From Phycisphaerae bacterium RAS1 (GTDB lineage Bacteria > Planctomycetota > Phycisphaerae > UBA1845 > Fen-1342): a DNA stretch of 64,000 nt. Each line of letters starts with the position of its first letter. The stretch's first letter is position 1. Below are positions 1 to 64,000 of this stretch, piece after piece. The notes under the pieces are model-generated. The model had not been told where the DNA came from and searched no databases. It worked only from the letters and a program-made list of their open reading frames with translations. The stretch is taken from positions 1,612,001 through 1,676,000 of the forward strand of contig SMLU01000001.1 of the NCBI GenBank assembly GCA_007859745.1. Reading direction: 5' to 3'. The position numbers and the translations under genes were made by a program.

Positions 1-37
1 TGCAGCCGTCGGCGTCGTCCTCCACGGGTCTTCTCGC

Positions 38-859
38 ATGCGTTGTCATCCGTTCGATTTGCTGCTGGAAATGGAGTCGGAGTACATCCGCCTCGACTGC
101 GCGGCGCTGCACCTGGCGCGCGACGTGTATCCGCAGCTCAACCTGGACGCCTATCTCGCGCGACTGGACGAAATGGCCGCCGCCGTCGCCCGCCGCCGGC
201 CGGGGCTGTCGGCGACGCTGCGCTACGAGGCCCTGCGCGACGTGCTGGTCGGGGAGTACCGCCTGACGGGCAATCAGAAGAACTACCACGACCCGCAAAA
301 CAGCTACCTGAACCGTGTGATCGAGCGTCACCGCGGCATACCAATCACGCTGGCCGTCGTGTGGATCGAGGTCGGCCGGCGGTTGAAATGGCCCGTCTCC
401 GGCGTGGCGTTTCCCGGGCACTTCCTGGTGCGGATCGACGACCCGGAGCGCTTCGTCATCTGCGACGCATTTCACGCCGGCCGCTCGATGTCCTACGACG
501 ACTGCCGCGATGTGCTCGAAAAGCAGCTTGAAGGCAAGGTTGAGTTCTCGCAGACGTACCTGGCGCCGGTCGACACGCGCGCCATCCTGGCGCGCATGCT
601 CAATAATCTTCACAAGATCTACCTGGGCCGCAACGACTTGCCGCGGCTGGCGAACGTTCTGCGGCGGTTGATCGCGGTCGAGCCGGAACAGGGCCGGCAC
701 CTGCAGGACCTGGCGGCGGTCTGCTACCGGCTGGGAGATATCCGCGCGGCATACGGCTATCTGTCGCTGTATCTGCAGCGCTCGCCGGCCGCGGAGGATC
801 ATGCGGTGGTGCGTCGCAGCCTGGAGCGGCTGGGCGCGGCGATCGCCGCGCGGAACTAG
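38..859 (+). CDS. SirB1-type transglutaminase-like/TPR protein
   Basis: Resembles the SirB1/YchA family, a transglutaminase-fold core followed by a TPR-like tail, whose biochemical role is poorly known. The signature stretch YLNRVIERHRGIPITLAVVW lies near residues 89-108, followed by a cysteine-containing segment (FVICDAFHAG). The C-terminal 100 residues are helical and TPR-like (AYGYLSLYLQRSPAAEDHAV). The frame stays open to the left edge of the window, so the true start may be upstream of the ATG used here. The stop TAG is followed directly by GCGTAGCC and then a long palindrome. The family call is fairly secure; the function is not. Confidence 0.75.
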   Translation: MRCHPFDLLLEMESEYIRLDCAALHLARDVYPQLNLDAYLARLDEMAAAVARRRPGLSATLRYEALRDVLVGEYRLTGNQKNYHDPQNSYLNRVIERHRGIPITLAVVWIEVGRRLKWPVSGVAFPGHFLVRIDDPERFVICDAFHAGRSMSYDDCRDVLEKQLEGKVEFSQTYLAPVDTRAILARMLNNLHKIYLGRNDLPRLANVLRRLIAVEPEQGRHLQDLAAVCYRLGDIRAAYGYLSLYLQRSPAAEDHAVVRRSLERLGAAIAARN

Positions 860-886
860 CGTAGCCGATCAAGAATGGTGCATCAT

Positions 887-942
887 GGGTGGGACGGGCG
901 TCTCGCCCGTCGCGCGGGACGGGCGAGACGCCCGTCCCACCC
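887..942. repeat. REPIN-like palindrome, family A
   Basis: Perfect 25-bp inverted repeat (887-911 and 918-942) with a 6-nt loop. Each arm contains its own smaller palindrome, GACGGGCG(TCT)CGCCCGTC. It sits between two convergent genes. The same arm recurs as an inverted pair at 26,073-26,166. It could act as a bidirectional terminator, but there is no T tract. Confidence 0.85.
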
Positions 943-962
943 AACCCCATGGTCAGCCGCCG

Positions 963-3518
963 TCAGCCTCCCAGCGCCGCGATGAACGGGTTAATGTCCA
1001 GGACGTTCACCTCTCCGTCGTTGTTCAGGTCGCCTAGCGCGATGTTGCAGTTCGGGAAGGCCGCGGTGTAGGCGGCCGGATCGCCCAGCGCCAGCACGAA
1101 TGGATTGATGTCCAGAATGTTCAGCTCGCCGTCGCAGTTCATGTCGCCCAGGATCCACGAGATCAGGTCCAGCGCGGCAAGACGCATCAGCTCGGGTGGG
1201 CTCTTGCCGTTGTTGTTCCAGACGTCATACATGAACTGGCCGTTCAGGTCGGTCACGTTTTCGTCGCGCAGGAACTCGACGAGCTCCTTGCTCATGCTCT
1301 GGTAGTACAGCCGCACCTCGGCGTGCACCGTTCCGGCGGGAATCGTGTAATCCGTGTCGTCCCAGTACTGACCATCCGCATACGCCGCCCCGACGGGCGC
1401 CCCGCCGAAGTTCGCGAACGCCGCATTGTTGAAGCCGCGCGGCGGGATGCGGTTGTCCTTCCAGATCCTGTTGTTGAGCACAAAGTGGAACGACGGGCCT
1501 TCGGGTTCGCCGACCAGCGGCGCGGTGATGCTGTCGAGGCCCGGCTTGGTCTCGTAGACCTTCGCCGTGGGGTCTTCGGTCAGCACGCCCGTCGCCGCGT
1601 TGTAGGCCGCGGATTCGGCGATCAGCTCCATGGCTGCGTTGAAGAAGCGCACGTTGATCCAGATGCGCCGGCCCTCGGGGTAGCCGGTGGGCAGCTTGTG
1701 ACCGGTGTTGTTGGTCACGCTGACGTGCAACTGGTCGCCCTGCTGGAGCGCCAGCATGTCGGCCGCGTTCTGGAGCATGTACTGCGCCCGCGAGATGCCG
1801 ACCACGATGGCGTTGGCGTTGACCTCGTTCGGATAAAGCTCCGGCATGCGCGCCAGCATCCACGTGCTGCCGCCCGCCTGGTCGTGCGACGGCAGGTCAC
1901 TGCGCAGCGGCGTGCCGGCCAGGCTGCACCCGTAGCCGGTGATGGCCCGCATGTGGCAGTCCTGGCAGACGCGCACATACTCGCGGTTCCCGCCGAACGC
2001 CGGGGCGTAGACGCCCGTGGGGGAGTTGTAGGCGCTGTTCAGCCATTCGCTGTAAGTCCGCTCGACGGGCAGCAGGTGATTGGCCGACAGGTTGGAAGCC
2101 GGCGTGTCGAAGGCGTTCGGAACGTAATTGCCGTTGCCGTTCTTCTCGAAGGCCGGGTTGCTGACGTCGTGGCACGTGCCGCACAGCGCCGCCTCGCGGT
2201 GGAAGGGCGAGTACAGGAAGTCGTGCGCGGCGGCGGCATCGGCGAACGGGCCGCGGCGCGTGCCGTTCGGGTCGACCACGTACATGCCGTTGCCCGACTC
2301 CGTCGGCGGGTTGGTCAGACCGGCGAGGATGTCGGCGTCGATCGGCGGGCTGACGCCCGGCTCATAAAACGGGTCGACCAGGTAGTGACAGGTCTCACAG
2401 GAGACGCCGTGCTTGTCGATCGCGAGCAATTGCGATCCGTCGGTGGGGACGGATCGGCCGCGCAGCCAGCCGGAGGACATGTGGCAGCGCAGGCAGAGGT
2501 CGCCGGAGTCCGGCGCGTCCTGGTTGGCGACGGACACCGAGGCCAGGAAGAGCGGGTCGCGCGAGGCGTGCGCCATCATGCCGCCCTGCCAGGTGAAGAG
2601 CTGCTCGACGAACATGTCGTAGCTGCCGTGACAGCCGTCGCAGGCGGTCGGGCCGAAGAACTCGGGCGACTGCAGCGGCTGCGAGCCGGGCATGTCGAAA
2701 TCGCGCAGCGTGGTCGGCGCGATGCCGCCGGGCGGGCGGATGACGTTAAAGACAGCGTCGCTCTCGTCGCTGCCTTCGTTGAAATAATTGTCGAGTGCGA
2801 CGACGCGGATTTTGGCCTGGGTCGTCGGCCGGTTGGCGACGAACCAGGTGAAGCTGTTCGTGTCGAAGAGGTTCAGGGCCAGCGGCTTCCAGGTGCCGCC
2901 GTTATCCAGCGAAACGAAGATGCTCGTCGCCCCGATGCCGCTCGGGTCGGTCGCGGTCCATTGCACGGTCGTGCTCGCGTTGCCGACGTACGTCTCGCCG
3001 CCGTTGGGGCTGATCACCGTGACCACCGGCGGAGTCGTGTCGCCCCCGGTTACCGGCGTCAGATAGTCGAGCAACTCTGCCTGATTCACGTTCGACACGC
3101 CGCCGACGTTCGCGGCGCTCAACCCCGGAAACGTCGGTGTGTTGACGTAGCTGGTCGTGTCGGTCGCCTCGACCTGCGTGCCGAAGTTGTCGCCCTCGGC
3201 GTCGATGCCGGCGACCGATGCAATCGCCTGGGCACGCCCCGCGCTGTTGTTGGGGAAGCCCGGCAGGGCCAGCTCAACGCGCTGGCCGTAGGGGTTTCGC
3301 GCTCCGCCGCCGTTGAAGTTGTAATGGCAGACGCCGCAGTGCACCGGATGGCTCGGGACGCTGTCGAGCACGCTGCCGACCGCGTTCGGATAGACGGCGA
3401 AGAACGCCGAACGGATGTTCGATCTGGCGCCGGCGGAAGGCGTCAGGACCAGAGCACACAGCAGGACCGCAAGGTGCAGTGAGTCGCGCAGTGCCGAACG
3501 TGTAGTTGCGGATGTCAT
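963..3518 (-). CDS. secreted six-haem cytochrome c with C-terminal dockerin
   Basis: An 851-residue exported electron-transfer protein. Six CxxCH haem-binding motifs lie at about residues 61, 293, 342, 374, 446 and 518. A signal peptide covers residues 1-32 (hydrophobic LHLAVLLCALVL, then SAGA). A bacterial Ig-like/Fn3-type segment follows between the first and second haem sites. The last 62 residues form a dockerin-like module with two Asp-rich calcium loops ([17 protein letters not shown] and GDLNNDGEVNVLDINPF). The start at 3518 is chosen because GAGGAGAAGG lies just before it and the signal peptide follows; the reading frame is open 166 codons further upstream, but that stretch has no protein-like composition. 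The redox partner is unknown. Confidence 0.85.
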   Translation of the reverse strand: MTSATTRSALRDSLHLAVLLCALVLTPSAGARSNIRSAFFAVYPNAVGSVLDSVPSHPVHCGVCHYNFNGGGARNPYGQRVELALPGFPNNSAGRAQAIASVAGIDAEGDNFGTQVEATDTTSYVNTPTFPGLSAANVGGVSNVNQAELLDYLTPVTGGDTTPPVVTVISPNGGETYVGNASTTVQWTATDPSGIGATSIFVSLDNGGTWKPLALNLFDTNSFTWFVANRPTTQAKIRVVALDNYFNEGSDESDAVFNVIRPPGGIAPTTLRDFDMPGSQPLQSPEFFGPTACDGCHGSYDMFVEQLFTWQGGMMAHASRDPLFLASVSVANQDAPDSGDLCLRCHMSSGWLRGRSVPTDGSQLLAIDKHGVSCETCHYLVDPFYEPGVSPPIDADILAGLTNPPTESGNGMYVVDPNGTRRGPFADAAAAHDFLYSPFHREAALCGTCHDVSNPAFEKNGNGNYVPNAFDTPASNLSANHLLPVERTYSEWLNSAYNSPTGVYAPAFGGNREYVRVCQDCHMRAITGYGCSLAGTPLRSDLPSHDQAGGSTWMLARMPELYPNEVNANAIVVGISRAQYMLQNAADMLALQQGDQLHVSVTNNTGHKLPTGYPEGRRIWINVRFFNAAMELIAESAAYNAATGVLTEDPTAKVYETKPGLDSITAPLVGEPEGPSFHFVLNNRIWKDNRIPPRGFNNAAFANFGGAPVGAAYADGQYWDDTDYTIPAGTVHAEVRLYYQSMSKELVEFLRDENVTDLNGQFMYDVWNNNGKSPPELMRLAALDLISWILGDMNCDGELNILDINPFVLALGDPAAYTAAFPNCNIALGDLNNDGEVNVLDINPFIAALGG

Positions 3519-3955
3519 GTCCTTCTCCTCTTCCAGCGTCCGACGGAAGGCAGCCGGGCGCGCAGCCAAGCGCGCCGGCTTGAAGGCCTGGGTACGTAAC
3601 GCCTCCGCGGACGCAGAGATGCTTGGCGGATTGACAAGCAATCCGTATGCCGCGGCGCATATTTCCCGGTCCGTCGGCGCGCGGCCCGGACTGGGCATCC
3701 AACCCCGTTTCCAGGTAACTACGCAGGCCACCCGACGACGACGGCGCCCCGCACCACCGCAGCACCTGTGGGAGATCACGCAGCCCTGCGGATTTTCACA
3801 CGCCGCATGCCCGCCCGGCCCGCCGGGGTTATCCGCCCGAACCCGCCGCGCCAAGCGGCGGGTCGACCTCAATGCCATCGGTCTTCCTTGAGGCCACACG
3901 ACTGTCCGGCTAGCGTACGCAGCATCTCGCAACCACGACCTTGGAGGACACCTGC
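3519..3955. other. intergenic region between divergent genes
   Basis: Holds the divergent promoters of the cytochrome gene and the selenoprotein gene. A single arm of palindrome family D (GAACCCGCCGCGCCAAGCGG type) lies at 3839-3863. Read on the minus strand, I saw no recognisable riboswitch. No gene is supported here, although the frame on the minus strand is open. Confidence 0.5.
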
Positions 3956-5071
3956 ATGAGACGTCGGAGAGTCGCGCTCGCGGCCCTGTTCGCCGTCGCG
4001 ATCGCGCCTGCCGCATGGGCGGACGAGGAAATCGACAAGCTGCGCGAGGGCTTCGAGCAGGCTCAGCGTAAGTTCTACGATGAGGTGCGCGCCCTGCACG
4101 ACAAGGGCGATCGCGAAGCGGGCCAGAAGCTCTACGCCGCGCGGGCCCATGTCAAGGAATTCGCGCCGAGGTTCGCCGCGTACGCCGAGAAACACGCCGG
4201 CAAGCCCGAGGCGATCCCCGCGCTGGTCTGGATGGTCGCCAATCCGCTTGAGGAACCCGCGCCGGGCAAGCCCTCGGCCGGGGCGCAGCAGGCGCTGAAG
4301 ACGCTGACCGAGAAGCACGCCGCCGACGCCGGCATCGCGGCCCAGTTCGAGGCGCTCGGCGCCGCATCCTGGACGTGCGGCGACGATGCGGCGCTGGCGT
4401 TCTTTGAGCGCGTCGCCAGGGAGAACAAGGACAAGGAAGCCGTCGCGGGCGCGAAATACAACGTCGGGCTGATCCACTATCAGTACGCCGAATGGCCCGC
4501 GGACGACGGCAAGGCGAAACCGGACGCCGACGAGCGGCGCAAGAAGGCGGTCGATCTTTTCCGCGCCGTCGCGAAAGAGCACGCCGGCACGGCGGGCGCA
4601 GCGCAGGCGGAGCCGTTTATTTTCGAGCTGGACCGGCTTCAGGTCGGCATGACCGCGCCGGACTTCGAGGGACCGGGGCTGGACGAAAAGACCATCAAGC
4701 TGTCGCAGTTCCGCGGGAAAGTGGTGGTGATCGACTTCTGGGGGTTCTGGTGAGGCGGCTGCGTGGAAATGCTGCCTGAGCAGCGCGAACTGGTGAAGCA
4801 CATGCAGGGCAAACCGTTCGTGCTCCTCGGGATCAACAGCGATCGGGACCGGTCGGTCCTGAAAGAGAAGTTCGAGAAAGAGCAGATCACGTGGCCCAAC
4901 ATCATCGGCGGCGAACCGCGCAAGAACGAGATCTGCCGCAAGTGGAACGTCCGCGGTTTTCCCACGCTGTTCGTGCTGGATCATGAGGGCAAAATCTTCA
5001 AGCGCGGCTACCTGTCGCACGACGAGGTCGCCAAGGCCGCGGAGGAATTGGTCGCGAAGGCGCCCAGGTAG
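3956..5071 (+). CDS. TlpA/AhpC-type thioredoxin-fold protein, probable selenoprotein (TGA at 4751)
   Basis: Read through one in-frame TGA this is a 371-residue exported protein. It has a signal peptide (MRRRRVALAALFAVAIAPAA), a helical TPR-like middle (about 25-220) and a C-terminal TlpA-like thioredoxin domain. The redox motif is FWGFW-U-GGC: the TGA (residue 266) replaces the first Cys of CxxC, and the resolving Cys follows three codons later. Both halves are clearly one domain, since APDF...KVVVIDFW precedes the TGA and VLLGINSD, GFPTLFVLD (with the cis-Pro) and KIFKRGYL follow it in the same frame. The start at 3956 has GGAGG 8 nt upstream. TGA differs from a Cys TGC/TGT codon by one base, so a mutation or read error is the main alternative. 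If TGA stopped translation, the product would lose its active site. The gene is followed on the same strand by the nuclease-like gene. Confidence 0.75.
4751..4784 (+). promoter_or_regulatory. candidate bacterial SECIS just after the TGA
   Basis: Two hairpins can form directly after the TGA. GGCGGC (4754-4759) can pair with GCTGCC (4771-4776), with one G-U pair, leaving an 11-nt loop whose second base is G. Alternatively GCTGC (4771-4775) pairs with GCAGC (4780-4784) around a 4-nt loop about 22 nt past the TGA. The second has the spacing expected of bacterial SECIS elements but lacks the usual early G in the loop. Neither is a textbook match, so this is an inference. Confidence 0.35.
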
Positions 5072-5143
5072 GGCGGATTGGCTTGCCCGGCGCACCGGCG
5101 AACGGCTACGATTCACGCTGAATTCACTTCAAGCGAGAGTCTT

Positions 5144-5881
5144 ATGAGAAACGCCGGCGCGCGCCGTATCGGGCGCGCCATCCGCTTGAGTGTCGGCTTG
5201 TTCCTAGTGGCGTGCCTCGTGCGCGCCGATGACGAACTGCCGCCGCCCATGCCCAGCTACGATTTCAAGGCCGTTCCGGTTGCGAAAGTCATCGAAATCG
5301 TCAGCCCCACCGCCATCGACGTGACCGGCGGCGGAAAGAAGCAGAAGTTGCTGCTGACCGGCGTGTCGGCGGCGTCGGGTGAGGCTGCGGACTCGGCGCA
5401 GGCGTTTCTGCAGAACCTGCTGGCCGGCGAGTCGGTCTTCGTTATTCAGGATGAGTCGGCGCCCGCGAAGGACGCGGACGGACGGCAGCGCGTCTACGTC
5501 TTTCGGGCGCCGGACGGCGCCTTCGTCAATCTCGAACTGGTGCGGCTGGGATATCTGCAAGTCGACGAGTCCGCGGAATTCCGCCATCAGAAGGTCTTCA
5601 AGCACTACGAGCACATCGCCCGACAGGCGCGCAAAGGCGCCTGGAAGACCAGCGATCCGCCGGACCCGAACGCAAAACGCGACGGGACCCCCGCCGCGCG
5701 CGACTCACGCGGCGAGCAACCGCGAGCCGGCGGCGTGCTGCACGTCTACGTCACGAAGAGCGGCAAGAAGTACCACTTGAAAGAGTGCAAGCACATCAGC
5801 GCCGGGGCCGAGGCAGTGACCGTCGCCGAGGCCAAGCAGCGCGGCTACACTGCCTGCCTGGTATGCAAACCCCCGAAGTGA
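5144..5881 (+). CDS. exported staphylococcal-nuclease-like protein with C-terminal metal-binding motif
   Basis: The central part (about residues 35-175) resembles the SNase/thermonuclease fold: KVIEIVSPTAIDV, then LLLTGVSA, VYVFRAPDGAFVNLELVRLG and GAWKTSDPP. The classical catalytic Arg/Glu pattern is not obvious, so activity is uncertain. A signal peptide is evident (LSVGLFLVACLVRA). The C-terminus, KKYHLKECKH...GYTACLVCKPP, is a C-H-C-C cluster of the kind often appended to secreted nuclease-like proteins, perhaps binding zinc. The start at 5144 gives the signal peptide. Its 3' end overlaps purN by 19 bp, so the two are probably co-transcribed. Confidence 0.7.
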   Translation: MRNAGARRIGRAIRLSVGLFLVACLVRADDELPPPMPSYDFKAVPVAKVIEIVSPTAIDVTGGGKKQKLLLTGVSAASGEAADSAQAFLQNLLAGESVFVIQDESAPAKDADGRQRVYVFRAPDGAFVNLELVRLGYLQVDESAEFRHQKVFKHYEHIARQARKGAWKTSDPPDPNAKRDGTPAARDSRGEQPRAGGVLHVYVTKSGKKYHLKECKHISAGAEAVTVAEAKQRGYTACLVCKPPK

Positions 5882-6534
5882 GCTTCGCCGCCGCCCCGCG
5901 CCGCGGCGGACTGCGCCTGGGTGTGCTGATTTCCGGCGGCGGGACGACGCTATCCAATCTCTTTCAGGAGCAGCGCGCCGATCGCCTCGGCGGGGCACAA
6001 ATCGTCCAAGTGATCAGCTCGCGCGGCACGGTTGCGGGAGTCCGTATCGCGCGTGACGCGGAGCTTCCGGTCGACATCGTCCGCCGCAGGGATTTCCCCG
6101 ACGATCTCAGATTCTCTGCCGCCCTCGAAGCCCGGCTGGAAGCGAGCCGCTGCGACCTGGCGCTGCTGGCCGGGTTTCTGTGCTACTGGCATCTATCGCC
6201 GCGCTGGCTGGGGCGCGTGCTGAATATCCACCCGTCGCTCTTGCCGCGTTTCGGCGGCCAGGGGATGTTCGGGCGCCGCGTGCATGAGGCGGTGCTGGCG
6301 GCAAGCGAGCGCGAGTCGGGCTGCACCGTGCACCTGGTGGATAATGAGTACGACCACGGGCCGATCGTGGCCCAGTCGCGCGTCGCCGTGCTTCCGGCGG
6401 ACACGCCCGACACGCTGGCGGCGCGCGTGATGCAGGCGGAGCGCGAGCTGTATCCGCAGGTTATCCGGCGGGTCGCCGCGAACGGCGTCGGCTGGCTCCA
6501 GGCGGCGTGGCGTGGCGCCACCGCTTGTGGATGA
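5863..6534 (+). CDS. purN: phosphoribosylglycinamide formyltransferase
   Basis: Catalyses formyl transfer from 10-formyl-tetrahydrofolate to GAR in de novo purine synthesis, in the cytoplasm. Visible family features are the N-terminal LRLGVLISGGGTTLSNL loop that binds GAR phosphate, NIHPSLLPRFGG with the catalytic Asn and His, and GCTVHLVDNEYDHGPIVAQ with the catalytic Asp. At 223 residues it has the family length. The ATG at 5863 lies inside the end of the upstream nuclease-like gene, which implies translational coupling. There is no functional link between the two that I can see. Confidence 0.93.
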   Translation: MQTPEVSFAAAPRRGGLRLGVLISGGGTTLSNLFQEQRADRLGGAQIVQVISSRGTVAGVRIARDAELPVDIVRRRDFPDDLRFSAALEARLEASRCDLALLAGFLCYWHLSPRWLGRVLNIHPSLLPRFGGQGMFGRRVHEAVLAASERESGCTVHLVDNEYDHGPIVAQSRVAVLPADTPDTLAARVMQAERELYPQVIRRVAANGVGWLQAAWRGATACG

Positions 6535-6601
6535 TGGCGGCCGCCGAGCCGTTTTGTTGAGCCTGCGCGATCTGCTATGCTGGGGCGGGAAGGTGAGCCG
6601 C

Positions 6602-8428
6602 ATGGCATTCGCGCGATTTCGGATGTTCGTCGCGGCGGCGACGGCCATCATGGGCGGCAGCTTGGCGACCGCCGGGGACGCCGCGGTCCAGGGGCCGAGC
6701 ACGCTGCAGCCGCCCTATCTGCTCCCGTCCGATCCTTCCTCGGGCGTACGCGTGATTTCGATCATCAGCAACGGAAACGGAGTCGCGGCTCCGGACGAGA
6801 CGCATCCGCGGCTGAACGGGGCCGCGGTCTATCGGCTGGTCGGCGCGCCGGACGGGCTGGGAGCGCTGCGGAGCGACAACGACCTCGCGGACGGCACGTT
6901 TACGCTGCTGTGCAATCACGAACTCAGCGACAACGTCGGCTTGATTCGCGATCACGGCAATCGCGGCGCTTTCGTGTCGCGCTGGACCATCCACGCCGAC
7001 CCGGCCAATCTCGCAGTCATTGGCGGGCAGGACCTGATTCAGGGCGTCTTCCTCTACAACACGACCAGCGGCAACTTCAACTTCTACGACGCCGCCGCGC
7101 CGATGCCGCGCTACTTCAACAACGTGCTCAGCCCGCCGCCGGCGTTCGCGCCCTTCTGGGGCATGGCGCGGTTCTGCTCGGCCGACCTGGCGGCGCCCGC
7201 GGCGTATCGCTTTGGCGAACTGGGCACGGATGACCGCATCTTCCTGAACGGCGAAGAAATCGGCAGCCCCGGCCGGTCGTTTGCGCACGTCGCCGGCGGC
7301 GCCGAGGCCGGAACGACCTACGAGCTGCCCTGGCTGGGCGACTGCTCGCGCGAGAATGCCGTGGCCTGTCCATTTCCGCAGGTCAAGACGATCGTCATCA
7401 GTCTCGACGACTCGTCACCCGGGCAGGTGTACGTGTACGTGGGCGAAAAGAGCAACGCCGGCACGACCACCGACCGGGCGGGGTTGAATCACGGCCTGGT
7501 CTACGGCGTCGTCGTGCCCGATCCGCCGCTGGTCAGCGGCGTGGCGACCGAGAGCCGCACGAACGTGCTGGGCAACGGCGTGCGGGTCGAGAGCAAGCCG
7601 TTCTCGCTGTTCAATCTCGGCTCGGTGCAGGCGACGACCGGCGCGGTTCTGAACAGCGCCAGCAATGCCAATCTTGTGCTGAACTTCCGTCGACCCGAGG
7701 ACGGGGCCTGGGACCTGAACGACGCGAGCGTGTTCTACTTCGCCACCACGGACGACGATCCGGGCAACAGCCGGCTGTGGAAACTCGATTTCGACGACAT
7801 CACTCAGCCCGCGCTCGGCGGCGTGCTGACGATGCTGGGCGACGGCAGCAGCGCCGCCACGTTCGCGGGCGGAATCACCTCGGCCAGCGGCGCCACCGAC
7901 GTGCGCATGCTGGACAACCTCTGCGCCGTCGCCAGCGGCTGCCTGCTGATTCAGGAGGACGTGGGAGAGGATTCGCGGCGGGCGCGGGTCTGGCGCTACG
8001 ACCTGGCGGCCGACAGCATGACCGAGGTCGCCATCGCCGATCCGGCCCGGTTTGTTTCGGGCGGGGCGAATTTCCTGACGATCGATGAGGAGAGCTCCGG
8101 GATCATCGACGCGTCCGGCGTCCTGGGTCCGGGCTGGTTCCTGTTGACGCTGATGGCGCACTATTCGAGCACGTTTGAGCTGGTCGAAGGCGGCCAGATC
8201 ATGGCGATGTTCGTGCCGCAGACGCTGCCTCTGATCCTCGGCGACGCCAACTGCGACGGAGTGGTCAACATTCTGGACATCAACCCGTTCATTCTCGCGC
8301 TCGGCGACCCGCTGGCCTACGCCGCCGAATATCCCTTTTGCGATGTCGCGCGCTGCGACATGAACGGCGACGGCCTCGCCGATATCCTGGACATCAACCC
8401 GTTCGTCACCGCGATTCTGAACCGCTGA
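6602..8428 (+). CDS. PhoX/DUF839-like secreted protein with dockerin
   Basis: A 608-residue exported protein. The body resembles the DUF839/PhoX beta-propeller family, which includes calcium-dependent alkaline phosphatases: [15 protein letters not shown] near the N-terminus, [11 protein letters not shown] in the middle, and [19 protein letters not shown] towards the end. Whether the metal-binding catalytic residues are complete cannot be judged here. A signal peptide lies at the N-terminus ([20 protein letters not shown]). The last 65 residues are a dockerin-like module ([16 protein letters not shown] and [16 protein letters not shown]). The ATG at 6602 is preceded by GGGAAGGTGAG. It is one of three dockerin-bearing proteins in the window. 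Confidence 0.75.
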
Positions 8429-8495
8429 CAACTCGCGCCGGTCTGCGCCCGCGCCCTTGCGCCCCAGCCCCTCTCGCCCGTACCATACCCCGCCT

Positions 8496-10424
<1,929 letters not shown>

Positions 10425-10454
<30 letters not shown>

Positions 10455-10506
10455 TCACCGGGAACGTCTCTAAGTCACAACGGCCGGCACGGGGGCCGGC
10501 CGCTAC
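10425..10506. repeat. REPIN-like palindrome, family F
   Basis: Perfect 29-bp inverted repeat, arms 10,425-10,453 and 10,478-10,506, with a 24-nt spacer. The left arm encodes the end of glnS, whose TGA stop lies at the arm's edge. The right arm ends 22 nt before the dut start codon. It could terminate glnS or set the level of dut. Confidence 0.85.
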
Positions 10507-10528
10507 CGGCAACGCACTGGAGCGCCGC

Positions 10529-10978
10529 ATGCGACCGACGCTGAAAATCCGCCGCGACGAAGGCTGCGACGACATCCCGCTTCCCCGCTACCAAAGCGAA
10601 CACGCCGCCGGATTGGACCTGCACGCTGCGGTTAACGAGCCGCTGGTGATTCACCCCGGCGACGTGCGCCTGGTTCCGACCGGTCTGTTCGTCGAGATTC
10701 CGATCGGCTTCGAGGGGCAGATTCGCGCCCGCAGCGGCATGGCGCTCAAGCACGGCCTGATCGTGCCGAACGCGCCGGGGACGATCGACGCCGACTATCG
10801 CGGCCAGGTGCAGGTGATCGTCGGCAACTGCGCCCGGGAGCCCTTTACGATCACGCGCGGCATGCGCATTGCGCAGCTAGTCATTGCTCCGGTTCAGATG
10901 GTGGACATTCAGGAGACGACGCACCTGAGTGAGACCGCGCGCGGTGCGGGCGGATTCGGGCACACGGGCCGCGGATGA
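10529..10978 (+). CDS. dut: dUTP diphosphatase
   Basis: Trimeric-type dUTPase of 149 residues that hydrolyses dUTP to dUMP and keeps uracil out of DNA. All five family motifs are visible: AGLDLHA (1), RSGMALKHGL (2), GTIDADYRGQVQV (3), RIAQLVIAP (4) and GAGGFGHTG (5, with His in the place often held by Ser). The ATG at 10,529 comes just after palindrome family F and has only a weak ribosome binding site. The length agrees with the family. Confidence 0.93.
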   Translation: MRPTLKIRRDEGCDDIPLPRYQSEHAAGLDLHAAVNEPLVIHPGDVRLVPTGLFVEIPIGFEGQIRARSGMALKHGLIVPNAPGTIDADYRGQVQVIVGNCAREPFTITRGMRIAQLVIAPVQMVDIQETTHLSETARGAGGFGHTGRG

Positions 10979-10990
10979 CGGCCTCGCCCT

Positions 10991-11062
10991 GGGGGACCGG
11001 CCTCCGGCCGGTCGGTAGTTCTCACCGTGGCTGGCAAGACCGGGCCAGAGGCCGGTCCCCCC
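10991..11062. repeat. REPIN-like palindrome, family C
   Basis: Inverted pair with arms 10,991-11,013 and 11,038-11,062, each containing GACCGGCC...GGCCGGTC. It lies between dut and guaB. Related copies occur at 15,309-15,376 and as a tandem array at 21,102-21,190. Confidence 0.8.
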
Positions 11063-11103
11063 GGCGATATTGACGCGCGCGCGACGCCCCGTATCATTTC
11101 CCC

Positions 11104-12582
11104 ATGGCAGACCACCGTTTTCCCTCCAAGATCGCCTTTGAAGGCTACACGTACGACGATGTCCTGCTTATTCCGGCCCGCGCCGGCATGCATCCGCGCG
11201 AGATCGACGTCAGTTCGCGCCTGACACGCGGCATCAAGCTCAACATCCCGCTGGTCAGCGCCCCGATGGACACCGTCACCGAAAGCAGCCTGGCCATTGC
11301 GCTGGCCCAGGAAGGCGGCATCGGCATTATTCATCGCAATCTGAGCGTCGAAGACCAGACGCGCGAAGTCAACAAGGTCAAGCGCTCCGAGAGCGGCGTC
11401 ATCACCGACCCGGTCACGCTGCCGCCCGAGGATTCCGTGCAGCACGCGCGCATGGTCATGCGGCTGCACAACGTCAGCGGCATTCCGATTACGCGCGCCG
11501 GCGGCAAGCTGGCGGGCATCCTGACGCGCCGCGATCTCAAGTTTCTCGACGAGAGCTCGACCCAGCGCATCGAACAGGTGATGTCAAAAGACAACCTCGT
11601 CACCGCGCCGCCCAACACGACGCTCGACGAGGCCGAGGCGATTCTCAACCGCGCCAAGGTCGAAAAGCTGCTGCTGGTCGACGCGCAGGGCCGCCTGGCC
11701 GGGCTGATCACCATGCGCGACATCGGACGATCACGCGAGTATCCGAACCGCTGCTCCGACGAGCGCGGCCGGCTGCGGGTCGGGGCCGCGATCGGCGTCC
11801 AGGACTACGAGCGGGCCGAAAAGCTCGTCCGCGCCGACGTCGACGTGCTTGTGGTCGACACGGCCCACGGCCACAGCGACGCCGTCATCGAAACCGTCCG
11901 AAACCTGCGCACCAAGCACACGATCCAGATCATCGCCGGCAACGTCGCCACCGCCGCTGGCGTCAAGGACCTCCAGGAAGCCGGCACCGACGCGGTGAAA
12001 GTCGGCATCGGGCCGGGCGCCATCTGCACCACGCGCGTCGTCACCGGCGCCGGCGTGCCGCAGGTGTCCGCCATCATGGACGCCGCGTCCGTGGCCGAAG
12101 TGCCGCTGATCGCCGACGGCGGCATCCGCTTCAGCGGCGATATCACCAAGGCGCTGGCGGCGGGCGCCAGTTGCGTCATGCTCGGCTCGCTCTTCGCCGG
12201 ACTGGACGAGTCGCCGGGGCAGCTCGTGTTGTGGAAGGGCCGCCGATACAAGGAGTATCGCGGGATGGGTTCGCTGGGCGCCATGGTCCGCGGCAGCGCC
12301 GAGCGCTACTCGCAAGCCGCCGACCAGCCGAAGAAGATGGTGCCCGAGGGCGTCGAGGGGCGCGTGCCCTATCGCGGACCGCTGAGCGAATACGCGTTTC
12401 AGCTTGTCGGCGGACTGCGGCAGGGCATGGGTTACTGCGGCGTCGGGAGCATCGAAGAGCTGCAAAAAAACGGGCGGTTCGTGCGCGTGACGGCGGCGGG
12501 AGTGGTAGAATCCCACCCGCACGATGTGCAGATAACGAAGGAACCGACGAACTATGCGATCGAATACAACATGGACGAGTAG
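11104..12582 (+). CDS. guaB: IMP dehydrogenase
   Basis: Oxidises IMP to XMP with NAD+, the committed step of GMP synthesis. At 492 residues it has the full length with two CBS domains (about 95-215). The N-terminal barrel motif [16 protein letters not shown] is present. The catalytic loop is [20 protein letters not shown] with the active-site Cys, followed by [20 protein letters not shown] and the flap region [17 protein letters not shown]. The stop codon TAG is the first three bases of a family B palindrome (TAGCGTCGG). The gene stands alone between repeats. Confidence 0.96.
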
Positions 12583-13162
12583 CGTCGGCCCTCTGCGGCC
12601 GACGAAGAAACGCGTCGCGCGAAGCGCCGTCGGCCACAGAGGGCCGACGCTACTGATCGGCGTGGCGCTCCTGGGCGCGTTCATGGCCCCCGGCTGCGCC
12701 GTCTGCCCGAACCAATACGTCGATGACGGCCCGTCCACCGACATGCCCGCCAACTCCCCCGCGGGCGAGGAGTTGTACGCCCGCTATCAACCCGCGCCGC
12801 AGCGCGTTCGCGAGCAGGACCCGTCCTTTCACGCCGCCCGGTCCGGCGCGGTCAAGCACCTGCCCTTCTGGTTTGAAAATCCCTTCGTCGAACAAGGCAG
12901 CGGCCGCAGCGATCACCGTCTTGGATGCGAAGACTGGCTCGCCATGGTCTACGGCCTGGGCCGCGCAATGGTGAACCTCGGCGGCAGCCCGGCCAGCGTG
13001 GTCTTCACACCGCCGTGGTTGATCATGGAAAGCGACGGGCGCGCCGCCCGACGCTGGCCTGACTTGGACGAGTTCGACGCCCGCGCGGTGCATCGCTGGC
13101 CGGGATTCGACGCGTTCGCCGCGAGTTCATCCGGCACTGAATCATCCGAGCCGCGACCGTAG
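12554..13162 (+). CDS. putative lipoprotein of unknown function
   Basis: A short exported protein not recognised as any family. A hydrophobic stretch [16 protein letters not shown] ends in a lipobox-like Cys, after which the chain is hydrophilic ([10 protein letters not shown]...). The frame opens at an ATG inside the 3' end of guaB and passes through a whole family B palindrome, so the first 35 or so residues are repeat-encoded. A GTG at 12,662 is an alternative start but would leave a signal peptide without basic residues. The C-terminal residues overlap a family E palindrome. Coding is likely from the lipobox on; the start is uncertain. Confidence 0.5.
12580..12652. repeat. REPIN-like palindrome, family B
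   Basis: Inverted pair with arms 12,580-12,604 and 12,628-12,652 and one mismatch. The left arm begins with the TAG stop codon of guaB. The same arm type occurs at 15,241 and five times in the 33,796-34,502 array. Confidence 0.85.
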
Positions 13163-13222
13163 GGAGCGGTCAGATGGCGTCACGCGGCGTCACGCGCAAA
13201 CCGCTCCCTTACGGTCGCGGCT
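13148..13222. repeat. REPIN-like palindrome, family E
   Basis: Inverted pair of arms reading GAGCCGCGACCGTAGGGAGC at 13,148 and its complement ending at 13,222, with a spacer of about 28 nt. It overlaps the end of the upstream lipoprotein frame, whose stop lies within the left arm. Related sequence occurs at 32,376-32,451 and in the 165-bp array. Confidence 0.8.
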
Positions 13223-13260
13223 CGGAAAGCCCTCTCGTTAGAGCCATGGAGCAGGTTTGA

Positions 13261-15231
13261 ATGCCGGACGCGCACGCAGTCGCCGCTGAGCCGAACCCAA
13301 CGCCCGAGATTCCCCCCCTTCCGCCTGATGCATCGCCCGAGCAGCACGAAGAGCATTGGTACGCCCACGTCTACCAGGGCGATCGCGTGCCGCAGCTCAC
13401 GCTCCGCGCCGTCCTCATGGGCGGCATCCTCGGCATGTTCATGGCCATCGCCAACCTCTACACCACCGTCAAGATCGGCTGGTCCTTCGGCGTGGCGATC
13501 ACCGCCTGCGTGCTTTCCTACGTCCTCTGGAACGGCGCACGCGGCCTCTCCCTCGGCCGACTGACGCCCATGAGCATCCTCGAAAACAACTGCATGCAGT
13601 CCACCGCCTCCGCCGCGGGCTACAGCACCGGCGGCACCATCGGCGTCGCCTTCGGGGCGATGCTGCTGCTGAACGGATCGCATGTCCCGTGGCAGGTGCT
13701 CCTGCCCGTCACGCTTTTCACCGCCGCGCTGGGCGTCTTCGCCGCCATTCCGATGAAGCGGCAGATGATCAACGTTGAGCGGCTCCCTTTTCCCAGCGGC
13801 ATCGCCGCGGCCCAGACGCTGCGCAGCCTGTACAGCCGCGGCCGCACCGCGCTGCACCAGGCGTACGCGCTGCTGGCTTCGCTGCTGTTTGGGGCGCTGT
13901 TGGGTCTGCTGCGCACGGCGGAAGGGACGCTCTGGTATGTCGACAAGCTGCTGGGAAGCGTGCGCATCCCCGAAGCCCTGAGTTTCCCGGCGCTGACGTT
14001 CGGCTCGCGCACGCTTCGGCTGCAGGGCTTCGCCTTCGATCCGAGCGTGCTGCTGATCGGCGCGGGAATGCTCGTGGGCCTGCGCGTGTCGCTTTCCTTG
14101 CTGCTGGGCTCGGCGATCCTGTATTTCGTCGTGACGCCGCTGCTGGTCGAGCACGACGCATCGCTGGCGCACGTCGCCGGCCGCACGCCGTCGCTGGTCG
14201 TCGGCCCGGACGGCGCCGTTCGACCGACGAGTTGGGCGCTGTGGGGCGGCACATCGGTGATGCTCTTCGCCAGCCTCACGTCGCTGGCGCTGGCCTGGCC
14301 GATGCTGGTCCGTTCGTTTCGTCTGAGCGCCGCACGCAACGCCGGCCGCGCCAGCGTCGAAGTCCCCTTCTCCTGGTTCGTCGCCGGCATGATCCCGATC
14401 AGCATCGGCATGGTTTTTCTCGAGTGGTGGGCCTTCAAGATGTCGGTCACGCTGGGGCTGATCTCGGTCGCGATGACGTTTGTCGTGGCGCTGGTCTGCT
14501 GCCGCGCCACCGGCGAAACCGACACCACCCCCATGACCGCCACCGGCCAGCTCACGCAACTCGCTTATTCGCTTCTGGCGCACGGCGAGCGCAGCGTGAA
14601 TCTGATGTCCGCCGGCGTCACCGCCGGCGCCGGCAGCAGCGCGGCTGATCTCCTGACCGACCTGAAGTCCGGCTACGTCCTCGGGGCCAACGCCCGCAAG
14701 CAGTTCCTGGCCCAGTTCTACGGGCTGTTCTTCGGCACGCTTGCTGTGGTTCCCGCGTGGTACCTGATGTTCCCGACCAAAGCCGCGCTGGAAGCCGCCA
14801 ACCCGCCCACCACGCTCGTGTGGAAAGCCGTGGCCGAGGCGCTCACCAAGGGCCTCGGCAGCGTGCCGGTCACCGCGCAATACTCGATACTCTTTGGCGC
14901 GCTGGTCGGGATCGCGCTTCCCGTACTGGCACGAGGCTTCCCGCGGCTCGCGCCCTGGATGCCGTCCGCCATCGGCCTGGGTTTCTCGTGGGTGATGTCC
15001 TTCTCGAACACGCTCTCGTTTGCCATCGGCGCCCTGCTCACCTGGGCCTGGACGCGGCTGCACCGGCGTTCGGCGGAGACCTTCAACGTGCCGGTGGCGT
15101 CGGGCCTGGTGGCGGGCGAGTCGCTGATGTCGGCGATCGTCGCCATCCTCATCAGTCTCCCCACGGCTTTGCCTGAACTATGGAACGCCCTGCGCGGCGC
15201 CGGGAGCAAGACAAATGTGCCTGCTCAGTAG
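13261..15231 (+). CDS. OPT-family oligopeptide/metal-chelate transporter
   Basis: A 656-residue polytopic inner-membrane protein of the oligopeptide transporter (OPT) superfamily, which imports peptides or metal-siderophore complexes. Family-like features are QLTLRAVLMGGILGMFMAIA near the N-terminus, TPMSILENNCMQSTASAAGY, a long string of hydrophobic segments (at least 12), and SAGVTAGAGSSAADLLTDLK before the last third. The N-terminal 40 residues are Pro-rich and cytoplasmic-looking. The substrate cannot be told from sequence. The gene is monocistronic between repeat elements. Confidence 0.87.
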   Translation: MPDAHAVAAEPNPTPEIPPLPPDASPEQHEEHWYAHVYQGDRVPQLTLRAVLMGGILGMFMAIANLYTTVKIGWSFGVAITACVLSYVLWNGARGLSLGRLTPMSILENNCMQSTASAAGYSTGGTIGVAFGAMLLLNGSHVPWQVLLPVTLFTAALGVFAAIPMKRQMINVERLPFPSGIAAAQTLRSLYSRGRTALHQAYALLASLLFGALLGLLRTAEGTLWYVDKLLGSVRIPEALSFPALTFGSRTLRLQGFAFDPSVLLIGAGMLVGLRVSLSLLLGSAILYFVVTPLLVEHDASLAHVAGRTPSLVVGPDGAVRPTSWALWGGTSVMLFASLTSLALAWPMLVRSFRLSAARNAGRASVEVPFSWFVAGMIPISIGMVFLEWWAFKMSVTLGLISVAMTFVVALVCCRATGETDTTPMTATGQLTQLAYSLLAHGERSVNLMSAGVTAGAGSSAADLLTDLKSGYVLGANARKQFLAQFYGLFFGTLAVVPAWYLMFPTKAALEAANPPTTLVWKAVAEALTKGLGSVPVTAQYSILFGALVGIALPVLARGFPRLAPWMPSAIGLGFSWVMSFSNTLSFAIGALLTWAWTRLHRRSAETFNVPVASGLVAGESLMSAIVAILISLPTALPELWNALRGAGSKTNVPAQ

Positions 15232-15844
15232 CGTACCTGGTAGCGTCGGACCTCTGTGTCCGACGGCGTTGTGTTCGACGGCGTTGTGCCATCCGTGTCC
15301 GATCTGCTGGGGGACCGGCCTCTGGACGATTTTTGGTTCTTCGGCGAGAACAAGACCGGCCAGAGGCCGGTCCCCCAAGCTGACCCACCTCCCAGTCACC
15401 CTCGCGGCGCTCCTGCTGTGCACCGCCTGCGCGACGCCGGAAGTGACGCTCGACCAGCTCGCGCCGCTGCTCGAGGATCAGGCCGCCGCCTGGAATCGTG
15501 GCGATCTCGACGCATTCATGGATATCTACTGGAAATCAGACGACCTGACCTTCAGCGCCGGCGGCCAGACCACGCGCGGCTGGAGCGCGACGCGCGATCG
15601 CTACAAGGCCCGCTACCCGACGCCCGAGCGGATGGGAAAGCTGACATTCTCGTGGCTGGAGCTCTCGCCACTGGCGGGCAACGAAGCGGCTCTGTTGCTC
15701 GGCCGCTGGCGGCTGGATCGCGAACCGGATCCGGCAGAAGGGAATTTCTCGCTTGTGTTTGCCCGGAAGGGCCCCGGTGGAAGCTGGGTCATCATCCACG
15801 ACCACAGTTCTTCAACCCCTCCGCCGCCCGCCGACTCACCGTAA
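15215..15844 (+). CDS. lipoprotein with SnoaL/DUF4440-like domain
   Basis: The conserved part starts at a lipoprotein signal (LTHLPVTLAALLLCTACATP) with lipobox Cys near 15,430. It continues as a 130-residue SnoaL/DUF4440-type cone fold: LEDQAAAWNRGDLDAFMDIY, then GWSATRDRYKARYP and VFARKGPGGSWVIIHDH. Such domains serve as enzymes or ligand-binding units; no function can be assigned. The only clear start codon in frame (ATG 15,215) lies in the end of the OPT gene, with family B and C palindromes between it and the signal peptide. The true start, possibly a CTG near 15,383, is unresolved. Confidence 0.6.
   Translation: MCLLSSVPGSVGPLCPTALCSTALCHPCPICWGTGLWTIFGSSARTRPARGRSPKLTHLPVTLAALLLCTACATPEVTLDQLAPLLEDQAAAWNRGDLDAFMDIYWKSDDLTFSAGGQTTRGWSATRDRYKARYPTPERMGKLTFSWLELSPLAGNEAALLLGRWRLDREPDPAEGNFSLVFARKGPGGSWVIIHDHSSSTPPPPADSP
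15241..15376. repeat. mixed palindromes: family B arm plus family C pair
   Basis: One family B arm at 15,241-15,266 (TAGCGTCGGACCTCTGTGTC type) is followed by a family C inverted pair with arms at 15,309-15,325 and 15,360-15,376. The unit lies between the OPT gene and the conserved part of the next gene. Confidence 0.75.
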
Positions 15845-15874
15845 CGGCTGGCAATCTCTCGCTCGCAGCGACCG

Positions 15875-17143
15875 CTACCGGTCCACGCCGGCCAGCAGCG
15901 CCGCCGCCGCCGAACTCAGCGGTTCCAGCTCCAACGCCTGCTCGTACGCGGCCAGCGCGACGTCACACTCGCCCAGCCGCTCCGACGCGCGCCCCAGGAG
16001 CAGATGAGCATCCGCATTCTCGTCGTCGAGCGCCACGGCGGCATGCGCCGCGTTCCTGGCGGCTTCCCACTGCTGCGCTGAGAGCAGGACGGCGGCGGCC
16101 ATCCGCGCGACGCGCGCCGATCGCGGCGCCAGCCGCTGGGCTTCCCGTACGGCCTGCCCCGCGCCGTGCTGATCTCCGCCGCGGGCGCGGGCCTGCGCCA
16201 GCAGCAGCCAGAGCTGTTCATGGTCGGGCCGCTGCGTCACGAAGCGCGTCAGCCAGTCCGCGGCCGACGCCGTCCGACCCAGCGCCAGCAGCGCGCCGGC
16301 ATAGGCGATCATCGCGGCCGGCTCGGGCGGCTGCGTCTTGGAGACGAGCGCCTGAAGCTGGTCGACGGCTGCGGCGTGGCGGCCGAGCCAGTAGTAACAC
16401 AGTCCCAGCGACTGCTGCATGGTGGGATCGTCGCAGCCGAGCCTCTGGGCCGTCTCGTAGGCGACGCAGGCCGAGGGCAGGTCGCCTTCCAGCCGCGCCA
16501 GCTCGGCGCAGCCGACGTGATAAAGCGGCTCCGACCCGAAGCGGTCGTAGCAGCGCAGCAGCCCGTCGCGCGCCGGCCCGACACCCTCCGCCTGCGCCCG
16601 GGCCTGGGCCAGTGCGAGCTGATACTCCAAGACCTCCGGCCGCGCCGCGGCCGCCGTCGCGAAGTGCTCCACCGCCAGCGGCCAGTTCCGCTCGCGCTCG
16701 TCCAGCGTGCCGAGCATGTAGGCGGCCTGCGCGGCGTCCGGATTCACGCGACACGCCGTGGTTAACACGTTGCGGGCGGCGGCGAAATCGCCGCGCGCCA
16801 GGCAGGCTTCGGCCAGCAGCTCGGCGTGCGCCGGGTTCTGGGGAGAGAGCGCCACCGCCTCGCGCGCCAGCGTCGCGGCTGCCTCGGCGCGGCCCTCGCG
16901 CAGCTCGGACGACGCCAGCTCGTGCTTCAGCGCGGCCCGCTGCTGATCCCACGCCTGGTAGGCAAGTTCCCTGTCCGTCGGCGGCGCCTGGCACCCCGCG
17001 AGCGTGATGAGCGTGACCAGCACACTCGCGATGCACCGCCCAGTAACCCCGCAGGGTGGGGATTGCCCGCCATTCTTGTGGCGTGGGCCGAGCCCACCAT
17101 TTCCGCCGTCACGTCGTCGCGAAGCGTCAAAGCTATTTCTCAT
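15875..17143 (-). CDS. TPR-repeat lipoprotein
   Basis: A 422-residue protein with a lipoprotein-type signal (ASVLVTLITLAGCQAPP) followed by roughly ten TPR repeats, for example AHAELLAEACLARGDFAAAR and ADAHLLLGRASERLGECDVA. TPR lipoproteins act as assembly or pilotin-like scaffolds, and this one is encoded directly downstream of a secretin, with an overlap of 11 bp. I infer a role in secretin or pilus assembly. The first 40 residues before the signal peptide are unusually hydrophilic, so a later start is possible. Confidence 0.75.
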   Translation of the reverse strand: MRNSFDASRRRDGGNGGLGPRHKNGGQSPPCGVTGRCIASVLVTLITLAGCQAPPTDRELAYQAWDQQRAALKHELASSELREGRAEAAATLAREAVALSPQNPAHAELLAEACLARGDFAAARNVLTTACRVNPDAAQAAYMLGTLDERERNWPLAVEHFATAAAARPEVLEYQLALAQARAQAEGVGPARDGLLRCYDRFGSEPLYHVGCAELARLEGDLPSACVAYETAQRLGCDDPTMQQSLGLCYYWLGRHAAAVDQLQALVSKTQPPEPAAMIAYAGALLALGRTASAADWLTRFVTQRPDHEQLWLLLAQARARGGDQHGAGQAVREAQRLAPRSARVARMAAAVLLSAQQWEAARNAAHAAVALDDENADAHLLLGRASERLGECDVALAAYEQALELEPLSSAAAALLAGVDR

Positions 17144-18875
17144 CACGGCCCCTCTCCAGCATCCCATCCACGTCCGGCTCGTCGAACACCGGCCGCGGCG
17201 GCAAGCCCGCCTCGCTGCGAAGCAGCTCCGTGACGAATGACCGCATCACCGAGCCTTCCGCGTTCCACGAGCGCTCGGCGGTCAACCGCTCGCGCAGCCG
17301 AATGGCCTCCATGTGCCGCGGGTGCAGTTGAAGCGTCATTTCGGCGTTGGAGATGGCGCGGTCGATCTCGCCGCGACGCAGCGCCTCTACCGCCGCGCGA
17401 TAGCGTGATTCGGCCAGTTGCTCGCGGCCGGTGCCCATCAGGCCGCGGCGCGCGCCGATTCGAAGCCGCTCGATGTCGTCCTTGAGCGACTCGAAAGCGG
17501 TCGTCTCCTTCTCGTCGCCCGTGAGTACATGCACGGTCAGGAGGATGATGACCTCCTCGCGCGTGGTCTGATCCTGCGTCACGCCGAAGAACTTGCCCAC
17601 CACCGGGATGTTGCCTACCAGCGGCACCTGCGTGCGCCCGGCCGTGCTGCGCTCGCGGAACAGCCCGCCGATCAGAATCGTGTGGCCGTCCTTGAGCATG
17701 ATGTTCGTCGTCGCCTCGGTCGTCTCCTGAAACGGCAGGTTGGCCGCGGTCAGGCCGCCGTTGCTGTCCTCGGGATGCACTTCCATGCGGACATAGCCGT
17801 CGCCGGCGATGAACGGGCGAAAGATCAGCTTCGTGCCCGTCTCGAGATACTCGACGCTCTGGACCGCGGCGGTTTCCGTGACCGTGGTCGTGACGTAACC
17901 GTCGCGCCGGCCGACGATCACTTCACCGCGCTGCTTGTTCAGCGTCAGCACTTTCGGATTCGCCATGATCGAAACGTCGGTGACCTGCTCCAGCGCGCGG
18001 ATGAACGCGGCCACCTGGTCCTTCACGATGCCGAAGGTGAATCCGCCGGTGGGCACCGCGTCCTTGAAGTCCGTGCGGATCGTGAAATTGCTGTCGTCCA
18101 GGCGGTGCTGCGGCACCGTCCCGCCCGAGATGCTGCGCACCTCGGGACTGACGGCGCCGAGGCTCTGGAAATCGACGCCGCCGAGCGTGTTGAAGTCGAT
18201 CCCGAGTGCGTTGCCGTCGCTCAGCGTGGCGCGCATGATGGTCGCCTCGACCAGCACCTGCTGCGGCCGCACGTCGATGTCGTTCAGAATCGCCGCCACC
18301 AGCTCCACTTTTTCCTTCGGCGCCAGAAGCAGCAGCACATCCGCCCCGGCCGAGCTGAACCCGCCGGCGGACTTTTTGTCCGAGCCGATGCCCTGCTGCG
18401 GGTCGGTGGTCCGCGTCAGGTTGCAACGCTCGTCCAGCAGCGGCTTCAGAAACGCCATGGCCTCGCCGGCCGCGATGTACTTCAGCCGAAAGAGCCGTGC
18501 GACCGCCGGCTCCTGCGGGGCCGCATCCTTCTTGACGGCGGTGACGAAGATGGCGTTGCCGCGCGGCTCGAAGGTGAGGTCGGCGGCGGCCAGGATCGCC
18601 CGCAGCGCCTCGTCGAAGGTCACCTTGCGCAGCGCCACGCTGATGGTGCCGCTGACGCCGTTGGCCACGACGACGTTGCGCTGGGCCTTCTCGCTCAGCA
18701 TCTCGAGCGCGTCGAATACGTGCGCATCGCGGAAGCGCACGTCGATCAGCCCGGATTCGCCGACGACCACGGCGTCTTCGCCGGTATCGGCCGGCTCGGG
18801 TGCACCCGCCTGGCGCTCCACTTCGCCGGGGGGCATGAGCAGCGACAGACAAAGAGAAAGGCGCAGCACGAACAT
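17133..18875 (-). CDS. secretin (PilQ/GspD-like outer-membrane channel)
   Basis: A 580-residue exported protein with the type II/IV secretin layout. Residues 1-20 form a signal peptide. An STN/N0-like domain follows (IDVRFRDAHVFDALEMLSEK, VTFDEALRAILAAADLTFEP), then an N1-like segment (FRLKYIAAGEAMAFLKPLLD). The secretin domain carries VLVEATIMRATLSDGNALGI, IMANPKVLTLNKQRGEVIVG and VPLVGNIPVVGKFFG, ending in EEVIILLTVHVL. A TPR-like tail of about 100 residues is appended, which is unusual for classical PilQ. It is followed by the TPR lipoprotein. No other secretion or pilus genes are adjacent, so the system served is unknown. Confidence 0.85.
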   Translation of the reverse strand: MFVLRLSLCLSLLMPPGEVERQAGAPEPADTGEDAVVVGESGLIDVRFRDAHVFDALEMLSEKAQRNVVVANGVSGTISVALRKVTFDEALRAILAAADLTFEPRGNAIFVTAVKKDAAPQEPAVARLFRLKYIAAGEAMAFLKPLLDERCNLTRTTDPQQGIGSDKKSAGGFSSAGADVLLLLAPKEKVELVAAILNDIDVRPQQVLVEATIMRATLSDGNALGIDFNTLGGVDFQSLGAVSPEVRSISGGTVPQHRLDDSNFTIRTDFKDAVPTGGFTFGIVKDQVAAFIRALEQVTDVSIMANPKVLTLNKQRGEVIVGRRDGYVTTTVTETAAVQSVEYLETGTKLIFRPFIAGDGYVRMEVHPEDSNGGLTAANLPFQETTEATTNIMLKDGHTILIGGLFRERSTAGRTQVPLVGNIPVVGKFFGVTQDQTTREEVIILLTVHVLTGDEKETTAFESLKDDIERLRIGARRGLMGTGREQLAESRYRAAVEALRRGEIDRAISNAEMTLQLHPRHMEAIRLRERLTAERSWNAEGSVMRSFVTELLRSEAGLPPRPVFDEPDVDGMLERGRDEK

Positions 18876-19115
18876 GGAGCCTCAGCTCTCCGAATCCGGC
18901 AGGTCGCGGGGGGACTGGCCCGATCCGCGCAGGCACAAGACTCAGTTGTTATCGGTTGGCTTGCCCGCCCATTCGGAGTGGCCCGGTGCCGCGAGCGGCA
19001 GGCTCAGCTCACCCCTGCGCATGCAAAATCCGCGCCCGTTCGGCCGACCGGCCGAGGGGGACGGGGTCAGAACGTAGGGCGGGCCGTGCCCAGCGACCGG
19101 CCGAGGGCGGCCGGG

Positions 19116-20792
19116 CTACAGCGCGCCGGCGAGCTCCGCGATGAACGGATTGATATCGAGCACGTCGATGTTGCCGTCCAGGTTGCAGTCGGCCCGGGTG
19201 ATGTCGCAATTCGGATACGCCGCGCCGTACGCCGCCACGTCGGAAAGCGCCAGCGTGAACGCGTTGATATCCAGAATGTCCGTGACGCCGTCGCAGTTCA
19301 TGTCGCCCAGCGGCCCGGGTGTGCCGTTGATCGTGATGTTGCCGGTCGATGCGTCGAAGCCGGTGTTGCCCAGGCCGTCGCGGGCGACGACTTTGATGCG
19401 GCCCAGGGGCGTGTAGCGGTCTGGCACGGTCCAGAAAAGCGACCCGTCATCCGCCGTCGCGGAGGCGATCACCGTGTCGTAGGAGACGCCGCCGTTGGTC
19501 GAGAGCAGAAGATCGACATTGGCAGTGGCGACATCGTCGTCGCTGATCCAGCGGATTTCGACCGAGGACGCGGGCGTCAGCACCTCGCCGCCGCGCAGCG
19601 TCTTCAAGTAGGCGGTGGGATTGACGCCGCCCAGGTGCGCGGGGACGTGCATGACGATGCAGTGCATTATGCCCGCCGCGCTCACGATCGCCTGGCAGTT
19701 GATCTGCTGCACGTCGTAGCCGGGCATGGCGGTCTGCCACGCGGTGAGGGCTTCGGTATTATGGCCGGCGGCGACGATGGTCGCGTTTGTGTACGTCGGA
19801 ACCAGGATCAGGTTGTTGCAGATGACGACGTTGGTGTAGGTGTAGTGCACGCCGGAAAGCGAGCGGGCCGGAACGCGGTAAACCGTGTAGCCGTCCGCGG
19901 CCATGGCGGCGGCGGTCGTGTCGCAGATGTTGTCCTGCGTCGAGCCGACGTTGAACGGCCAGTCGCTGATGACCACCTTGCGATCGCCGCAAACCTGCAT
20001 CCACATGTCGATGTGCTGCGTCGAGTCGACCGAGGTGGGCAAAGCCGTTCGGATGGTCGTGTTGACGTTCTGGTAGCTCTGCCAGTAGCCGATGATCTGG
20101 GCCGCCGAGAGGCCCAGGTTTTCATTTTGAATGAGCTGCGAGCAGTTGGAGTCGCCCAGCGCGGACAACTGGTAATTTCCGCCGCCGTGAACCAGCGGCA
20201 GCTCATAGAACGCGTGCTTGATCTGCGTGGACCACCAGGACGAGAACGCGTCGTCGTTCGGCCGCGGCCGGTTATAGGTGTGGTCGACGATGGCGCGGCA
20301 CTGGCCTTCGTAGATGTAGCGCGGACCGTAGTCCCGGATCCAGATGGTGTCCGTAAAGCGGTTAAGGAAGCGCAGCCGGCTCGTGTCTCCGCCGTTAGCG
20401 GCGACGGCGTTGGTGATCGTGGTCTGCTCGCCGGCGACGTCGATCACGTACCAGCAGAGCGCGTTGCCGGCCGTGGTCGCCTTGGCGGCCACCTGGTTCA
20501 GGATCGTCAGCCAGCCGCTGCTCCCCTGGTGCGAGAGCAGCAGTCCGGCCATCGGTTCATACTCGGCCACGCAGTGGATCGGGCCGGTCGGCGGCGGGGT
20601 CGTGCCGCGCGGCGCGGCGATCGGGCCGAAACGCTTCAGGTATGCGCGCTCGGCGTCGGTCAGGTAGCGCGGAATCTCGGCGTCGGACGGAAACACGAGC
20701 TGGTCGCCGACCAGCAGCGGTTCATCCGCACGGGCCGACAGGGGCGACGAAACGAGAATGCCAAACGCGATCGCGGATAGCAACGGGCGCAT
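19116..20792 (-). CDS. secreted agmatine/peptidyl-arginine deiminase-like enzyme with dockerin
   Basis: A 558-residue exported protein of the PAD_porph/agmatine deiminase family, which hydrolyses guanidino groups to ureido groups plus ammonia. Active-site motifs are visible: WIRDYGPR, HIDMWMQ and IMHCIVMHVP, which bears the nucleophilic Cys. The signal peptide is MRPLLSAIAFGILVSSPLSA. After the catalytic domain comes an Ig-like segment (SSVEIRWISDDDVATANVDL), then a dockerin-like module (GDMNCDGVTDILDINAF and DCNLDGNIDVLDINPF). The ATG at 20,792 has GGAGG 8 nt upstream. Whether it acts on free agmatine or on protein arginines is open. Confidence 0.85.
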   Translation of the reverse strand: MRPLLSAIAFGILVSSPLSARADEPLLVGDQLVFPSDAEIPRYLTDAERAYLKRFGPIAAPRGTTPPPTGPIHCVAEYEPMAGLLLSHQGSSGWLTILNQVAAKATTAGNALCWYVIDVAGEQTTITNAVAANGGDTSRLRFLNRFTDTIWIRDYGPRYIYEGQCRAIVDHTYNRPRPNDDAFSSWWSTQIKHAFYELPLVHGGGNYQLSALGDSNCSQLIQNENLGLSAAQIIGYWQSYQNVNTTIRTALPTSVDSTQHIDMWMQVCGDRKVVISDWPFNVGSTQDNICDTTAAAMAADGYTVYRVPARSLSGVHYTYTNVVICNNLILVPTYTNATIVAAGHNTEALTAWQTAMPGYDVQQINCQAIVSAAGIMHCIVMHVPAHLGGVNPTAYLKTLRGGEVLTPASSVEIRWISDDDVATANVDLLLSTNGGVSYDTVIASATADDGSLFWTVPDRYTPLGRIKVVARDGLGNTGFDASTGNITINGTPGPLGDMNCDGVTDILDINAFTLALSDVAAYGAAYPNCDITRADCNLDGNIDVLDINPFIAELAGAL

Positions 20793-20960
20793 TATCAGCC
20801 TCCGGAGATCAAAGCGGCGGGCTCCCAGCGCGAGCGAACAACTGCGGCCTCTCGACTGCGATACCAGCCTATCGTTTGGTCCCGGCAGGATCAACCGGGA
20901 TTTATCCTGCCGTTCGAGTCGGGGCGCACGCCGATGGATCGCGAGTGGCGGCGTCTTTCC

Positions 20961-21053
20961 GAACCCGCCGCGCCAAGCGGCGGGTTGACCATCGTTAGCG
21001 GTTGGCGTCCCACAGGCCGCGGACATCACCCCGCCGCTTGGCGCGGCGGGTTC
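20961..21053. repeat. REPIN-like palindrome, family D
   Basis: Inverted pair with arms at 20,961-20,986 and 21,030-21,053 (GAACCCGCCGCGCCAAGCGG and its complement). The spacer between the arms contains ATCGTTAG, which is also present in the spacer of the second pair at 30,108-30,200. Confidence 0.85.
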
Positions 21054-21101
21054 GGACGGACAGCGCCCAATCCGCTGCAAAGGTGGCGTAGACCGGCCGG
21101 A

Positions 21102-21190
21102 GGCCGGTCCCCCACCGGGGGGCCGGTCCCCCACCGGGAGGCCGGTCCCTCACCGGGAGGCCGGTCCCTCACGCGGCGGCCGGTCCCCCA
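21102..21190. repeat. 19-bp tandem repeat, five copies
   Basis: GGCCGGTCCC begins at 21,102, 21,121, 21,140, 21,159 and 21,178, an exact 19-bp period. The unit is one arm of palindrome family C plus CACCGGGA or CACCGGGG. It lies upstream of the HDOD gene. The region 20,793-21,351 otherwise holds only palindromes and the HDOD promoter. Confidence 0.9.
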
Positions 21191-21351
21191 CACCCGGACC
21201 CGCCGACATTATCAGTCCCGCATTGGCGCGACGCCGATGCTCCCCTCAAACCGAACACTCCACCTGCCCGATAACGAATAAGAGGTTTTCGTGGTAGCCG
21301 CGCGCCGGTTGATTTGGAAGACTCTCAGCAGAAACACGAAGGGGTTTCGAC

Positions 21352-22398
21352 ATGGGACTGCTGTCATTCCTGAGAAGATGGACGACCTCGTCTAGTCAAT
21401 TGGATCTTTCCCCTCCGCCCGCGCCGGAAGTCACGCTGGAGCGCGCCGCGCCCGCCATGACGGTCGCGCCGGCGATGGACGAACTCTCCGATTCGGCCGA
21501 GCCACCCGGCTGGTGGGTGCCGCGCGTGTGCGATCCGGCGGCGGCCCGTCCGGCAGGTACGGTGGACCAGACGCTGTATTCACGCCTGGTGGCCGTGCTC
21601 GACAATCCGAACATCGAGCTGCCCCGCCTGCCGCAGGTGACGCAACAACTGCTGGCCCGCATGCAGAGCGAGGACGTCGACTACAAGAAAGCCGCCGAGT
21701 TGGCGCGGCAGGACCCTGTCCTGACCGCCAACCTGTTGCGGCTGGTGAACTCGGTCGCGTACCGCGGGGTGGCGGAAGTGACCCAGATCGACCGCGCCTT
21801 CGCCCGCCTGGGGCGACGGGCGCTCTGCAGCTTCCTCATCGCCGACGGCGTCAAGGGCATCGCCATCAAGGTTGGCGGCAAGCAGAAATCGCTGGGTGAA
21901 GAGCTCTGGCGGCGTTCGCTGGCCTCGGCCGTCATGATGGGTTTCGCGGCGCAGCGCTTCGGCCTCAGCGAAGACCAGTCTTTCCTCGTCGGCCTGCTGC
22001 ACGACATCGGCTCGCTCGCGATTCTGAAAGTGCTCTATGATCACCGCGTCAGCGGCGGCGCCGAAACCTCGCGCGCCACGTTCGATCGCGTCAACCGCGA
22101 GTGGCACGAGCACCTGGGCATGCGTCTCGCGGATGCCTGGGGACTGCCCGACCCCCTCCCCGAGCTTATCGGAAGCCACCACCGCGAGCCGCGCGACGAC
22201 GATCCGCTCAAGACGACCCGTTACCTCCTCGCCATGTGCGACGCGGCCGGCGAAATGCTCGGCTACGCGGCTTACGTCGGGCACGATTTCCTGAATCTGG
22301 CCTGCGTCAAGAAGCTCGGCCTTCGCGACGAGCCCAGCACCCGCACCCTGCTCCTTGAAATGGCTCAGGCCGCCGAAACGCGGATGGCGGCGTTCTAG
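21352..22398 (+). CDS. HDOD-domain signalling protein
   Basis: A 348-residue cytoplasmic protein. After a low-complexity N-terminus of 75 residues comes an HDOD domain (about 85-290): IELPRLPQVTQQLLARMQ, then AELARQDPVLTANLLRLVNS, FLVGLLHDIGSLAILKV and LGMRLADAWGLPDPL. HDOD proteins lack full HD phosphodiesterase activity and act in signalling, often near cyclic-di-GMP or motility regulators. No output domain or partner is seen. The ATG start is preceded by GAAGGGG. Confidence 0.85.
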   Translation: MGLLSFLRRWTTSSSQLDLSPPPAPEVTLERAAPAMTVAPAMDELSDSAEPPGWWVPRVCDPAAARPAGTVDQTLYSRLVAVLDNPNIELPRLPQVTQQLLARMQSEDVDYKKAAELARQDPVLTANLLRLVNSVAYRGVAEVTQIDRAFARLGRRALCSFLIADGVKGIAIKVGGKQKSLGEELWRRSLASAVMMGFAAQRFGLSEDQSFLVGLLHDIGSLAILKVLYDHRVSGGAETSRATFDRVNREWHEHLGMRLADAWGLPDPLPELIGSHHREPRDDDPLKTTRYLLAMCDAAGEMLGYAAYVGHDFLNLACVKKLGLRDEPSTRTLLLEMAQAAETRMAAF

Positions 22399-22494
22399 CG
22401 GCAGTCTTGGTGGGATCGCAGTCCGAGCCCCGCGCGCGAGCGCGCGGATGTTTGTGGGCCCCAAACCACTGTGCGCGATTCCGCGCCACCGTCG

Positions 22495-22552
22495 GAACGC
22501 GAAGCGCAAGCGAGCGCAAGTCGCGGTGGGCGCTCGCTTGCGCTTCGCGTTC
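22495..22552. repeat. REPIN-like palindrome, family G
   Basis: Perfect 23-bp inverted repeat (22,495-22,517 and 22,530-22,552) with a 12-nt loop, core GAAGCGCAAGCGAGCGC. A closely similar arm occurs inside glnS near 9,663-9,686. The gap 22,399-22,794 holds nothing else that I recognise. Confidence 0.85.
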
Positions 22553-22794
22553 TGAAACGCCGCGCCAATTCGCGCAGGCACGCCGCAACGGTGAGTGCCG
22601 CCGCGCGACGTCGCTCATAGACTGAGCGCCCCGCGCTGGAGAGGCTCGGAATTCACTTATCAGACGCGCAACCGGCAGTGAGACCGCTTACCTTTGCCTT
22701 CCACCCGGTAGGCTCGTAAACTTCTCCTGGAGCCGTAATTGTGGTGCCCGCCGCGTCGTTCAAGCCGATCGATATGGGGGCGGAGATTCGTCGC

Positions 22795-24681
22795 ATGAAA
22801 AGCTGCTCGCTGTCGCGTTTGCTGGGTGCTTGGGGTTGTCTCTTTGCGCTGAGTTTCACCACCCTCGGCGTCGTCGGCGGCTGCCCGCCCGCGGGCGACA
22901 ACAGCAACGTCAACTCCAACGACAACTCCGACAACGGCAACGACAACAACGGCAACACGAACGCCAACAGCAACGACAATACCGGGAACGATAACAACGC
23001 GAATTCGAACGGAAACACCAACGGCAATACGAACGGCAACGCCAACGGCAATACGAACGGAAACGGAAATACGAACGGAAACGGAAATACGAACGGAAAT
23101 ACGAACGGAAACGACAACAACGGCAACGACAACAACTCGAATACGAACGGAAACGGAAACGGAAACGGCAACGGTAACGACAACACCAACGGCAACGACA
23201 ACGGCGGGACCGCCCCGACCAGCTTTACGCTCCGAAAGATCGCGCAGTCCGGCGACACCGTCCCCGGCCAGAGCGGTGCGACGTTCTCCTCATTCGGCAC
23301 GCCCATCATCGACGCCGCCGGCCGCGTCGCCTTCTGGGGCCGCTTCACCGGCGGCGTCGGCGCCGCCGGCCTCTACTGCTTCCAGAACAACGCGCTCGAA
23401 AGCGTCGTCGACGACGACCCCGCCACCGCCGGATCCGTGCCCGGCCGCACCACGGACGACTTCTTCGGCACCTACAGCCGGGCCGACCAGGTCGGTGGCG
23501 ACGGCAACCCGGTCAATCTAGAGATCGCCTGGGGCAAGGACGGCCGCCTGCTCTTCAACTCGCCGGTCGACGGCGAAGAATTCTCCCGCGGCGTCTACCG
23601 CTGGCGCGCCACCGACCGGAACCTCATCCGCGTGGCCGACATCGAGCAGATGCTCCCGGTCTGGGATTCGCAATTCAACGGCACGTTCACCGGCATCTTC
23701 GACTTCCAGCAGCCCGGCGTCGGCGACAACGGCGTGGCCCTCTTCGTCGCCACTTACACGCTCGTCGGCGACGGCGGCTTCCGCAGCGGCGCCGGCGTCT
23801 TCAGCAGCAATGGATCGACCGTCAGCCTCGTGTCGGACGTCCTGCTCTCCGGCAACTCCCTGCCCGAGCAGACCGAAGACATCACCATCACCACCTACAA
23901 CGAGCTCGCCGCCATCAGCGCCGCCGGCGACTTTCTCTTCCAGGCCAGCTTCACCGACGGCTCCGGCAACCGCGGCGTCTACCTTTCACGCGGCGGCGTG
24001 ATGTTCCGCGTGGTGGACAACCGCAGCGGCGCGAGCTTCCCCGGCCTGCCCGCCGGCATCACCGTCGGCCCGAGCTACCCGGCTATCACGCTCAGCAACA
24101 ACTACATCGCCCTTGAAACCAAGATCAAGCTCAACAACGTCGAGCGCGAAACCGTGATCCTGTTCGACTGGGTGGCGGGTACGTGGTTGGAGCTGATCGC
24201 GGATGGCGGCGCGGTCGCCCGCACGCTGATCTCTGGTGTCAACGAGGATGGTCAGCTCGTGTTCGTCGGCAGCGACAATCATCCGTACATCGCCGGCCCC
24301 GACGGCCGCACGCGCATCGACGCCAGCCTGGCCGCGCCGCTCGTCGCCGCCGGGGCGACCTGGGTCGAGTCCGGCGGCTCAGTGAATCACAACGCCCGGG
24401 CCATGCTCCGCTATAATCGCGGCGGATCGAGCAGCGCTCCGGGCATCGCCTTCTGGAACGGCTCGCAGGCGTTCATTGTCGCCGACACGGTCACCGGCTC
24501 GCTGGGCGCGAATATCGTCGGCATCACGACGCTGACCGCGCCGGAGCGCGACCGTCCCGGCCGCAGCGGTGCGCTGAATGATCTGGACCAGATCGTCTTC
24601 CGGGTGACGCTCGCCGGTCCGGACAACACCGCCAACACGGCGGACGACATCCAGGTGATTTACCGGGCCGAGCCGCAGTAA
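22795..24681 (+). CDS. lipoprotein with Asn/Gly-rich linker and beta-propeller-like domain
   Basis: A 628-residue putative lipoprotein. The signal peptide ends in the lipobox VVGGC. It is followed by about 110 residues made almost only of Asn, Gly, Asp, Thr and Ser (repeats of NGN and NDN), presumably a flexible tether. The rest (about 140-628) is a repeated beta-rich domain with phrases such as GRVAFWGRFTGG, DGRLLFNSPVDG, GDFLFQASFTDG and GQLVFVGSDN, resembling propeller-type proteins common in planctomycetes. No enzymatic motif is seen. The ATG at 22,795 is preceded by GGCGGAG. The linker DNA is repetitive and could vary in length. Confidence 0.75.
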   Translation: MKSCSLSRLLGAWGCLFALSFTTLGVVGGCPPAGDNSNVNSNDNSDNGNDNNGNTNANSNDNTGNDNNANSNGNTNGNTNGNANGNTNGNGNTNGNGNTNGNTNGNDNNGNDNNSNTNGNGNGNGNGNDNTNGNDNGGTAPTSFTLRKIAQSGDTVPGQSGATFSSFGTPIIDAAGRVAFWGRFTGGVGAAGLYCFQNNALESVVDDDPATAGSVPGRTTDDFFGTYSRADQVGGDGNPVNLEIAWGKDGRLLFNSPVDGEEFSRGVYRWRATDRNLIRVADIEQMLPVWDSQFNGTFTGIFDFQQPGVGDNGVALFVATYTLVGDGGFRSGAGVFSSNGSTVSLVSDVLLSGNSLPEQTEDITITTYNELAAISAAGDFLFQASFTDGSGNRGVYLSRGGVMFRVVDNRSGASFPGLPAGITVGPSYPAITLSNNYIALETKIKLNNVERETVILFDWVAGTWLELIADGGAVARTLISGVNEDGQLVFVGSDNHPYIAGPDGRTRIDASLAAPLVAAGATWVESGGSVNHNARAMLRYNRGGSSSAPGIAFWNGSQAFIVADTVTGSLGANIVGITTLTAPERDRPGRSGALNDLDQIVFRVTLAGPDNTANTADDIQVIYRAEPQ

Positions 24682-24762
24682 GCTCGAAGGGCACGGCCGA
24701 GCGATCGCGCCGGACGGGCGACGGGTGGCCGTGTCTTCGCCGGCGAGCCAGTACCATCGAGC

Positions 24763-26046
24763 ATGACCAACTTCGACCTCTCCGTCCGCTTCTTCCTCCA
24801 GCTCGCCGTCATCCTCGGCGTCTGCCGGCTCGTCGGCGCCGTCGCCCGCTATTTCGGCCAGCCGCAGGTCGTCGCCGAGATGATCGTCGGCGTCCTGCTC
24901 GGGCCGTCGCTGCTCGGCGCGCTCTCGCCTGAGATCTCTGCCTACCTGTTCCCCAAGCAGTCGATGGCGATCATTTACAGCGCCTGCCAGGTCGCCCTGG
25001 CGCTCTACATGTTCATCGTCGGTCTCGAATTCCGCACGGAGCTGGTCGTGCAGCGCCTCCGCAGCGCCGCCTCCGTCTCGCTGGCGGGGATCATCACCCC
25101 CTTCGCCCTCGGCGGCCTGCTGGCCCTCTATCTCAACCGCGACCGCACCTTCTTCTCCGAGGGCGTCAGCCACGCCGAGGCCGTCCTCTTCCTCGGCGCC
25201 GCCATGTCGATCACCGCCTTTCCCATGCTCGCCCGCATCCTGTACGAACGCCGCATGACCGGCACCTCGCTCGGCACGCTCGCGCTCGCGGCCGGCTCGA
25301 TGGATGACGCCCTGGCCTGGTGTTTGCTCGCGGTGGTGCTGGCCAGCTTCGCCGGCGATTCGATGATCGCCATCAAGGCCATCGGCGGCGGCGTGCTCTA
25401 TGCCGTGTTTACGCTCACGATCCTGAAGTGGTTCCTGCGCCCCCTCGGCGCAGCCGTCGAGCGGCGCGGGTCGATGGTGAATCTGGAGCTGGTGCTCACG
25501 CTGACGCTGGTGATGCTCGGCGCGTGGTACACCGACTCGATCGGGATTTACGCCGTCTTCGGCGCGTTCATCATGGGCCTGGCGATGCCGCGCGGGAAAT
25601 TCGCCCGCGAGCTGGATTCCAAAATCGAGCCGCTGACGACCAACTTCCTGCTGCCGCTGTTCTTCATCTACTCCGGTCTGAATACGCGCATCACGCTGGT
25701 CAACACGCCGTTCCTATGGATGATCGCCGCTCTCGTGCTGTTCATCGCCTGCGCCGGGAAATTCGGCGCCTGCTACGCCGCCGCGCGCCTGAACGGCGAG
25801 CCGCGGCGCGAGGCGGCCGCGATCGGCGCGCTGATGAACTCGCGCGGGCTGATGGAGCTGATCATTCTCAACATCGGCCTCGAACGCGGCCTCATCACGC
25901 CCACGCTGTTTTCGATCATGGTCATCATGGCCATCGTGACCACGCTCGGCGCCACGCCCGTCTTCGAGTTCATCTACGGCGCCGTCCGCGACCGTCACGT
26001 CCGCGAGAGCCAGCGGCAGGCCGGCGAAGCCGTCGAACCGGCGTGA
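24763..26046 (+). CDS. CPA2-family cation:proton antiporter
   Basis: A 427-residue membrane protein with about 12 hydrophobic segments, matching the Kef/NapA-type Na+/H+ or K+/H+ exchanger domain. Typical stretches are YFGQPQVVAEMIVGVLLGPS, FLGAAMSITAFPMLARIL, AAGSMDDALAWCLLAVVLA with the paired acidic residues of the ion site, and IGALMNSRGLMELIILNIG. There is no cytoplasmic TrkA-N domain, unlike KefB/C. The ion cannot be determined. It stands alone, followed by palindrome family A. Confidence 0.88.
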   Translation: MTNFDLSVRFFLQLAVILGVCRLVGAVARYFGQPQVVAEMIVGVLLGPSLLGALSPEISAYLFPKQSMAIIYSACQVALALYMFIVGLEFRTELVVQRLRSAASVSLAGIITPFALGGLLALYLNRDRTFFSEGVSHAEAVLFLGAAMSITAFPMLARILYERRMTGTSLGTLALAAGSMDDALAWCLLAVVLASFAGDSMIAIKAIGGGVLYAVFTLTILKWFLRPLGAAVERRGSMVNLELVLTLTLVMLGAWYTDSIGIYAVFGAFIMGLAMPRGKFARELDSKIEPLTTNFLLPLFFIYSGLNTRITLVNTPFLWMIAALVLFIACAGKFGACYAAARLNGEPRREAAAIGALMNSRGLMELIILNIGLERGLITPTLFSIMVIMAIVTTLGATPVFEFIYGAVRDRHVRESQRQAGEAVEPA

Positions 26047-26072
26047 TCGGTGGGACCTGCGTCCCGTGATTC

Positions 26073-26166
26073 GGTGGGACGGGCGTCTCGCCCGTCCGGC
26101 CGCATCAGGAACGGGAAGCTTGCGTGTTCGTCGAACCGAAGGGACGGGCGAGACGCCCGTCCCACC
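26073..26166. repeat. REPIN-like palindrome, family A (long spacer)
   Basis: Inverted pair with 24-bp arms at 26,073-26,096 and 26,143-26,166 separated by 46 nt. It sits between the convergent antiporter and HerA-like genes. Confidence 0.85.
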
Positions 26167-26192
26167 CGAACTGGAAGTCGCCCCCGCCGCGT

Positions 26193-28262
26193 CTACTCAC
26201 TTGCCGGCGGCTCGGCCAGCAGCGCCGCCAAATCCGCCAGTTTCCTCTCTGCTCCCGAAAGCGATCGCGGCCGCGATGCATCGGCGACCGCGTCCGCGCC
26301 GCGCGCCGCGCCGCCGAGTATTTCAGGTTCGGGGACGAAGGCCGGCGCCTGGTGTGGATCCGTGGCGCGCGTGAACTCCCGCTCGCCGTTGGCGTTTCGC
26401 CGGGCGCTGCTGCGGTCCTGCCGCCACCAGCGGTCCAGAATCTGCTCCGGATCGCCCCCCGGAACACCCTGCGACCACATCTTGAAGAAATCCACGTCGC
26501 TGCTGCGCGGCAGGCGCGGCGGCAGGTCGATCAGCGTGCGCATCGGCATCAGCACGGCGTCGCCGATGATGAAGCCCTCGCCTGGCCGCATGCTGGGCAG
26601 CAGGTTGATGAGGCTGCGGAACTGGTCGCTGACGACGCGGGCGGCGTAGTCCTGGTCGTCGGGATTGTTCATGCGCATCAGCACCATCGAGTTACACTGG
26701 CTGAGCACGGTTTCGGACAGCTCGCTGGGCCGCTGGCTGACGACCATCGCCGAGACGCCGTACTTGCGGCCTTCCTTGGCGACCTTTTCGACCGCGTCGC
26801 GCGAGAACGTTCGGCGGCCGGGCTTGGCGACGCGCGGCAGGTAGTTGTGCGCTTCTTCGTAGACGATCAGCGTGGGCTGGCGCACTTCCGGGGGCGACCA
26901 GAAATTGAAGTCGAAAATGGCGCGTGTCAGCACGGCGACGGTCGTATCGACCACGTCGAACGGCAGTCCGGACAGGTCGATGATCGTCAGGTTCCGCCGC
27001 GGGTTCGTGCGGCCCAGAATCTGGCTCATCACCATAGAGACGTTGCGGCTGAGCCGGCCGGGAGTGCCCTCGCGACGGAAGCGGGCCGAGAGGTCGGCGT
27101 TGCGATGCGCCTGTTCGAAGGGGCGCAGCATGAAGTCGTAGCGCCGGTCGTTCAGGCGCGTCTCAAGCTGGTTGACCATCCCGAGCAGTTTTCCAAAGAA
27201 GGTCGCGTGCGGGACTTCGCCCTCGGCGTTGCCCTTGTTGAACTCCATTCTGCGCGACAGCAGCATGGCCTCCTGCTCATCGGTGGGGAGTTGCCGGAAA
27301 GGCAGGCGCGCGAAGGCGTAATTCTGCGTATTCAGAACAAAGCGGGCTTCGTTCATGTTGTCGGCGTAGGTCTTCAGGTCTTCGATCGCGTAGTACAGCG
27401 GCGTGTCGATCGTGTATTCGGTGACGAGCCCCAGGTCGACGGCCGCGGCGCGCTTGAGCTTCTCGAACGCGGCCCGCAGGAAAATTTTCTGGGCGTTGAC
27501 GTTGATCGGGTTGTTCGTATCGAGGAAGAGCTGCTCGAACTCCTCGTACTGGAGCATCCAGTAGGGCATCACCAGGTTGCGATCAGAGAGGTACGTGACG
27601 TTCGGCAGGGGACGGCCGTCGTCGCCGCTGAAAGCCGAGAGATACTCGCCGTGCATGTCGAACATGACGACTTGCGCGTGCGGCAGGCGCAGGGCCTCGT
27701 GGACGATCTTTGCGGTGGTGCAGCTCTTTCCGGAGCCGGAATTGCCCATGACGGCCACGTGCTTGGCGAAGAACTCCTTGCCCAGCACCTTCACCTCGAA
27801 GTCAGTGTCCACGGCGAAACGGCCCATGGCGAACGACTTTCGATGCGATCCGGCGCCCGCCGCCGCCAGCTCGTCGAAGCAGCCGAAGATCAGCTCAAAG
27901 TCCTCGTCGACGCCCAGCCGGACGGGGTCGCCCAGCGTGGGGTATTCGTTGACGCCGCGGGTGAACTTGTCATTGCGGACCGTTCCGAGGAGCTGGACCG
28001 ACATGGTGATTCGCGTCGGCGCCTCGGGATAGGGCCCCGGCTGGAGTTCGCCGGCGGCGCCGATGCGCGTGACGTAGCCGATGAGCGTGCAGCGTTCGAG
28101 CGGGATGGTGACGTACGTGCCGAGGCGGCCGACGCGATACGTCGTGCCGTGATACTCCAGAAGCAGATCCTCGATTCCTATCTGGACTTCGACGGTATCG
28201 CCCTCGACGGCGATGACGTGTCCGATCTTCAGCGGATCGTGCCCGACCTGAGGTCCGTTCAT
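26193..28262 (-). CDS. HerA-like ATPase/DNA translocase
   Basis: A 689-residue P-loop ATPase of the HerA/FtsK clade. The N-terminal beta-barrel (HAS-barrel-like) contains [17 protein letters not shown]. The Walker A motif is [18 protein letters not shown], and Walker B is [17 protein letters not shown] conserved Gln/Arg region follows ([20 protein letters not shown]). HerA proteins are hexameric translocases that in archaea act with the NurA nuclease in end resection. No NurA is adjacent here, so the role is open. The start at 28,262 has AAGGGA upstream. It is divergent from pckA. Confidence 0.85.
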
Positions 28263-28465
28263 GCGTCGTCCCTTCGTTTTCGCGCGGAGCAACCGCTCGC
28301 CGTCGCGCCGGCCGACCGCCGGCTACTGTGAGTATCGAATGGACCGCACACCGACATCGGCGCAAGTCGCAGGAAGATTGGCGTCAATCCCCAAACCCGA
28401 TAAATTACGCGGCAGCATCGCGGCACCGGCCCGTCGTTTTTGCCTGTCCCCGTAGGAGTGCGCAC

Positions 28466-30064
28466 GTGAGCGACATTCGCATCGCCCCCAGCCGGCACGG
28501 CCTCGACGCCATCGGCCTGAAACACGCCGGCCGGCAGCTCTGGAATCTCCGCCCCGCAACACTGGTCGAGATGGCCGTGCAACGCGGCGAAGGGCAGCTC
28601 AGCGACAACGGGGCCCTGGTGTGCCGCACCGGCAAACGCACCGGCCGCTCACCCAAGGACAAGTTCATCGTGCGGGAGCCGTCGTCGGCCGAGCGCGTTC
28701 ACTGGGGCGAGGTGAACGTCGCGTTTCCGGCCGACAAGTTCGAAGCGCTTGAAAAGAAGGTGTTTGCGTACCTCGCGCAGCGTGACGTGTTCGTGCAGGA
28801 CCTGTGGGCCGGGGCGAACCCCGATCATCGGCTGCCCGTGCGCGTCGTCACCGAATTCGCGTGGCACAGCCTGTTCGCGCGGCAGCTCTTCATCCGTCCC
28901 CCGGCCGAGGCCACCGCCGAGCACAAGCCCGAGTTCACCATTGTCGCCGCGCCCGGCTGCCTGGCCGACCCGAAAGCAGATGGAACCAACAGCGAGGCCT
29001 TCGTGCTGTTGAGCTTCTCGCGAAGGCTGGTGCTCATCGGCGGCACGCACTACGCCGGCGAAATCAAGAAGTCGGTCTTCACCATCCTGAACTTCCTGCT
29101 GCCGCTTGAAGGCGTGATGTCGATGCACTGCTCGGCCAACATCGGGCAGGCCGGCGACGTCGCACTCTTCTTCGGCCTCTCCGGCACGGGCAAGACCACG
29201 CTCTCGGCTGATCCCAAACGCCGCCTGATCGGCGACGACGAGCACGGCTGGTCCGACCACGGCGTGTTCAACTTCGAAGGCGGCTGCTACGCCAAGGCGA
29301 TCAACCTCTCGGCCGAGGCCGAGCCGCAGATCTACTCGGCGATTCGGTTCGGCAGCGTCGCCGAAAACGTGGTGATCGACGCGCACACGCATCGCCCGCT
29401 GTATGAGGACGGCTCGCTCACCGAAAACACGCGCGTCGCGTACCCGCTCGACTTCATCCCGGGCGCGGTCGAGCCGGCGCTTGGCGGCCATCCGCGCAAC
29501 ATCGTGTTTCTCACGTGCGACGCGTTCGGAGTCCTGCCGCCCATCTCCAAGCTCACGCCGCAGCAGGCGATGTACCACTTCCTTTCGGGCTACACCGCCA
29601 AGGTGGCCGGCACGGAAGCCGGCATGGGCAAAGAGCCGCAGATGACCTTCTCGACCTGTTTCGGGGCGCCCTTCATGGTGCTCGATCCGGCGGTCTACGC
29701 CGACCTGCTCGGCAAGAAAATTGCCCGGCACCATTCACACGTCTGGCTGCTGAACACGGGCTGGAGCGGCGGCGGTGTGGGCGTGGGGAAACGGATGAAG
29801 CTTTCGTTGACGCGGGCGATGGTCACAGCGGCGCTGGGCGGCAGCCTGGAGCACCTTCCGACCTGGCCGCACCCGGTCTTCGGCCTGCATATTCCGACGA
29901 CGTGTCCGGATGTGCCGGAGAGCGTGCTCGATCCGCGGAGCACCTGGAGCGACGGGGGCGCGTACGACGCGAAGGCCAGGATGCTGGCGGGTTCGTTCGC
30001 AAAGAACTTCGAGAAATTCCCCAGCGCCGCGGCGGAGATTCGCGCGGCCGGACCGCAGGTCTAG
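28466..30064 (+). CDS. pckA: phosphoenolpyruvate carboxykinase (ATP)
   Basis: Converts oxaloacetate and ATP to PEP, CO2 and ADP, the entry step of gluconeogenesis. At 532 residues it has the family length. Motifs seen: [20 protein letters not shown] (substrate binding), [16 protein letters not shown] (kinase P-loop), [20 protein letters not shown] (metal-binding DD) and AYPLDFIPG. The start is a GTG at 28,466, preceded by AGGAG, which gives the normal N-terminus. An upstream in-frame extension is not protein-like. A family D palindrome follows the stop. Confidence 0.95.
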
Positions 30065-30107
30065 CGTTGCTGACGGTTGGCTTGGCCGCCGGCCGGGCCG
30101 CTTTTCC

Positions 30108-30200
30108 GAACCCGCCGCGCCAAGCGGCGAGGTGATGATCGTTAGGGAATTGACGCCGCCGGGCCGGGGACGTCGACCTGCCGCTTGGCGCGGCGGGTTC
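30108..30200. repeat. REPIN-like palindrome, family D (second copy)
   Basis: Inverted pair with arms near 30,108-30,129 and 30,180-30,200, similar to 20,961-21,053 including part of the spacer (GATCGTTAG). It lies 44 nt after the pckA stop. Confidence 0.8.
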
Positions 30201-30401
30201 GGAAGGATTTGCCCGCCGAGCCGGCCAAGGTCTTCGGTCAAACCTGACGACGCCTCTCGCCCGGGGCGCCCGGGAGCTTGGAGCGACAGAAGCGCCGGCG
30301 GCGGCTAAACTTGAACCAAGCGGACGCAGGAACGTAAGGGGTATCGTGTTCGTCCGCCGTGCCCGCGCAAAGAACTGCCTCTTGGCTTGAGGAATGCGTT
30401 C

Positions 30402-32366
30402 ATGGCTGCACAGCCCGCCGCGGCATCCGCCGGCGAGATCGAGAAATCCATCCAACACGAGACCGGCCGCGCCAGCGCCGGCATCATCGCGACGTTCATC
30501 GGCGGCATGTTGCTGCTGAACGCCTTGGTCGCCCGGTTTGTTTTTCACGAACCGCTCTACTCGGGCGGGCTGGCGATGCTGGCGGCCATCCTGCTGGGCG
30601 CCCCGCTCATCTGGCAGGCCGTCAAAGATCTGTGGCTTGGCAAGAGCCAGATGAACGAGCTGGTGGCGCTGGGCGTGGTGGCGGCGTTCGCCAACGGGGA
30701 CTACTTCGCGGCCGGCGGCATCTCGTTTTTCATGATTATCTCGATGCTGGTTGAGACGCGCACCGCCCTGGGTGCCCGCAAAAGCATCGAGTCGCTGGTG
30801 CGCATTACGCCCACGCGGGCGCACAAGGTCACGCCCGCCGGCGAAGTCGAGATCGAGGCCAAGGAGCTTCGCCCCGGCGACGTGGTCCGTGTTCGCCCCG
30901 GCGACAACATTCCCGGCGACGGCCAGGTGCTTACCGGCGCCAGCACCGTCAACCAGGCCAGCATTACCGGCGAATCCCTGCCCGCCGAGAAGACCGGCGG
31001 CGACGACGTGTTCGGCGGCACGATCAATCTGACCGGCGTGCTGGACATTCAGATCACCAAGGCCGGCAAGGACACGACGCTGGGTCGCGTGCAGGAACTG
31101 ATCCTGCAGGCTGAGCAGACGCGCACGCCGATCATGCGGCTGGCCGATCAGTACGCGAGCTGGTACACGCCGACGGTGCTGATGCTGGCGGGGATCGTGC
31201 TGTTTCTGTCGAAGGACCTGAACCGGGCGATCTCGATGCTGCTGATCGCCTGCCCGTTTTCGATCATACTCGCCACGCCGACGGCGCTGGTTGCGGCGCT
31301 CTCGGCGGCGGCTCGGCTGGGCGTGCTTATCAAGAACGTCACAGACCTGGAACTGGCGCGGAACCTTACCGCGATGGTCTTCGACAAGACCGGCACGCTG
31401 ACGACCGGCAGACTCACCGTCACGCGGCTGAAGCCCGCGGCGAACGTCGATCCGGCGGCGTTGCTGTTGACGGCGACCATCGCGGAGCAGAACTCGCGAC
31501 ATCCGGTGGCGCGGGCGGTGATGGACGTCGCCCGCAAGGCGCGTGTTCATGCGGATCATCCCGAGACTTTTGAAGAAGTCTCAGGCAAGGGCGTTCGCGC
31601 TGTGCTCGGGAGCGAGGAGATTCTCGTCGGGCGTGGAACGTGGCTGGTCGAGAAGGGCCTCGACATCAGCGGCGTGGACACGTCGGGCGACGAGGGGCTG
31701 AGCTTGCTTTACGTCGCCCGCGGCGGGCGCGTTCTGGGGTGGATCGGGCTGGAGGACAAGACGCGGCCGGACGCGGCCAAGGCGATGGATGACCTGCGCG
31801 AGAGCGGCCTGCGGAACCTGGTGATGGTGACGGGCGACCGCTGGTCCGTGGCGCGCAAGGTGGCGTCTGAGATGCACTGCACCGAGGTGCAGGCCGAGGT
31901 GCTGCCGGCCGAGAAGCTGGATATCGTCGATCAGCTCAAGCGCGACGGACATCTGGTGGCAGTGGTGGGTGACGGCGTGAACGACGCGCCGGCCCTGGCG
32001 GCGGGACACGTCGCCATCGCGATGGGCGCCGCCGGAAGCGACGTGGCGATTCACTCCGCGTCGATCGCGCTGATGAACAACAACCTGAACCGCATTCCTT
32101 TTCTGGTGAAGCTGTCGAACAACACTGTCGGCGTCATCCGCCAGAACATGATCTTCTCGGTCGCGTACATCGTGCTGCTGCTGGTGCTGAGCGCGGCGGG
32201 ATATGTACATCCGGTCTTCGCGGCGCTCTTGCAGGCGGTCAGTTCGATTTTCGTTGTCTTCAATTCGGCGCGGCTCGTGCGCGAAGGCGAGAACATCGAC
32301 ACGATCGCCTACGAGGAAGAGGAGCGGCCGCGGATTGCGCTGGAGCGTGTTCCGGCAACGGCGTGA
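30402..32366 (+). CDS. P1B-type metal-transporting ATPase with CPF motif
   Basis: A 654-residue membrane ATPase. The actuator motif is ASITGESLPAEK, the phosphorylation site MVFDKTGTLTTGRL, the P1B-specific His-Pro NSRHPVARA, and the hinge VVGDGVNDAPALAAGHVAIA. The metal-binding membrane motif reads LLIACPFSIILATPTA: a CPF instead of the usual CPC, CPH or SPC. No N-terminal metal-binding domain is present. The exported ion is therefore uncertain. The ATG at 30,402 has GAGGA 8 nt before it. No regulator or metallochaperone is adjacent. Confidence 0.88.
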   Translation: MAAQPAAASAGEIEKSIQHETGRASAGIIATFIGGMLLLNALVARFVFHEPLYSGGLAMLAAILLGAPLIWQAVKDLWLGKSQMNELVALGVVAAFANGDYFAAGGISFFMIISMLVETRTALGARKSIESLVRITPTRAHKVTPAGEVEIEAKELRPGDVVRVRPGDNIPGDGQVLTGASTVNQASITGESLPAEKTGGDDVFGGTINLTGVLDIQITKAGKDTTLGRVQELILQAEQTRTPIMRLADQYASWYTPTVLMLAGIVLFLSKDLNRAISMLLIACPFSIILATPTALVAALSAAARLGVLIKNVTDLELARNLTAMVFDKTGTLTTGRLTVTRLKPAANVDPAALLLTATIAEQNSRHPVARAVMDVARKARVHADHPETFEEVSGKGVRAVLGSEEILVGRGTWLVEKGLDISGVDTSGDEGLSLLYVARGGRVLGWIGLEDKTRPDAAKAMDDLRESGLRNLVMVTGDRWSVARKVASEMHCTEVQAEVLPAEKLDIVDQLKRDGHLVAVVGDGVNDAPALAAGHVAIAMGAAGSDVAIHSASIALMNNNLNRIPFLVKLSNNTVGVIRQNMIFSVAYIVLLLVLSAAGYVHPVFAALLQAVSSIFVVFNSARLVREGENIDTIAYEEEERPRIALERVPATA

Positions 32367-32375
32367 TTTCTTTCC

Positions 32376-32451
32376 GAGCCGCGACCGTGAGCGAGCGTGA
32401 CGGACCATCAGGGGTGGAGGCCTGGGAACCGCTTGCTCACGCGCGCGGCTC
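32376..32451. repeat. palindrome, family E (diverged)
   Basis: A left arm reading GAGCCGCGACCGTGAGCGAG and a right arm CCGCTTGCTCACGCGCGCGG, an imperfect inverted pair. It overlaps the 3' end of the convergent MFS gene, whose last codons (SEPRA) are repeat-encoded. Confidence 0.7.
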
Positions 32452-33762
32452 GGATCGAACAGGCGCCCCGCCATCGCGCGAGGCCCCATCGCGACGCCGC
32501 ATCGCCGCCGTGAGCCCCAGCGTCACGACCGACATGCCCGCGGCGGCCGCGAACGCCGCCGGACTGCTGCCGACGTTGAAGAGCGCGCCTCCCGCGCTGT
32601 TTCCCGCGGCCCGGCCCAGCCCGAGCACGGCCTGGCTCACACCCATCAGCGCGCCCTGCTCATGCGAACCGACGCGGCGCGACAGCAGCGCCGTGACGCA
32701 CGGCGTCGCCAGCGACGAGCCGATCCCCATCAGCACCGTGGAAATCCAGAACCCCGCCAGGTCCGGCCGCAGCGCGAGCCACGCAAACCCGCAAGCGAGA
32801 ATCAGCAGGCCGGTGAGCAGGGTGCGGCGATCGCCGATTTTGGCGGTCAGGACGCGAACGACGCCGCCCTGCACGATCACGCCGACGAGGCCGAAGAGGG
32901 CAAACGCGTAGCTCGTTTGCCGGACGGAGAATCCATAGACGTGTTGTCCGGTGAGCGGGTAGGCGCAGATCATGATCGATTGCGCCAGCGTGAGCGCCAG
33001 CGTCACGATCAGCAGATAGACGACCGGGCCGCGGGCCCAGACGGGCGTCGCCGGCCGTTCGTCGTCGCCTTCCGCGGCTTCCGCGTTCGCTATTCGCGCG
33101 CCGGCGCTGGCCGGCCCTGCCTCGGCGGTCGCGTCGAATGGCGTGCCGCACTCCGGACAGCGATTCGCCGGCAGGCCGCGCAGGTTGTAGCCGCACGATG
33201 TGCAGCGACCCGCCGATCGCGGTCGTGTTTCCGGCAGAGCGAAGAGAATCACGGCCAGCGACGCGGCCTGCATTCCGGCGCAGAGCCAGCCGACCGCCGC
33301 GTAGGAAACGTGCGATCCGACCCACCCGCCCAGAGGCGGGCCGAAGGCGATGGCCAGCCCGAACATCGCGCCGAGCAAGCCGACGCTCGCCGCGCGCCGG
33401 TCCGGCGGACTGGAATCCGCGGCGATGGCCTGCGCGATTCCGGCCTGGGCGCCGAACACGCCGACGGTGGCGCGCGACACGGCCAGCCAGGCGAGACTGG
33501 GCGACAAGCCCCACAGGAGCGAGCCGGCGAGCGTGCCGACCGTGTTGACCGCCAGAATCGGCTTTCGGCCGAAGCGGTCGGACAGCCAGCCGAAGAGCGG
33601 GTTGGTGATGATCTTGGGGGCGCTGACGAGTGCGAACAGGATTCCGACCATGGCCGGCCCGCCGCCGAGCTGCTGGCAGTAGTAGCTCATCACCGGCAGG
33701 ACGGCGCCGAAGGCGAGGGCTTCGAAGAGGACGATGAGAGCGGCGGCGAGGAGGGGAGGCAT
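32437..33762 (-). CDS. MFS transporter with central zinc ribbon
   Basis: A 441-residue major facilitator protein with about 12 membrane segments. The family signature GWLSDRFGRKPIL lies between TM2 and TM3. In the long loop between the two six-helix halves (residues 187-206) sits a four-Cys zinc ribbon, CTSCGYNLRG...CPECG, a motif that planctomycetes attach to many unrelated proteins. The layout resembles tetracycline/multidrug exporters, but the substrate is unknown. Its 3' end runs into a family E palindrome, and it starts next to the 165-bp tandem array. Confidence 0.82.
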   Translation of the reverse strand: MPPLLAAALIVLFEALAFGAVLPVMSYYCQQLGGGPAMVGILFALVSAPKIITNPLFGWLSDRFGRKPILAVNTVGTLAGSLLWGLSPSLAWLAVSRATVGVFGAQAGIAQAIAADSSPPDRRAASVGLLGAMFGLAIAFGPPLGGWVGSHVSYAAVGWLCAGMQAASLAVILFALPETRPRSAGRCTSCGYNLRGLPANRCPECGTPFDATAEAGPASAGARIANAEAAEGDDERPATPVWARGPVVYLLIVTLALTLAQSIMICAYPLTGQHVYGFSVRQTSYAFALFGLVGVIVQGGVVRVLTAKIGDRRTLLTGLLILACGFAWLALRPDLAGFWISTVLMGIGSSLATPCVTALLSRRVGSHEQGALMGVSQAVLGLGRAAGNSAGGALFNVGSSPAAFAAAAGMSVVTLGLTAAMRRRDGASRDGGAPVRSEPRA

Positions 33763-33795
33763 CGGCGTGACTATACCGCCGCGCTGCTCGTGTCA

Positions 33796-34502
33796 CTGCG
33801 TCCGACGCTGAAATCGCCGTCGGACACAGAGGTCCGACGCTACAGCGTTCCCAGAGCTCTTTCCGCGCCGCGACCGTGAGGGAGCGGAGGCATAAGAACC
33901 GCTTGCTTACGCGCGCGGCTCGGACGGACACCCGCGTGAGAACGCGCGCGGCTCGGTTCACTGCGTCCGACGCTGAAATCGCCGTCGGACACAGAGGTCC
34001 GACGCTACAGCGTTCCCAGAGCTCTTTCCGCGCCGCGACCGTGAGGGAGCGGAGGCATAAGAACCGCTTGCTTACGCGCGCGGCTCGGACGGACACCCGC
34101 GTGAGAACGCGCGCGGCTCGGTTCACTGCGTCCGACGCTGAAATCGCCGTCGGACACAGAGGTCCGACGCTACAGCGTTCCCAGAGCTCTTTCCGAGCCG
34201 CGACCGTGAGGGAGCGGAGGCATAAGAACCGCTTGCTTACGCGCGCGGCTCGGACGGACACCCGCGTGAGAACGCGCGCGGCTCGGTTCACTGCGTCCGA
34301 CGCTGAAATCGCCGTCGGACACAGAGGTCCGACGCTACAGCGTTCCCAGAGCTCTTTCCGCGCCGCGACCGTGAGGGAGCGGAGGCATAAGAACCGCTTG
34401 CTTACGCGCGCGGCTCGGACGGACACCCGCTTGCTTACGCGCGCGGCTCGGCTCACTGCGTCAGACGCTGAAATCGCCGTCGGACGCAGAGGTCCGACGC
34501 TA
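33796..34502. repeat. 165-bp tandem repeat array (four full units plus a partial fifth)
   Basis: The 10-mer CTGCGTCCGA starts at 33,796, 33,961, 34,126 and 34,291, and a one-base variant starts at 34,456, an exact 165-bp period. Units are nearly identical (for example GCGCCGCG against GAGCCGCG at the third). Each joins a family B pair to a family E pair. As 165 is a multiple of three, both strands show long open frames, which I regard as artefacts. The array separates the MFS and cls genes, and the cls stop TAG is the start of the last family B arm. Confidence 0.95.
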
Positions 34503-35936
34503 CACCAGCGGCGAAAAGAGCCGGGCGCCGCCCTCCAACAGCTTCTGCGGCAGGCTTGTGCTCCGCAGCCCGTCCAGCGTGATCCGCCGCGAGCGAGCGC
34601 AGTGGATCTGAATTGAGTCCGACAATCCGCGCGCCACCTGTTCGTCGTAGATCAGCGCCGAGATTTCGAAGTTCAGCCGAAAGCTGCGGGCGTCCATGTT
34701 GGCCGAACCGATCATGCACCAGCGGTCGTCGATGGTGAACGTCTTCGAATGCAGCACGCCGTGATCGAATTCGTACACGCCGGCCCCCGCGCTGACGATC
34801 TCTTCGTAGAAGCTCCGCCCGGCCCACAGCGCCAGCGGCGCGTCCGTCCGCGTCGGAACGACGATATCAACCTCCACGCCGCGGTAACAGGCATGCGTCA
34901 GCGCCGTGCGCAGCGCGGCATGCGGTACGAAGTAGGGCGTGGCGATGCGCAGGGTGTGCGTCGCGGCGGCGGCGGTTGCGAAGACCACCTGCTCGAGCGT
35001 GTTGACCGGCTGATCCGGCCCGGTCGGGAGGATCTGCACCCACGATGAGCCCTGCTCCGTCGGCGCGGGGAAGTACGCATCATCGCTCAGTTCGCGGCGG
35101 GTCGCGAAGTACCAGTCTTCGACGAACACTTCCTGAAGAAACAGCGCCGCCGGCCCGCTGACGCGCAGGTGCGTGTCGTACCAGGGGCTGAGCCGCGCCA
35201 GCCGCCCGCGGTATTCATCGCCGATGTTCTGGCTGCCCGTGAAGGCGACGGCGCCGTCGACCACCACGATCTTGCGATGATTTCGCAGATGCAGGCTCCA
35301 GCGGCGGCTGGTCGGCCGGAGCGGCATGAACCACGCCACCTCGGCCCCGGCCGCGCGGAGCGGCGCCAGGAAGCGGCGCGACAGGCCGAAGCAGCCGACC
35401 GAGTCGAGCAGGAGCCGCACCTCAACCCCCTGCCGCGCTTTTTCAATCAGCAGGTCGCGAAACTGCCGTCCGGTGTCGTCGGCGTTCCAGATGTAGTATT
35501 CGAGGTGGATGTGCCGCTGCGCGGTCCGCAGCGCCTCCTCGATCGCCGCGTAGGTTTCGTTGGCCTCGTCATACACGCGCACGTCGTTCCCCGGGGTGGC
35601 GGGAAAGCGCGCCAGGTGCCGGGCCATGCGCTCGATATTTCGCAGATCTGCCGGCAGCGCATCGTCGGAGCGATGCACGCCTGTATGCCGTTCGACGCGC
35701 TCACGGATCAGGTGCACGATTCGCGCGACGCGCCGCCGCCGCCGCCGCGCGCTCCATACGACCCGGTCGGCGCTGAACAACCAGTACGCCAGCGGCCCCA
35801 GAAACGGAAAGAGCATGGCGGCGAAGACCCACGCCACCATGGATCCCGGCTCTTTTCGTCTTCGCAGGACCGAGACCACCACACCCAGCGCGGCCAGGTA
35901 GTTGATGGTGAGGGCCGTCGTCCAGACGTAGCTCAT
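34500..35936 (-). CDS. cls: cardiolipin synthase
   Basis: A 478-residue phospholipase D-superfamily enzyme that joins two phosphatidylglycerols, or PG and PE, to form cardiolipin. Two N-terminal membrane segments are seen (LTINYLAALGVVVSVL and WVFAAMLFPFLGPLAYWLF). The two HKD motifs are HLRNHRKIVVVDGAVAFTG and VLHSKTFTIDDRWCMIGSAN. The start ATG overlaps the acpS stop by 4 bp (ATGA), so it is translated with acpS. The stop TAG comes from the flanking repeat array. Confidence 0.92.
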   Translation of the reverse strand: MSYVWTTALTINYLAALGVVVSVLRRRKEPGSMVAWVFAAMLFPFLGPLAYWLFSADRVVWSARRRRRRVARIVHLIRERVERHTGVHRSDDALPADLRNIERMARHLARFPATPGNDVRVYDEANETYAAIEEALRTAQRHIHLEYYIWNADDTGRQFRDLLIEKARQGVEVRLLLDSVGCFGLSRRFLAPLRAAGAEVAWFMPLRPTSRRWSLHLRNHRKIVVVDGAVAFTGSQNIGDEYRGRLARLSPWYDTHLRVSGPAALFLQEVFVEDWYFATRRELSDDAYFPAPTEQGSSWVQILPTGPDQPVNTLEQVVFATAAAATHTLRIATPYFVPHAALRTALTHACYRGVEVDIVVPTRTDAPLALWAGRSFYEEIVSAGAGVYEFDHGVLHSKTFTIDDRWCMIGSANMDARSFRLNFEISALIYDEQVARGLSDSIQIHCARSRRITLDGLRSTSLPQKLLEGGARLFSPLV

Positions 35937-36328
35937 GTCGCGCCCGCATCGCCGACGGCGATCGCCGAGGCGACGGCGTAGTCGCCGGCGTGGGAAATCG
36001 AGACGAGGACCGTGCGGATGCCGAGCGCGGCGGCCAGCTTTGCGGTCTGGCCGTGCAGGCTGACCAGCGGCCTGCCGAGCGGATCGGGCAGTACTTCGAT
36101 GTCGGTCCACTCGATCCCGCCGCGCCAGCCGGTGCCGAGCACCTTCAGCACGGCCTCTTTTGCGGCGAACCGGCCGGCGAGGCGGACGAGTTCCGACCGG
36201 TTGCCGACGCAGTAGCGGCGCTCGTCCGCGGTGAAGATCCGGTCGAGGAATCGCTCGCCATGCTCGCGCCAGATTCGCTCAATCCGCTGGCAGACGACGA
36301 TGTCGACGCCGTGGCCGAGAATCTGCAT
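35933..36328 (-). CDS. acpS: holo-[acyl-carrier-protein] synthase
   Basis: A 131-residue enzyme that transfers the 4'-phosphopantetheine arm from CoA to apo-ACP. The family motifs are IVVCQRIERIW following GHGVD at the N-terminus, RLAGRFAAKEAVLKVLGTG (magnesium-binding Glu) and VLVSISHAGDYAVASAIA at the C-terminus. Start at 36,328 with MQILGHGVDIV. First gene of a two-gene operon with cls, both serving membrane lipid synthesis. Confidence 0.92.
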   Translation of the reverse strand: MQILGHGVDIVVCQRIERIWREHGERFLDRIFTADERRYCVGNRSELVRLAGRFAAKEAVLKVLGTGWRGGIEWTDIEVLPDPLGRPLVSLHGQTAKLAAALGIRTVLVSISHAGDYAVASAIAVGDAGAT

Positions 36329-36470
36329 GGGGCGAGTGTATCGGGAAGGGTGGACGGGGTGGCGTGTTCGGTACTGGCAAAGTTTTACCAATGCCGCGTG
36401 TTTAGCGTGGCTGAAATCGAGCGGCGGGTTGACGGGGCGGGGTTGGTCGACTAGTGTCAGGATACCCTGT

Positions 36471-38116
<1,646 letters not shown>

Positions 38117-38369
38117 GATGCCCGTCCGAATCGAGTGCCCGCTCGTCCAGCCGCTTCCGGCGTTCGCGGTACAGCGTCACCGCTCGCGCGGAGATGATGC
38201 TGACCAGCCACCGGCGGGCGGCCTGCTGGTCGCGCACCACTATACGCTCATCGAGGGCGGCGCGCGAGGCGTCCGCAGAGGATTCGGCAGCGAGCCCCGG
38301 CGCGCCGCCGCCGGCCGGCGAGTTTTCGGCGACAGGTTGGGCTTTTCGGCGTCGCAATCGAGCACCGCT

Positions 38370-39092
38370 TCACTGTGAAAGATGCTTCTTGAGCAGCTGG
38401 TAAGCCTCTGTCTTGACCTTGAACTCACGCTGGATCAGATCGCCGACGGGCGCCGGCAGGTTCTGCCCCGAGTACCGGTCCGGGTGATACTGCTTGCAGG
38501 CTTCCCGGTAGGCAGCCTGCACTTCCGGCCACGATGCGCCGGGGTTCAGTTTCAGCACCGCGTAAGCAGCGTCGATGTCCGGCGTCCGCGGCGGAGCTAC
38601 CGAGGTTGACGTTTGGCTTGTCGCCTGCCGTACCTCGCCGATGATTTCGCGGAACTCCTGATCCGCTGTTTGGCGGAACCACTCGGCCGCGGCTGGGGCG
38701 AAATGCACGTTCTCATTTGACGAAAACATGATGCGAGCGCGCGTCCGTTCAGAACTAAGTGGAATACACCAAGCCACGACCATGAGGGGAATGTCGCCCC
38801 ATGCCATTCCGCCGCTGCCCGGCACCGCCCGGATGCCGGGCGCACCACGCCGAGAAAAGACCTGCTTGTCGCTCGTCACGTGCATCAGTTCGCAGGCGTG
38901 CAGGTCGGAAAGAACACGGCCGATGACCTCGAGTGCCTGTTGAGCGGGCACAGTCAGCTGGAACTCGTCCCACCACCGCAGATCCCGCTTGCGCCGAAGC
39001 ACCTGGATGATCTTCTTGCTGATGCCCACGACAATCAGCAGCACAAGCGCGACAAACAGCGTGATTAGAGCGTCTTCGCCCGTCATACACAT
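38370..39092 (-). CDS. membrane-anchored J-domain protein
   Basis: A 240-residue protein with one N-terminal transmembrane segment (ALITLFVALVLLIVVGI), a middle region of about 130 residues shared with its neighbour, and a C-terminal J domain (DAAYAVLKLNPGASWPEVQA, then KQYHPDRYSG). The HPD tripeptide that stimulates Hsp70 ATPase is intact. It would recruit DnaK to the membrane. No Hsp70 gene is near, so it would rely on the host's. Start ATG at 39,092 with GAGGG upstream. It sits 10 nt after a paralogue. Confidence 0.8.
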   Translation of the reverse strand: MCMTGEDALITLFVALVLLIVVGISKKIIQVLRRKRDLRWWDEFQLTVPAQQALEVIGRVLSDLHACELMHVTSDKQVFSRRGAPGIRAVPGSGGMAWGDIPLMVVAWCIPLSSERTRARIMFSSNENVHFAPAAAEWFRQTADQEFREIIGEVRQATSQTSTSVAPPRTPDIDAAYAVLKLNPGASWPEVQAAYREACKQYHPDRYSGQNLPAPVGDLIQREFKVKTEAYQLLKKHLSQ

Positions 39093-39102
39093 AACAGCAC
39101 CC

Positions 39103-39870
39103 TCACGACGACGTGTGGAGTTCCTGATTGCTTTCCCGACCGTTCATGCCGGAGAGGCGACCGTGTTGCGCGCTGTAATGCGCTTTGATCGCTCGAAACG
39201 CCGCGGCCTTGGCGTTGCCTTCTCTTACGGCAAGCTCCGCCAGGTGCGCCGGGAGTTTCAGTTCAGCGAGCGTGCCGGGGCGATAGTTATTAAGCACGGT
39301 GCGATAGGCCGCCTGAACGTCGGCCCAGGGCGCACCGGGTTCCAGTCCCAACGCGGCATATGCGGCCCCAAGATCAGGCGACTTCGAGGCGGCCGGCGGA
39401 GACGCGGCGCGTGCGGCCTCGTCCTCCGCCTGCTGCCGGACTTCGAGGCACTCTCGCTTAGCCATTTTGCAGAACGTTGCGACGGCTTCGAGCGTCATCG
39501 ATACGCCGTCCCAGGAGAGATGCGTCATCCGAACATGTGTGCGGCCTGGCTCCTCAGAATAGCAGCGCACGATGATCACAACCGGGAGTTCCTGCCACGG
39601 CTGCATCTGGTGGTTCTTCGCTTTCAGAACACCGCGATTACCGCGCGTATAGATTCTGAGCATCTCCTCTTTGCCGAGGAGCTTGCACCCGTGCTTGTCC
39701 GCGAGCACTCGATCGATGGTCACAAGCGCCTGCGCCGGCGGCAGCGATATCGCCAATGTGTTACCGCAGGCCACATTGCGCTTATGAAGATACTTGCTCA
39801 GCAGAAGGCTGAGTACCACGAGCGCGACTGCCCAGCATGTTGGCAGGAAGTATTCGTTGGGGACTGACAT
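39103..39870 (-). CDS. membrane protein with degenerate J-like domain
   Basis: A 255-residue paralogue of the next gene. It has an N-terminal membrane segment (CWAVALVVLSLLLSKYL), the shared middle region, and a J-like C-terminus (GAAYAALGLEPGAPWADVQA) in which HPD is replaced by RPG (NNYRPGTLAE). It therefore should not activate Hsp70 in the usual way and may act as a partner or inhibitor of the intact copy. The start ATG is preceded by GAGGAG. Part of the minus-strand operon. Confidence 0.75.
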   Translation of the reverse strand: MSVPNEYFLPTCWAVALVVLSLLLSKYLHKRNVACGNTLAISLPPAQALVTIDRVLADKHGCKLLGKEEMLRIYTRGNRGVLKAKNHQMQPWQELPVVIIVRCYSEEPGRTHVRMTHLSWDGVSMTLEAVATFCKMAKRECLEVRQQAEDEAARAASPPAASKSPDLGAAYAALGLEPGAPWADVQAAYRTVLNNYRPGTLAELKLPAHLAELAVREGNAKAAAFRAIKAHYSAQHGRLSGMNGRESNQELHTSS

Positions 39871-39899
39871 GTCATGCTCCTCTGTTCGGGTTGTGGTTG

Positions 39900-40205
39900 C
39901 TATTCGCGCTCGGGCTCGCGGTCATCCCGCTCGGGTTCACGAGCCGCCTCGCTTTGTTCCTTCGCGTGCTGCACATGAGATTCGAGCGCCGACGGCGCCG
40001 GTGTATTCTTCTCGGCTTCAGGATTCGGCTCGGCGCTCATGCCCTCTGCGATCTGCGAGGGTAAACGTGTGCCGATCATTCCATACTCCGCATGTTGCGT
40101 TGCCGTGCCGTGGCCGTAGAACACCGAGCCCAGCTCGTGCAGCCCGTGGCGGAAGTAGGCCCCGAGCACTTCCTTGCTTCGACTCATGTTTTCTTTCCAG
40201 TTCAT
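39900..40205 (-). CDS. small hydrophilic hypothetical protein
   Basis: A 101-residue protein, start ATG 40,205 with AAGGAG upstream. The first half (KENMSRSKEVLGAYFRHGLH) is helical; the second half is rich in Glu, Arg, Pro and Ala and probably disordered. No family is recognised. Its position between the coupling-protein operon genes and the J-domain pair suggests a role in element transfer or maintenance. Confidence 0.6.
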   Translation of the reverse strand: MNWKENMSRSKEVLGAYFRHGLHELGSVFYGHGTATQHAEYGMIGTRLPSQIAEGMSAEPNPEAEKNTPAPSALESHVQHAKEQSEAAREPERDDREPERE

Positions 40206-40220
40206 CACCGACTCCTTGGG

Positions 40221-40817
40221 TTATCGCATCCGGTCTCGCTGCATCGCGCGGAAACGCTCCGACAGCGACTGCTGCTCGATCAATGCGTCGTTGAGTTCTG
40301 ATGCGCGGGCGTGTTCTGCGCTCTGCATCGTCGCCTGGACGATGAAGAGCGCGAACGCGGAGGCGATCAACAGGCTGCCGAGGGGCTTGTCCACCTGCGA
40401 GATCAGCCCGCCGGCAAGCAAACCGAAACCGGGTTCACACATGGCCTTGATCTTCGCTTCGGACATCCGCTTGAAGTAACGCCCGAGGATAGGCGTGCCA
40501 TTGAACCGGGTATGAACAATGTCTCCCTTGGCCACCATCCTCATGCTCTGGATTCGGGCGCGTAAAAACATGATGAGCATCAGAATCCAGAAGCCGTTCA
40601 GCAAAGCCGCGCTGTGACCGGGCCACAGGGCCATCCACAACGGCACCACGATGACGGCGACCAGCGCCTGGAACCCGAAGTACCTGGGTCCAAAGCCGTT
40701 TCGCAACCCGACTTCCAGCGGCGTTGCGAGCACGCGCGCTACGAAGAGAACGATGTGAGCAGCCTGCTGCGCCTTCTGAATCGGTCCGCCGCCGCCCTGC
40801 ATGTGATTGTCCTGCAT
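40221..40817 (-). CDS. integral membrane protein of the transfer operon
   Basis: A 198-residue protein with about four hydrophobic segments: ALVAVIVVPLWMALW, LLNGFWILMLIMFL, and weaker ones near GLLAGGLI and LLIASAFALFIVQ. The C-terminal 40 residues are hydrophilic and helical. No family is recognised. It starts 22 nt after the coupling-protein gene with GGAACTGG upstream, so it could be a membrane partner of that ATPase. Confidence 0.65.
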   Translation of the reverse strand: MQDNHMQGGGGPIQKAQQAAHIVLFVARVLATPLEVGLRNGFGPRYFGFQALVAVIVVPLWMALWPGHSAALLNGFWILMLIMFLRARIQSMRMVAKGDIVHTRFNGTPILGRYFKRMSEAKIKAMCEPGFGLLAGGLISQVDKPLGSLLIASAFALFIVQATMQSAEHARASELNDALIEQQSLSERFRAMQRDRMR

Positions 40818-40839
40818 GACCAGTTCCTTTCGCTTGCGA

Positions 40840-42318
40840 TCAGTGTGTCTGCCGGAACGCCACGGGAAACCAGGTGCGTCCGTTTGGAAAGCGTCTGCCG
40901 CCCTGATAGACAATCGCGTGAGTTTCCCAGAGCGGCGGTTGACCCTTGGCGAGCGAGTTCAGGTCGGACGCCTGTAATTCAAATTCGTATGTCTCGGAGA
41001 AGCCCGCGGATGCGCCGCCGGGGGTGCCGCCGAACAGCGGCGACAGCCAGTCGTTGTCACGGGTGCTGTTGCCGTTCATCACGAACTGCCGCGATCGGCC
41101 GATGAGTTCCTGCACGTACTGGATCGTCTTCACATCGGTCTGCTGGTGAAACACCTGCGTTTGCAGATTCCCAAGCAGCGTATGAACCTTCGGCTCCGCC
41201 TGCGCGCCAAACACGTCGAGATACGTCGAAATCGACTGCGTGGCGTACACGACGGCGGTGCGGGTGCTGCGCGCGATGGTCTGGAACGTCTGGTCGGCGT
41301 CCACCGCGAGCAGATGACTCTCGTCGCAGACGATGAAGGTTGGGCGCGGGTTTGCTGCGACATTGCGCTGGCTGTGCGAGCGCTGCCAGCAGAATTTCAG
41401 AATCACCTGGATGAGCTGTCCGATGTCGCGGTACACGAGCACCGGAAAATCGGCGATCAAGACCTTGCCGTCATACATCATCTCGGGCGAGACATTCGGG
41501 TTTGGAGATGAAAGGAGGTCTCTCGCCGCACCGCGACTCAGCGCATCCGTCGCGGAGGTCAGGGTGCTCTGCACAACCGATCTCGTGCGCGAACTGAGGG
41601 CGGGCCACTCGTTCAGGAAGTATGTAAGCGCCAGGTCGAAGTCGGCGCGTTGCGAGTCGTTCTTTGACGCCTGGTCCGCTGCGTGCAGGCACTGGAAACA
41701 GAACGAGCTGTTCTGCCAGTCGGTGCTGGCCACCTGTTCGAGAGAAACGGGCGCCGTCGTGATTAGCCGATGCAGGTCGGGGACGGTGACGCGTTCGCGT
41801 CCCAGGACCAGTGCGAGCAGACCGTTTCGCGCTAATCGCGTCGATTCCAACCGGAAATAACGCTCGTTGTCACGGCCGCCGCCGCCACCGTTACCGCGCT
41901 CAGTCAGTTCGGTGACGGTCATAAGCAGGGCCGTCAGGTTCTCGACAAGGCCGACAGCGCCTGCGCTCTGCCTTCGCTCCGACTCGATGAAGTTGTAACG
42001 AAGCTCATTCGTCTCCGGCGAGAACACCATCAGGTCGTCAAGGCGGCCCGCCTCCCTGGCATATCGCGTGTAGGTGTCGCGGTCTTCTCGCTTCGCACAG
42101 AGAAACAGCCCTCCAAATCCCGCCGCCAGAAAGGCGCGGCAGATCGCGGCAAGTGAGCCGGAAGTTTTTCCGGAACCGGTGGAGCCCCAAATCTGCGTTC
42201 CGGAAAAGGCCGACTCCACGTTCCAAGGCACGCCGTCGGCCCAGTACAGGAGCGGCGACGACCGATCCCATCTCGATTTCGCAGCAGAACGCGCACGGGT
42301 TTTGATGAGCCAGCCCAT
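40840..42318 (-). CDS. type IV coupling protein (TraD/VirD4/TraG-like ATPase)
   Basis: A 492-residue P-loop ATPase that would bring relaxase-bound DNA to a transfer channel. Walker A is IWGSTGSGKTSGSLAAI, Walker B PTFIVCDESHLL, followed by ARSTRTAVVYATQS. The N-terminus lacks the usual pair of membrane helices, so it is the soluble type or uses the small membrane protein encoded downstream. A Gly-rich loop (RGNGGGGGRD) lies in the middle. It is 11 nt downstream of the ParB-like gene. Confidence 0.82.
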   Translation of the reverse strand: MGWLIKTRARSAAKSRWDRSSPLLYWADGVPWNVESAFSGTQIWGSTGSGKTSGSLAAICRAFLAAGFGGLFLCAKREDRDTYTRYAREAGRLDDLMVFSPETNELRYNFIESERRQSAGAVGLVENLTALLMTVTELTERGNGGGGGRDNERYFRLESTRLARNGLLALVLGRERVTVPDLHRLITTAPVSLEQVASTDWQNSSFCFQCLHAADQASKNDSQRADFDLALTYFLNEWPALSSRTRSVVQSTLTSATDALSRGAARDLLSSPNPNVSPEMMYDGKVLIADFPVLVYRDIGQLIQVILKFCWQRSHSQRNVAANPRPTFIVCDESHLLAVDADQTFQTIARSTRTAVVYATQSISTYLDVFGAQAEPKVHTLLGNLQTQVFHQQTDVKTIQYVQELIGRSRQFVMNGNSTRDNDWLSPLFGGTPGGASAGFSETYEFELQASDLNSLAKGQPPLWETHAIVYQGGRRFPNGRTWFPVAFRQTH

Positions 42319-42329
42319 AACCCAACTCC

Positions 42330-43133
42330 TTAGTTCGCCTGGTCACGAAGCGTGCGGACGAAGGTTGCTAACGACAGGCCCTGAGATTTCGACCTCTTTG
42401 CTCTCGACAGCAGTTGTTCGAGGGTTTCGATCAAGCTGTCGAGCGACAGCGCTTTGCCGGCGACCGTGATAGACCGACCGGCGCCGAGCAGCGCCGTCAC
42501 GCGGTTCGGCCCGACACTTCCGCCCGCTTCCGCGCGACGCGCCCGCCGGAGCTTGCGCTGCAATCCGTCTCGCGACAGCTTGCCGTCCGCCGCCTCCTGC
42601 GCAAGCGACGCTTGCCGCGCCGGATCATCGACGCGGGCGAGGAGATAGGCCGAGTCCGCCGATAGCTCGCCGCTTGCGAGTTTCGCTTTGATCGCGTCGG
42701 GCAGCTTGAGCAGGGCAAGTTGGCGCGAGACCGTAGCGGGACTCTGGCCGAGTCGCTTTGCGACCTGGTCCGCCGTCATCGCGCCTTTTTCCATGAGTTG
42801 GCGCATTCCCTCCGCGCGATCGAGCGGACTCAGATCCTCGCGTTGGAGATTCGACACCAGGCTGCTTGCAAGCGCATCGACCGCCGTCACGCGGTCGGCA
42901 GCGATGAGCACGGGAATCGTCTTCCAGCCGAGCGTATGGCACGCGCGAAACCGGCGCTCCCCATCGATCAATCGCAGCGTGTCCTTTTCCTGGGCGCAGA
43001 GCACCGGCTGCTGCAATCCCGACTCGGCGATGCTTTCGGCCAAGCCGGCGATCGACTCGGCCGAAAACTGCGTACGCACCTGCGGCGCGACCGTGATACG
43101 ATCGAGCGGAACGGATTGAAGCGTCAGATTCAT
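42330..43133 (-). CDS. ParB/Spo0J-family DNA-binding protein
   Basis: A 267-residue protein. The N-terminal ParB nuclease/CTPase-like domain has IAESGLQQPVLC and RLIDGERRFRACHTLGW, followed by the ParB box NLQREDLSPLDRAEGMRQLM. A helix-turn-helix follows (TADQVAKRLGQSPATVSRQL). No ParA partner is present in the window, so it may act as a maintenance factor or transcription regulator of the operon. Its start overlaps the DUF1232 stop by 4 bp. Confidence 0.88.
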   Translation of the reverse strand: MNLTLQSVPLDRITVAPQVRTQFSAESIAGLAESIAESGLQQPVLCAQEKDTLRLIDGERRFRACHTLGWKTIPVLIAADRVTAVDALASSLVSNLQREDLSPLDRAEGMRQLMEKGAMTADQVAKRLGQSPATVSRQLALLKLPDAIKAKLASGELSADSAYLLARVDDPARQASLAQEAADGKLSRDGLQRKLRRARRAEAGGSVGPNRVTALLGAGRSITVAGKALSLDSLIETLEQLLSRAKRSKSQGLSLATFVRTLRDQAN

Positions 43134-43432
43134 CGCAGCACCTCATCAATGGCTCTGCGACCCACGGGGTGTGTCGTTCCGTTGCCGGAGGATGGCTGTC
43201 CTGTCTGCGAGTAGCTGCCGCGGTACGGGGACAGCGTGGGGCTGCGCCACACCCTGACCAGCACGTAGAGCAGGTACACGTCGTCGGCGAATCCGACCGG
43301 CACAAAAACATCTGGCAGGATGTCCAATGGACTAACGGCGTAGAGAACGACGCCACACGTCATCAGCATCTTTTGCCAGAGCGGGAAGCCGGTTTTGCAG
43401 CGTTCCAGAACGCCGCCGAGCGGGAGTTTCAT
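43130..43432 (-). CDS. DUF1232 (YkvA-like) membrane protein
   Basis: A 100-residue protein with the DUF1232 signature VLYAVSPLDILPDVFVPVGF followed by ADDVYLLYVLVRVW, a hairpin-like membrane association. Function of the family is unknown. The last 30 residues are polar. It is translationally coupled to the ParB-like gene. Confidence 0.82.
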   Translation of the reverse strand: MKLPLGGVLERCKTGFPLWQKMLMTCGVVLYAVSPLDILPDVFVPVGFADDVYLLYVLVRVWRSPTLSPYRGSYSQTGQPSSGNGTTHPVGRRAIDEVLR

Positions 43433-43467
43433 GGCGTTTCCTTTCTGCGCCTCTGGCTTATGGTCCG

Positions 43468-44052
43468 CTACATCAATGTGGTCAGCGCGATTTCCAAGTC
43501 GGCCCGCAGTTGTTCCAGCGCCGCCGCGATCCGTCTGCGGACCTCGGCGACCGGAACGTCGAGTTCGGCGGCAATCTGACGGATTCCCATGTCGCGGTAG
43601 AACCGAAGCAGGATCGCGTTTTGAAGGTCCGCCTCCAGCGATTCGACGGCCACCACAACCTGTTCCGCAACTGACCCCGGAAGCCGCTCGTCCCCGCGCG
43701 CCTCCAACCCGTCGGCGAAGCTCGGTTGAGAATCGAGCGAGATATGACGACGCTTGCCGCGCTGGGCCTGCCGACCGCAGACGCGCATCATGAGGCAATG
43801 GGCGGCCCTGGCATCGAGACCGCCATTGCGGTCGAACAGCTCCCCGCGCTGTATCGCAATGAGATACCATTCCTGGGCTGCGTCCTCGCAGCGTTCCCGC
43901 CATGTATGCATCCCGAATTGCCGAAGGACACGGCGGGCAAGCGAGCTTGCGTCCCACGGAGCACGCGCGGCCCATGTCTGCGGCCGTTCGGGAGCACGAC
44001 AGAATGCTTCGGCCCCCGGCCTGGTTCTCGTGCTGGTTGTCGCGGCATTCAT
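43468..44052 (-). CDS. sigma-70-like regulator (ECF type)
   Basis: A 194-residue protein with a region-4-like helix-turn-helix at the C-terminus: LEADLQNAILLRFYRDMGIR, then QIAAELDVPVAEVRRRIAAA. A region-2-like part may lie at WRERCEDAAQEWYLIAIQRG. It is the first gene of the minus-strand operon that ends with the recombinase, so it may control transfer or excision. Start at 44,052 has AGAGAGG upstream. It is divergent from the gene at 44,355. Confidence 0.65.
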   Translation of the reverse strand: MNAATTSTRTRPGAEAFCRAPERPQTWAARAPWDASSLARRVLRQFGMHTWRERCEDAAQEWYLIAIQRGELFDRNGGLDARAAHCLMMRVCGRQAQRGKRRHISLDSQPSFADGLEARGDERLPGSVAEQVVVAVESLEADLQNAILLRFYRDMGIRQIAAELDVPVAEVRRRIAAALEQLRADLEIALTTLM

Positions 44053-44354
44053 GTGCACTACCTCTCTATCTTGATCTTGCGCCACGCCATCCCAATCCTC
44101 TTGGGCGGGAGAAAAGGGACACGCCACGAATCAACCGGCCGCGCATATCCAGTAGGCCACGGTCCGGTAGCGCGGATGAGCCGTGCCTGTCCTTACCTCT
44201 TGCGCGGGCCGCGGATCGCGCCGCGCTGGGGGAGAAAGCGGATTCACGGAAGCGGGGAGAAAAGGGATGGCGACCCCACCTCCGCTCGCGGGCCGAGGCG
44301 GCTATAAAGAAACGACAGCCGACAGAGGTCGAATGTGAAAGGCGGAGAACGGCC
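44053..44354. other. intergenic region, divergent promoters
   Basis: Carries the start regions of the sigma-like operon (leftward) and of the hypothetical gene at 44,355 (rightward). An in-frame open stretch continues upstream of 44,355 but is not protein-like. I saw no strong operator or hairpin here. Confidence 0.4.
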
Positions 44355-45449
44355 GTGCCCCACGACTATCGTGCGCTTTCCGAGTCATTCGTTCGGTTCA
44401 TGGAGCGACGGTGGCCCGATCCCAAGCAGTTCCGGGCGCTGGGCCTCAAATTCAAGAATGACACCTACAGCGACATGAAGAGAGGTGGGGCCGTTCCCGC
44501 CAAGCTGATCGTGGAAATCGTGCGCGCTATTCTTCGGACGCCGCACGGTTCGCTGGAGCGGAACGCCGCGCGAGACGGACTTGAGGAATACCTCGGTCGG
44601 GACTTTGAACTCGCGCCTGAAACGCTCACCGACGACGTGATTCTATCCCGCCTGTCCGACGAAGACGCTCCGCGCGCACTGAGCACGGGAGCACGCTTTG
44701 ACTTTCTGCAACGAGGTTTCGACGGCGTTGTCGAGTTTATCAAACGACGCTTTGTTCGGCACGTGCTCAAGACAATTCGGGCCTGTAGTGCCGACGAAGT
44801 GCCAACCATGATTCAATGGGTGTACATCGCGGCCGGGCGCTATGCTGCGGACAAGCCGGCGCTTCCGTTTCGTGATGCCAGCCTCGTCGCGCGCGAACTG
44901 ATTCGCATATCCGAAGATGAGTACGCAAAACGCGCGCTCGAATGGCTCGAACATTGCCCGTGGAGCATCGTGCTGGTTCGAGGCTCGGCCGGGCCAAGCG
45001 GCCTGTCTATCGTACTCCCGCTGTCGAACCAGACTTACGATGCGTTGCTGGACGGGCAGTTCCCCACCTACGCCTGCGCAGCCGAGCAGCTTGATTCTCC
45101 GACGGATCGCGTACTCGTTGAGGCCGTGGCGGAGCGGCCTACAGAACACTCCAGCGGGCCGGCGGGCGGGACGCGGCCTCTGTTCTATGCCTTGCTGGCG
45201 CAGGTTGCGGCCCAAACACGCTGCTGGCAACTCCCACCCCGAACCCCGATACACCTCTTGTCGTTTGCTCCCAGCCCGCTCGCGCGCAAGCGTCTGATCG
45301 CCTACGGCTTCAAGCCGACCGGAAAATACATGCACACGACAGGTGTCGAGTTCCTGGTGCGAACGTTGGAGCGCGATGGCACGGACTTTCTGGCGCATTC
45401 CTTCATTCATATGCTTAGTCACGAGCTTGAAGACGAGCCACCCGCCTAA
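44355..45449 (+). CDS. hypothetical protein, possible GNAT-like C-terminus
   Basis: A 364-residue protein not recognised with certainty. It opens at GTG 44,355 with GGCGGAG upstream. The N-terminal third is helical and basic (VRFMERRWPDPKQFRALGLK, then an IVRAILRTPHGS segment). The C-terminal part has an alternation of strands and helices ending SPLARKRLIAYGFKPTGKYM, which recalls the end of an acetyltransferase fold. No catalytic residues can be assigned. It is a single gene convergent with the ankyrin gene. Confidence 0.6.
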   Translation: MPHDYRALSESFVRFMERRWPDPKQFRALGLKFKNDTYSDMKRGGAVPAKLIVEIVRAILRTPHGSLERNAARDGLEEYLGRDFELAPETLTDDVILSRLSDEDAPRALSTGARFDFLQRGFDGVVEFIKRRFVRHVLKTIRACSADEVPTMIQWVYIAAGRYAADKPALPFRDASLVARELIRISEDEYAKRALEWLEHCPWSIVLVRGSAGPSGLSIVLPLSNQTYDALLDGQFPTYACAAEQLDSPTDRVLVEAVAERPTEHSSGPAGGTRPLFYALLAQVAAQTRCWQLPPRTPIHLLSFAPSPLARKRLIAYGFKPTGKYMHTTGVEFLVRTLERDGTDFLAHSFIHMLSHELEDEPPA

Positions 45450-45453
45450 CGGG

Positions 45454-46080
45454 CTACCCCCGCCCTTGGCCAAGCCGCCCCTGAAACTTCTGCGCCCAGC
45501 GTTGCGCAGCGCGGCCCGTTGCGACCGCGCCCGCGTTTACAAGAATCGCTCCGCTGCGCTCGTTCAGCCAGTCCCCGGCCATATCCAATGCCGTATGCCC
45601 CCCCGTTCCGTGCCGTAGATTGGCGTCCGCTCCCGCATCCAACAGTCGTTTCAGGGAGTCGCTCTGCTCCGGACGGCAATTCAAAAAGGCGAGATACATG
45701 ACCGCGCTGCAGCCTGCCTTCTCGTCTACCGCGTTCGCATCCGCCCCGGCCCGCAATAGCGCATCGACAAGCTCGGTTTCACCGTTAATCGCTGCAACGT
45801 GTAGCACGGGAAACCCGTTGATCCGCATGTTTGGGTCGCCGCCTTCCGCCAGAGCGGCCTTCAGCCCGGCGGCGTCGCCAGATTCGATTGCTTTCAGAAG
45901 TTGCTGTTGCGCTTGCATGACGTGCCCCATGTCCTGCAACCCGTAGCACAGGGTGAGGACAGGCGCAAGCGCCGCGCGTCCGGGCTCGTGGCAAAAGTGG
46001 TAGCGGACATACCACAGCCATCTTTCCCAGCGACGACGCAGCGACAGCTCTATTAGGACAGTCGCTATGTGCATTCGCAC
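45454..46080 (-). CDS. ankyrin-repeat protein
   Basis: Contains at least three ankyrin repeats: LLKAIESGDAAGLKAALAEG, FPVLHVAAINGETELVDALL and ADANLRHGTGGHTALDMAGD. Such proteins mediate protein contacts and are common cargo. No signal peptide is obvious. The GTG at 46,080 adds 50 residues of Arg/Trp-rich sequence before the repeats; a start at ATG 45,930 or 45,918 is equally plausible. It diverges from the secreted-protein gene at 46,184. Confidence 0.7.
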   Translation of the reverse strand: MRMHIATVLIELSLRRRWERWLWYVRYHFCHEPGRAALAPVLTLCYGLQDMGHVMQAQQQLLKAIESGDAAGLKAALAEGGDPNMRINGFPVLHVAAINGETELVDALLRAGADANAVDEKAGCSAVMYLAFLNCRPEQSDSLKRLLDAGADANLRHGTGGHTALDMAGDWLNERSGAILVNAGAVATGRAAQRWAQKFQGRLGQGRG

Positions 46081-46081
46081 A

Positions 46082-46136
46082 TGTCACACAATTGTCATGT
46101 GTTCGTCACAATACTGTCACATAGAACTGATATTGT
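46082..46136 (+). promoter_or_regulatory. Pho-box-like promoter 1 (four 11-bp repeats)
   Basis: TGTCA, TGTCA, CGTCA and TGTCA begin at 46,082, 46,093, 46,104 and 46,115, each 11 bp apart. TATTGT, a fair -10 box, begins at 46,131, exactly 16 bp after the last repeat start. There is no -35 box in the classical sense. This is the arrangement of PhoB-activated promoters. It reads towards 46,184. Confidence 0.75.
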
Positions 46137-46183
46137 TATTGTGTAATTCACATCTGACACATGTTTCGATAGGGAGCAGTCAC

Positions 46184-46540
46184 ATGCACAACACAAGGTC
46201 GTACAGCCTCGTGCGTCTTGCCACTGTAATGGCAATGGGAATCGTCGCTATTTGTCACCCCGCTAACGCCCTGAGCTTGACCAAGCCTACACGCGACATT
46301 GGATTCAATGCGCCAGCTACACCGGGCTGGGTCATTCACCTTCCTCCGCGGCCCCCTGGCCCTAGACCACAATGCCTGCCGGGTGGTGGCGGCGGTGAGT
46401 GCTCGTCATTCGAACTCGGCGAATACGACATACTGGAATGCCCTGCTTCGGGCACAGTCTATCTGTGTGAATGTGTATATGACTGGGACACGGGCCCTGA
46501 GTGGGAGTGTCTTGCTGTCGTCGAACCCCCGCTTGCCTGA
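46184..46540 (+). CDS. small secreted Cys-containing protein
   Basis: A 118-residue protein with a clear signal peptide (VRLATVMAMGIVAICHPANA, cleaved before LSLTK). The mature part has a Pro/Gly-rich segment and several Cys (QCLPGGGGGECSSF, ILECPASGTVYLCECVYDWD), probably disulfide-linked. No family is recognised. The start has GGGAG upstream and lies about 50 nt after the -10 box of Pho-box-like promoter 1. AT-rich upstream DNA contrasts with the rest of the element. Confidence 0.65.
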   Translation: MHNTRSYSLVRLATVMAMGIVAICHPANALSLTKPTRDIGFNAPATPGWVIHLPPRPPGPRPQCLPGGGGGECSSFELGEYDILECPASGTVYLCECVYDWDTGPEWECLAVVEPPLA

Positions 46541-46568
46541 TAAGACAATACCAGCTTCTTACAGCACA

Positions 46569-48569
46569 TTATTTTCGTTGCTTTGACACCTGCACTGCTG
46601 CCGTCACTACAGCCTTGTTGTGCGGCGCACTCTGCAACATAAGGTTACCGGATGCGTCCTGAAAGAGCACAAGTTGAGCGGCGCGCGCACGTTTGGCCCG
46701 GGCCTTTAGCGTCAAGCCCGGTTTGTGCCGATCCGTTATTCCGAGCGCCATTGTGAGGGCACCTTCCGAAGTTACAGGGTGTTGTTCGTGCAATGCGATC
46801 TCGATCGGCGAAGTGAGTAGCCATATTTTCCCTTCGGCCCAATTCGTCTCCTCTTTGGACTTGCGATTCTCGTTGCCCTGTTGCTTGCGGCCGCGCAGTT
46901 CAGCCTCTTTTTCGGGCGTGATGGGGATCTGGCGCCGCTTCATAACCTCGATCATTCGATCCAGCTTGTCGTCGGACTCGCCGTGCTCAGACTCTTCCGA
47001 CAACAGGAATCCGACGACGGTACCGCGCTCGACTTCCTCGCAAAAACGTCCGTACACCCTCGAGTCCTTCTTCACGTCACCGGTGAGCTTCACGTGACCT
47101 CTGAAAAGCTCTGATTGCTCATCGAATGAGTCGATCGTCAGTGCGACATTGTATGTCTCGCCGTTTTGGCGAAACACGGTGGTGTATGTTCTCCCGGCAA
47201 CCGCGGCTCCGCTAAGCTTCTTCCGTGCAAACTCTGGGTTTACTGGTAAAGGAAAGCGTTCCCGTGCAACTCGAAGCAATCCGCCGCCGCGCGCACGCTC
47301 CGTAGCGGACGCTGCTTGGAGCCGGGCCCGCTGATCAGCGTGCTTCTTGGCCGTGGCGGCGGTGATGCGCCCAGCGCCCATACCGACGAACTCAGGATGC
47401 ACAATCTCGCTAGTCCATTTCCCTTGCTGTGCCTGGACAGCGATTTGAAACGACGCTTTTGGTGCGTGACCAAACCACCTCCAGTGCTCGCCGAACAGGC
47501 CGACGAAGAACCCACTATTGGGCGCCAACTCCGGCTGAAACGCAAACACCGTCAACTCTTGACCGAACTCGTCTTTTGCATCAACGCGAACGAGAACATT
47601 GTGCAACAAGGCCCTCTCCCGATGAACAATCTCAACGCCCACGGCGGTAGCAAGGCCGGTATCACTCGTTTCAATCAGAGCGCGATGCAGTTGGAAGTCG
47701 AGTGTCCCGTTTGTTCCCTGGGGGAGTTTGTGCAGCAGTACATTGCTCCAGAAAGCAAGCAACTCGACGGCAAGCAACTCCCGAGCGATGTTGGCGGCGG
47801 ACGAGACGCCACTACGTTCAAGGCGGTCCTGTTTCAGCGCGGTTGACAGTCGGCCCTGCTCAGCGAGTGCATTCTCGCTTTGTGAATAATCATCATCGCG
47901 TGTAACCTGGAGTTCTCGCAATGCACCTTGGGAGTCGTAATACTGGTATGTATCGGATCGCGGACGCTCCGCGTCAAGCCACATCTGCGTCGCCGCCTCA
48001 AATCCCGACACCATCATCTCTGCCAACTGCTCTTTTCGCGACTCAGGAGTGTCGCCATAAATCTCCTCTAGGCGGTTGACCGCCCAGTTATCGAATACTA
48101 TGGCGCGCAGGCGGGCCGTGGCACCGCGAAGTTCCGGGTCAGCACACTTCATTAGATGATCGAAGCGCACCGCGCGATCAAGCGCTGTAATCCGGTTCGG
48201 ATACGGATAAAACCCGACGGCGGGCTCCCGGTATTCATCGGTCGTACACTCGAAGCTGGCAAGCGCTGCAAGTTCAAGCCAGCACGCGTTGAGGTCCGAG
48301 ACGTCGACTGGTTGTCGCACGGGACGTGTGGGGACGAGAGATACCGATGATTTCTTTGTTTCGCCGCCGGTGGGGCCGGCCCGCTCAGGCGACTGATCTT
48401 TCGCCGCTCTCGGGGCAGGCTGCGTGGCCGGCTTGCGCGCCCGTTTGTTGGGACGCCCGTCTTGGGCAAGGGTCTCCGTGCAGGTGCAGACAACCATCAG
48501 AGTAAGCACCAATTGCGCGAGAAGCCGTGAGCGCACATGGCGTGAAACTGAGTGGCCGCAAGCGGGCAT
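46569..48569 (-). CDS. large secreted protein of unknown function
   Basis: A 666-residue protein with a signal peptide (LLAQLVLTLMVVCTCTETLA) then a basic, Pro/Lys-rich region (about 35-90). The body is mixed alpha/beta (LNACWLELAALASFECTTDE, VFAFQPELAPNSGFFVGLFG, YTTVFRQNGETYNVALTIDS). The C-terminus is Lys/Ala-rich. I recognise no domain. It lies convergent with the small secreted protein, alone on its strand. Confidence 0.6.
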   Translation of the reverse strand: MPACGHSVSRHVRSRLLAQLVLTLMVVCTCTETLAQDGRPNKRARKPATQPAPRAAKDQSPERAGPTGGETKKSSVSLVPTRPVRQPVDVSDLNACWLELAALASFECTTDEYREPAVGFYPYPNRITALDRAVRFDHLMKCADPELRGATARLRAIVFDNWAVNRLEEIYGDTPESRKEQLAEMMVSGFEAATQMWLDAERPRSDTYQYYDSQGALRELQVTRDDDYSQSENALAEQGRLSTALKQDRLERSGVSSAANIARELLAVELLAFWSNVLLHKLPQGTNGTLDFQLHRALIETSDTGLATAVGVEIVHRERALLHNVLVRVDAKDEFGQELTVFAFQPELAPNSGFFVGLFGEHWRWFGHAPKASFQIAVQAQQGKWTSEIVHPEFVGMGAGRITAATAKKHADQRARLQAASATERARGGGLLRVARERFPLPVNPEFARKKLSGAAVAGRTYTTVFRQNGETYNVALTIDSFDEQSELFRGHVKLTGDVKKDSRVYGRFCEEVERGTVVGFLLSEESEHGESDDKLDRMIEVMKRRQIPITPEKEAELRGRKQQGNENRKSKEETNWAEGKIWLLTSPIEIALHEQHPVTSEGALTMALGITDRHKPGLTLKARAKRARAAQLVLFQDASGNLMLQSAPHNKAVVTAAVQVSKQRK

Positions 48570-48744
48570 GGCGAATCTCCGTCTCGGATATTTGGAAGCA
48601 CTCGACGGAGGAGCATTCTACGATATCACGTTCCCGATGGCTACGCGAAGAACCCGAGCACGGCTTAGATCATCGCGGATAGTAACAGAACCCGAACAGC
48701 CCGCTGAGGAGCGCGTAAATGTGCTGATGAGTCGGTCACCAACG

Positions 48745-49500
48745 TCAGCGCTGCCGTCGGCGCAGCCCGATCAACGTGGCGGCGAGAAGCAGGACGGCCG
48801 TCCCGGGCTCCGGAGCTTCGAGAACAAATGCCGTGCCGGATGCGCCCCTGAGAGCGCCGCCCGCGTAATCAACCACCAGCGTGCCCTGTCCCGTCGCCAC
48901 GTCGATGGAGAACACATCGGTGCCTGCCACGCCGTATAGCACGCCGTCATCGCCACGGGCCATGCCGAACACGTTATGAAACCCGAACGGGCCGATCGGC
49001 GTGCCCGACACGGGTCGGAGATCAATACGCACCAGCTGGTCGGTTGCGCTGCTCAGGTACATATCTCCCGCGAAGAAGGCGAGATCGCCGGACGACTGCG
49101 CTCCTACGTCACCGATGGCGCTGGCGGCGCCGGTCGTCGTGTTGACGGTGTAAAGCGACGTGGATTGCGCGCCGCAGGCGTACAGCGTGCCGTCGCTGCC
49201 GAAGACGAGCGCATTGCCTCCCGGAATTCCCGTGGCGCCCACCAGCGTCGCCGCACCCGTATCCGTGTTGATGCGGTAGAGATTCGTGAAGCTGACGCCC
49301 CACAGATCGCCCTGCGCGTCAAAGGCGATGTCGGTGATAAACACACCCTCCGGACCGATCACCTGTGACTGCCCCGTCGCAACGTCTACCGTTCCCAGGC
49401 GGCCGGTGATGTCGCTGATCCAGAGTATCGGATCGCCCAGCGCCGCTTCGCTCACGCACATCGCCAGCGGCAGCCACGCCAGTTTCATCGCAGGTTTCAT
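48745..49500 (-). CDS. PEP-CTERM-anchored beta-propeller-like protein
   Basis: A 251-residue exported protein. After a signal peptide come repeats of the type LGTVDVATGQSQVIG, LYRINTDTGAATLVG, LYTVNTTTGAASAIG, typical of YVTN/NHL-like propellers. It ends with a PEP-CTERM sorting signal: EAPEPGTAVLLLAATLIGLR plus basic tail RRQR. It would be processed by an exosortase, whose gene is not in the window. Start at 49,500 has AGGAG upstream. The gene is typical of the host phylum although inside the element. Confidence 0.8.
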   Translation of the reverse strand: MKPAMKLAWLPLAMCVSEAALGDPILWISDITGRLGTVDVATGQSQVIGPEGVFITDIAFDAQGDLWGVSFTNLYRINTDTGAATLVGATGIPGGNALVFGSDGTLYACGAQSTSLYTVNTTTGAASAIGDVGAQSSGDLAFFAGDMYLSSATDQLVRIDLRPVSGTPIGPFGFHNVFGMARGDDGVLYGVAGTDVFSIDVATGQGTLVVDYAGGALRGASGTAFVLEAPEPGTAVLLLAATLIGLRRRQR

Positions 49501-49619
49501 GCGCGCTCCTGCCCTTGTCCCGGGCATCGTTGTGTTATGAAAAGTCTGTCACCCATCAGAGCGTAGGTCGCCTCGACCTTGCCCGGAAAGCACCGGGAAC
49601 GATGACATCGGCTCCGATG

Positions 49620-49931
49620 TCATCGCTGGCGAGGACAGCTCTCCCGCCAGTAGTTCTGGGCGATGGCGAACACGCGCAGAATCAGGGTGACGCGATCCGC
49701 AACGCCGGTACGCTGATAGATGCGCGTGAGATAGGTCCGCACGGTAGGCACGCGGAGCGCAAGCTCGGCGGCGATTTCTTTGTCGCTGAGCCCCTGAAGT
49801 ACCAGAGACAGAATCCTCTGCTGCTGGCGCGGAATCTTGAGAGACAGGCAAATATGAGCCCACGTCGCTTCGTCGAGCCGCAGAGGCGCTTCATGGCGAT
49901 TCGTGGCAAGTGGCGGAGCAAGCGCGATCAT
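49620..49931 (-). CDS. LuxR-type helix-turn-helix regulator
   Basis: A short protein of 103 residues with a C-terminal LuxR/GerE DNA-binding domain: QQQRILSLVLQGLSDKEIAA, then ELALRVPTVRTYLTRIYQRT. No receiver or ligand-binding domain is present. A TTG at 49,943 is an alternative start. Target genes are unknown; it is divergent from the Xre-type gene. Confidence 0.75.
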   Translation of the reverse strand: MIALAPPLATNRHEAPLRLDEATWAHICLSLKIPRQQQRILSLVLQGLSDKEIAAELALRVPTVRTYLTRIYQRTGVADRVTLILRVFAIAQNYWRESCPRQR

Positions 49932-49998
49932 GGTGCAGCACAACCGTCCTTGCTGCTCAACTAGCAGCAGCCACCGGGGAGCTTAGCGTGCTGCTCAA

Positions 49999-50232
49999 AT
50001 GGCAGCAAGGCCCCAGCACAAGGCGGCATATCGGCGGATGTGCGGGATGCTGCGCCAGATGCGGACGGACGCCGGCCTGACCCAGCGCGACCTGGCCGAG
50101 CGGCTCCGGATGCACAACACGATGGTTCATCGTTCGGAAATAGGCGATCGACGAATCGATCCGGTGGAATTCGCCGACTGGTGCCGCGCCTGCGGAGCCG
50201 ATCCGGGCAAGATGATCCGGCAGTTGGGGTGA
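49999..50232 (+). CDS. Xre-type helix-turn-helix protein
   Basis: A 77-residue Cro/CI-like DNA-binding protein: LRQMRTDAGLTQRDLAERLR, then MHNTMVHRSEIGDRRIDPVE. Typical of plasmid and phage regulators. It may repress element genes. The start has no strong ribosome binding site. Confidence 0.75.
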   Translation: MAARPQHKAAYRRMCGMLRQMRTDAGLTQRDLAERLRMHNTMVHRSEIGDRRIDPVEFADWCRACGADPGKMIRQLG

Positions 50233-50246
50233 CCCCGGCCCGGCGT

Positions 50247-50678
50247 TCAGTGCGGCGATGGCGTCAGCAGCGCGATTCGCGGATAGAGTTTCAAGCCCCG
50301 CTCACGCAACGTGACATCCGCGGTAATCATCTCAGCCGCGTAGGTCTTCGCGGCAGCGACATACAAGCAGTCCGCGAGTCCATGCCGCGCGCCAAGCGCA
50401 AAGTCGAGAGCTTGCGGCAGTAGCTCTTCGGCGGGAAGAAGGTCCAGGGCCTCATTCCGCAACAGATCATCCCACTGGGCACAGGCCACGCGGGCGGCGC
50501 CTTCGTCGAGAGCGTTATTGCGGAATCGACGAACGATCGCGCCGGTGACTTCAAAGCGGATGAGGGAGGGAGCAATCAGCTTTTCGCCGTTGATAAGCAG
50601 GGCTTTCGCGGCTTCGCGGTCAGATTCGGCGAGCACCCATTTTGCCGCCACGCTCGCGTCCACGACGATCACGACCAA
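50247..50678 (-). CDS. VapC-like PIN-domain toxin
   Basis: A 143-residue PIN-domain ribonuclease. The acidic site is seen as D7 (VVDASVAAKW), E43 (RFEVTGAI), D103 (GLADCLYVAAAK) and D121 (ITADVTLRERG). Such toxins cleave tRNA or rRNA. Its start overlaps the antitoxin gene's end by 10 bp, the usual order with the antitoxin first. It likely stabilises the element. Confidence 0.9.
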   Translation of the reverse strand: MVVIVVDASVAAKWVLAESDREAAKALLINGEKLIAPSLIRFEVTGAIVRRFRNNALDEGAARVACAQWDDLLRNEALDLLPAEELLPQALDFALGARHGLADCLYVAAAKTYAAEMITADVTLRERGLKLYPRIALLTPSPH

Positions 50679-50911
50679 CGATCCCGCTCCTCGCGGATAC
50701 CGGGCGTCGAATCCGGCAGTTCGCCGTACTTGGCACGCATTTCTTCGTGATGTTTATCAAGCCGCTCGACGAGCTCGCGACGCGGCCGCATGGCTTCCGC
50801 GGTTAACACCGCGTCAATCAAGCTCGCCAGGCTGCGCCCTTCTCTCGCCGCCCGTGCGCGAAGCATGTCGATGATGTCTTTATTGATGTTGCGGACACGT
50901 AGTTCTCCCAT
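50669..50911 (-). CDS. FitA/VapB-like ribbon-helix-helix antitoxin
   Basis: An 80-residue protein beginning MGELRVRNINKDIIDMLRAR, the Arc/FitA ribbon-helix-helix, followed by a C-terminal toxin-binding tail (EEMRAKYGELPDSTPG). Start at 50,911 with GAGAAGG upstream. It would neutralise the PIN toxin and repress the pair. Confidence 0.85.
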   Translation of the reverse strand: MGELRVRNINKDIIDMLRARAAREGRSLASLIDAVLTAEAMRPRRELVERLDKHHEEMRAKYGELPDSTPGIREERDRWS

Positions 50912-51092
50912 ACATATTGCCTTCTCATGGTTGTTTCTTTGATAATGGCACAGCGGGTGAATGGGCGCAACAACAATCTGCGTCCACGGCAACAGCCGTG
51001 TCCGCAGACGCTCACACGGTCCGATTCCTATTGATAATATATTTTATCGTGCTATCCTCGCGGCACTTCACCACTCCAACCCAGATGTCCTT

Positions 51093-52109
51093 ATGCCGTT
51101 CGATGTCCCCACTCCCCAGACCGTCCATCCCGTTCAAACTACCCGCCGGCTGACCGATGACCAGTTTCTCCGTCTGGCCGCAGTTCCGCCGGAAGTGGAA
51201 TGGTTCGCCAACCTCACCAATCCGAACACGCGCCGCGCCTACGAGAACGACGTGCGCGACTTCATGGCATTCGCCGGCATCGTGCGGCCGGGAGAGTTCC
51301 GGCAGGTGACGCGGGCGCACGTCATCGCATGGCGGGATACGCTCCGCGCGCAGCCGGTGGAGGGCGGCAACGGGGATCGATGCCTGTCGCCGGCATCCAT
51401 CCGCCGCAGGCTCTCGGCGCTGGGTTCGCTGTTCGACTATCTGTGCGACAGGAACGCCGTCACTCACAACCCGGTAGACGGCATCGAGCGTCCCAACGAA
51501 GGCGTCAACGAGGGCAAGACGCCGGCGATCGGCGATGCCCAGGCCCACCGCCTGCTGGACGCACCATCGAAACATACGCTAAAGGGCATCCGCGACCGGG
51601 CTATTCTCGCCGTGCTGCTTTATCACGGGCTGCGCCGCGACGAATTGTGCAAGCTTCGGGTCCGCGACCTTCAGGAGCGACGCGGCGTCAAATGCCTCCG
51701 CGTTCACGGCAAGGGCCGCCACGGAGCGAAGATTCGCTATGTCGAAGCCCATCCGGCGGCGCTGGAGCGCATCGCCGAATATCTCACGCTTGCCGGTCAC
51801 GGCGAGGACATGGACGGGCCGCTGTTTCGGCCGATGCGGAATCGCGGGAACGTGAACCAGCCGTTGACCGCGGGCGCTATATATATATGCGTGGCAAAAC
51901 ACTATGCCCGCGCCGCCGGCATCAGCGACTGCGAATTCCGCGTGCATAGCCTGCGGGCAACCGCTGCGACGAACGCTCTGGAGCACGGCGCCGACATTGC
52001 CAAAGTGCAGGCGTGGCTTGGCCATGCGAGCGTTGCGACGACGCGGCTCTACGACAAGCGCGAGAGCCGGCCGGAGGATTCACCGACATTCAAGGTGTCG
52101 TACTCGTAA
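51093..52109 (+). CDS. tyrosine recombinase (integrase)
   Basis: A 338-residue phage-type integrase. The N-terminal SAM-like domain includes [20 protein letters not shown]. Catalytic residues are visible: Arg in [14 protein letters not shown], Lys in [16 protein letters not shown], HxxR in [18 protein letters not shown], His in [10 protein letters not shown] and the Tyr in TRLYDKRES. Its 3' end (51,915-52,135) is repeated at 52,842-53,062. The promoter region 50,990-51,090 is AT-rich with a TAATAT-like box. Probably mobilises a nested cassette. Confidence 0.9.
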
Positions 52110-52135
52110 CCGACAATCCGCCACAAGGCCGCTGC
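51915..52135 (+). repeat. 221-bp direct repeat, copy 1 (integrase 3' end)
   Basis: The last 195 bp of the integrase gene plus 26 bp after its stop match 52,842-53,062 with a few substitutions (offset 927 bp). Both copies end at GGCCGCTGC. Confidence 0.9.
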
Positions 52136-52159
52136 ATCTCGGCCTGCGGCCTGCGTCGC

Positions 52160-52408
52160 GTCGAAGTGCATGAAATGCAGAAGCGTCGGTTGCGGGCGGC
52201 CGGGCGACCCGACAACCTATCGTCGCATGTCTTCCGCGCGACTAAGGCAACTGATTTGCTTGGCCATGGAGTGCCGCTGAAAGACGTGCAGTACCTGCTT
52301 GGCCATGCCGAATCGCGTACGACGCGGCTTTACGATCGCCATCGAAGAGAGATCACTCGCAATATCGTCAAGCGCATGCCGATCCAGTTTTGTATCGGGC
52401 TAGGTTGA
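52160..52408 (+). pseudogene. tyrosine recombinase C-terminal fragment
   Basis: An 82-residue open stretch encodes only the C-terminal end of a second integrase: NLSSHVFRATKATDLLGHGV, then VQYLLGHAESRTTRLYDRHR with the catalytic HxxR equivalent, His and Tyr. It differs from the intact integrase next to it, so it is the remnant of another one. The 5' part is missing. Confidence 0.7.
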
Positions 52409-52442
52409 CTGTCCATTTTCCCGCCAACCACGAAACCGAAGA

Positions 52443-52712
52443 TCAGCCGGCCGGAACTCCCAGGATGCCCTCGGTCTCAGCGGGCCGTCCGCCCGGCGCG
52501 GGCCTCCACGTCCAGTCTTCATATCTCCAATACCCATTGGCATCAGATGCGATTCGTCTCTCCTCCCCGAAGTCGTTGAGACAGATATTGATCAGACCGG
52601 GCAGTTCGCACCGATGGTTCACGGTGCCAAGGCAGCGAGGCCATGCCTGCGCGGGCTTCGCACTGCCGATGAGCGCTGCTGCAAGCAGCGCATATGTACT
52701 CATGTGATTCAT
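52443..52712 (-). CDS. small secreted protein
   Basis: An 89-residue protein with a signal peptide (STYALLAAALIGSAKPAQA) cleaved before a Trp (AQAW). The mature part has three Cys (WPRCLG, HRCELPGLINICLN) and a Trp-rich turn (GYWRYEDWTWRPAPG). No family is recognised. The start at 52,712 is preceded by GGAGGGG. A TATAGT -10-like box lies upstream on the minus strand near 52,741, without an 11-bp repeat array in that direction. Confidence 0.6.
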   Translation of the reverse strand: MNHMSTYALLAAALIGSAKPAQAWPRCLGTVNHRCELPGLINICLNDFGEERRIASDANGYWRYEDWTWRPAPGGRPAETEGILGVPAG

Positions 52713-52793
52713 GCTCCCCTCCATGTTGTTACCACCCTACTATACACCATGATACACACCACCGTGAAGCATACAAGCCGATCAGTGCCACAG

Positions 52794-52842
52794 TTTCATC
52801 AAACTGCCACGATTCTGTCACGCAACTGTAACATACACGCTG
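52794..52842 (+). promoter_or_regulatory. Pho-box-like array without its -10 (orphan promoter)
   Basis: TTTCA, TGCCA, TGTCA and TGTAA begin at 52,794, 52,805, 52,816 and 52,827, in 11-bp register. The expected -10 would start at 52,843, and the integrase-end repeat begins at 52,842, so the promoter is cut off at that point. Confidence 0.6.
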
Positions 52843-53036
52843 CCGGCATCACTGACTGCGAATTCCGCGTGCATGGCCTGCGGGCGACCGCTGCGACGAA
52901 CGCGCTGGAGCACGGCGCGGACATCGCCAAGGTGCAGGCATGGCTTGGCCATGCGAGCGTTGCGACGACGCGGCTCTACGACAAGCGCGAGAGCCGGCCA
53001 AAGGATTCACCGACATTCAAGGTGTCGTACTCGTAA
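52842..53036 (+). pseudogene. duplicated 3' end of the tyrosine recombinase
   Basis: Encodes the last 64 or so residues of the upstream integrase ([20 protein letters not shown] onward) with several changes (S to T, S to G, E to K). It lacks the rest of the gene and any start signal. The repeat continues to 53,062. Confidence 0.9.
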
Positions 53037-53207
53037 CCGACAATCCGCCACAAGGCCGCTGCTTCTTCTGAATAGTCGCATGGGCCTGATTCCGTGAGAG
53101 GGGCGTAGCGCAGCCAACGGTAACTGACAAAGACACGCTCATTCAGCGGGTTACCCGATGAAGGACCCCACCGGTTACCCGCAACCCGCCATCAGTGCGC
53201 AGCCACT

Positions 53208-53262
53208 TGTCACATAAATGTCACACAATTGTCATCAAACGGCAACATTGTGCTGTTATGCT
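53208..53262 (+). promoter_or_regulatory. Pho-box-like promoter 2
   Basis: TGTCA begins at 53,208, 53,219 and 53,230, and a weak fourth (GGCAA) at 53,241, all 11 bp apart. TATGCT begins at 53,257, exactly 16 bp after the fourth. It reads towards 53,352. The leader is about 85 nt. Confidence 0.72.
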
Positions 53263-53351
53263 GGATCAATAAGCTCACATCTGCAGCATCAATACATGCC
53301 GCCGGACGACGCTTGAGTACATCACAAGCAACCACTCTTGGGGAGGAGACA

Positions 53352-53807
53352 ATGAACACACGAACATTATCGACGCAGGCCCTGCGTCGTACATCTGCGC
53401 TGGCGACACTTGCGCTGCTCACGCTTGCACAAGCGTCCGAGGCGCGCGCGTGGGACACCGACACCGGCGAGTGCGCCGCTCGCTGCTGGTATGATTCGCC
53501 AACAGCAGAAGGCCGGCTTGCCTATCGTAGCCGGGCTACTGGGCGCGAGTGGCAGACTTCGCTCGGGCCGATTGAATGGGCGTGGTTATTTGACCAGTTG
53601 CACTCACGTTGCCAGGCGGCGGTAGCGGAAGCGGTGTGCTCTCTGTCGAGGCGACTCGGAGACGGCTGCACCGTTATTCGTGTATCGAGTTTTTGTGATG
53701 ACCTGGGCTACAAGGCACTCCCGAGGCTCCCCGGCCTTCCAAGCCCCGTGTGTCAATCGTCCTTTACGGTACCGTGCCCTTCCGGCGACGACGCGTCGGC
53801 ACGATAG
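53352..53807 (+). CDS. small secreted Cys-containing protein
   Basis: A 151-residue protein. The signal peptide (SALATLALLTLAQASEARA) is cleaved before Trp (ARAW). The mature part has nine Cys, for example TGECAARCWYDSP, LHSRCQAAVAEAVCSLS and GDGCTVIRVSSFCDDLG. No family is recognised. It starts with GGAGGAG upstream, below Pho-box-like promoter 2, and lies directly upstream of the nucleotidyltransferase gene. Confidence 0.65.
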   Translation: MNTRTLSTQALRRTSALATLALLTLAQASEARAWDTDTGECAARCWYDSPTAEGRLAYRSRATGREWQTSLGPIEWAWLFDQLHSRCQAAVAEAVCSLSRRLGDGCTVIRVSSFCDDLGYKALPRLPGLPSPVCQSSFTVPCPSGDDASAR

Positions 53808-53824
53808 AGTCCAGCCGCGTGCCG

Positions 53825-54910
53825 ATGTTACGCCATACGCCAGGCCGCGATATCGCGGCCCGGTTTGCGGCGAATACCGGAGTCGAACAGATGTTGCGGC
53901 TACTCAGGGGCGCCGGCATCGAAACGGTTTATGTTGGTGGATGCGTTCGCGACGGACTACTCGGCACCTGGCCCGCCGATTTCGATATGCTGATAGCTGC
54001 CCCGCTGCCTGACGCGCAGGCTCTTCTGAGCGCGGCCGGGTTCCCTTCCAATATACTGGCATCCTGGCTTGGACCAGTGCGGACGCTCGTGCGAGGGGAG
54101 CAGTTCGATCTCATACATGCCTGGCCCGGCTGCCCGACCCTGTCATTCGCGCAGTCGGTCGACTGGTATGTTGATCAGGCGGATTTTACTATCAATGCCA
54201 TGTACTTGACGACGGAAGGCGGGCTGACCGACCGGCATGGCGGTGCTGCTGACCTTGACGCCGGTATCGTCCGATTCATGGGCGATCCCTGCGAGGCACT
54301 TCGAGCCAACATACGGCAAATCGTGCGGTATTTTCGATTTCTCGCATGGTACGGCAAGGGAACGCCGCACGGCCCAAGCCTGGAAGCAGCAATTGCCGAC
54401 GCGCGGCACATGGCTGACACCGACAGCGAGAGGGCCCGCAACGAAGCGATCAAGCTTCTCAGCGCTCCCCGGCCTTACGACGTGCTTTCGCTGATGCATC
54501 AGCGCGGCGTCCTCAAATACGCACTTGGTGTCGCGATTGAGGGCACAGACTGGCTGGAACGCCTAGCCCGAATCGAGCGGATTCTCGGCGTCCCGTCCGG
54601 CTGGCAGGTGCGGCTGGGGGCATTGTTGCTGTCGGCGTGCATGTCGCCCGATGCTGCCCTTGAGCACGTGGTCCAGTACTGGCAGCTAGAACCCAAGCAC
54701 GCCGAACGCGTTGCGCTAATCGTGGATTATGCACTCTGTCTCGACCCAACGGCAGCCGAGCCAGCGCCAGGAGCGCCGGACCACATTCCCGACGCGGCGG
54801 TGCTGCGCGACGCTCTGCTGCTGCGCTGGCTGTATGAAGCGGATAGTGAAGCGGTGATACCACACTACATGCGCGCCTTAGCGGCTATCCAGGTCGCACC
54901 TGATATGTGA
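53825..54910 (+). CDS. CCA-adding-enzyme/poly(A)-polymerase-like nucleotidyltransferase
   Basis: A 361-residue class II nucleotidyltransferase homologue. The head has YVGGCVRDGLLGTWPADFDM with the GG, RD and DxD elements. The neck begins at ADFTINAMYLTTEGGLTDRH. The phrase ANIRQIVRYFRFLAWYG matches the RxxRF motif, although the usual Glu-Asp before it is missing, as is the Arg pair before DFTINA. SERARNEAIKLLSA matches the ERxxxE motif. The host must have its own CCA enzyme, so a different substrate is possible. Start is uncertain (GTG 53,750 and GTG 53,819 also fit). It is probably co-transcribed with the secreted-protein gene before it. Confidence 0.75.
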   Translation: MLRHTPGRDIAARFAANTGVEQMLRLLRGAGIETVYVGGCVRDGLLGTWPADFDMLIAAPLPDAQALLSAAGFPSNILASWLGPVRTLVRGEQFDLIHAWPGCPTLSFAQSVDWYVDQADFTINAMYLTTEGGLTDRHGGAADLDAGIVRFMGDPCEALRANIRQIVRYFRFLAWYGKGTPHGPSLEAAIADARHMADTDSERARNEAIKLLSAPRPYDVLSLMHQRGVLKYALGVAIEGTDWLERLARIERILGVPSGWQVRLGALLLSACMSPDAALEHVVQYWQLEPKHAERVALIVDYALCLDPTAAEPAPGAPDHIPDAAVLRDALLLRWLYEADSEAVIPHYMRALAAIQVAPDM

Positions 54911-54919
54911 CGGCGCGAT

Positions 54920-54974
54920 AGTCACGCAACTGTCACCATACTGTCATAATACTGTCACATATCACTGGTATAGT
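54920..54974 (+). promoter_or_regulatory. Pho-box-like promoter 3
   Basis: AGTCA, TGTCA, TGTCA and TGTCA begin at 54,920, 54,931, 54,942 and 54,953. TATAGT begins at 54,969, exactly 16 bp after the last. The strongest array in the window. It reads towards the small ORF at 55,050 and the sigma-like gene. Confidence 0.78.
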
Positions 54975-55049
54975 GTGAAGACGCGCCCGAATACCGCAGC
55001 GATTGTTGCCTTGCCGGGCCGTGTCACAACCGATCGTCATGGAGGATAT

Positions 55050-55139
55050 ATGATCACACTTTCTAAACGCAACGACTCGGCCCGCCCGCGCCGCGCCGGG
55101 GTGCAAAGTGTCACGGAATCGTCACATACATGTCTGTAG
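55050..55139 (+). CDS. 29-residue ORF downstream of Pho-box-like promoter 3
   Basis: Begins MITLSKRNDSARPRRAGVQS and ends ESSHTCL. A strong GGAGG lies 5 nt before the ATG, so translation is likely. The 3' half overlaps the next 11-bp repeat array. It may be a leader peptide or a small cargo protein; no function is known. Confidence 0.45.
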   Translation: MITLSKRNDSARPRRAGVQSVTESSHTCL

Positions 55140-55141
55140 CG
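55109..55141 (+). promoter_or_regulatory. Pho-box-like array 4
   Basis: TGTCA, CGTCA and TGTCT begin at 55,109, 55,120 and 55,131, again 11 bp apart. No good -10 box stands at the usual distance, so activity is uncertain. It precedes the 49-residue ORF and the sigma-like gene. Confidence 0.5.
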
Positions 55142-55179
55142 GGCATGAGGCGGAACGCCAATCACATCAGGGGGGTCAC

Positions 55180-55329
55180 ATGGGAGTGCCGATGATACAT
55201 CTCAATCGTATGCGCGTCAGCGCAGACGTAAGCGATGAGGCAAGAGCGAATGGGCCGGCTGTGCTGGCCCCGCAGCTGGCCACCGCCACCAGAGTCGGAA
55301 CATCGGCAGCGAAGGGACACAGTCGGTGA
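55180..55329 (+). CDS. small hypothetical protein coupled to the sigma-like gene
   Basis: A 49-residue protein (MGVPMIHLNRMRVSADVSDE...) with AGGGGGG before its ATG. Its stop overlaps the GTG of the next gene in GTGA, so the two are translated together. It might be an anti-sigma peptide or just a leader; no domain is seen. Confidence 0.5.
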   Translation: MGVPMIHLNRMRVSADVSDEARANGPAVLAPQLATATRVGTSAAKGHSR

Positions 55330-56372
55330 GCAGCGTCGGCATTCTGCACCCGCTCAGAAGGCCGGCCATGTCGCCGACGCCGAATCTCATTGATCCGAAG
55401 GTCGTTCCCTATCACGGTCCGGCTGAGTTGGAGGAGAGCTGGAGACAGTTTGTCCAGACCTACACGCATCAAGGCACCAGCGCCTATAACGCGCGAAACG
55501 CCGCGCTTCTCAATGCAGTGGCTTTCGGCGACGGCGGCGCGGCGGCGCTGACGCGCGAGTATTCCGGCGATCCCGATGGGCTCACCCGGCTGCGGCGGAA
55601 CGTGGAGGACGCCATTCTCACCCTCGGCAATCTCACCGAACGTTTGGCGCCGATGCGGCTGCTGCACAAGACAATTGTCACGAGCCTCCTGGATCAATGG
55701 GTGGACGTTCGGACGCAGCATGGCGTTTACGCCTCTCCCACCGGCCCTGGCCTCACGGAGACAGAGCACAGTGCGCTGGCAGCCAGCGCTGCCGCCGCGA
55801 TCAAATCGCCCGTCGGGGGACTTCTGGCGGGCTCCCTGAGAATGGCGTTCGATCGGATTCTGGGCGCCGAACTACATCGGCTACGCGTCCGTGGCCGGGA
55901 CGATGAAGAGCGGGTCCCGGTGCTGGTTGAGGACGTGTTTCATCGGACGCTCTTCTCGTACGATCCCAGCCGCGGCGCACAATTCGGGAGCTTTCTTACC
56001 GGCGGTATCCGGAACTTCGTGCAGCAGAAACTGCGCCAGCTGAAGGGCGCGGCTCGCGTTCAGCGCAACACCGTATACTCGGTGAACTGGACCGCCGCTG
56101 ATCGGGCAGCGGCACAACCACCGGATGCAAGAATCTGCGTCACCGAGGATATCGAGCGGCTACGCCAGATGCTCGATTCCCTAGAGCCCTTATCACGACG
56201 CATCCTCGAACTACGGTTTGGCCTGGCAGATGGGATCGAGCACACCTACAAGGACATCGGCGCGAAGCTGGGCATAACGCTTCAGAATGCCCAGCAGAGG
56301 GTCGAGAGGGCCTTAAGCAGGTGCCGCGAGCACACCGGGGCCGGTACTTCCGGTCCGGGCAACTCTCGATAG
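55326..56372 (+). CDS. sigma-70-like transcription factor
   Basis: A 348-residue protein. A region-2-like part lies at LVEDVFHRTLFSYDPSRGAQ, then FGSFLTGGIRNFVQQKLRQL. Region 4 at the C-terminus reads LDSLEPLSRRILELRFGLAD, then YKDIGAKLGITLQNAQQRVE, a clear sigma-type HTH. The N-terminal 150 residues match nothing known. It starts with GTG coupled to the 49-residue ORF. The gene lies under Pho-box-like promoters 3 and 4, so it could relay that signal to other element genes. Confidence 0.75.
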   Translation: MSSVGILHPLRRPAMSPTPNLIDPKVVPYHGPAELEESWRQFVQTYTHQGTSAYNARNAALLNAVAFGDGGAAALTREYSGDPDGLTRLRRNVEDAILTLGNLTERLAPMRLLHKTIVTSLLDQWVDVRTQHGVYASPTGPGLTETEHSALAASAAAAIKSPVGGLLAGSLRMAFDRILGAELHRLRVRGRDDEERVPVLVEDVFHRTLFSYDPSRGAQFGSFLTGGIRNFVQQKLRQLKGAARVQRNTVYSVNWTAADRAAAQPPDARICVTEDIERLRQMLDSLEPLSRRILELRFGLADGIEHTYKDIGAKLGITLQNAQQRVERALSRCREHTGAGTSGPGNSR

Positions 56373-56412
56373 GACCGTGGCGGCAGCCGTCGCGGTCGGC
56401 CTGAGGCTCGAT

Positions 56413-56467
56413 CTTCATCAAAGTGTCACGGCATTGTCACAATACTGTCACATAAATACCATATGAT
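56413..56467 (+). promoter_or_regulatory. Pho-box-like promoter 5
   Basis: A weak CTTCA at 56,413 is followed by TGTCA at 56,424, 56,435 and 56,446, all 11 bp apart. TATGAT, a near-consensus -10, begins at 56,462, exactly 16 bp after the last. It reads towards 56,519. Confidence 0.78.
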
Positions 56468-56518
56468 AAACTGCGTGTGCACGCAAGGTGCGGCATATGT
56501 ATAGCAATGGAGAGTATT

Positions 56519-56872
56519 ATGATCAGACAGTTACTAATGGCAGCCACAATATGCGTGTTATGTATGCCAGCAACGGACGCGCGCGCCTGGGTACAGCCCG
56601 GCGGTGAGCCATTTCTGGATGGACTCGGCGGCAAGTCGGGAGGCGACTGGTGGCGATCAACGTATGGCGGGTTCTATATTGATCACGCCGTCGGAATCTA
56701 CCCGGGTCCGGTCTGCTCAACCAACATATTGTTTGGCCAGATCGAAGGCGGACCCGAAGCGGGGTACCTGTGCGTCTGGGCGTGCAGCGGCTCAAGCGGG
56801 TCGTACTTGATGAGCAATCCGCCGGATGAGGGCGGCACCTGCACCTGCCCGGCCGCGTGCGGCGCTCCATAG
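56519..56872 (+). CDS. small secreted Cys-containing protein
   Basis: A 117-residue protein. The signal peptide (LLMAATICVLCMPATDARA) is cleaved before Trp (ARAW). The mature part is rich in Gly, Trp and Tyr (GGKSGGDWWRSTYGGFYIDH) with Cys pairs at the end (CVWACSGS and CTCPAACGAP). No family is recognised. GGAG precedes the ATG and Pho-box-like promoter 5 lies about 55 nt upstream. Confidence 0.65.
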   Translation: MIRQLLMAATICVLCMPATDARAWVQPGGEPFLDGLGGKSGGDWWRSTYGGFYIDHAVGIYPGPVCSTNILFGQIEGGPEAGYLCVWACSGSSGSYLMSNPPDEGGTCTCPAACGAP

Positions 56873-56891
56873 TCCATTGGGGCACCGGTCA

Positions 56892-56909
56892 GCGGCGCAC
56901 ATGCGCCGC
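56892..56909 (+). terminator. hairpin after secreted-protein gene
   Basis: GCGGCGC (56,892-56,898) pairs with GCGCCGC (56,903-56,909) around ACAT. There is no T tract after it, so it may be a transcript-stabilising hairpin rather than a true terminator. Confidence 0.4.
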
Positions 56910-57025
56910 GGAGGATCGACCGGATTTGCTGTCACCCGGATGTGATCGTACCTGACGGCACGGCGAACGGGTGACACTACACATACAGGGTGACAATAGA
57001 CGCGCTGGTAATATATAGACAAGAC

Positions 57026-57871
57026 ATGAGCCTGTCAGCACTGAGTCGCCATGCACTGGGCACCGGGTGCGCCGGATGTGAGCGTCGACGATGCGCAGGC
57101 CAGACAGCCTTTACACTCGTCGAACTGTCGGTCGTACTGACCATCATTGCCTTACTGGCGGCGTTTATCCTGATTGGCCGGGACCTCATACGCAACGCGG
57201 AGCTGCGCGCGATCATTGACGAGCAGGAGAAGCTCGCGCTATCGATTCAGACCTTCCGGCTCAAATACAATGTATGGCCCGGCGACTATGCAGCGGCAAG
57301 CAGGGTATGGGGTACCGCCTACGACGGCAACCAGAACGGCGTGATTTCAATCAATATCGATGCCACGGGCGAACACCTGTATCTGTGGCAGCACCTGGCG
57401 CTCGCGCACATGATCAGCGGCGAGTATACGGGAATTCCCAATACGCCACCCACCTACGCGCTTCACGAGCCGGGCATCAATCTTTTTCGATCGCGATACG
57501 ATGCGACCGCAGGTTACGCATTATGGGACAACACGCAGAATGCCCTCGCCGGAGTGCTGTGGCCCTGCCATGCGGGTTCGCGCACCAAGTGCCTGGTGCT
57601 GTCGGCGAGACAGGAGCCGGTCAACAGCGTCTGGGCACCCCTGTCGGGTGCCGTGTTCCCGCGCGACGCATGGGCCATCGACGCCAAGATCGACGACGCG
57701 ATCGCCTACAGCGGCGGCGTGATCGGACTGACGGGCATGACCCGCGACCTTCTTACGGTGTATCCGCCCAACGCCTGTTCCGACGACATCTACGACATGG
57801 CGCCCGATCAGAACTACAATTACACGTCAAACCTCTCCGCCTGTACAATGATGTTTGTCCTGGAGCGCTGA
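57026..57871 (+). CDS. prepilin-like (type IV pilin/pseudopilin) protein
   Basis: A 281-residue protein with a prepilin-type N-terminus: TAFTLVELSVVLTIIALLAA, the F|TLVE processing site and the hydrophobic helix. The mature part has long loops with Trp, Gly and Asp (YNVWPGDYAAASRVWGTAYD, DGNQNGVISINIDATGE). Processing would need a prepilin peptidase from elsewhere. A start at GTG 56,990 is also possible. TAATAT near 57,008 is a candidate -10. Its partner secretion system is unknown; the host secretin at 17-19 kb is one possibility. Confidence 0.78.
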   Translation: MSLSALSRHALGTGCAGCERRRCAGQTAFTLVELSVVLTIIALLAAFILIGRDLIRNAELRAIIDEQEKLALSIQTFRLKYNVWPGDYAAASRVWGTAYDGNQNGVISINIDATGEHLYLWQHLALAHMISGEYTGIPNTPPTYALHEPGINLFRSRYDATAGYALWDNTQNALAGVLWPCHAGSRTKCLVLSARQEPVNSVWAPLSGAVFPRDAWAIDAKIDDAIAYSGGVIGLTGMTRDLLTVYPPNACSDDIYDMAPDQNYNYTSNLSACTMMFVLER

Positions 57872-57906
57872 TAGGATCGCCGGCGAGCCCGTGTCGCAAT
57901 CGCGAT

Positions 57907-57950
57907 TGTAACACAATTGTCATACAAGGCTGATGTGGTTGTGCTACGGT
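57907..57950 (+). promoter_or_regulatory. weak Pho-box-like promoter 6
   Basis: TGTAA at 57,907 and TGTCA at 57,918 are 11 bp apart. A third repeat is not recognisable at 57,929, but TACGGT begins 16 bp after that position (57,945). It precedes the 72-residue gene. Confidence 0.4.
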
Positions 57951-57972
57951 CGGGCAAGCGACAGGAGATCAC

Positions 57973-58191
57973 ATGACAGCACCCAACCCCCTGCATCTTG
58001 CCAACACCGCCCAACAGATGGCCCGCTCAGCGCCCGCCTCGGACGCCGTCATCTTCAACAAGGTGGCCATGATTTCGATGGGAGTGATGGCGGCGGCGTC
58101 AGTGCTTCAAGTGCTTCAGCCATTCCTGCGCGATCTGAATGGCAAGCGCAGCAAGCAGATGTACGGGGACGACCACGGTCGCGGACGCTGA
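57973..58191 (+). CDS. small membrane-associated hypothetical protein
   Basis: A 72-residue protein with one hydrophobic segment (FNKVAMISMGVMAAASVLQV) and a basic C-terminal tail. AGGAGATCAC precedes the ATG. No family is recognised. It follows weak Pho-box-like promoter 6 and converges on the gene beyond. Confidence 0.55.
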   Translation: MTAPNPLHLANTAQQMARSAPASDAVIFNKVAMISMGVMAAASVLQVLQPFLRDLNGKRSKQMYGDDHGRGR

Positions 58192-58196
58192 ATGGT

Positions 58197-58607
58197 TCAC
58201 TCATCCCACGCAATCTGATCGATGGTCACGGCATTCGGGGCGGCCTGAAGCGATTCCGCGCGGTCCGCTTCTCGAATCCACGGCACACGATGCCGGATGA
58301 TGCCATCGAACAGCCGCACGGTCGGACGTGCTTCCGAGTTCAGACCTGAGCCGGCAATCCGGACGGTGCGACCGGGCAGGTGCAGCGTGATCCCGTCGTC
58401 CGGTGCAAACTCTACCCGCTCAATCCAGGCGTAGCCGATCGCCAGGACATGGCCGTCCTTCTTTCGGAGTTCCAGCATGATCGAGCGGTCGCGCACGCCG
58501 CGGAGCCAGCCGAAGCAGCCGAGATTCTCCGCGTCGTCGTGGTCGGGCTCCTCGTTGGAATTGGCGGCGGTCCGGCGCGTGAGCCGGTCGAGCATCCTAT
58601 CGGTCAT
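58197..58607 (-). CDS. hypothetical protein of the relaxase operon
   Basis: A 136-residue protein starting MTDRMLDRLTRRTAANSNEE. The second half is beta-rich (RSIMLELRKKDGHVLAIGYA, DGITLHLPGRTVRIAGSGLN). No domain is recognised. It overlaps the relaxase end by 11 bp and so is probably translated with it. Confidence 0.6.
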   Translation of the reverse strand: MTDRMLDRLTRRTAANSNEEPDHDDAENLGCFGWLRGVRDRSIMLELRKKDGHVLAIGYAWIERVEFAPDDGITLHLPGRTVRIAGSGLNSEARPTVRLFDGIIRHRVPWIREADRAESLQAAPNAVTIDQIAWDE

Positions 58608-61266
58608 AGTCTGGCCGCTCCCTTCCGTACTCACGTTCCGCGCCGCGCGTCCAGGTCGCCACGCCCTCAGCAACACGCTCGCGCGCCATGCGGCTCCTGA
58701 TCGCCGCGCAGTCGGCCGCAAGCTCGGTCGCGCTCAGCCGCTCGTCGCTGCGGCTGACCGCGGCAAGCAGCGATTCCTTGTCGTCGGTAAACACCAGCGC
58801 CTGCTCGCGGCCGCGCGAGGCCGACACATAAAACTGCTCACGGCTCGATGCCGGAAAACTCTGCGACGACTGGCCGATCAACACGCGATCGACGGTTTTG
58901 CCCTGGCTCGCGTGGCTGGTAACCACAATGCCATGCGTCAGATGCCCGTAGTGCCGGCCGATGACAAACGCCTTGGCCGGGTTTTTCTCGTCACGCGGCG
59001 CGACCAGCAGGTCGCCGTTATCCGTGAATCCCCTCACCCGGAAGATGTCGCCGTTATTGAGCCGGCGCGCGCCGCCCTCGCCGGTGCCGCCTTTGGTGAT
59101 GCGGATATCATCGCCCGCCGACAGATCGATCTCGGCGCTTCGGAATACCGAGAAACGCTCGGCCTGGTCGAGCGGAAGCGGCCCCTCTCCCACCAGCACG
59201 CGCTGTCCCTTGCGAAATCCCTTGGAATTCTGGTGAAACACCAGCACGTCGCCTTGCCGGTAATTGACCGGATCGCGGCGCTCGCCAAGCGTGAGGTTCG
59301 CCGGGATCAGTTCCAGGAACCGGCGCTCTTCGCTGCCAATCAGCCCGCGCTTGCGAAGCTGGCTGCGAATCTCCGCGGTGATGCGATTGCCCTCTGCGTG
59401 GGTCGGCGACACTACAAGCGCCGATTTGCCCTGCGTCACCGTCTCCACGTACGCCGCGGCGAGCGCGCCGTCGCGCTCCTCGTCGGCCACCTCGCGAATC
59501 CAGCCGAGATCGTCGAGCCGGCGGAACCCCTCCTCCGTCCGGTCCTCGCTCAGATCCTTCACGGCGGCCCTGTATTTGTCTTTCTGCCGCTGGATTTCCC
59601 TTATCTCCGCCGGCCTGAGTCCCGCCTCCTGTTCCAAAAGGCGCAGCGCCGCGCCGCGCTCAACCGAACCGTGCTGCCTGCGATCCCCGGACAGCACGAC
59701 ACGGGCATCGAGCGCATCCGCCAGCTCGAACACCTCGCGCATGGTCCGCGTGCCCATCTGGCCTGCCTCATCGATCCAGATGACGCCGCCCCTCGCCTCC
59801 TGCTGCAACTCGCGGTCGACAAGGAGGCGCGCCACCGTTTCCGCAGTCGGGAAGCCCGCCGCGCGCAGCACGTCGCGGCTTGCGCTCGCCGACGGCGCGA
59901 ACGCGAGCACCCGCTGCCCGCCGGTCTCGATGGCCTCACGGGCCTCTTCCATCATCGTGGTTTTGCCCGAGCCGGCGACGCCGCGCACCAGGATTACCCG
60001 GTCCCTCGATTCGACGACGTGGCGGACGGCGGCTTTCTGGCCGGGATTGAGCCATTCGCGATTGAACCGTGTTAGCCCGGGATTGAGTGGACGGCAAGCG
60101 CCGCGCCCGCTGCGGGCGAAAGACAGCATCCGGCTTTCCTCTTCGAGCACCTGCTGTGTGCTGATCATGCGCCGGCCGCGGCGGACGCCGCGAAGCATCG
60201 GCTGCTGGCCGACCAGCGATTCAATCGTGCGTTGCGACGCCTTTCCCGTGCCCTGCCTGAGCGCCGCGGTGAGCAGCGTCCGCTCCGGCACCACCGAGGC
60301 ACGCTCGAAGGTATGCTCGATTGCCCGCTGCACGGCCTCCCGCGCCGCGTCTCCGTTCTCGCCATACCCGGCTTGGCCGATGCGTTTCGCCAGCGCATCG
60401 AGATCGCCCGATTCCTTCTCATCGAGCCGCTCCGCCCAGGCGGCTTTCAGTTCAGGCATGGTCAGTTCCTTCGCCTTGCCCGAGCGCGTCTGCGCTCCGA
60501 GTGCCGCCTTCGCGTCCGGATCGGTGATGCCCCGCTCGCGCGCGAGCTTTTCGATCCGCGTAGTTCGCCGCGAGAAACCGGCGAGCGTATCCGCGCCGAT
60601 ACCCTTGAGTTCCCATCCTTTCGCGGTGCGCTCCGTCGCAAGCCCCAGCTCTTCCATCCGGCGCGCCAGCCGCGCGTGAAACACCGCCTCGAAGTACGGG
60701 GCGTCGCGTTTGAGATCGCCGAATTGCCCGGCCTTCCAGCGTTGCTCTTCGGCGTCGAACGTTGCGTTGAAGGCAAAGCAGTGGGCATGAAGATGCGGGT
60801 CGGGAACCCCGTCTTCCGGGCGCGCCGTGAAATGGACGAACTCGCCCCAGACCATGTTGCCGGTAACGCGGTCCTCGTTGCGCCCGCCTGCGCGCACGCG
60901 GGCCTTGCTCTCCGCCTCGATGTCCTGCATCGTGTCCTCGACCGAGTCGCGGAACGCCGTCAGGATGCGCTCGTCCTGAGTAATTCCGTAAAGCAGCGAC
61001 ACGCTCTTCGGGCAATGGAAATTGAAGTCATAACCGACGCGGCGATCGGCTTTACGACGTACCGTAAGTGGCTCGCCCGACTGCGGCACGCAATTGTCGC
61101 ACAGCCGGTCCCAATCCGCCCGATCGACGATTCCGGACAATCCGAGTCGTTTCGCGCCCTCGCCGCGCCAGAAGCCGACCAGTTCCTGGCCCTCGGAGTA
61201 GTAATCGGCGGTGCTGTAGTAGCTCTTGGCGCGGGATGCGCTGTTGCTTTGGGTAATGCGAAGCAT
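58597..61266 (-). CDS. MobF-type relaxase-helicase (TrwC/TraI-like)
   Basis: An 889-residue protein. The relaxase domain has catalytic tyrosines near SYYSTADYYSEGQELVGFW and the three-His metal site PDPHLHAHCFAFN. The superfamily 1 helicase has Walker A VRGVAGSGKTTMMEEAREAI, Walker B GGVIWIDEAGQMG and a C-terminal SHASQGKTVDRVLIG motif. It would nick at oriT, unwind and pilot the strand through the coupling protein. Start at 61,266 (MLRITQS) is the family's usual N-terminus. Confidence 0.93.
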   Translation of the reverse strand: MLRITQSNSASRAKSYYSTADYYSEGQELVGFWRGEGAKRLGLSGIVDRADWDRLCDNCVPQSGEPLTVRRKADRRVGYDFNFHCPKSVSLLYGITQDERILTAFRDSVEDTMQDIEAESKARVRAGGRNEDRVTGNMVWGEFVHFTARPEDGVPDPHLHAHCFAFNATFDAEEQRWKAGQFGDLKRDAPYFEAVFHARLARRMEELGLATERTAKGWELKGIGADTLAGFSRRTTRIEKLARERGITDPDAKAALGAQTRSGKAKELTMPELKAAWAERLDEKESGDLDALAKRIGQAGYGENGDAAREAVQRAIEHTFERASVVPERTLLTAALRQGTGKASQRTIESLVGQQPMLRGVRRGRRMISTQQVLEEESRMLSFARSGRGACRPLNPGLTRFNREWLNPGQKAAVRHVVESRDRVILVRGVAGSGKTTMMEEAREAIETGGQRVLAFAPSASASRDVLRAAGFPTAETVARLLVDRELQQEARGGVIWIDEAGQMGTRTMREVFELADALDARVVLSGDRRQHGSVERGAALRLLEQEAGLRPAEIREIQRQKDKYRAAVKDLSEDRTEEGFRRLDDLGWIREVADEERDGALAAAYVETVTQGKSALVVSPTHAEGNRITAEIRSQLRKRGLIGSEERRFLELIPANLTLGERRDPVNYRQGDVLVFHQNSKGFRKGQRVLVGEGPLPLDQAERFSVFRSAEIDLSAGDDIRITKGGTGEGGARRLNNGDIFRVRGFTDNGDLLVAPRDEKNPAKAFVIGRHYGHLTHGIVVTSHASQGKTVDRVLIGQSSQSFPASSREQFYVSASRGREQALVFTDDKESLLAAVSRSDERLSATELAADCAAIRSRMARERVAEGVATWTRGAEREYGRERPDYDR

Positions 61267-61827
61267 GGGGCGGCATCCTGCCACAGAACTCCGGCGAATG
61301 GGTTAACGACCCATTCGACGACGATTCGCCAGTTCCTCACCCTAAGTATTGCGTCGGTATCGGCAGTTGTTGCAGGGACTTTGCCGTGTATGTGTCATCT
61401 TCTTTCCATTGCATGAGGCACATGCGCCCGCGTCCCGCCGGCGAATCAGTCCGGCCACGACAGCGAATCGCCGGGCGCGGCACGGAAGTGCAGGGTTCAG
61501 CCTTGCTGTCGGCATCGGCTCGCGGGAGCGTGTCGCCCTTCGTTCGCTATGCACAGCCGGCGCAAGCGGTCGCCCGTTTGCGGGTCGTGCGGCTGGATTG
61601 TCCCCTCTTCTTCCGTCGTTTCCCGCATCCTCACGGCCTGATTGAAGGCATCGCTAAAGCCGCCGCCGGTCCGGTCAAGCAGAAAATCGTTTCCCCTGAA
61701 GGGACCCACCATTTTCCGCTGTGACCGGTGCGCTTCGCTCGCGCTCGCCCCGCCTGTAGCGGCTTTCTTCCGCGTGCCATCAGGCCGCGATGGTCGCGGC
61801 CGGAAACGAAGAAAAGGAGACATCACC
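61267..61827. other. intergenic region upstream of relaxase; candidate oriT
   Basis: No gene is supported in this 560-bp stretch. A perfect 9-bp inverted repeat (61,295-61,303 with 61,309-61,317, CGAATGGGT type) lies 29 bp upstream of the relaxase start. That is the usual neighbourhood for a MobF origin of transfer. The right part holds the duplicated leader described separately. Confidence 0.4.
61655..61827 (+). repeat. duplicated leader, copy 1
   Basis: About 170 bp before the ATG at 61,828 share blocks with 63,715-63,883: CGCCGGTCCGG-CAAGC, TTTCCGCTG, GTGCGCTTCGCTC, and a hairpin GGCCGCGA-TGG-TCGCGGCC (61,783-61,801). The hairpin ends 26 nt before the start codon, just upstream of the AAGGAG ribosome binding site. 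Confidence 0.75.
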
Positions 61828-62031
61828 ATGACCGACACGAACAACACCGCTTCCAAGGCTCCCAGCCACGTCGCCTACCAGGTGCGCGACCGCGAAGGCA
61901 AGAAAGGCTTCTGGACCCGCATCGGGGCCGCCTGGCAGCACGCCGACGGCAAGGGCTTCAACATCCAGCTTGAAGTCGTGCCGCTCGACGGCCGCGTAAC
62001 GCTCCGCGTCGCGACCGAAAAGAAAGACTGA
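61828..62031 (+). CDS. small plasmid-type hypothetical protein
   Basis: A 67-residue protein of the kind found on many plasmids: HVAYQVRDREGKKGFWTRIG, then AAWQHADGKGFNIQLEVVPL. Its fold is probably a small beta-barrel. AAGGAG precedes the ATG. Function unknown. Confidence 0.75.
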   Translation: MTDTNNTASKAPSHVAYQVRDREGKKGFWTRIGAAWQHADGKGFNIQLEVVPLDGRVTLRVATEKKD

Positions 62032-62044
62032 TTCGCCAACCCAC

Positions 62045-62066
62045 GGGCGGGCCGCAAGGCCCGCCC
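62045..62066 (+). terminator. GNRA-loop hairpin between small genes
   Basis: GGGCGGGCC (62,045-62,053) pairs with GGCCCGCCC (62,058-62,066) around the tetraloop GCAA, followed by ATTTC. It could attenuate transcription into the next gene or stabilise the upstream message. Confidence 0.5.
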
Positions 62067-62091
62067 ATTTCATCGAGAAAGGAATCTCACC

Positions 62092-62712
62092 ATGACACAC
62101 TTCACTGTCGCCATCATCATCCCTCCGCGTGTTAACGACATCGATGCCTTCATCGTGCATCAGATGGACCCGTTCAGCGAAAATACCGAAGTCGAACCGT
62201 ACGTCTGCTACACGCCGGAACAGGCTGCCGCGGATATCGCGTCAAGCATCCACCGTCTCGAACTCATCATCAGCCGCAATGAGGACGGCTACGACATCGA
62301 CAAATGCCGTCAGAACCTTGATGAGTTGCGTAGCACCACGCCTGAGCAACGCTACCAGGAACGGAGCAAGACCTACGAGACCTTCAACGAGAGCGGCGAG
62401 CCGCTTTCAACGTACAACCCGGACAGCAAATGGGATTGGTACGTGATCGGCGGACGGTGGGACGGCTGGATCAATGACCTGGAGACCAGCCGGGAGCGGA
62501 TTGATGACAACATCGCCTCCACCCGCGAGGCCATCGAGCGAAACAAAATCCCGCACGCCATCATCACGCCGGATGGCGAATGGCACGAACGCGGTCAAAT
62601 GGGCTGGTGGGGAACCCTGCTTACCGAGAACGAGAATTGGGATGAACAGGCCCGCTGCATCTTTGCCGGATTCCCGGATGAGCGCGTCGTCGTCGTCGAT
62701 GCGCATATATAG
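62092..62712 (+). CDS. hypothetical protein with WDWYVIGGRWDGW motif
   Basis: A 206-residue protein. A motif at about residues 113-128 (DSKWDWYVIGGRWDGWI) recalls small proteins shared by phages and plasmids. The N-terminus (MTHFTVAIIIPP) is strand-like, and the middle is helical and acidic. No function is known. GAAAGGA precedes the ATG. It is followed 9 nt later by the methyltransferase gene. Confidence 0.65.
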   Translation: MTHFTVAIIIPPRVNDIDAFIVHQMDPFSENTEVEPYVCYTPEQAAADIASSIHRLELIISRNEDGYDIDKCRQNLDELRSTTPEQRYQERSKTYETFNESGEPLSTYNPDSKWDWYVIGGRWDGWINDLETSRERIDDNIASTREAIERNKIPHAIITPDGEWHERGQMGWWGTLLTENENWDEQARCIFAGFPDERVVVVDAHI

Positions 62713-62721
62713 GAGGCAACC

Positions 62722-63477
62722 ATGCACACGTCCATTGCGAACCCCTTCTACGCCTCCCGTCACCGTCAACCGCGCCTGTCACGGCGAGATACGCGACCGC
62801 TGTACGCGAAGCTCCCGCTTGCCCCGATCAACGCGAGCCCCGTCCCTCACCTGACGAGTCTCTATCACAACGCGGATGCCGGCAACTACGGGCGCCGCGA
62901 TTATCCCGGCAATTGCGGCGGCAATCTCATCCGCGACCTCCTCCGCTTCTTCGGACCGACGACGGTGCTCGACCTGATGACGGGCAGCGGCACTTGCCGT
63001 GACGTGTGCCAGGAACTCGGCGTTCTGTGCTGGTCCAGCGATCTGCACGAGGATGTTGATGCCTGCTCGCCTTCCGTCTTCCCCGCGGAGTCGTTCGACT
63101 TCTGCTGGCTGCATCCGCCGTACTGGCGGCAGAAGCTCTACACCGACGACCCGCGCGACCTGTCGCGAACGCCGACGCTCGGTGCGTTCCTGAACCGTTA
63201 CCGGAAACTGATCGCCAACTGCGCCACCGCAATTGTCCCAGGTGGCCGCCTTGCGATTCTCATGGGCGATTACTCGGATCGGGAGGTCGGATTCGTGCCC
63301 CTCGTCTATCACACGAAACAGCTTGCCTTCGAGACGGGGTTGCGGCAATGTTGCACGGACATCATCCGATTCAGCCACGGAGCGAGCAGCAGCCGCAAGG
63401 TGTATCGCTCCGCGTTCATCCCCGGCCTGCACGATGTGTGCGTGGTGTTTGAGAAAGGAACCGGATCGCCATCATGA
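62722..63477 (+). CDS. DNA-methyltransferase-like SAM enzyme
   Basis: A 251-residue protein. The SAM-binding motif I is TTVLDLMTGSGTCRDV, and the catalytic-type motif IV reads CWLHPPYWRQK, i.e. HPPY where amino-methyltransferases have DPPY or NPPY. The N-terminal 60 residues are polar. It may modify the element's DNA, and no restriction enzyme is adjacent. Its stop overlaps the next start by 4 bp. Confidence 0.75.
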   Translation: MHTSIANPFYASRHRQPRLSRRDTRPLYAKLPLAPINASPVPHLTSLYHNADAGNYGRRDYPGNCGGNLIRDLLRFFGPTTVLDLMTGSGTCRDVCQELGVLCWSSDLHEDVDACSPSVFPAESFDFCWLHPPYWRQKLYTDDPRDLSRTPTLGAFLNRYRKLIANCATAIVPGGRLAILMGDYSDREVGFVPLVYHTKQLAFETGLRQCCTDIIRFSHGASSSRKVYRSAFIPGLHDVCVVFEKGTGSPS

Positions 63478-63644
63478 GCACCGACGAATCGATCCTTGAT
63501 GACTTGTTCCACGGCTGTGCCCTGGCCGCGTTCGTGGAGCGGGCCATCGTCGAGAAGGGCTGGCCGGACCCGAAAGCCACCAACGCCTTGGCCTGTCGCA
63601 TCTACGAAGTCGAACTTGCCGCCCGGAATCGCCGCAAGCCCTGA
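63474..63644 (+). CDS. small hypothetical protein coupled to methyltransferase
   Basis: A 56-residue protein (MSTDESILDDLFHGCALAAF ... ELAARNRRKP). Its ATG overlaps the methyltransferase stop (ATGA), so the two are co-translated. No domain is recognised. Confidence 0.6.
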   Translation: MSTDESILDDLFHGCALAAFVERAIVEKGWPDPKATNALACRIYEVELAARNRRKP

Positions 63645-63714
63645 CATCGAGCTTCAGTGCGTCGCGGGTCTCACCGCTTCTTCTCAGCCGCGCCCGCGGC
63701 CTTCTCATCGGCAC

Positions 63715-63883
63715 GCTAGAGCCGTCGCCGGTCCGGGCAAGCTGCCAAAGCCGCTTTCCGCTGATCGCGGAAGCCTTCGGCTTTTCGCTTGCTCCGTGCG
63801 CTTCGCTCCGGCTTGCCGGCTCTTGATCACGTGCCGTAAGGCCGCGATGGTCGCGGCCCTCACTCAAAGAATGGAGACATATC
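63715..63883 (+). repeat. duplicated leader, copy 2
   Basis: Matches the leader at 61,655-61,827, with the same hairpin (63,840-63,858) 25 nt before the start codon at 63,884. The copies differ in the middle, so the hairpin and the end blocks are the best conserved parts. Confidence 0.75.
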
Positions 63884-64000
63884 ATGACTGAACGCAAGAA
63901 ATGTAAAGCACACAAAAGCTATCCACGCGACTTTCGAGAGCCAACTCCGGCCAAGTCACTCAAGCGATATCACGATACCTACGGCGGGATCGGCGCAACC
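63884..64000 (+). CDS. hypothetical protein, cut by window edge
   Basis: Thirty-nine codons are visible (MTERKKCKAHKSYPRDFREP...), open to the edge. GGAGACATATC precedes the ATG. Too short to assign. Confidence 0.5.
   Translation, partial: MTERKKCKAHKSYPRDFREPTPAKSLKRYHDTYGGIGAT

Follow-up and report, generated by a model that had tools for sequence, protein, structure and literature searches.

A strongly diverged class-II tRNA nucleotidyltransferase on a conjugative-type element of Phycisphaerae bacterium RAS1

What could a gene that looks like one for a CCA-adding enzyme do on mobile DNA, in a bacterium that has an ordinary cca gene elsewhere? The question is raised by a locus in the genome of Phycisphaerae bacterium RAS1, which we studied within a stretch of 64,000 nucleotides (contig SMLU01000001.1, positions 1,612,001 to 1,676,000), called the window in this text. 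The gene runs on the forward strand from an ATG at 53825 to a stop codon ending at 54910, which gives 361 codons; the open frame extends further upstream, to a GTG at 53750. Its 361 aa product, which is Cca2-like in the sense explained below, is referred to as the window protein (Table 1).

A nucleotidyltransferase with an altered template

The initial annotation had recognized the head and neck motifs of tRNA nucleotidyltransferases and poly(A) polymerases in this gene. This identification holds, since both Pfam domains score above their cut-offs (PolyA_pol with 41.1 bits, cut-off 23; PolyA_pol_RNAbd with 25.1 bits, cut-off 22). The structure prediction it had proposed gave a confident AlphaFold model (pLDDT 91.9, pTM 0.90, from an input of 57 sequences) with the head-neck-body fold of a class-II CCA enzyme. 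The model matches the human CCA enzyme 4x4w_B with a Z score of 29.9 over 329 residues (rmsd 3.1); for CCA-adding enzymes of the alphaproteobacterial/human type as a group (human TRNT1; 4x4w, 1ou5 and 8cbm), Z ranges from 27.5 to 29.9 over 321–329 residues. Human CCA enzymes are also the nearest PDB entries by sequence, and CCA enzymes are the nearest named families. With the superfamily signature of GG...R, DxD and a third carboxylate (G38, G39, R42, D52, D54 and D95) in place, the window protein is a class-II tRNA nucleotidyltransferase, albeit a strongly diverged one: its scores fall far short of the cut-offs in all curated CCA and PcnB models listed.

Two known identities were examined and discarded. 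Poly(A) polymerase I (PcnB) belongs to the same superfamily, and its gene is known to spread horizontally, according to the accessible portions of PMC8208693. The pcnB model is the best scoring of the curated models, but with 61 bits against a cut-off of 305.65, and visual inspection of the window protein did not reveal the PAP signature [LIV][LIV]G[RK][RK]F given in the same portions. The gene is not the housekeeping cca either, because the host genome has a separate, ordinary one (C1:335994; L001:1261-2673) that encodes RRDFTING and EDHLRLIR. A phylogeny against this host gene had also been proposed in the initial annotation. In our trees the host enzyme groups with those of its own phylum, while the window protein is found among alphaproteobacterial enzymes and viral enzymes of that type.

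To read C and A, enzymes of class II rely on two amino acids in place of a nucleic-acid template. In the available text of PMC3925840, PMC7014341 and PMC8563995, a template Asp and Arg are described as pairing with the incoming base, a second Arg/Asp pair as stacking beneath it, and a flexible loop as the C-to-A switch of the CCA enzyme. Engineered changes of the template allow class-II enzymes to add other nucleotides (PMC3925840, same restriction). We compared these elements in an alignment of the window protein with 189 others, which comprise 186 ordinary homologues (some of them near-identical, phage ones included) and three second copies from tandem gene pairs that are described in the next section.

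The window protein retains G38, G39, R42, D43, D52, D54, D120, R168 and R171, so that the stacking pair D120 and R168 is intact. Two alterations had been pointed out initially, and both are borne out by the alignment. The Arg pair before D120-F-T-I-N-A is replaced by Q118 and A119, where 186 of 186 homologues have RRD, and the Glu-Asp before RxxRF is replaced by A161 and N162, against E in 185 of the 186 (Q in the remaining one) and D in all of them. The changes go further than this. Position 165 is Q rather than the R of all 186 homologues, and at position 95 the window protein has D, which it shares with the three tandem second copies, as opposed to E (181/186) or Q (5/186) in the ordinary homologues. 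From position 95 to 120, the flexible-loop stretch counts 26 residues instead of 30–35 and contains no DGR. Finally, about 60 residues are missing from the C-terminal tail, including the segment 'G.DL...G...GP..G..L'. The Thermotoga CCA enzyme uses Asp as its third carboxylate, as stated in the accessible part of PMC3925840, and position 95 appears from our alignment to be equivalent to it.

Table 1. Features of the window protein, its gene and the surrounding element
Feature	Position	Strand	Basis
tRNA-Met, left edge of element	36470..36544	+	
Serine recombinase, end overlaps tRNA-Met	36503..38116	-	
Conjugative coupling protein, TraG/TrwB type	40840..42318	-	
ParB-like protein	42330..43133	-	
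Tyrosine recombinase	50961..52109	+	
Pho-box-like triple TGTCA direct repeat, 11-bp period, upstream of secreted-protein gene	53207..53234	+	
Small secreted-type protein gene (signal-peptide-like start, ...ARAW)	53352..53807	+	ATG 53352, stop 53807
Cca2-like class-II tRNA nucleotidyltransferase gene, 361 aa	53825..54910	+	ORF, Pfam, structure model
Motif A, residues 38-54, GGCVRDGLLGTWPADFD; catalytic D52 and D54 kept	53936..53986	+	Alignment
D95, third catalytic carboxylate	54107..54109	+	Alignment; role PMC3925840
Shortened stretch at expected site of DGRH-type flexible loop	54110..54175	+	Alignment
Residues 118-120, Q-A-D replacing invariant R-R-D	54176..54184	+	Alignment
Residues 161-165, A-N-I-R-Q replacing nucleotide template E-D-x-x-R	54305..54319	+	Alignment; PMC7014341, PMC3925840
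R168, stacking-platform arginine, kept	54326..54328	+	Alignment
Second Pho-box-like cluster, directly behind window gene	54919..54957	+	
TrwC-type relaxase/helicase	58597..61284	-	

Read against the published residue roles, the alignment indicates that the metal site and the stacking platform were kept and that the letter-reading parts were lost. Selections for A or CCA repair in the human CCA enzyme yielded no replacement of the template Asp or Arg, as far as the accessible text of PMC11784652 reports. Since both residues are lost here, the window protein is probably not an enzyme that adds CCA, CC or A.

This combination sets it apart from its closest known relatives. With the TRNT1-type enzymes it shares DxD, the third carboxylate and the stacking Asp/Arg pair, but it lacks the RR before D, the E-D-x-x-R template, the DGR loop and the end of the tail. 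Bacterial CC-adding enzymes, which act as partners of an A-adding enzyme, resemble it in their short flexible-loop region, a hallmark of that group (PMC7014341), and their first template residue is known to vary (PMC11784652), as in A161. However, their five core motifs are retained and include the template Asp and Arg, in contrast to N162 and Q165; all these statements on CC-adding enzymes follow the portions of PMC7014341 and PMC11784652 that are available. Phage-borne tRNA nucleotidyltransferases (phrog_2244) belong to the same enzyme family and also reside on mobile DNA, but the copies examined keep the template Asp and Arg. A first set of viral copies was ordinary at RRD and at the template Asp throughout (80/80), and 77 of 78 further viral loci retain both RRD and D..R. 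The remaining locus (L303), a nucleotidyltransferase gene on a viral contig, encodes HRD for RRD with an intact E-D-R template.

Tandem second copies in alphaproteobacteria

Elsewhere, the altered pattern was found only in three second copies that lie behind a normal cca. Motifs were read in 164 homologous loci (80 from viruses, 80 from genomes and 4 from phages or plasmids), and one of these has the pattern. This locus (L137) comes from a Rickettsiales-labelled MAG (G452), where the variant gene, cca2, lies directly behind an ordinary cca and overlaps it by 4 bp. The same tandem is present in two more genomes, G529 (L249) and G508 (L250), so that it occurs in 3 of 16 genomes examined of one alphaproteobacterial family; it was first found among 174 genomes of the order. 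In G508, whose second copy is far more diverged than the other two, the 4-bp overlap holds for an ATG at L250:6195, and the annotated frame is open further upstream. A convergent response-regulator gene follows the tandem in all three genomes. Another genome of the order (G482) has two cca copies that are both ordinary. A search of 385 genomes of the class at E 1e-50 gave a strong match in G452 only, with weaker matches at three loci (L275-L277) outside the motif reading; weakly matching second copies in other genomes could escape distribution searches of this kind.

The three cca2 proteins have S or N for the template Asp and D for the third carboxylate, and they lack the Arg pair and the tail. 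Their loop stretches count 29, 29 and 23 residues, the two of 29 being just one residue below the ordinary range of 30–35. All three retain the template R165, which the window protein alone has lost. Each of the four altered proteins thus has D52, D54, D95, D120 and R168 but neither D162 nor the Arg pair, while RRD and D..R are present in 186 of the 186 others.

Between G452 and G529, dN/dS is 0.13 both for cca2 (0.197/1.517) and for the ordinary cca (0.289/2.214), with synonymous distances near saturation. The equal values argue that the altered type is a retained gene in those genomes and not debris, and the 4-bp overlap suggests that the two proteins are made together. A literature search, which did not cover subscription journals, brought up no published description of such a cca paralogue. 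Within the literature searched, the tandem relative of the window gene in a few alphaproteobacteria would therefore be an undescribed sister gene.

The window protein shares with the tandem cca2 proteins the Asp at position 95, the loss of RR and of the template Asp, the short loop stretch and the absence of the tail. Its gene differs in its setting, as it does not follow an ordinary cca but a gene for a secreted protein. We consider common descent of the four proteins probable. In a mixture-model tree computed with the diagnostic columns removed, they form a clade with support of 99/97, which is placed beside the ordinary cca of the family that carries cca2 (96/84). The clade still forms when one or the other group of cca2 rows is left out, with support down to 98/65 and 89/84 and with a warning of the program about joined long branches. 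Without any cca2 rows, the window protein falls into no group of 20 rows or fewer, and other placements are not rejected by AU tests (p 0.13–0.38). It has 9, 8 and 6 rare residues in common with the three cca2 proteins; with the 186 others it shares 1.6 on average and at most 6. The counts for the cca2 proteins exceed only slightly those of other divergent proteins, which can have as many as 7 in common with a partner. The losses could also be convergent.

Closer relatives were sought widely. None above about 40% identity to the window protein was found, and single-protein scans of genome and viral contigs produced no close relative. Searches of 61 related genomes and of 392 genomes of the phylum returned ordinary-looking matches only; 38 of these loci were read for motifs and all 38 have RRDFT, the regular expression for the ED motif having missed some of them. 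At E 1e-30, 114 genomes of the order to which the window genome belongs contained no copy besides the one in the window genome itself. There was no match to the gene at the DNA level in plasmids, and the four plasmid protein matches that were opened are alphaproteobacterial or Enterococcus records.

Possible functions

The reading we prefer, with a probability of about one half, is that the window protein is a neofunctionalised class-II tRNA nucleotidyltransferase, active but with a changed nucleotide choice, that travels as cargo of a conjugative-type element. We favor an active enzyme of this kind because four proteins, although very divergent, have preserved the residues that bind metal, catalyse the reaction and stack the base, but not those that choose it. 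An alphaproteobacterial cca would have been duplicated and then moved onto the mobile element. The protein would still bind metal-NTP and extend an RNA by a nucleotide at its 3' end, with a tRNA or tRNA-like end as the likeliest substrate, and its nucleotide choice would be other than C, C, A. It may thus modify tRNA ends in a way that the host's ordinary Cca undoes. On the other side, the window copy alone has lost Arg165, which could mark inactivity, and the purifying selection is that of the cca2 pair of G452 and G529, the window copy having no relative above about 40% identity. The initial annotation had considered a non-tRNA role, for instance in defence or RNA tailing. A role other than CCA addition is supported by the lost template Asp and Arg (PMC11784652, within its accessible text), but the defence part finds no counterpart among the PADLOC models, none of which matches the window protein.

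A natural branch that has the catalytic core but a replaced reading head would be a ready experiment on nucleotide choice by template-free polymerases, and it could bring to light a tRNA 3'-end modification of a new kind. The tandem arrangement of cca2 with an ordinary cca offers a direct genetic handle.

A more specific version, rather improbable in our view, is a new functional class of class-II tRNA nucleotidyltransferases with a rewritten template. It starts from the amides Asn162 and Gln165 in place of Asp and Arg. We speculate that this pair could reverse the donor/acceptor pattern of hydrogen bonds, so that the window protein would read U or G and write tRNA ends other than CCA. In the alphaproteobacteria such a writer would be made together with a repairing Cca as eraser; on the element it would act alone, on tRNAs of the host or of an invader.

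The main rival to an active enzyme is a pseudoenzyme that adds no nucleotides, binds tRNA ends or the ordinary Cca and regulates them. Such a protein could do without the Arg pair, template, loop and tail, which are lost here, and the 4-bp coupling to a normal cca in three genomes would suit a partner protein. However, pseudoenzymes usually lose their catalytic carboxylates. Here, four proteins that differ greatly in sequence all have the three carboxylates and the stacking pair, and the window copy stands alone with the host Cca gene at a distance, so that we regard this explanation as possible but doubtful.

A special case of the preferred reading would be a part of a tRNA-poisoning defence or toxin-antitoxin system. 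The window protein would be similar in effect to the MenT toxins if the nucleotides it put on tRNA ends were wrong ones. The toxin MenT3 attaches cytidines to the ends of tRNAs, an action that the CCA enzyme counteracts (PMC11541572, accessible portions); by this example, a tRNA-end writer opposed by a CCA enzyme can exist, and the cca-cca2 pair would fit the same logic. Genes resembling those of Cas12b, GmrSD and type I methyltransferases are located to the right of the window, but at a distance of tens of kilobases. MenT belongs to another family (8an5_A matches the fold weakly, in the head only, with Z 7.6 over 102 residues), no recognised antitoxin is seen beside the window gene, and there is the lack of a PADLOC match mentioned above. 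We therefore consider this case quite unlikely.

Plain decay and ordinary tRNA repair are less likely than a pseudoenzyme. A captured cca gene in decay might look like a single copy without close relatives, on a long branch and with its tail missing. The gene has an intact frame of 361 codons with a coding-type base composition by codon position (0.71/0.48/0.67), its product has a confident predicted fold with all catalytic core residues kept, and its cca2 relatives are under purifying selection, all of which makes decay very unlikely. Least probable is an ordinary CCA- or CC-adding enzyme in an auxiliary role, with which the element would mend tRNA ends: although CCA enzymes are the nearest named families, phages carry such enzymes (PMC7824862) and a missing loop marks bacterial CC-adding enzymes (PMC7014341), the template Asp and Arg kept in 186 of 186 homologues, phage ones included, are replaced here, and selections in the human enzyme yielded no substitute for them (PMC11784652; all three sources as far as accessible).

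The element and its repeats

The initial annotation had described the gene as mobile cargo, and its surroundings agree with this. It is located among genes for a serine recombinase at a tRNA-Met, a coupling protein, a ParB-like protein, a tyrosine recombinase and a TrwC-type relaxase, while the host cca is elsewhere. An integrase at a tRNA, a relaxase and a coupling protein are the signs of an integrative conjugative element, and they support the view that the window gene is cargo of an integrated conjugative-type element. The G+C content around the gene is about 60–62%, compared with 65–70% in the left part of the window. Between the tyrosine recombinase and the window gene there are recombinase fragments, and the end of the tyrosine recombinase gene forms a 229-bp direct repeat (51911-52139 and 52838-53066, 94% identical).

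To the right of the window we noticed genes for a Cas4-Cas1 fusion and a Cas12b-like protein of 1474 aa (L026:11475-18021 and C1:1705353-1708158), adjoining a tandem array with a period of about 71 bp that resembles a CRISPR array. A likely defence cluster (L027:13921-18511) encodes a DUF1848 protein, for which the PADLOC model is filed under DRT, a GmrSD-like protein and a type I methyltransferase.

As had also been noted initially, the window gene follows a gene for a secreted protein; the latter, on the same strand, ends 18 bp before the start of the window gene and its product has no Pfam match. The claim that the window gene lies under a Pho-box-like promoter stood in part. The repeats do exist and are almost confined to this region, but the upstream one precedes the secreted-protein gene and the other is found behind the window gene. 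The triple TGTCA with an 11-bp period has 11 matches in 155 kb, compared with 0–1 in 10 random controls. They overlap in six clusters (46082-46121, 52794-52833, 53207-53234, 54919-54957, 55109-55137 and 56413-56463), all on the + strand between 46.1 and 56.5 kb. The perfect form CTGTCAT-N4-CTGTCA occurs once, at 54941-54957, just behind the window gene. The repeats resemble binding sites of PhoB/OmpR-type regulators and may serve as such; a promoter scan of 52700-55400 gave no sigma-70 site on the + strand. Several clusters are located upstream of genes for small secreted-type proteins with a signal region ending in A.AW.

Allowing at most one mismatch, six of the seven TGTCA repeat sites in the whole genome are in this region. 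The seventh (L279, C1:1024098-1027124) precedes a gene for a small secreted protein that is 47% identical to the product of 56510-56872. This site adjoins a tyrosine recombinase fragment and a transposase-like ORF, an arrangement that perhaps represents a type of mobile cassette.
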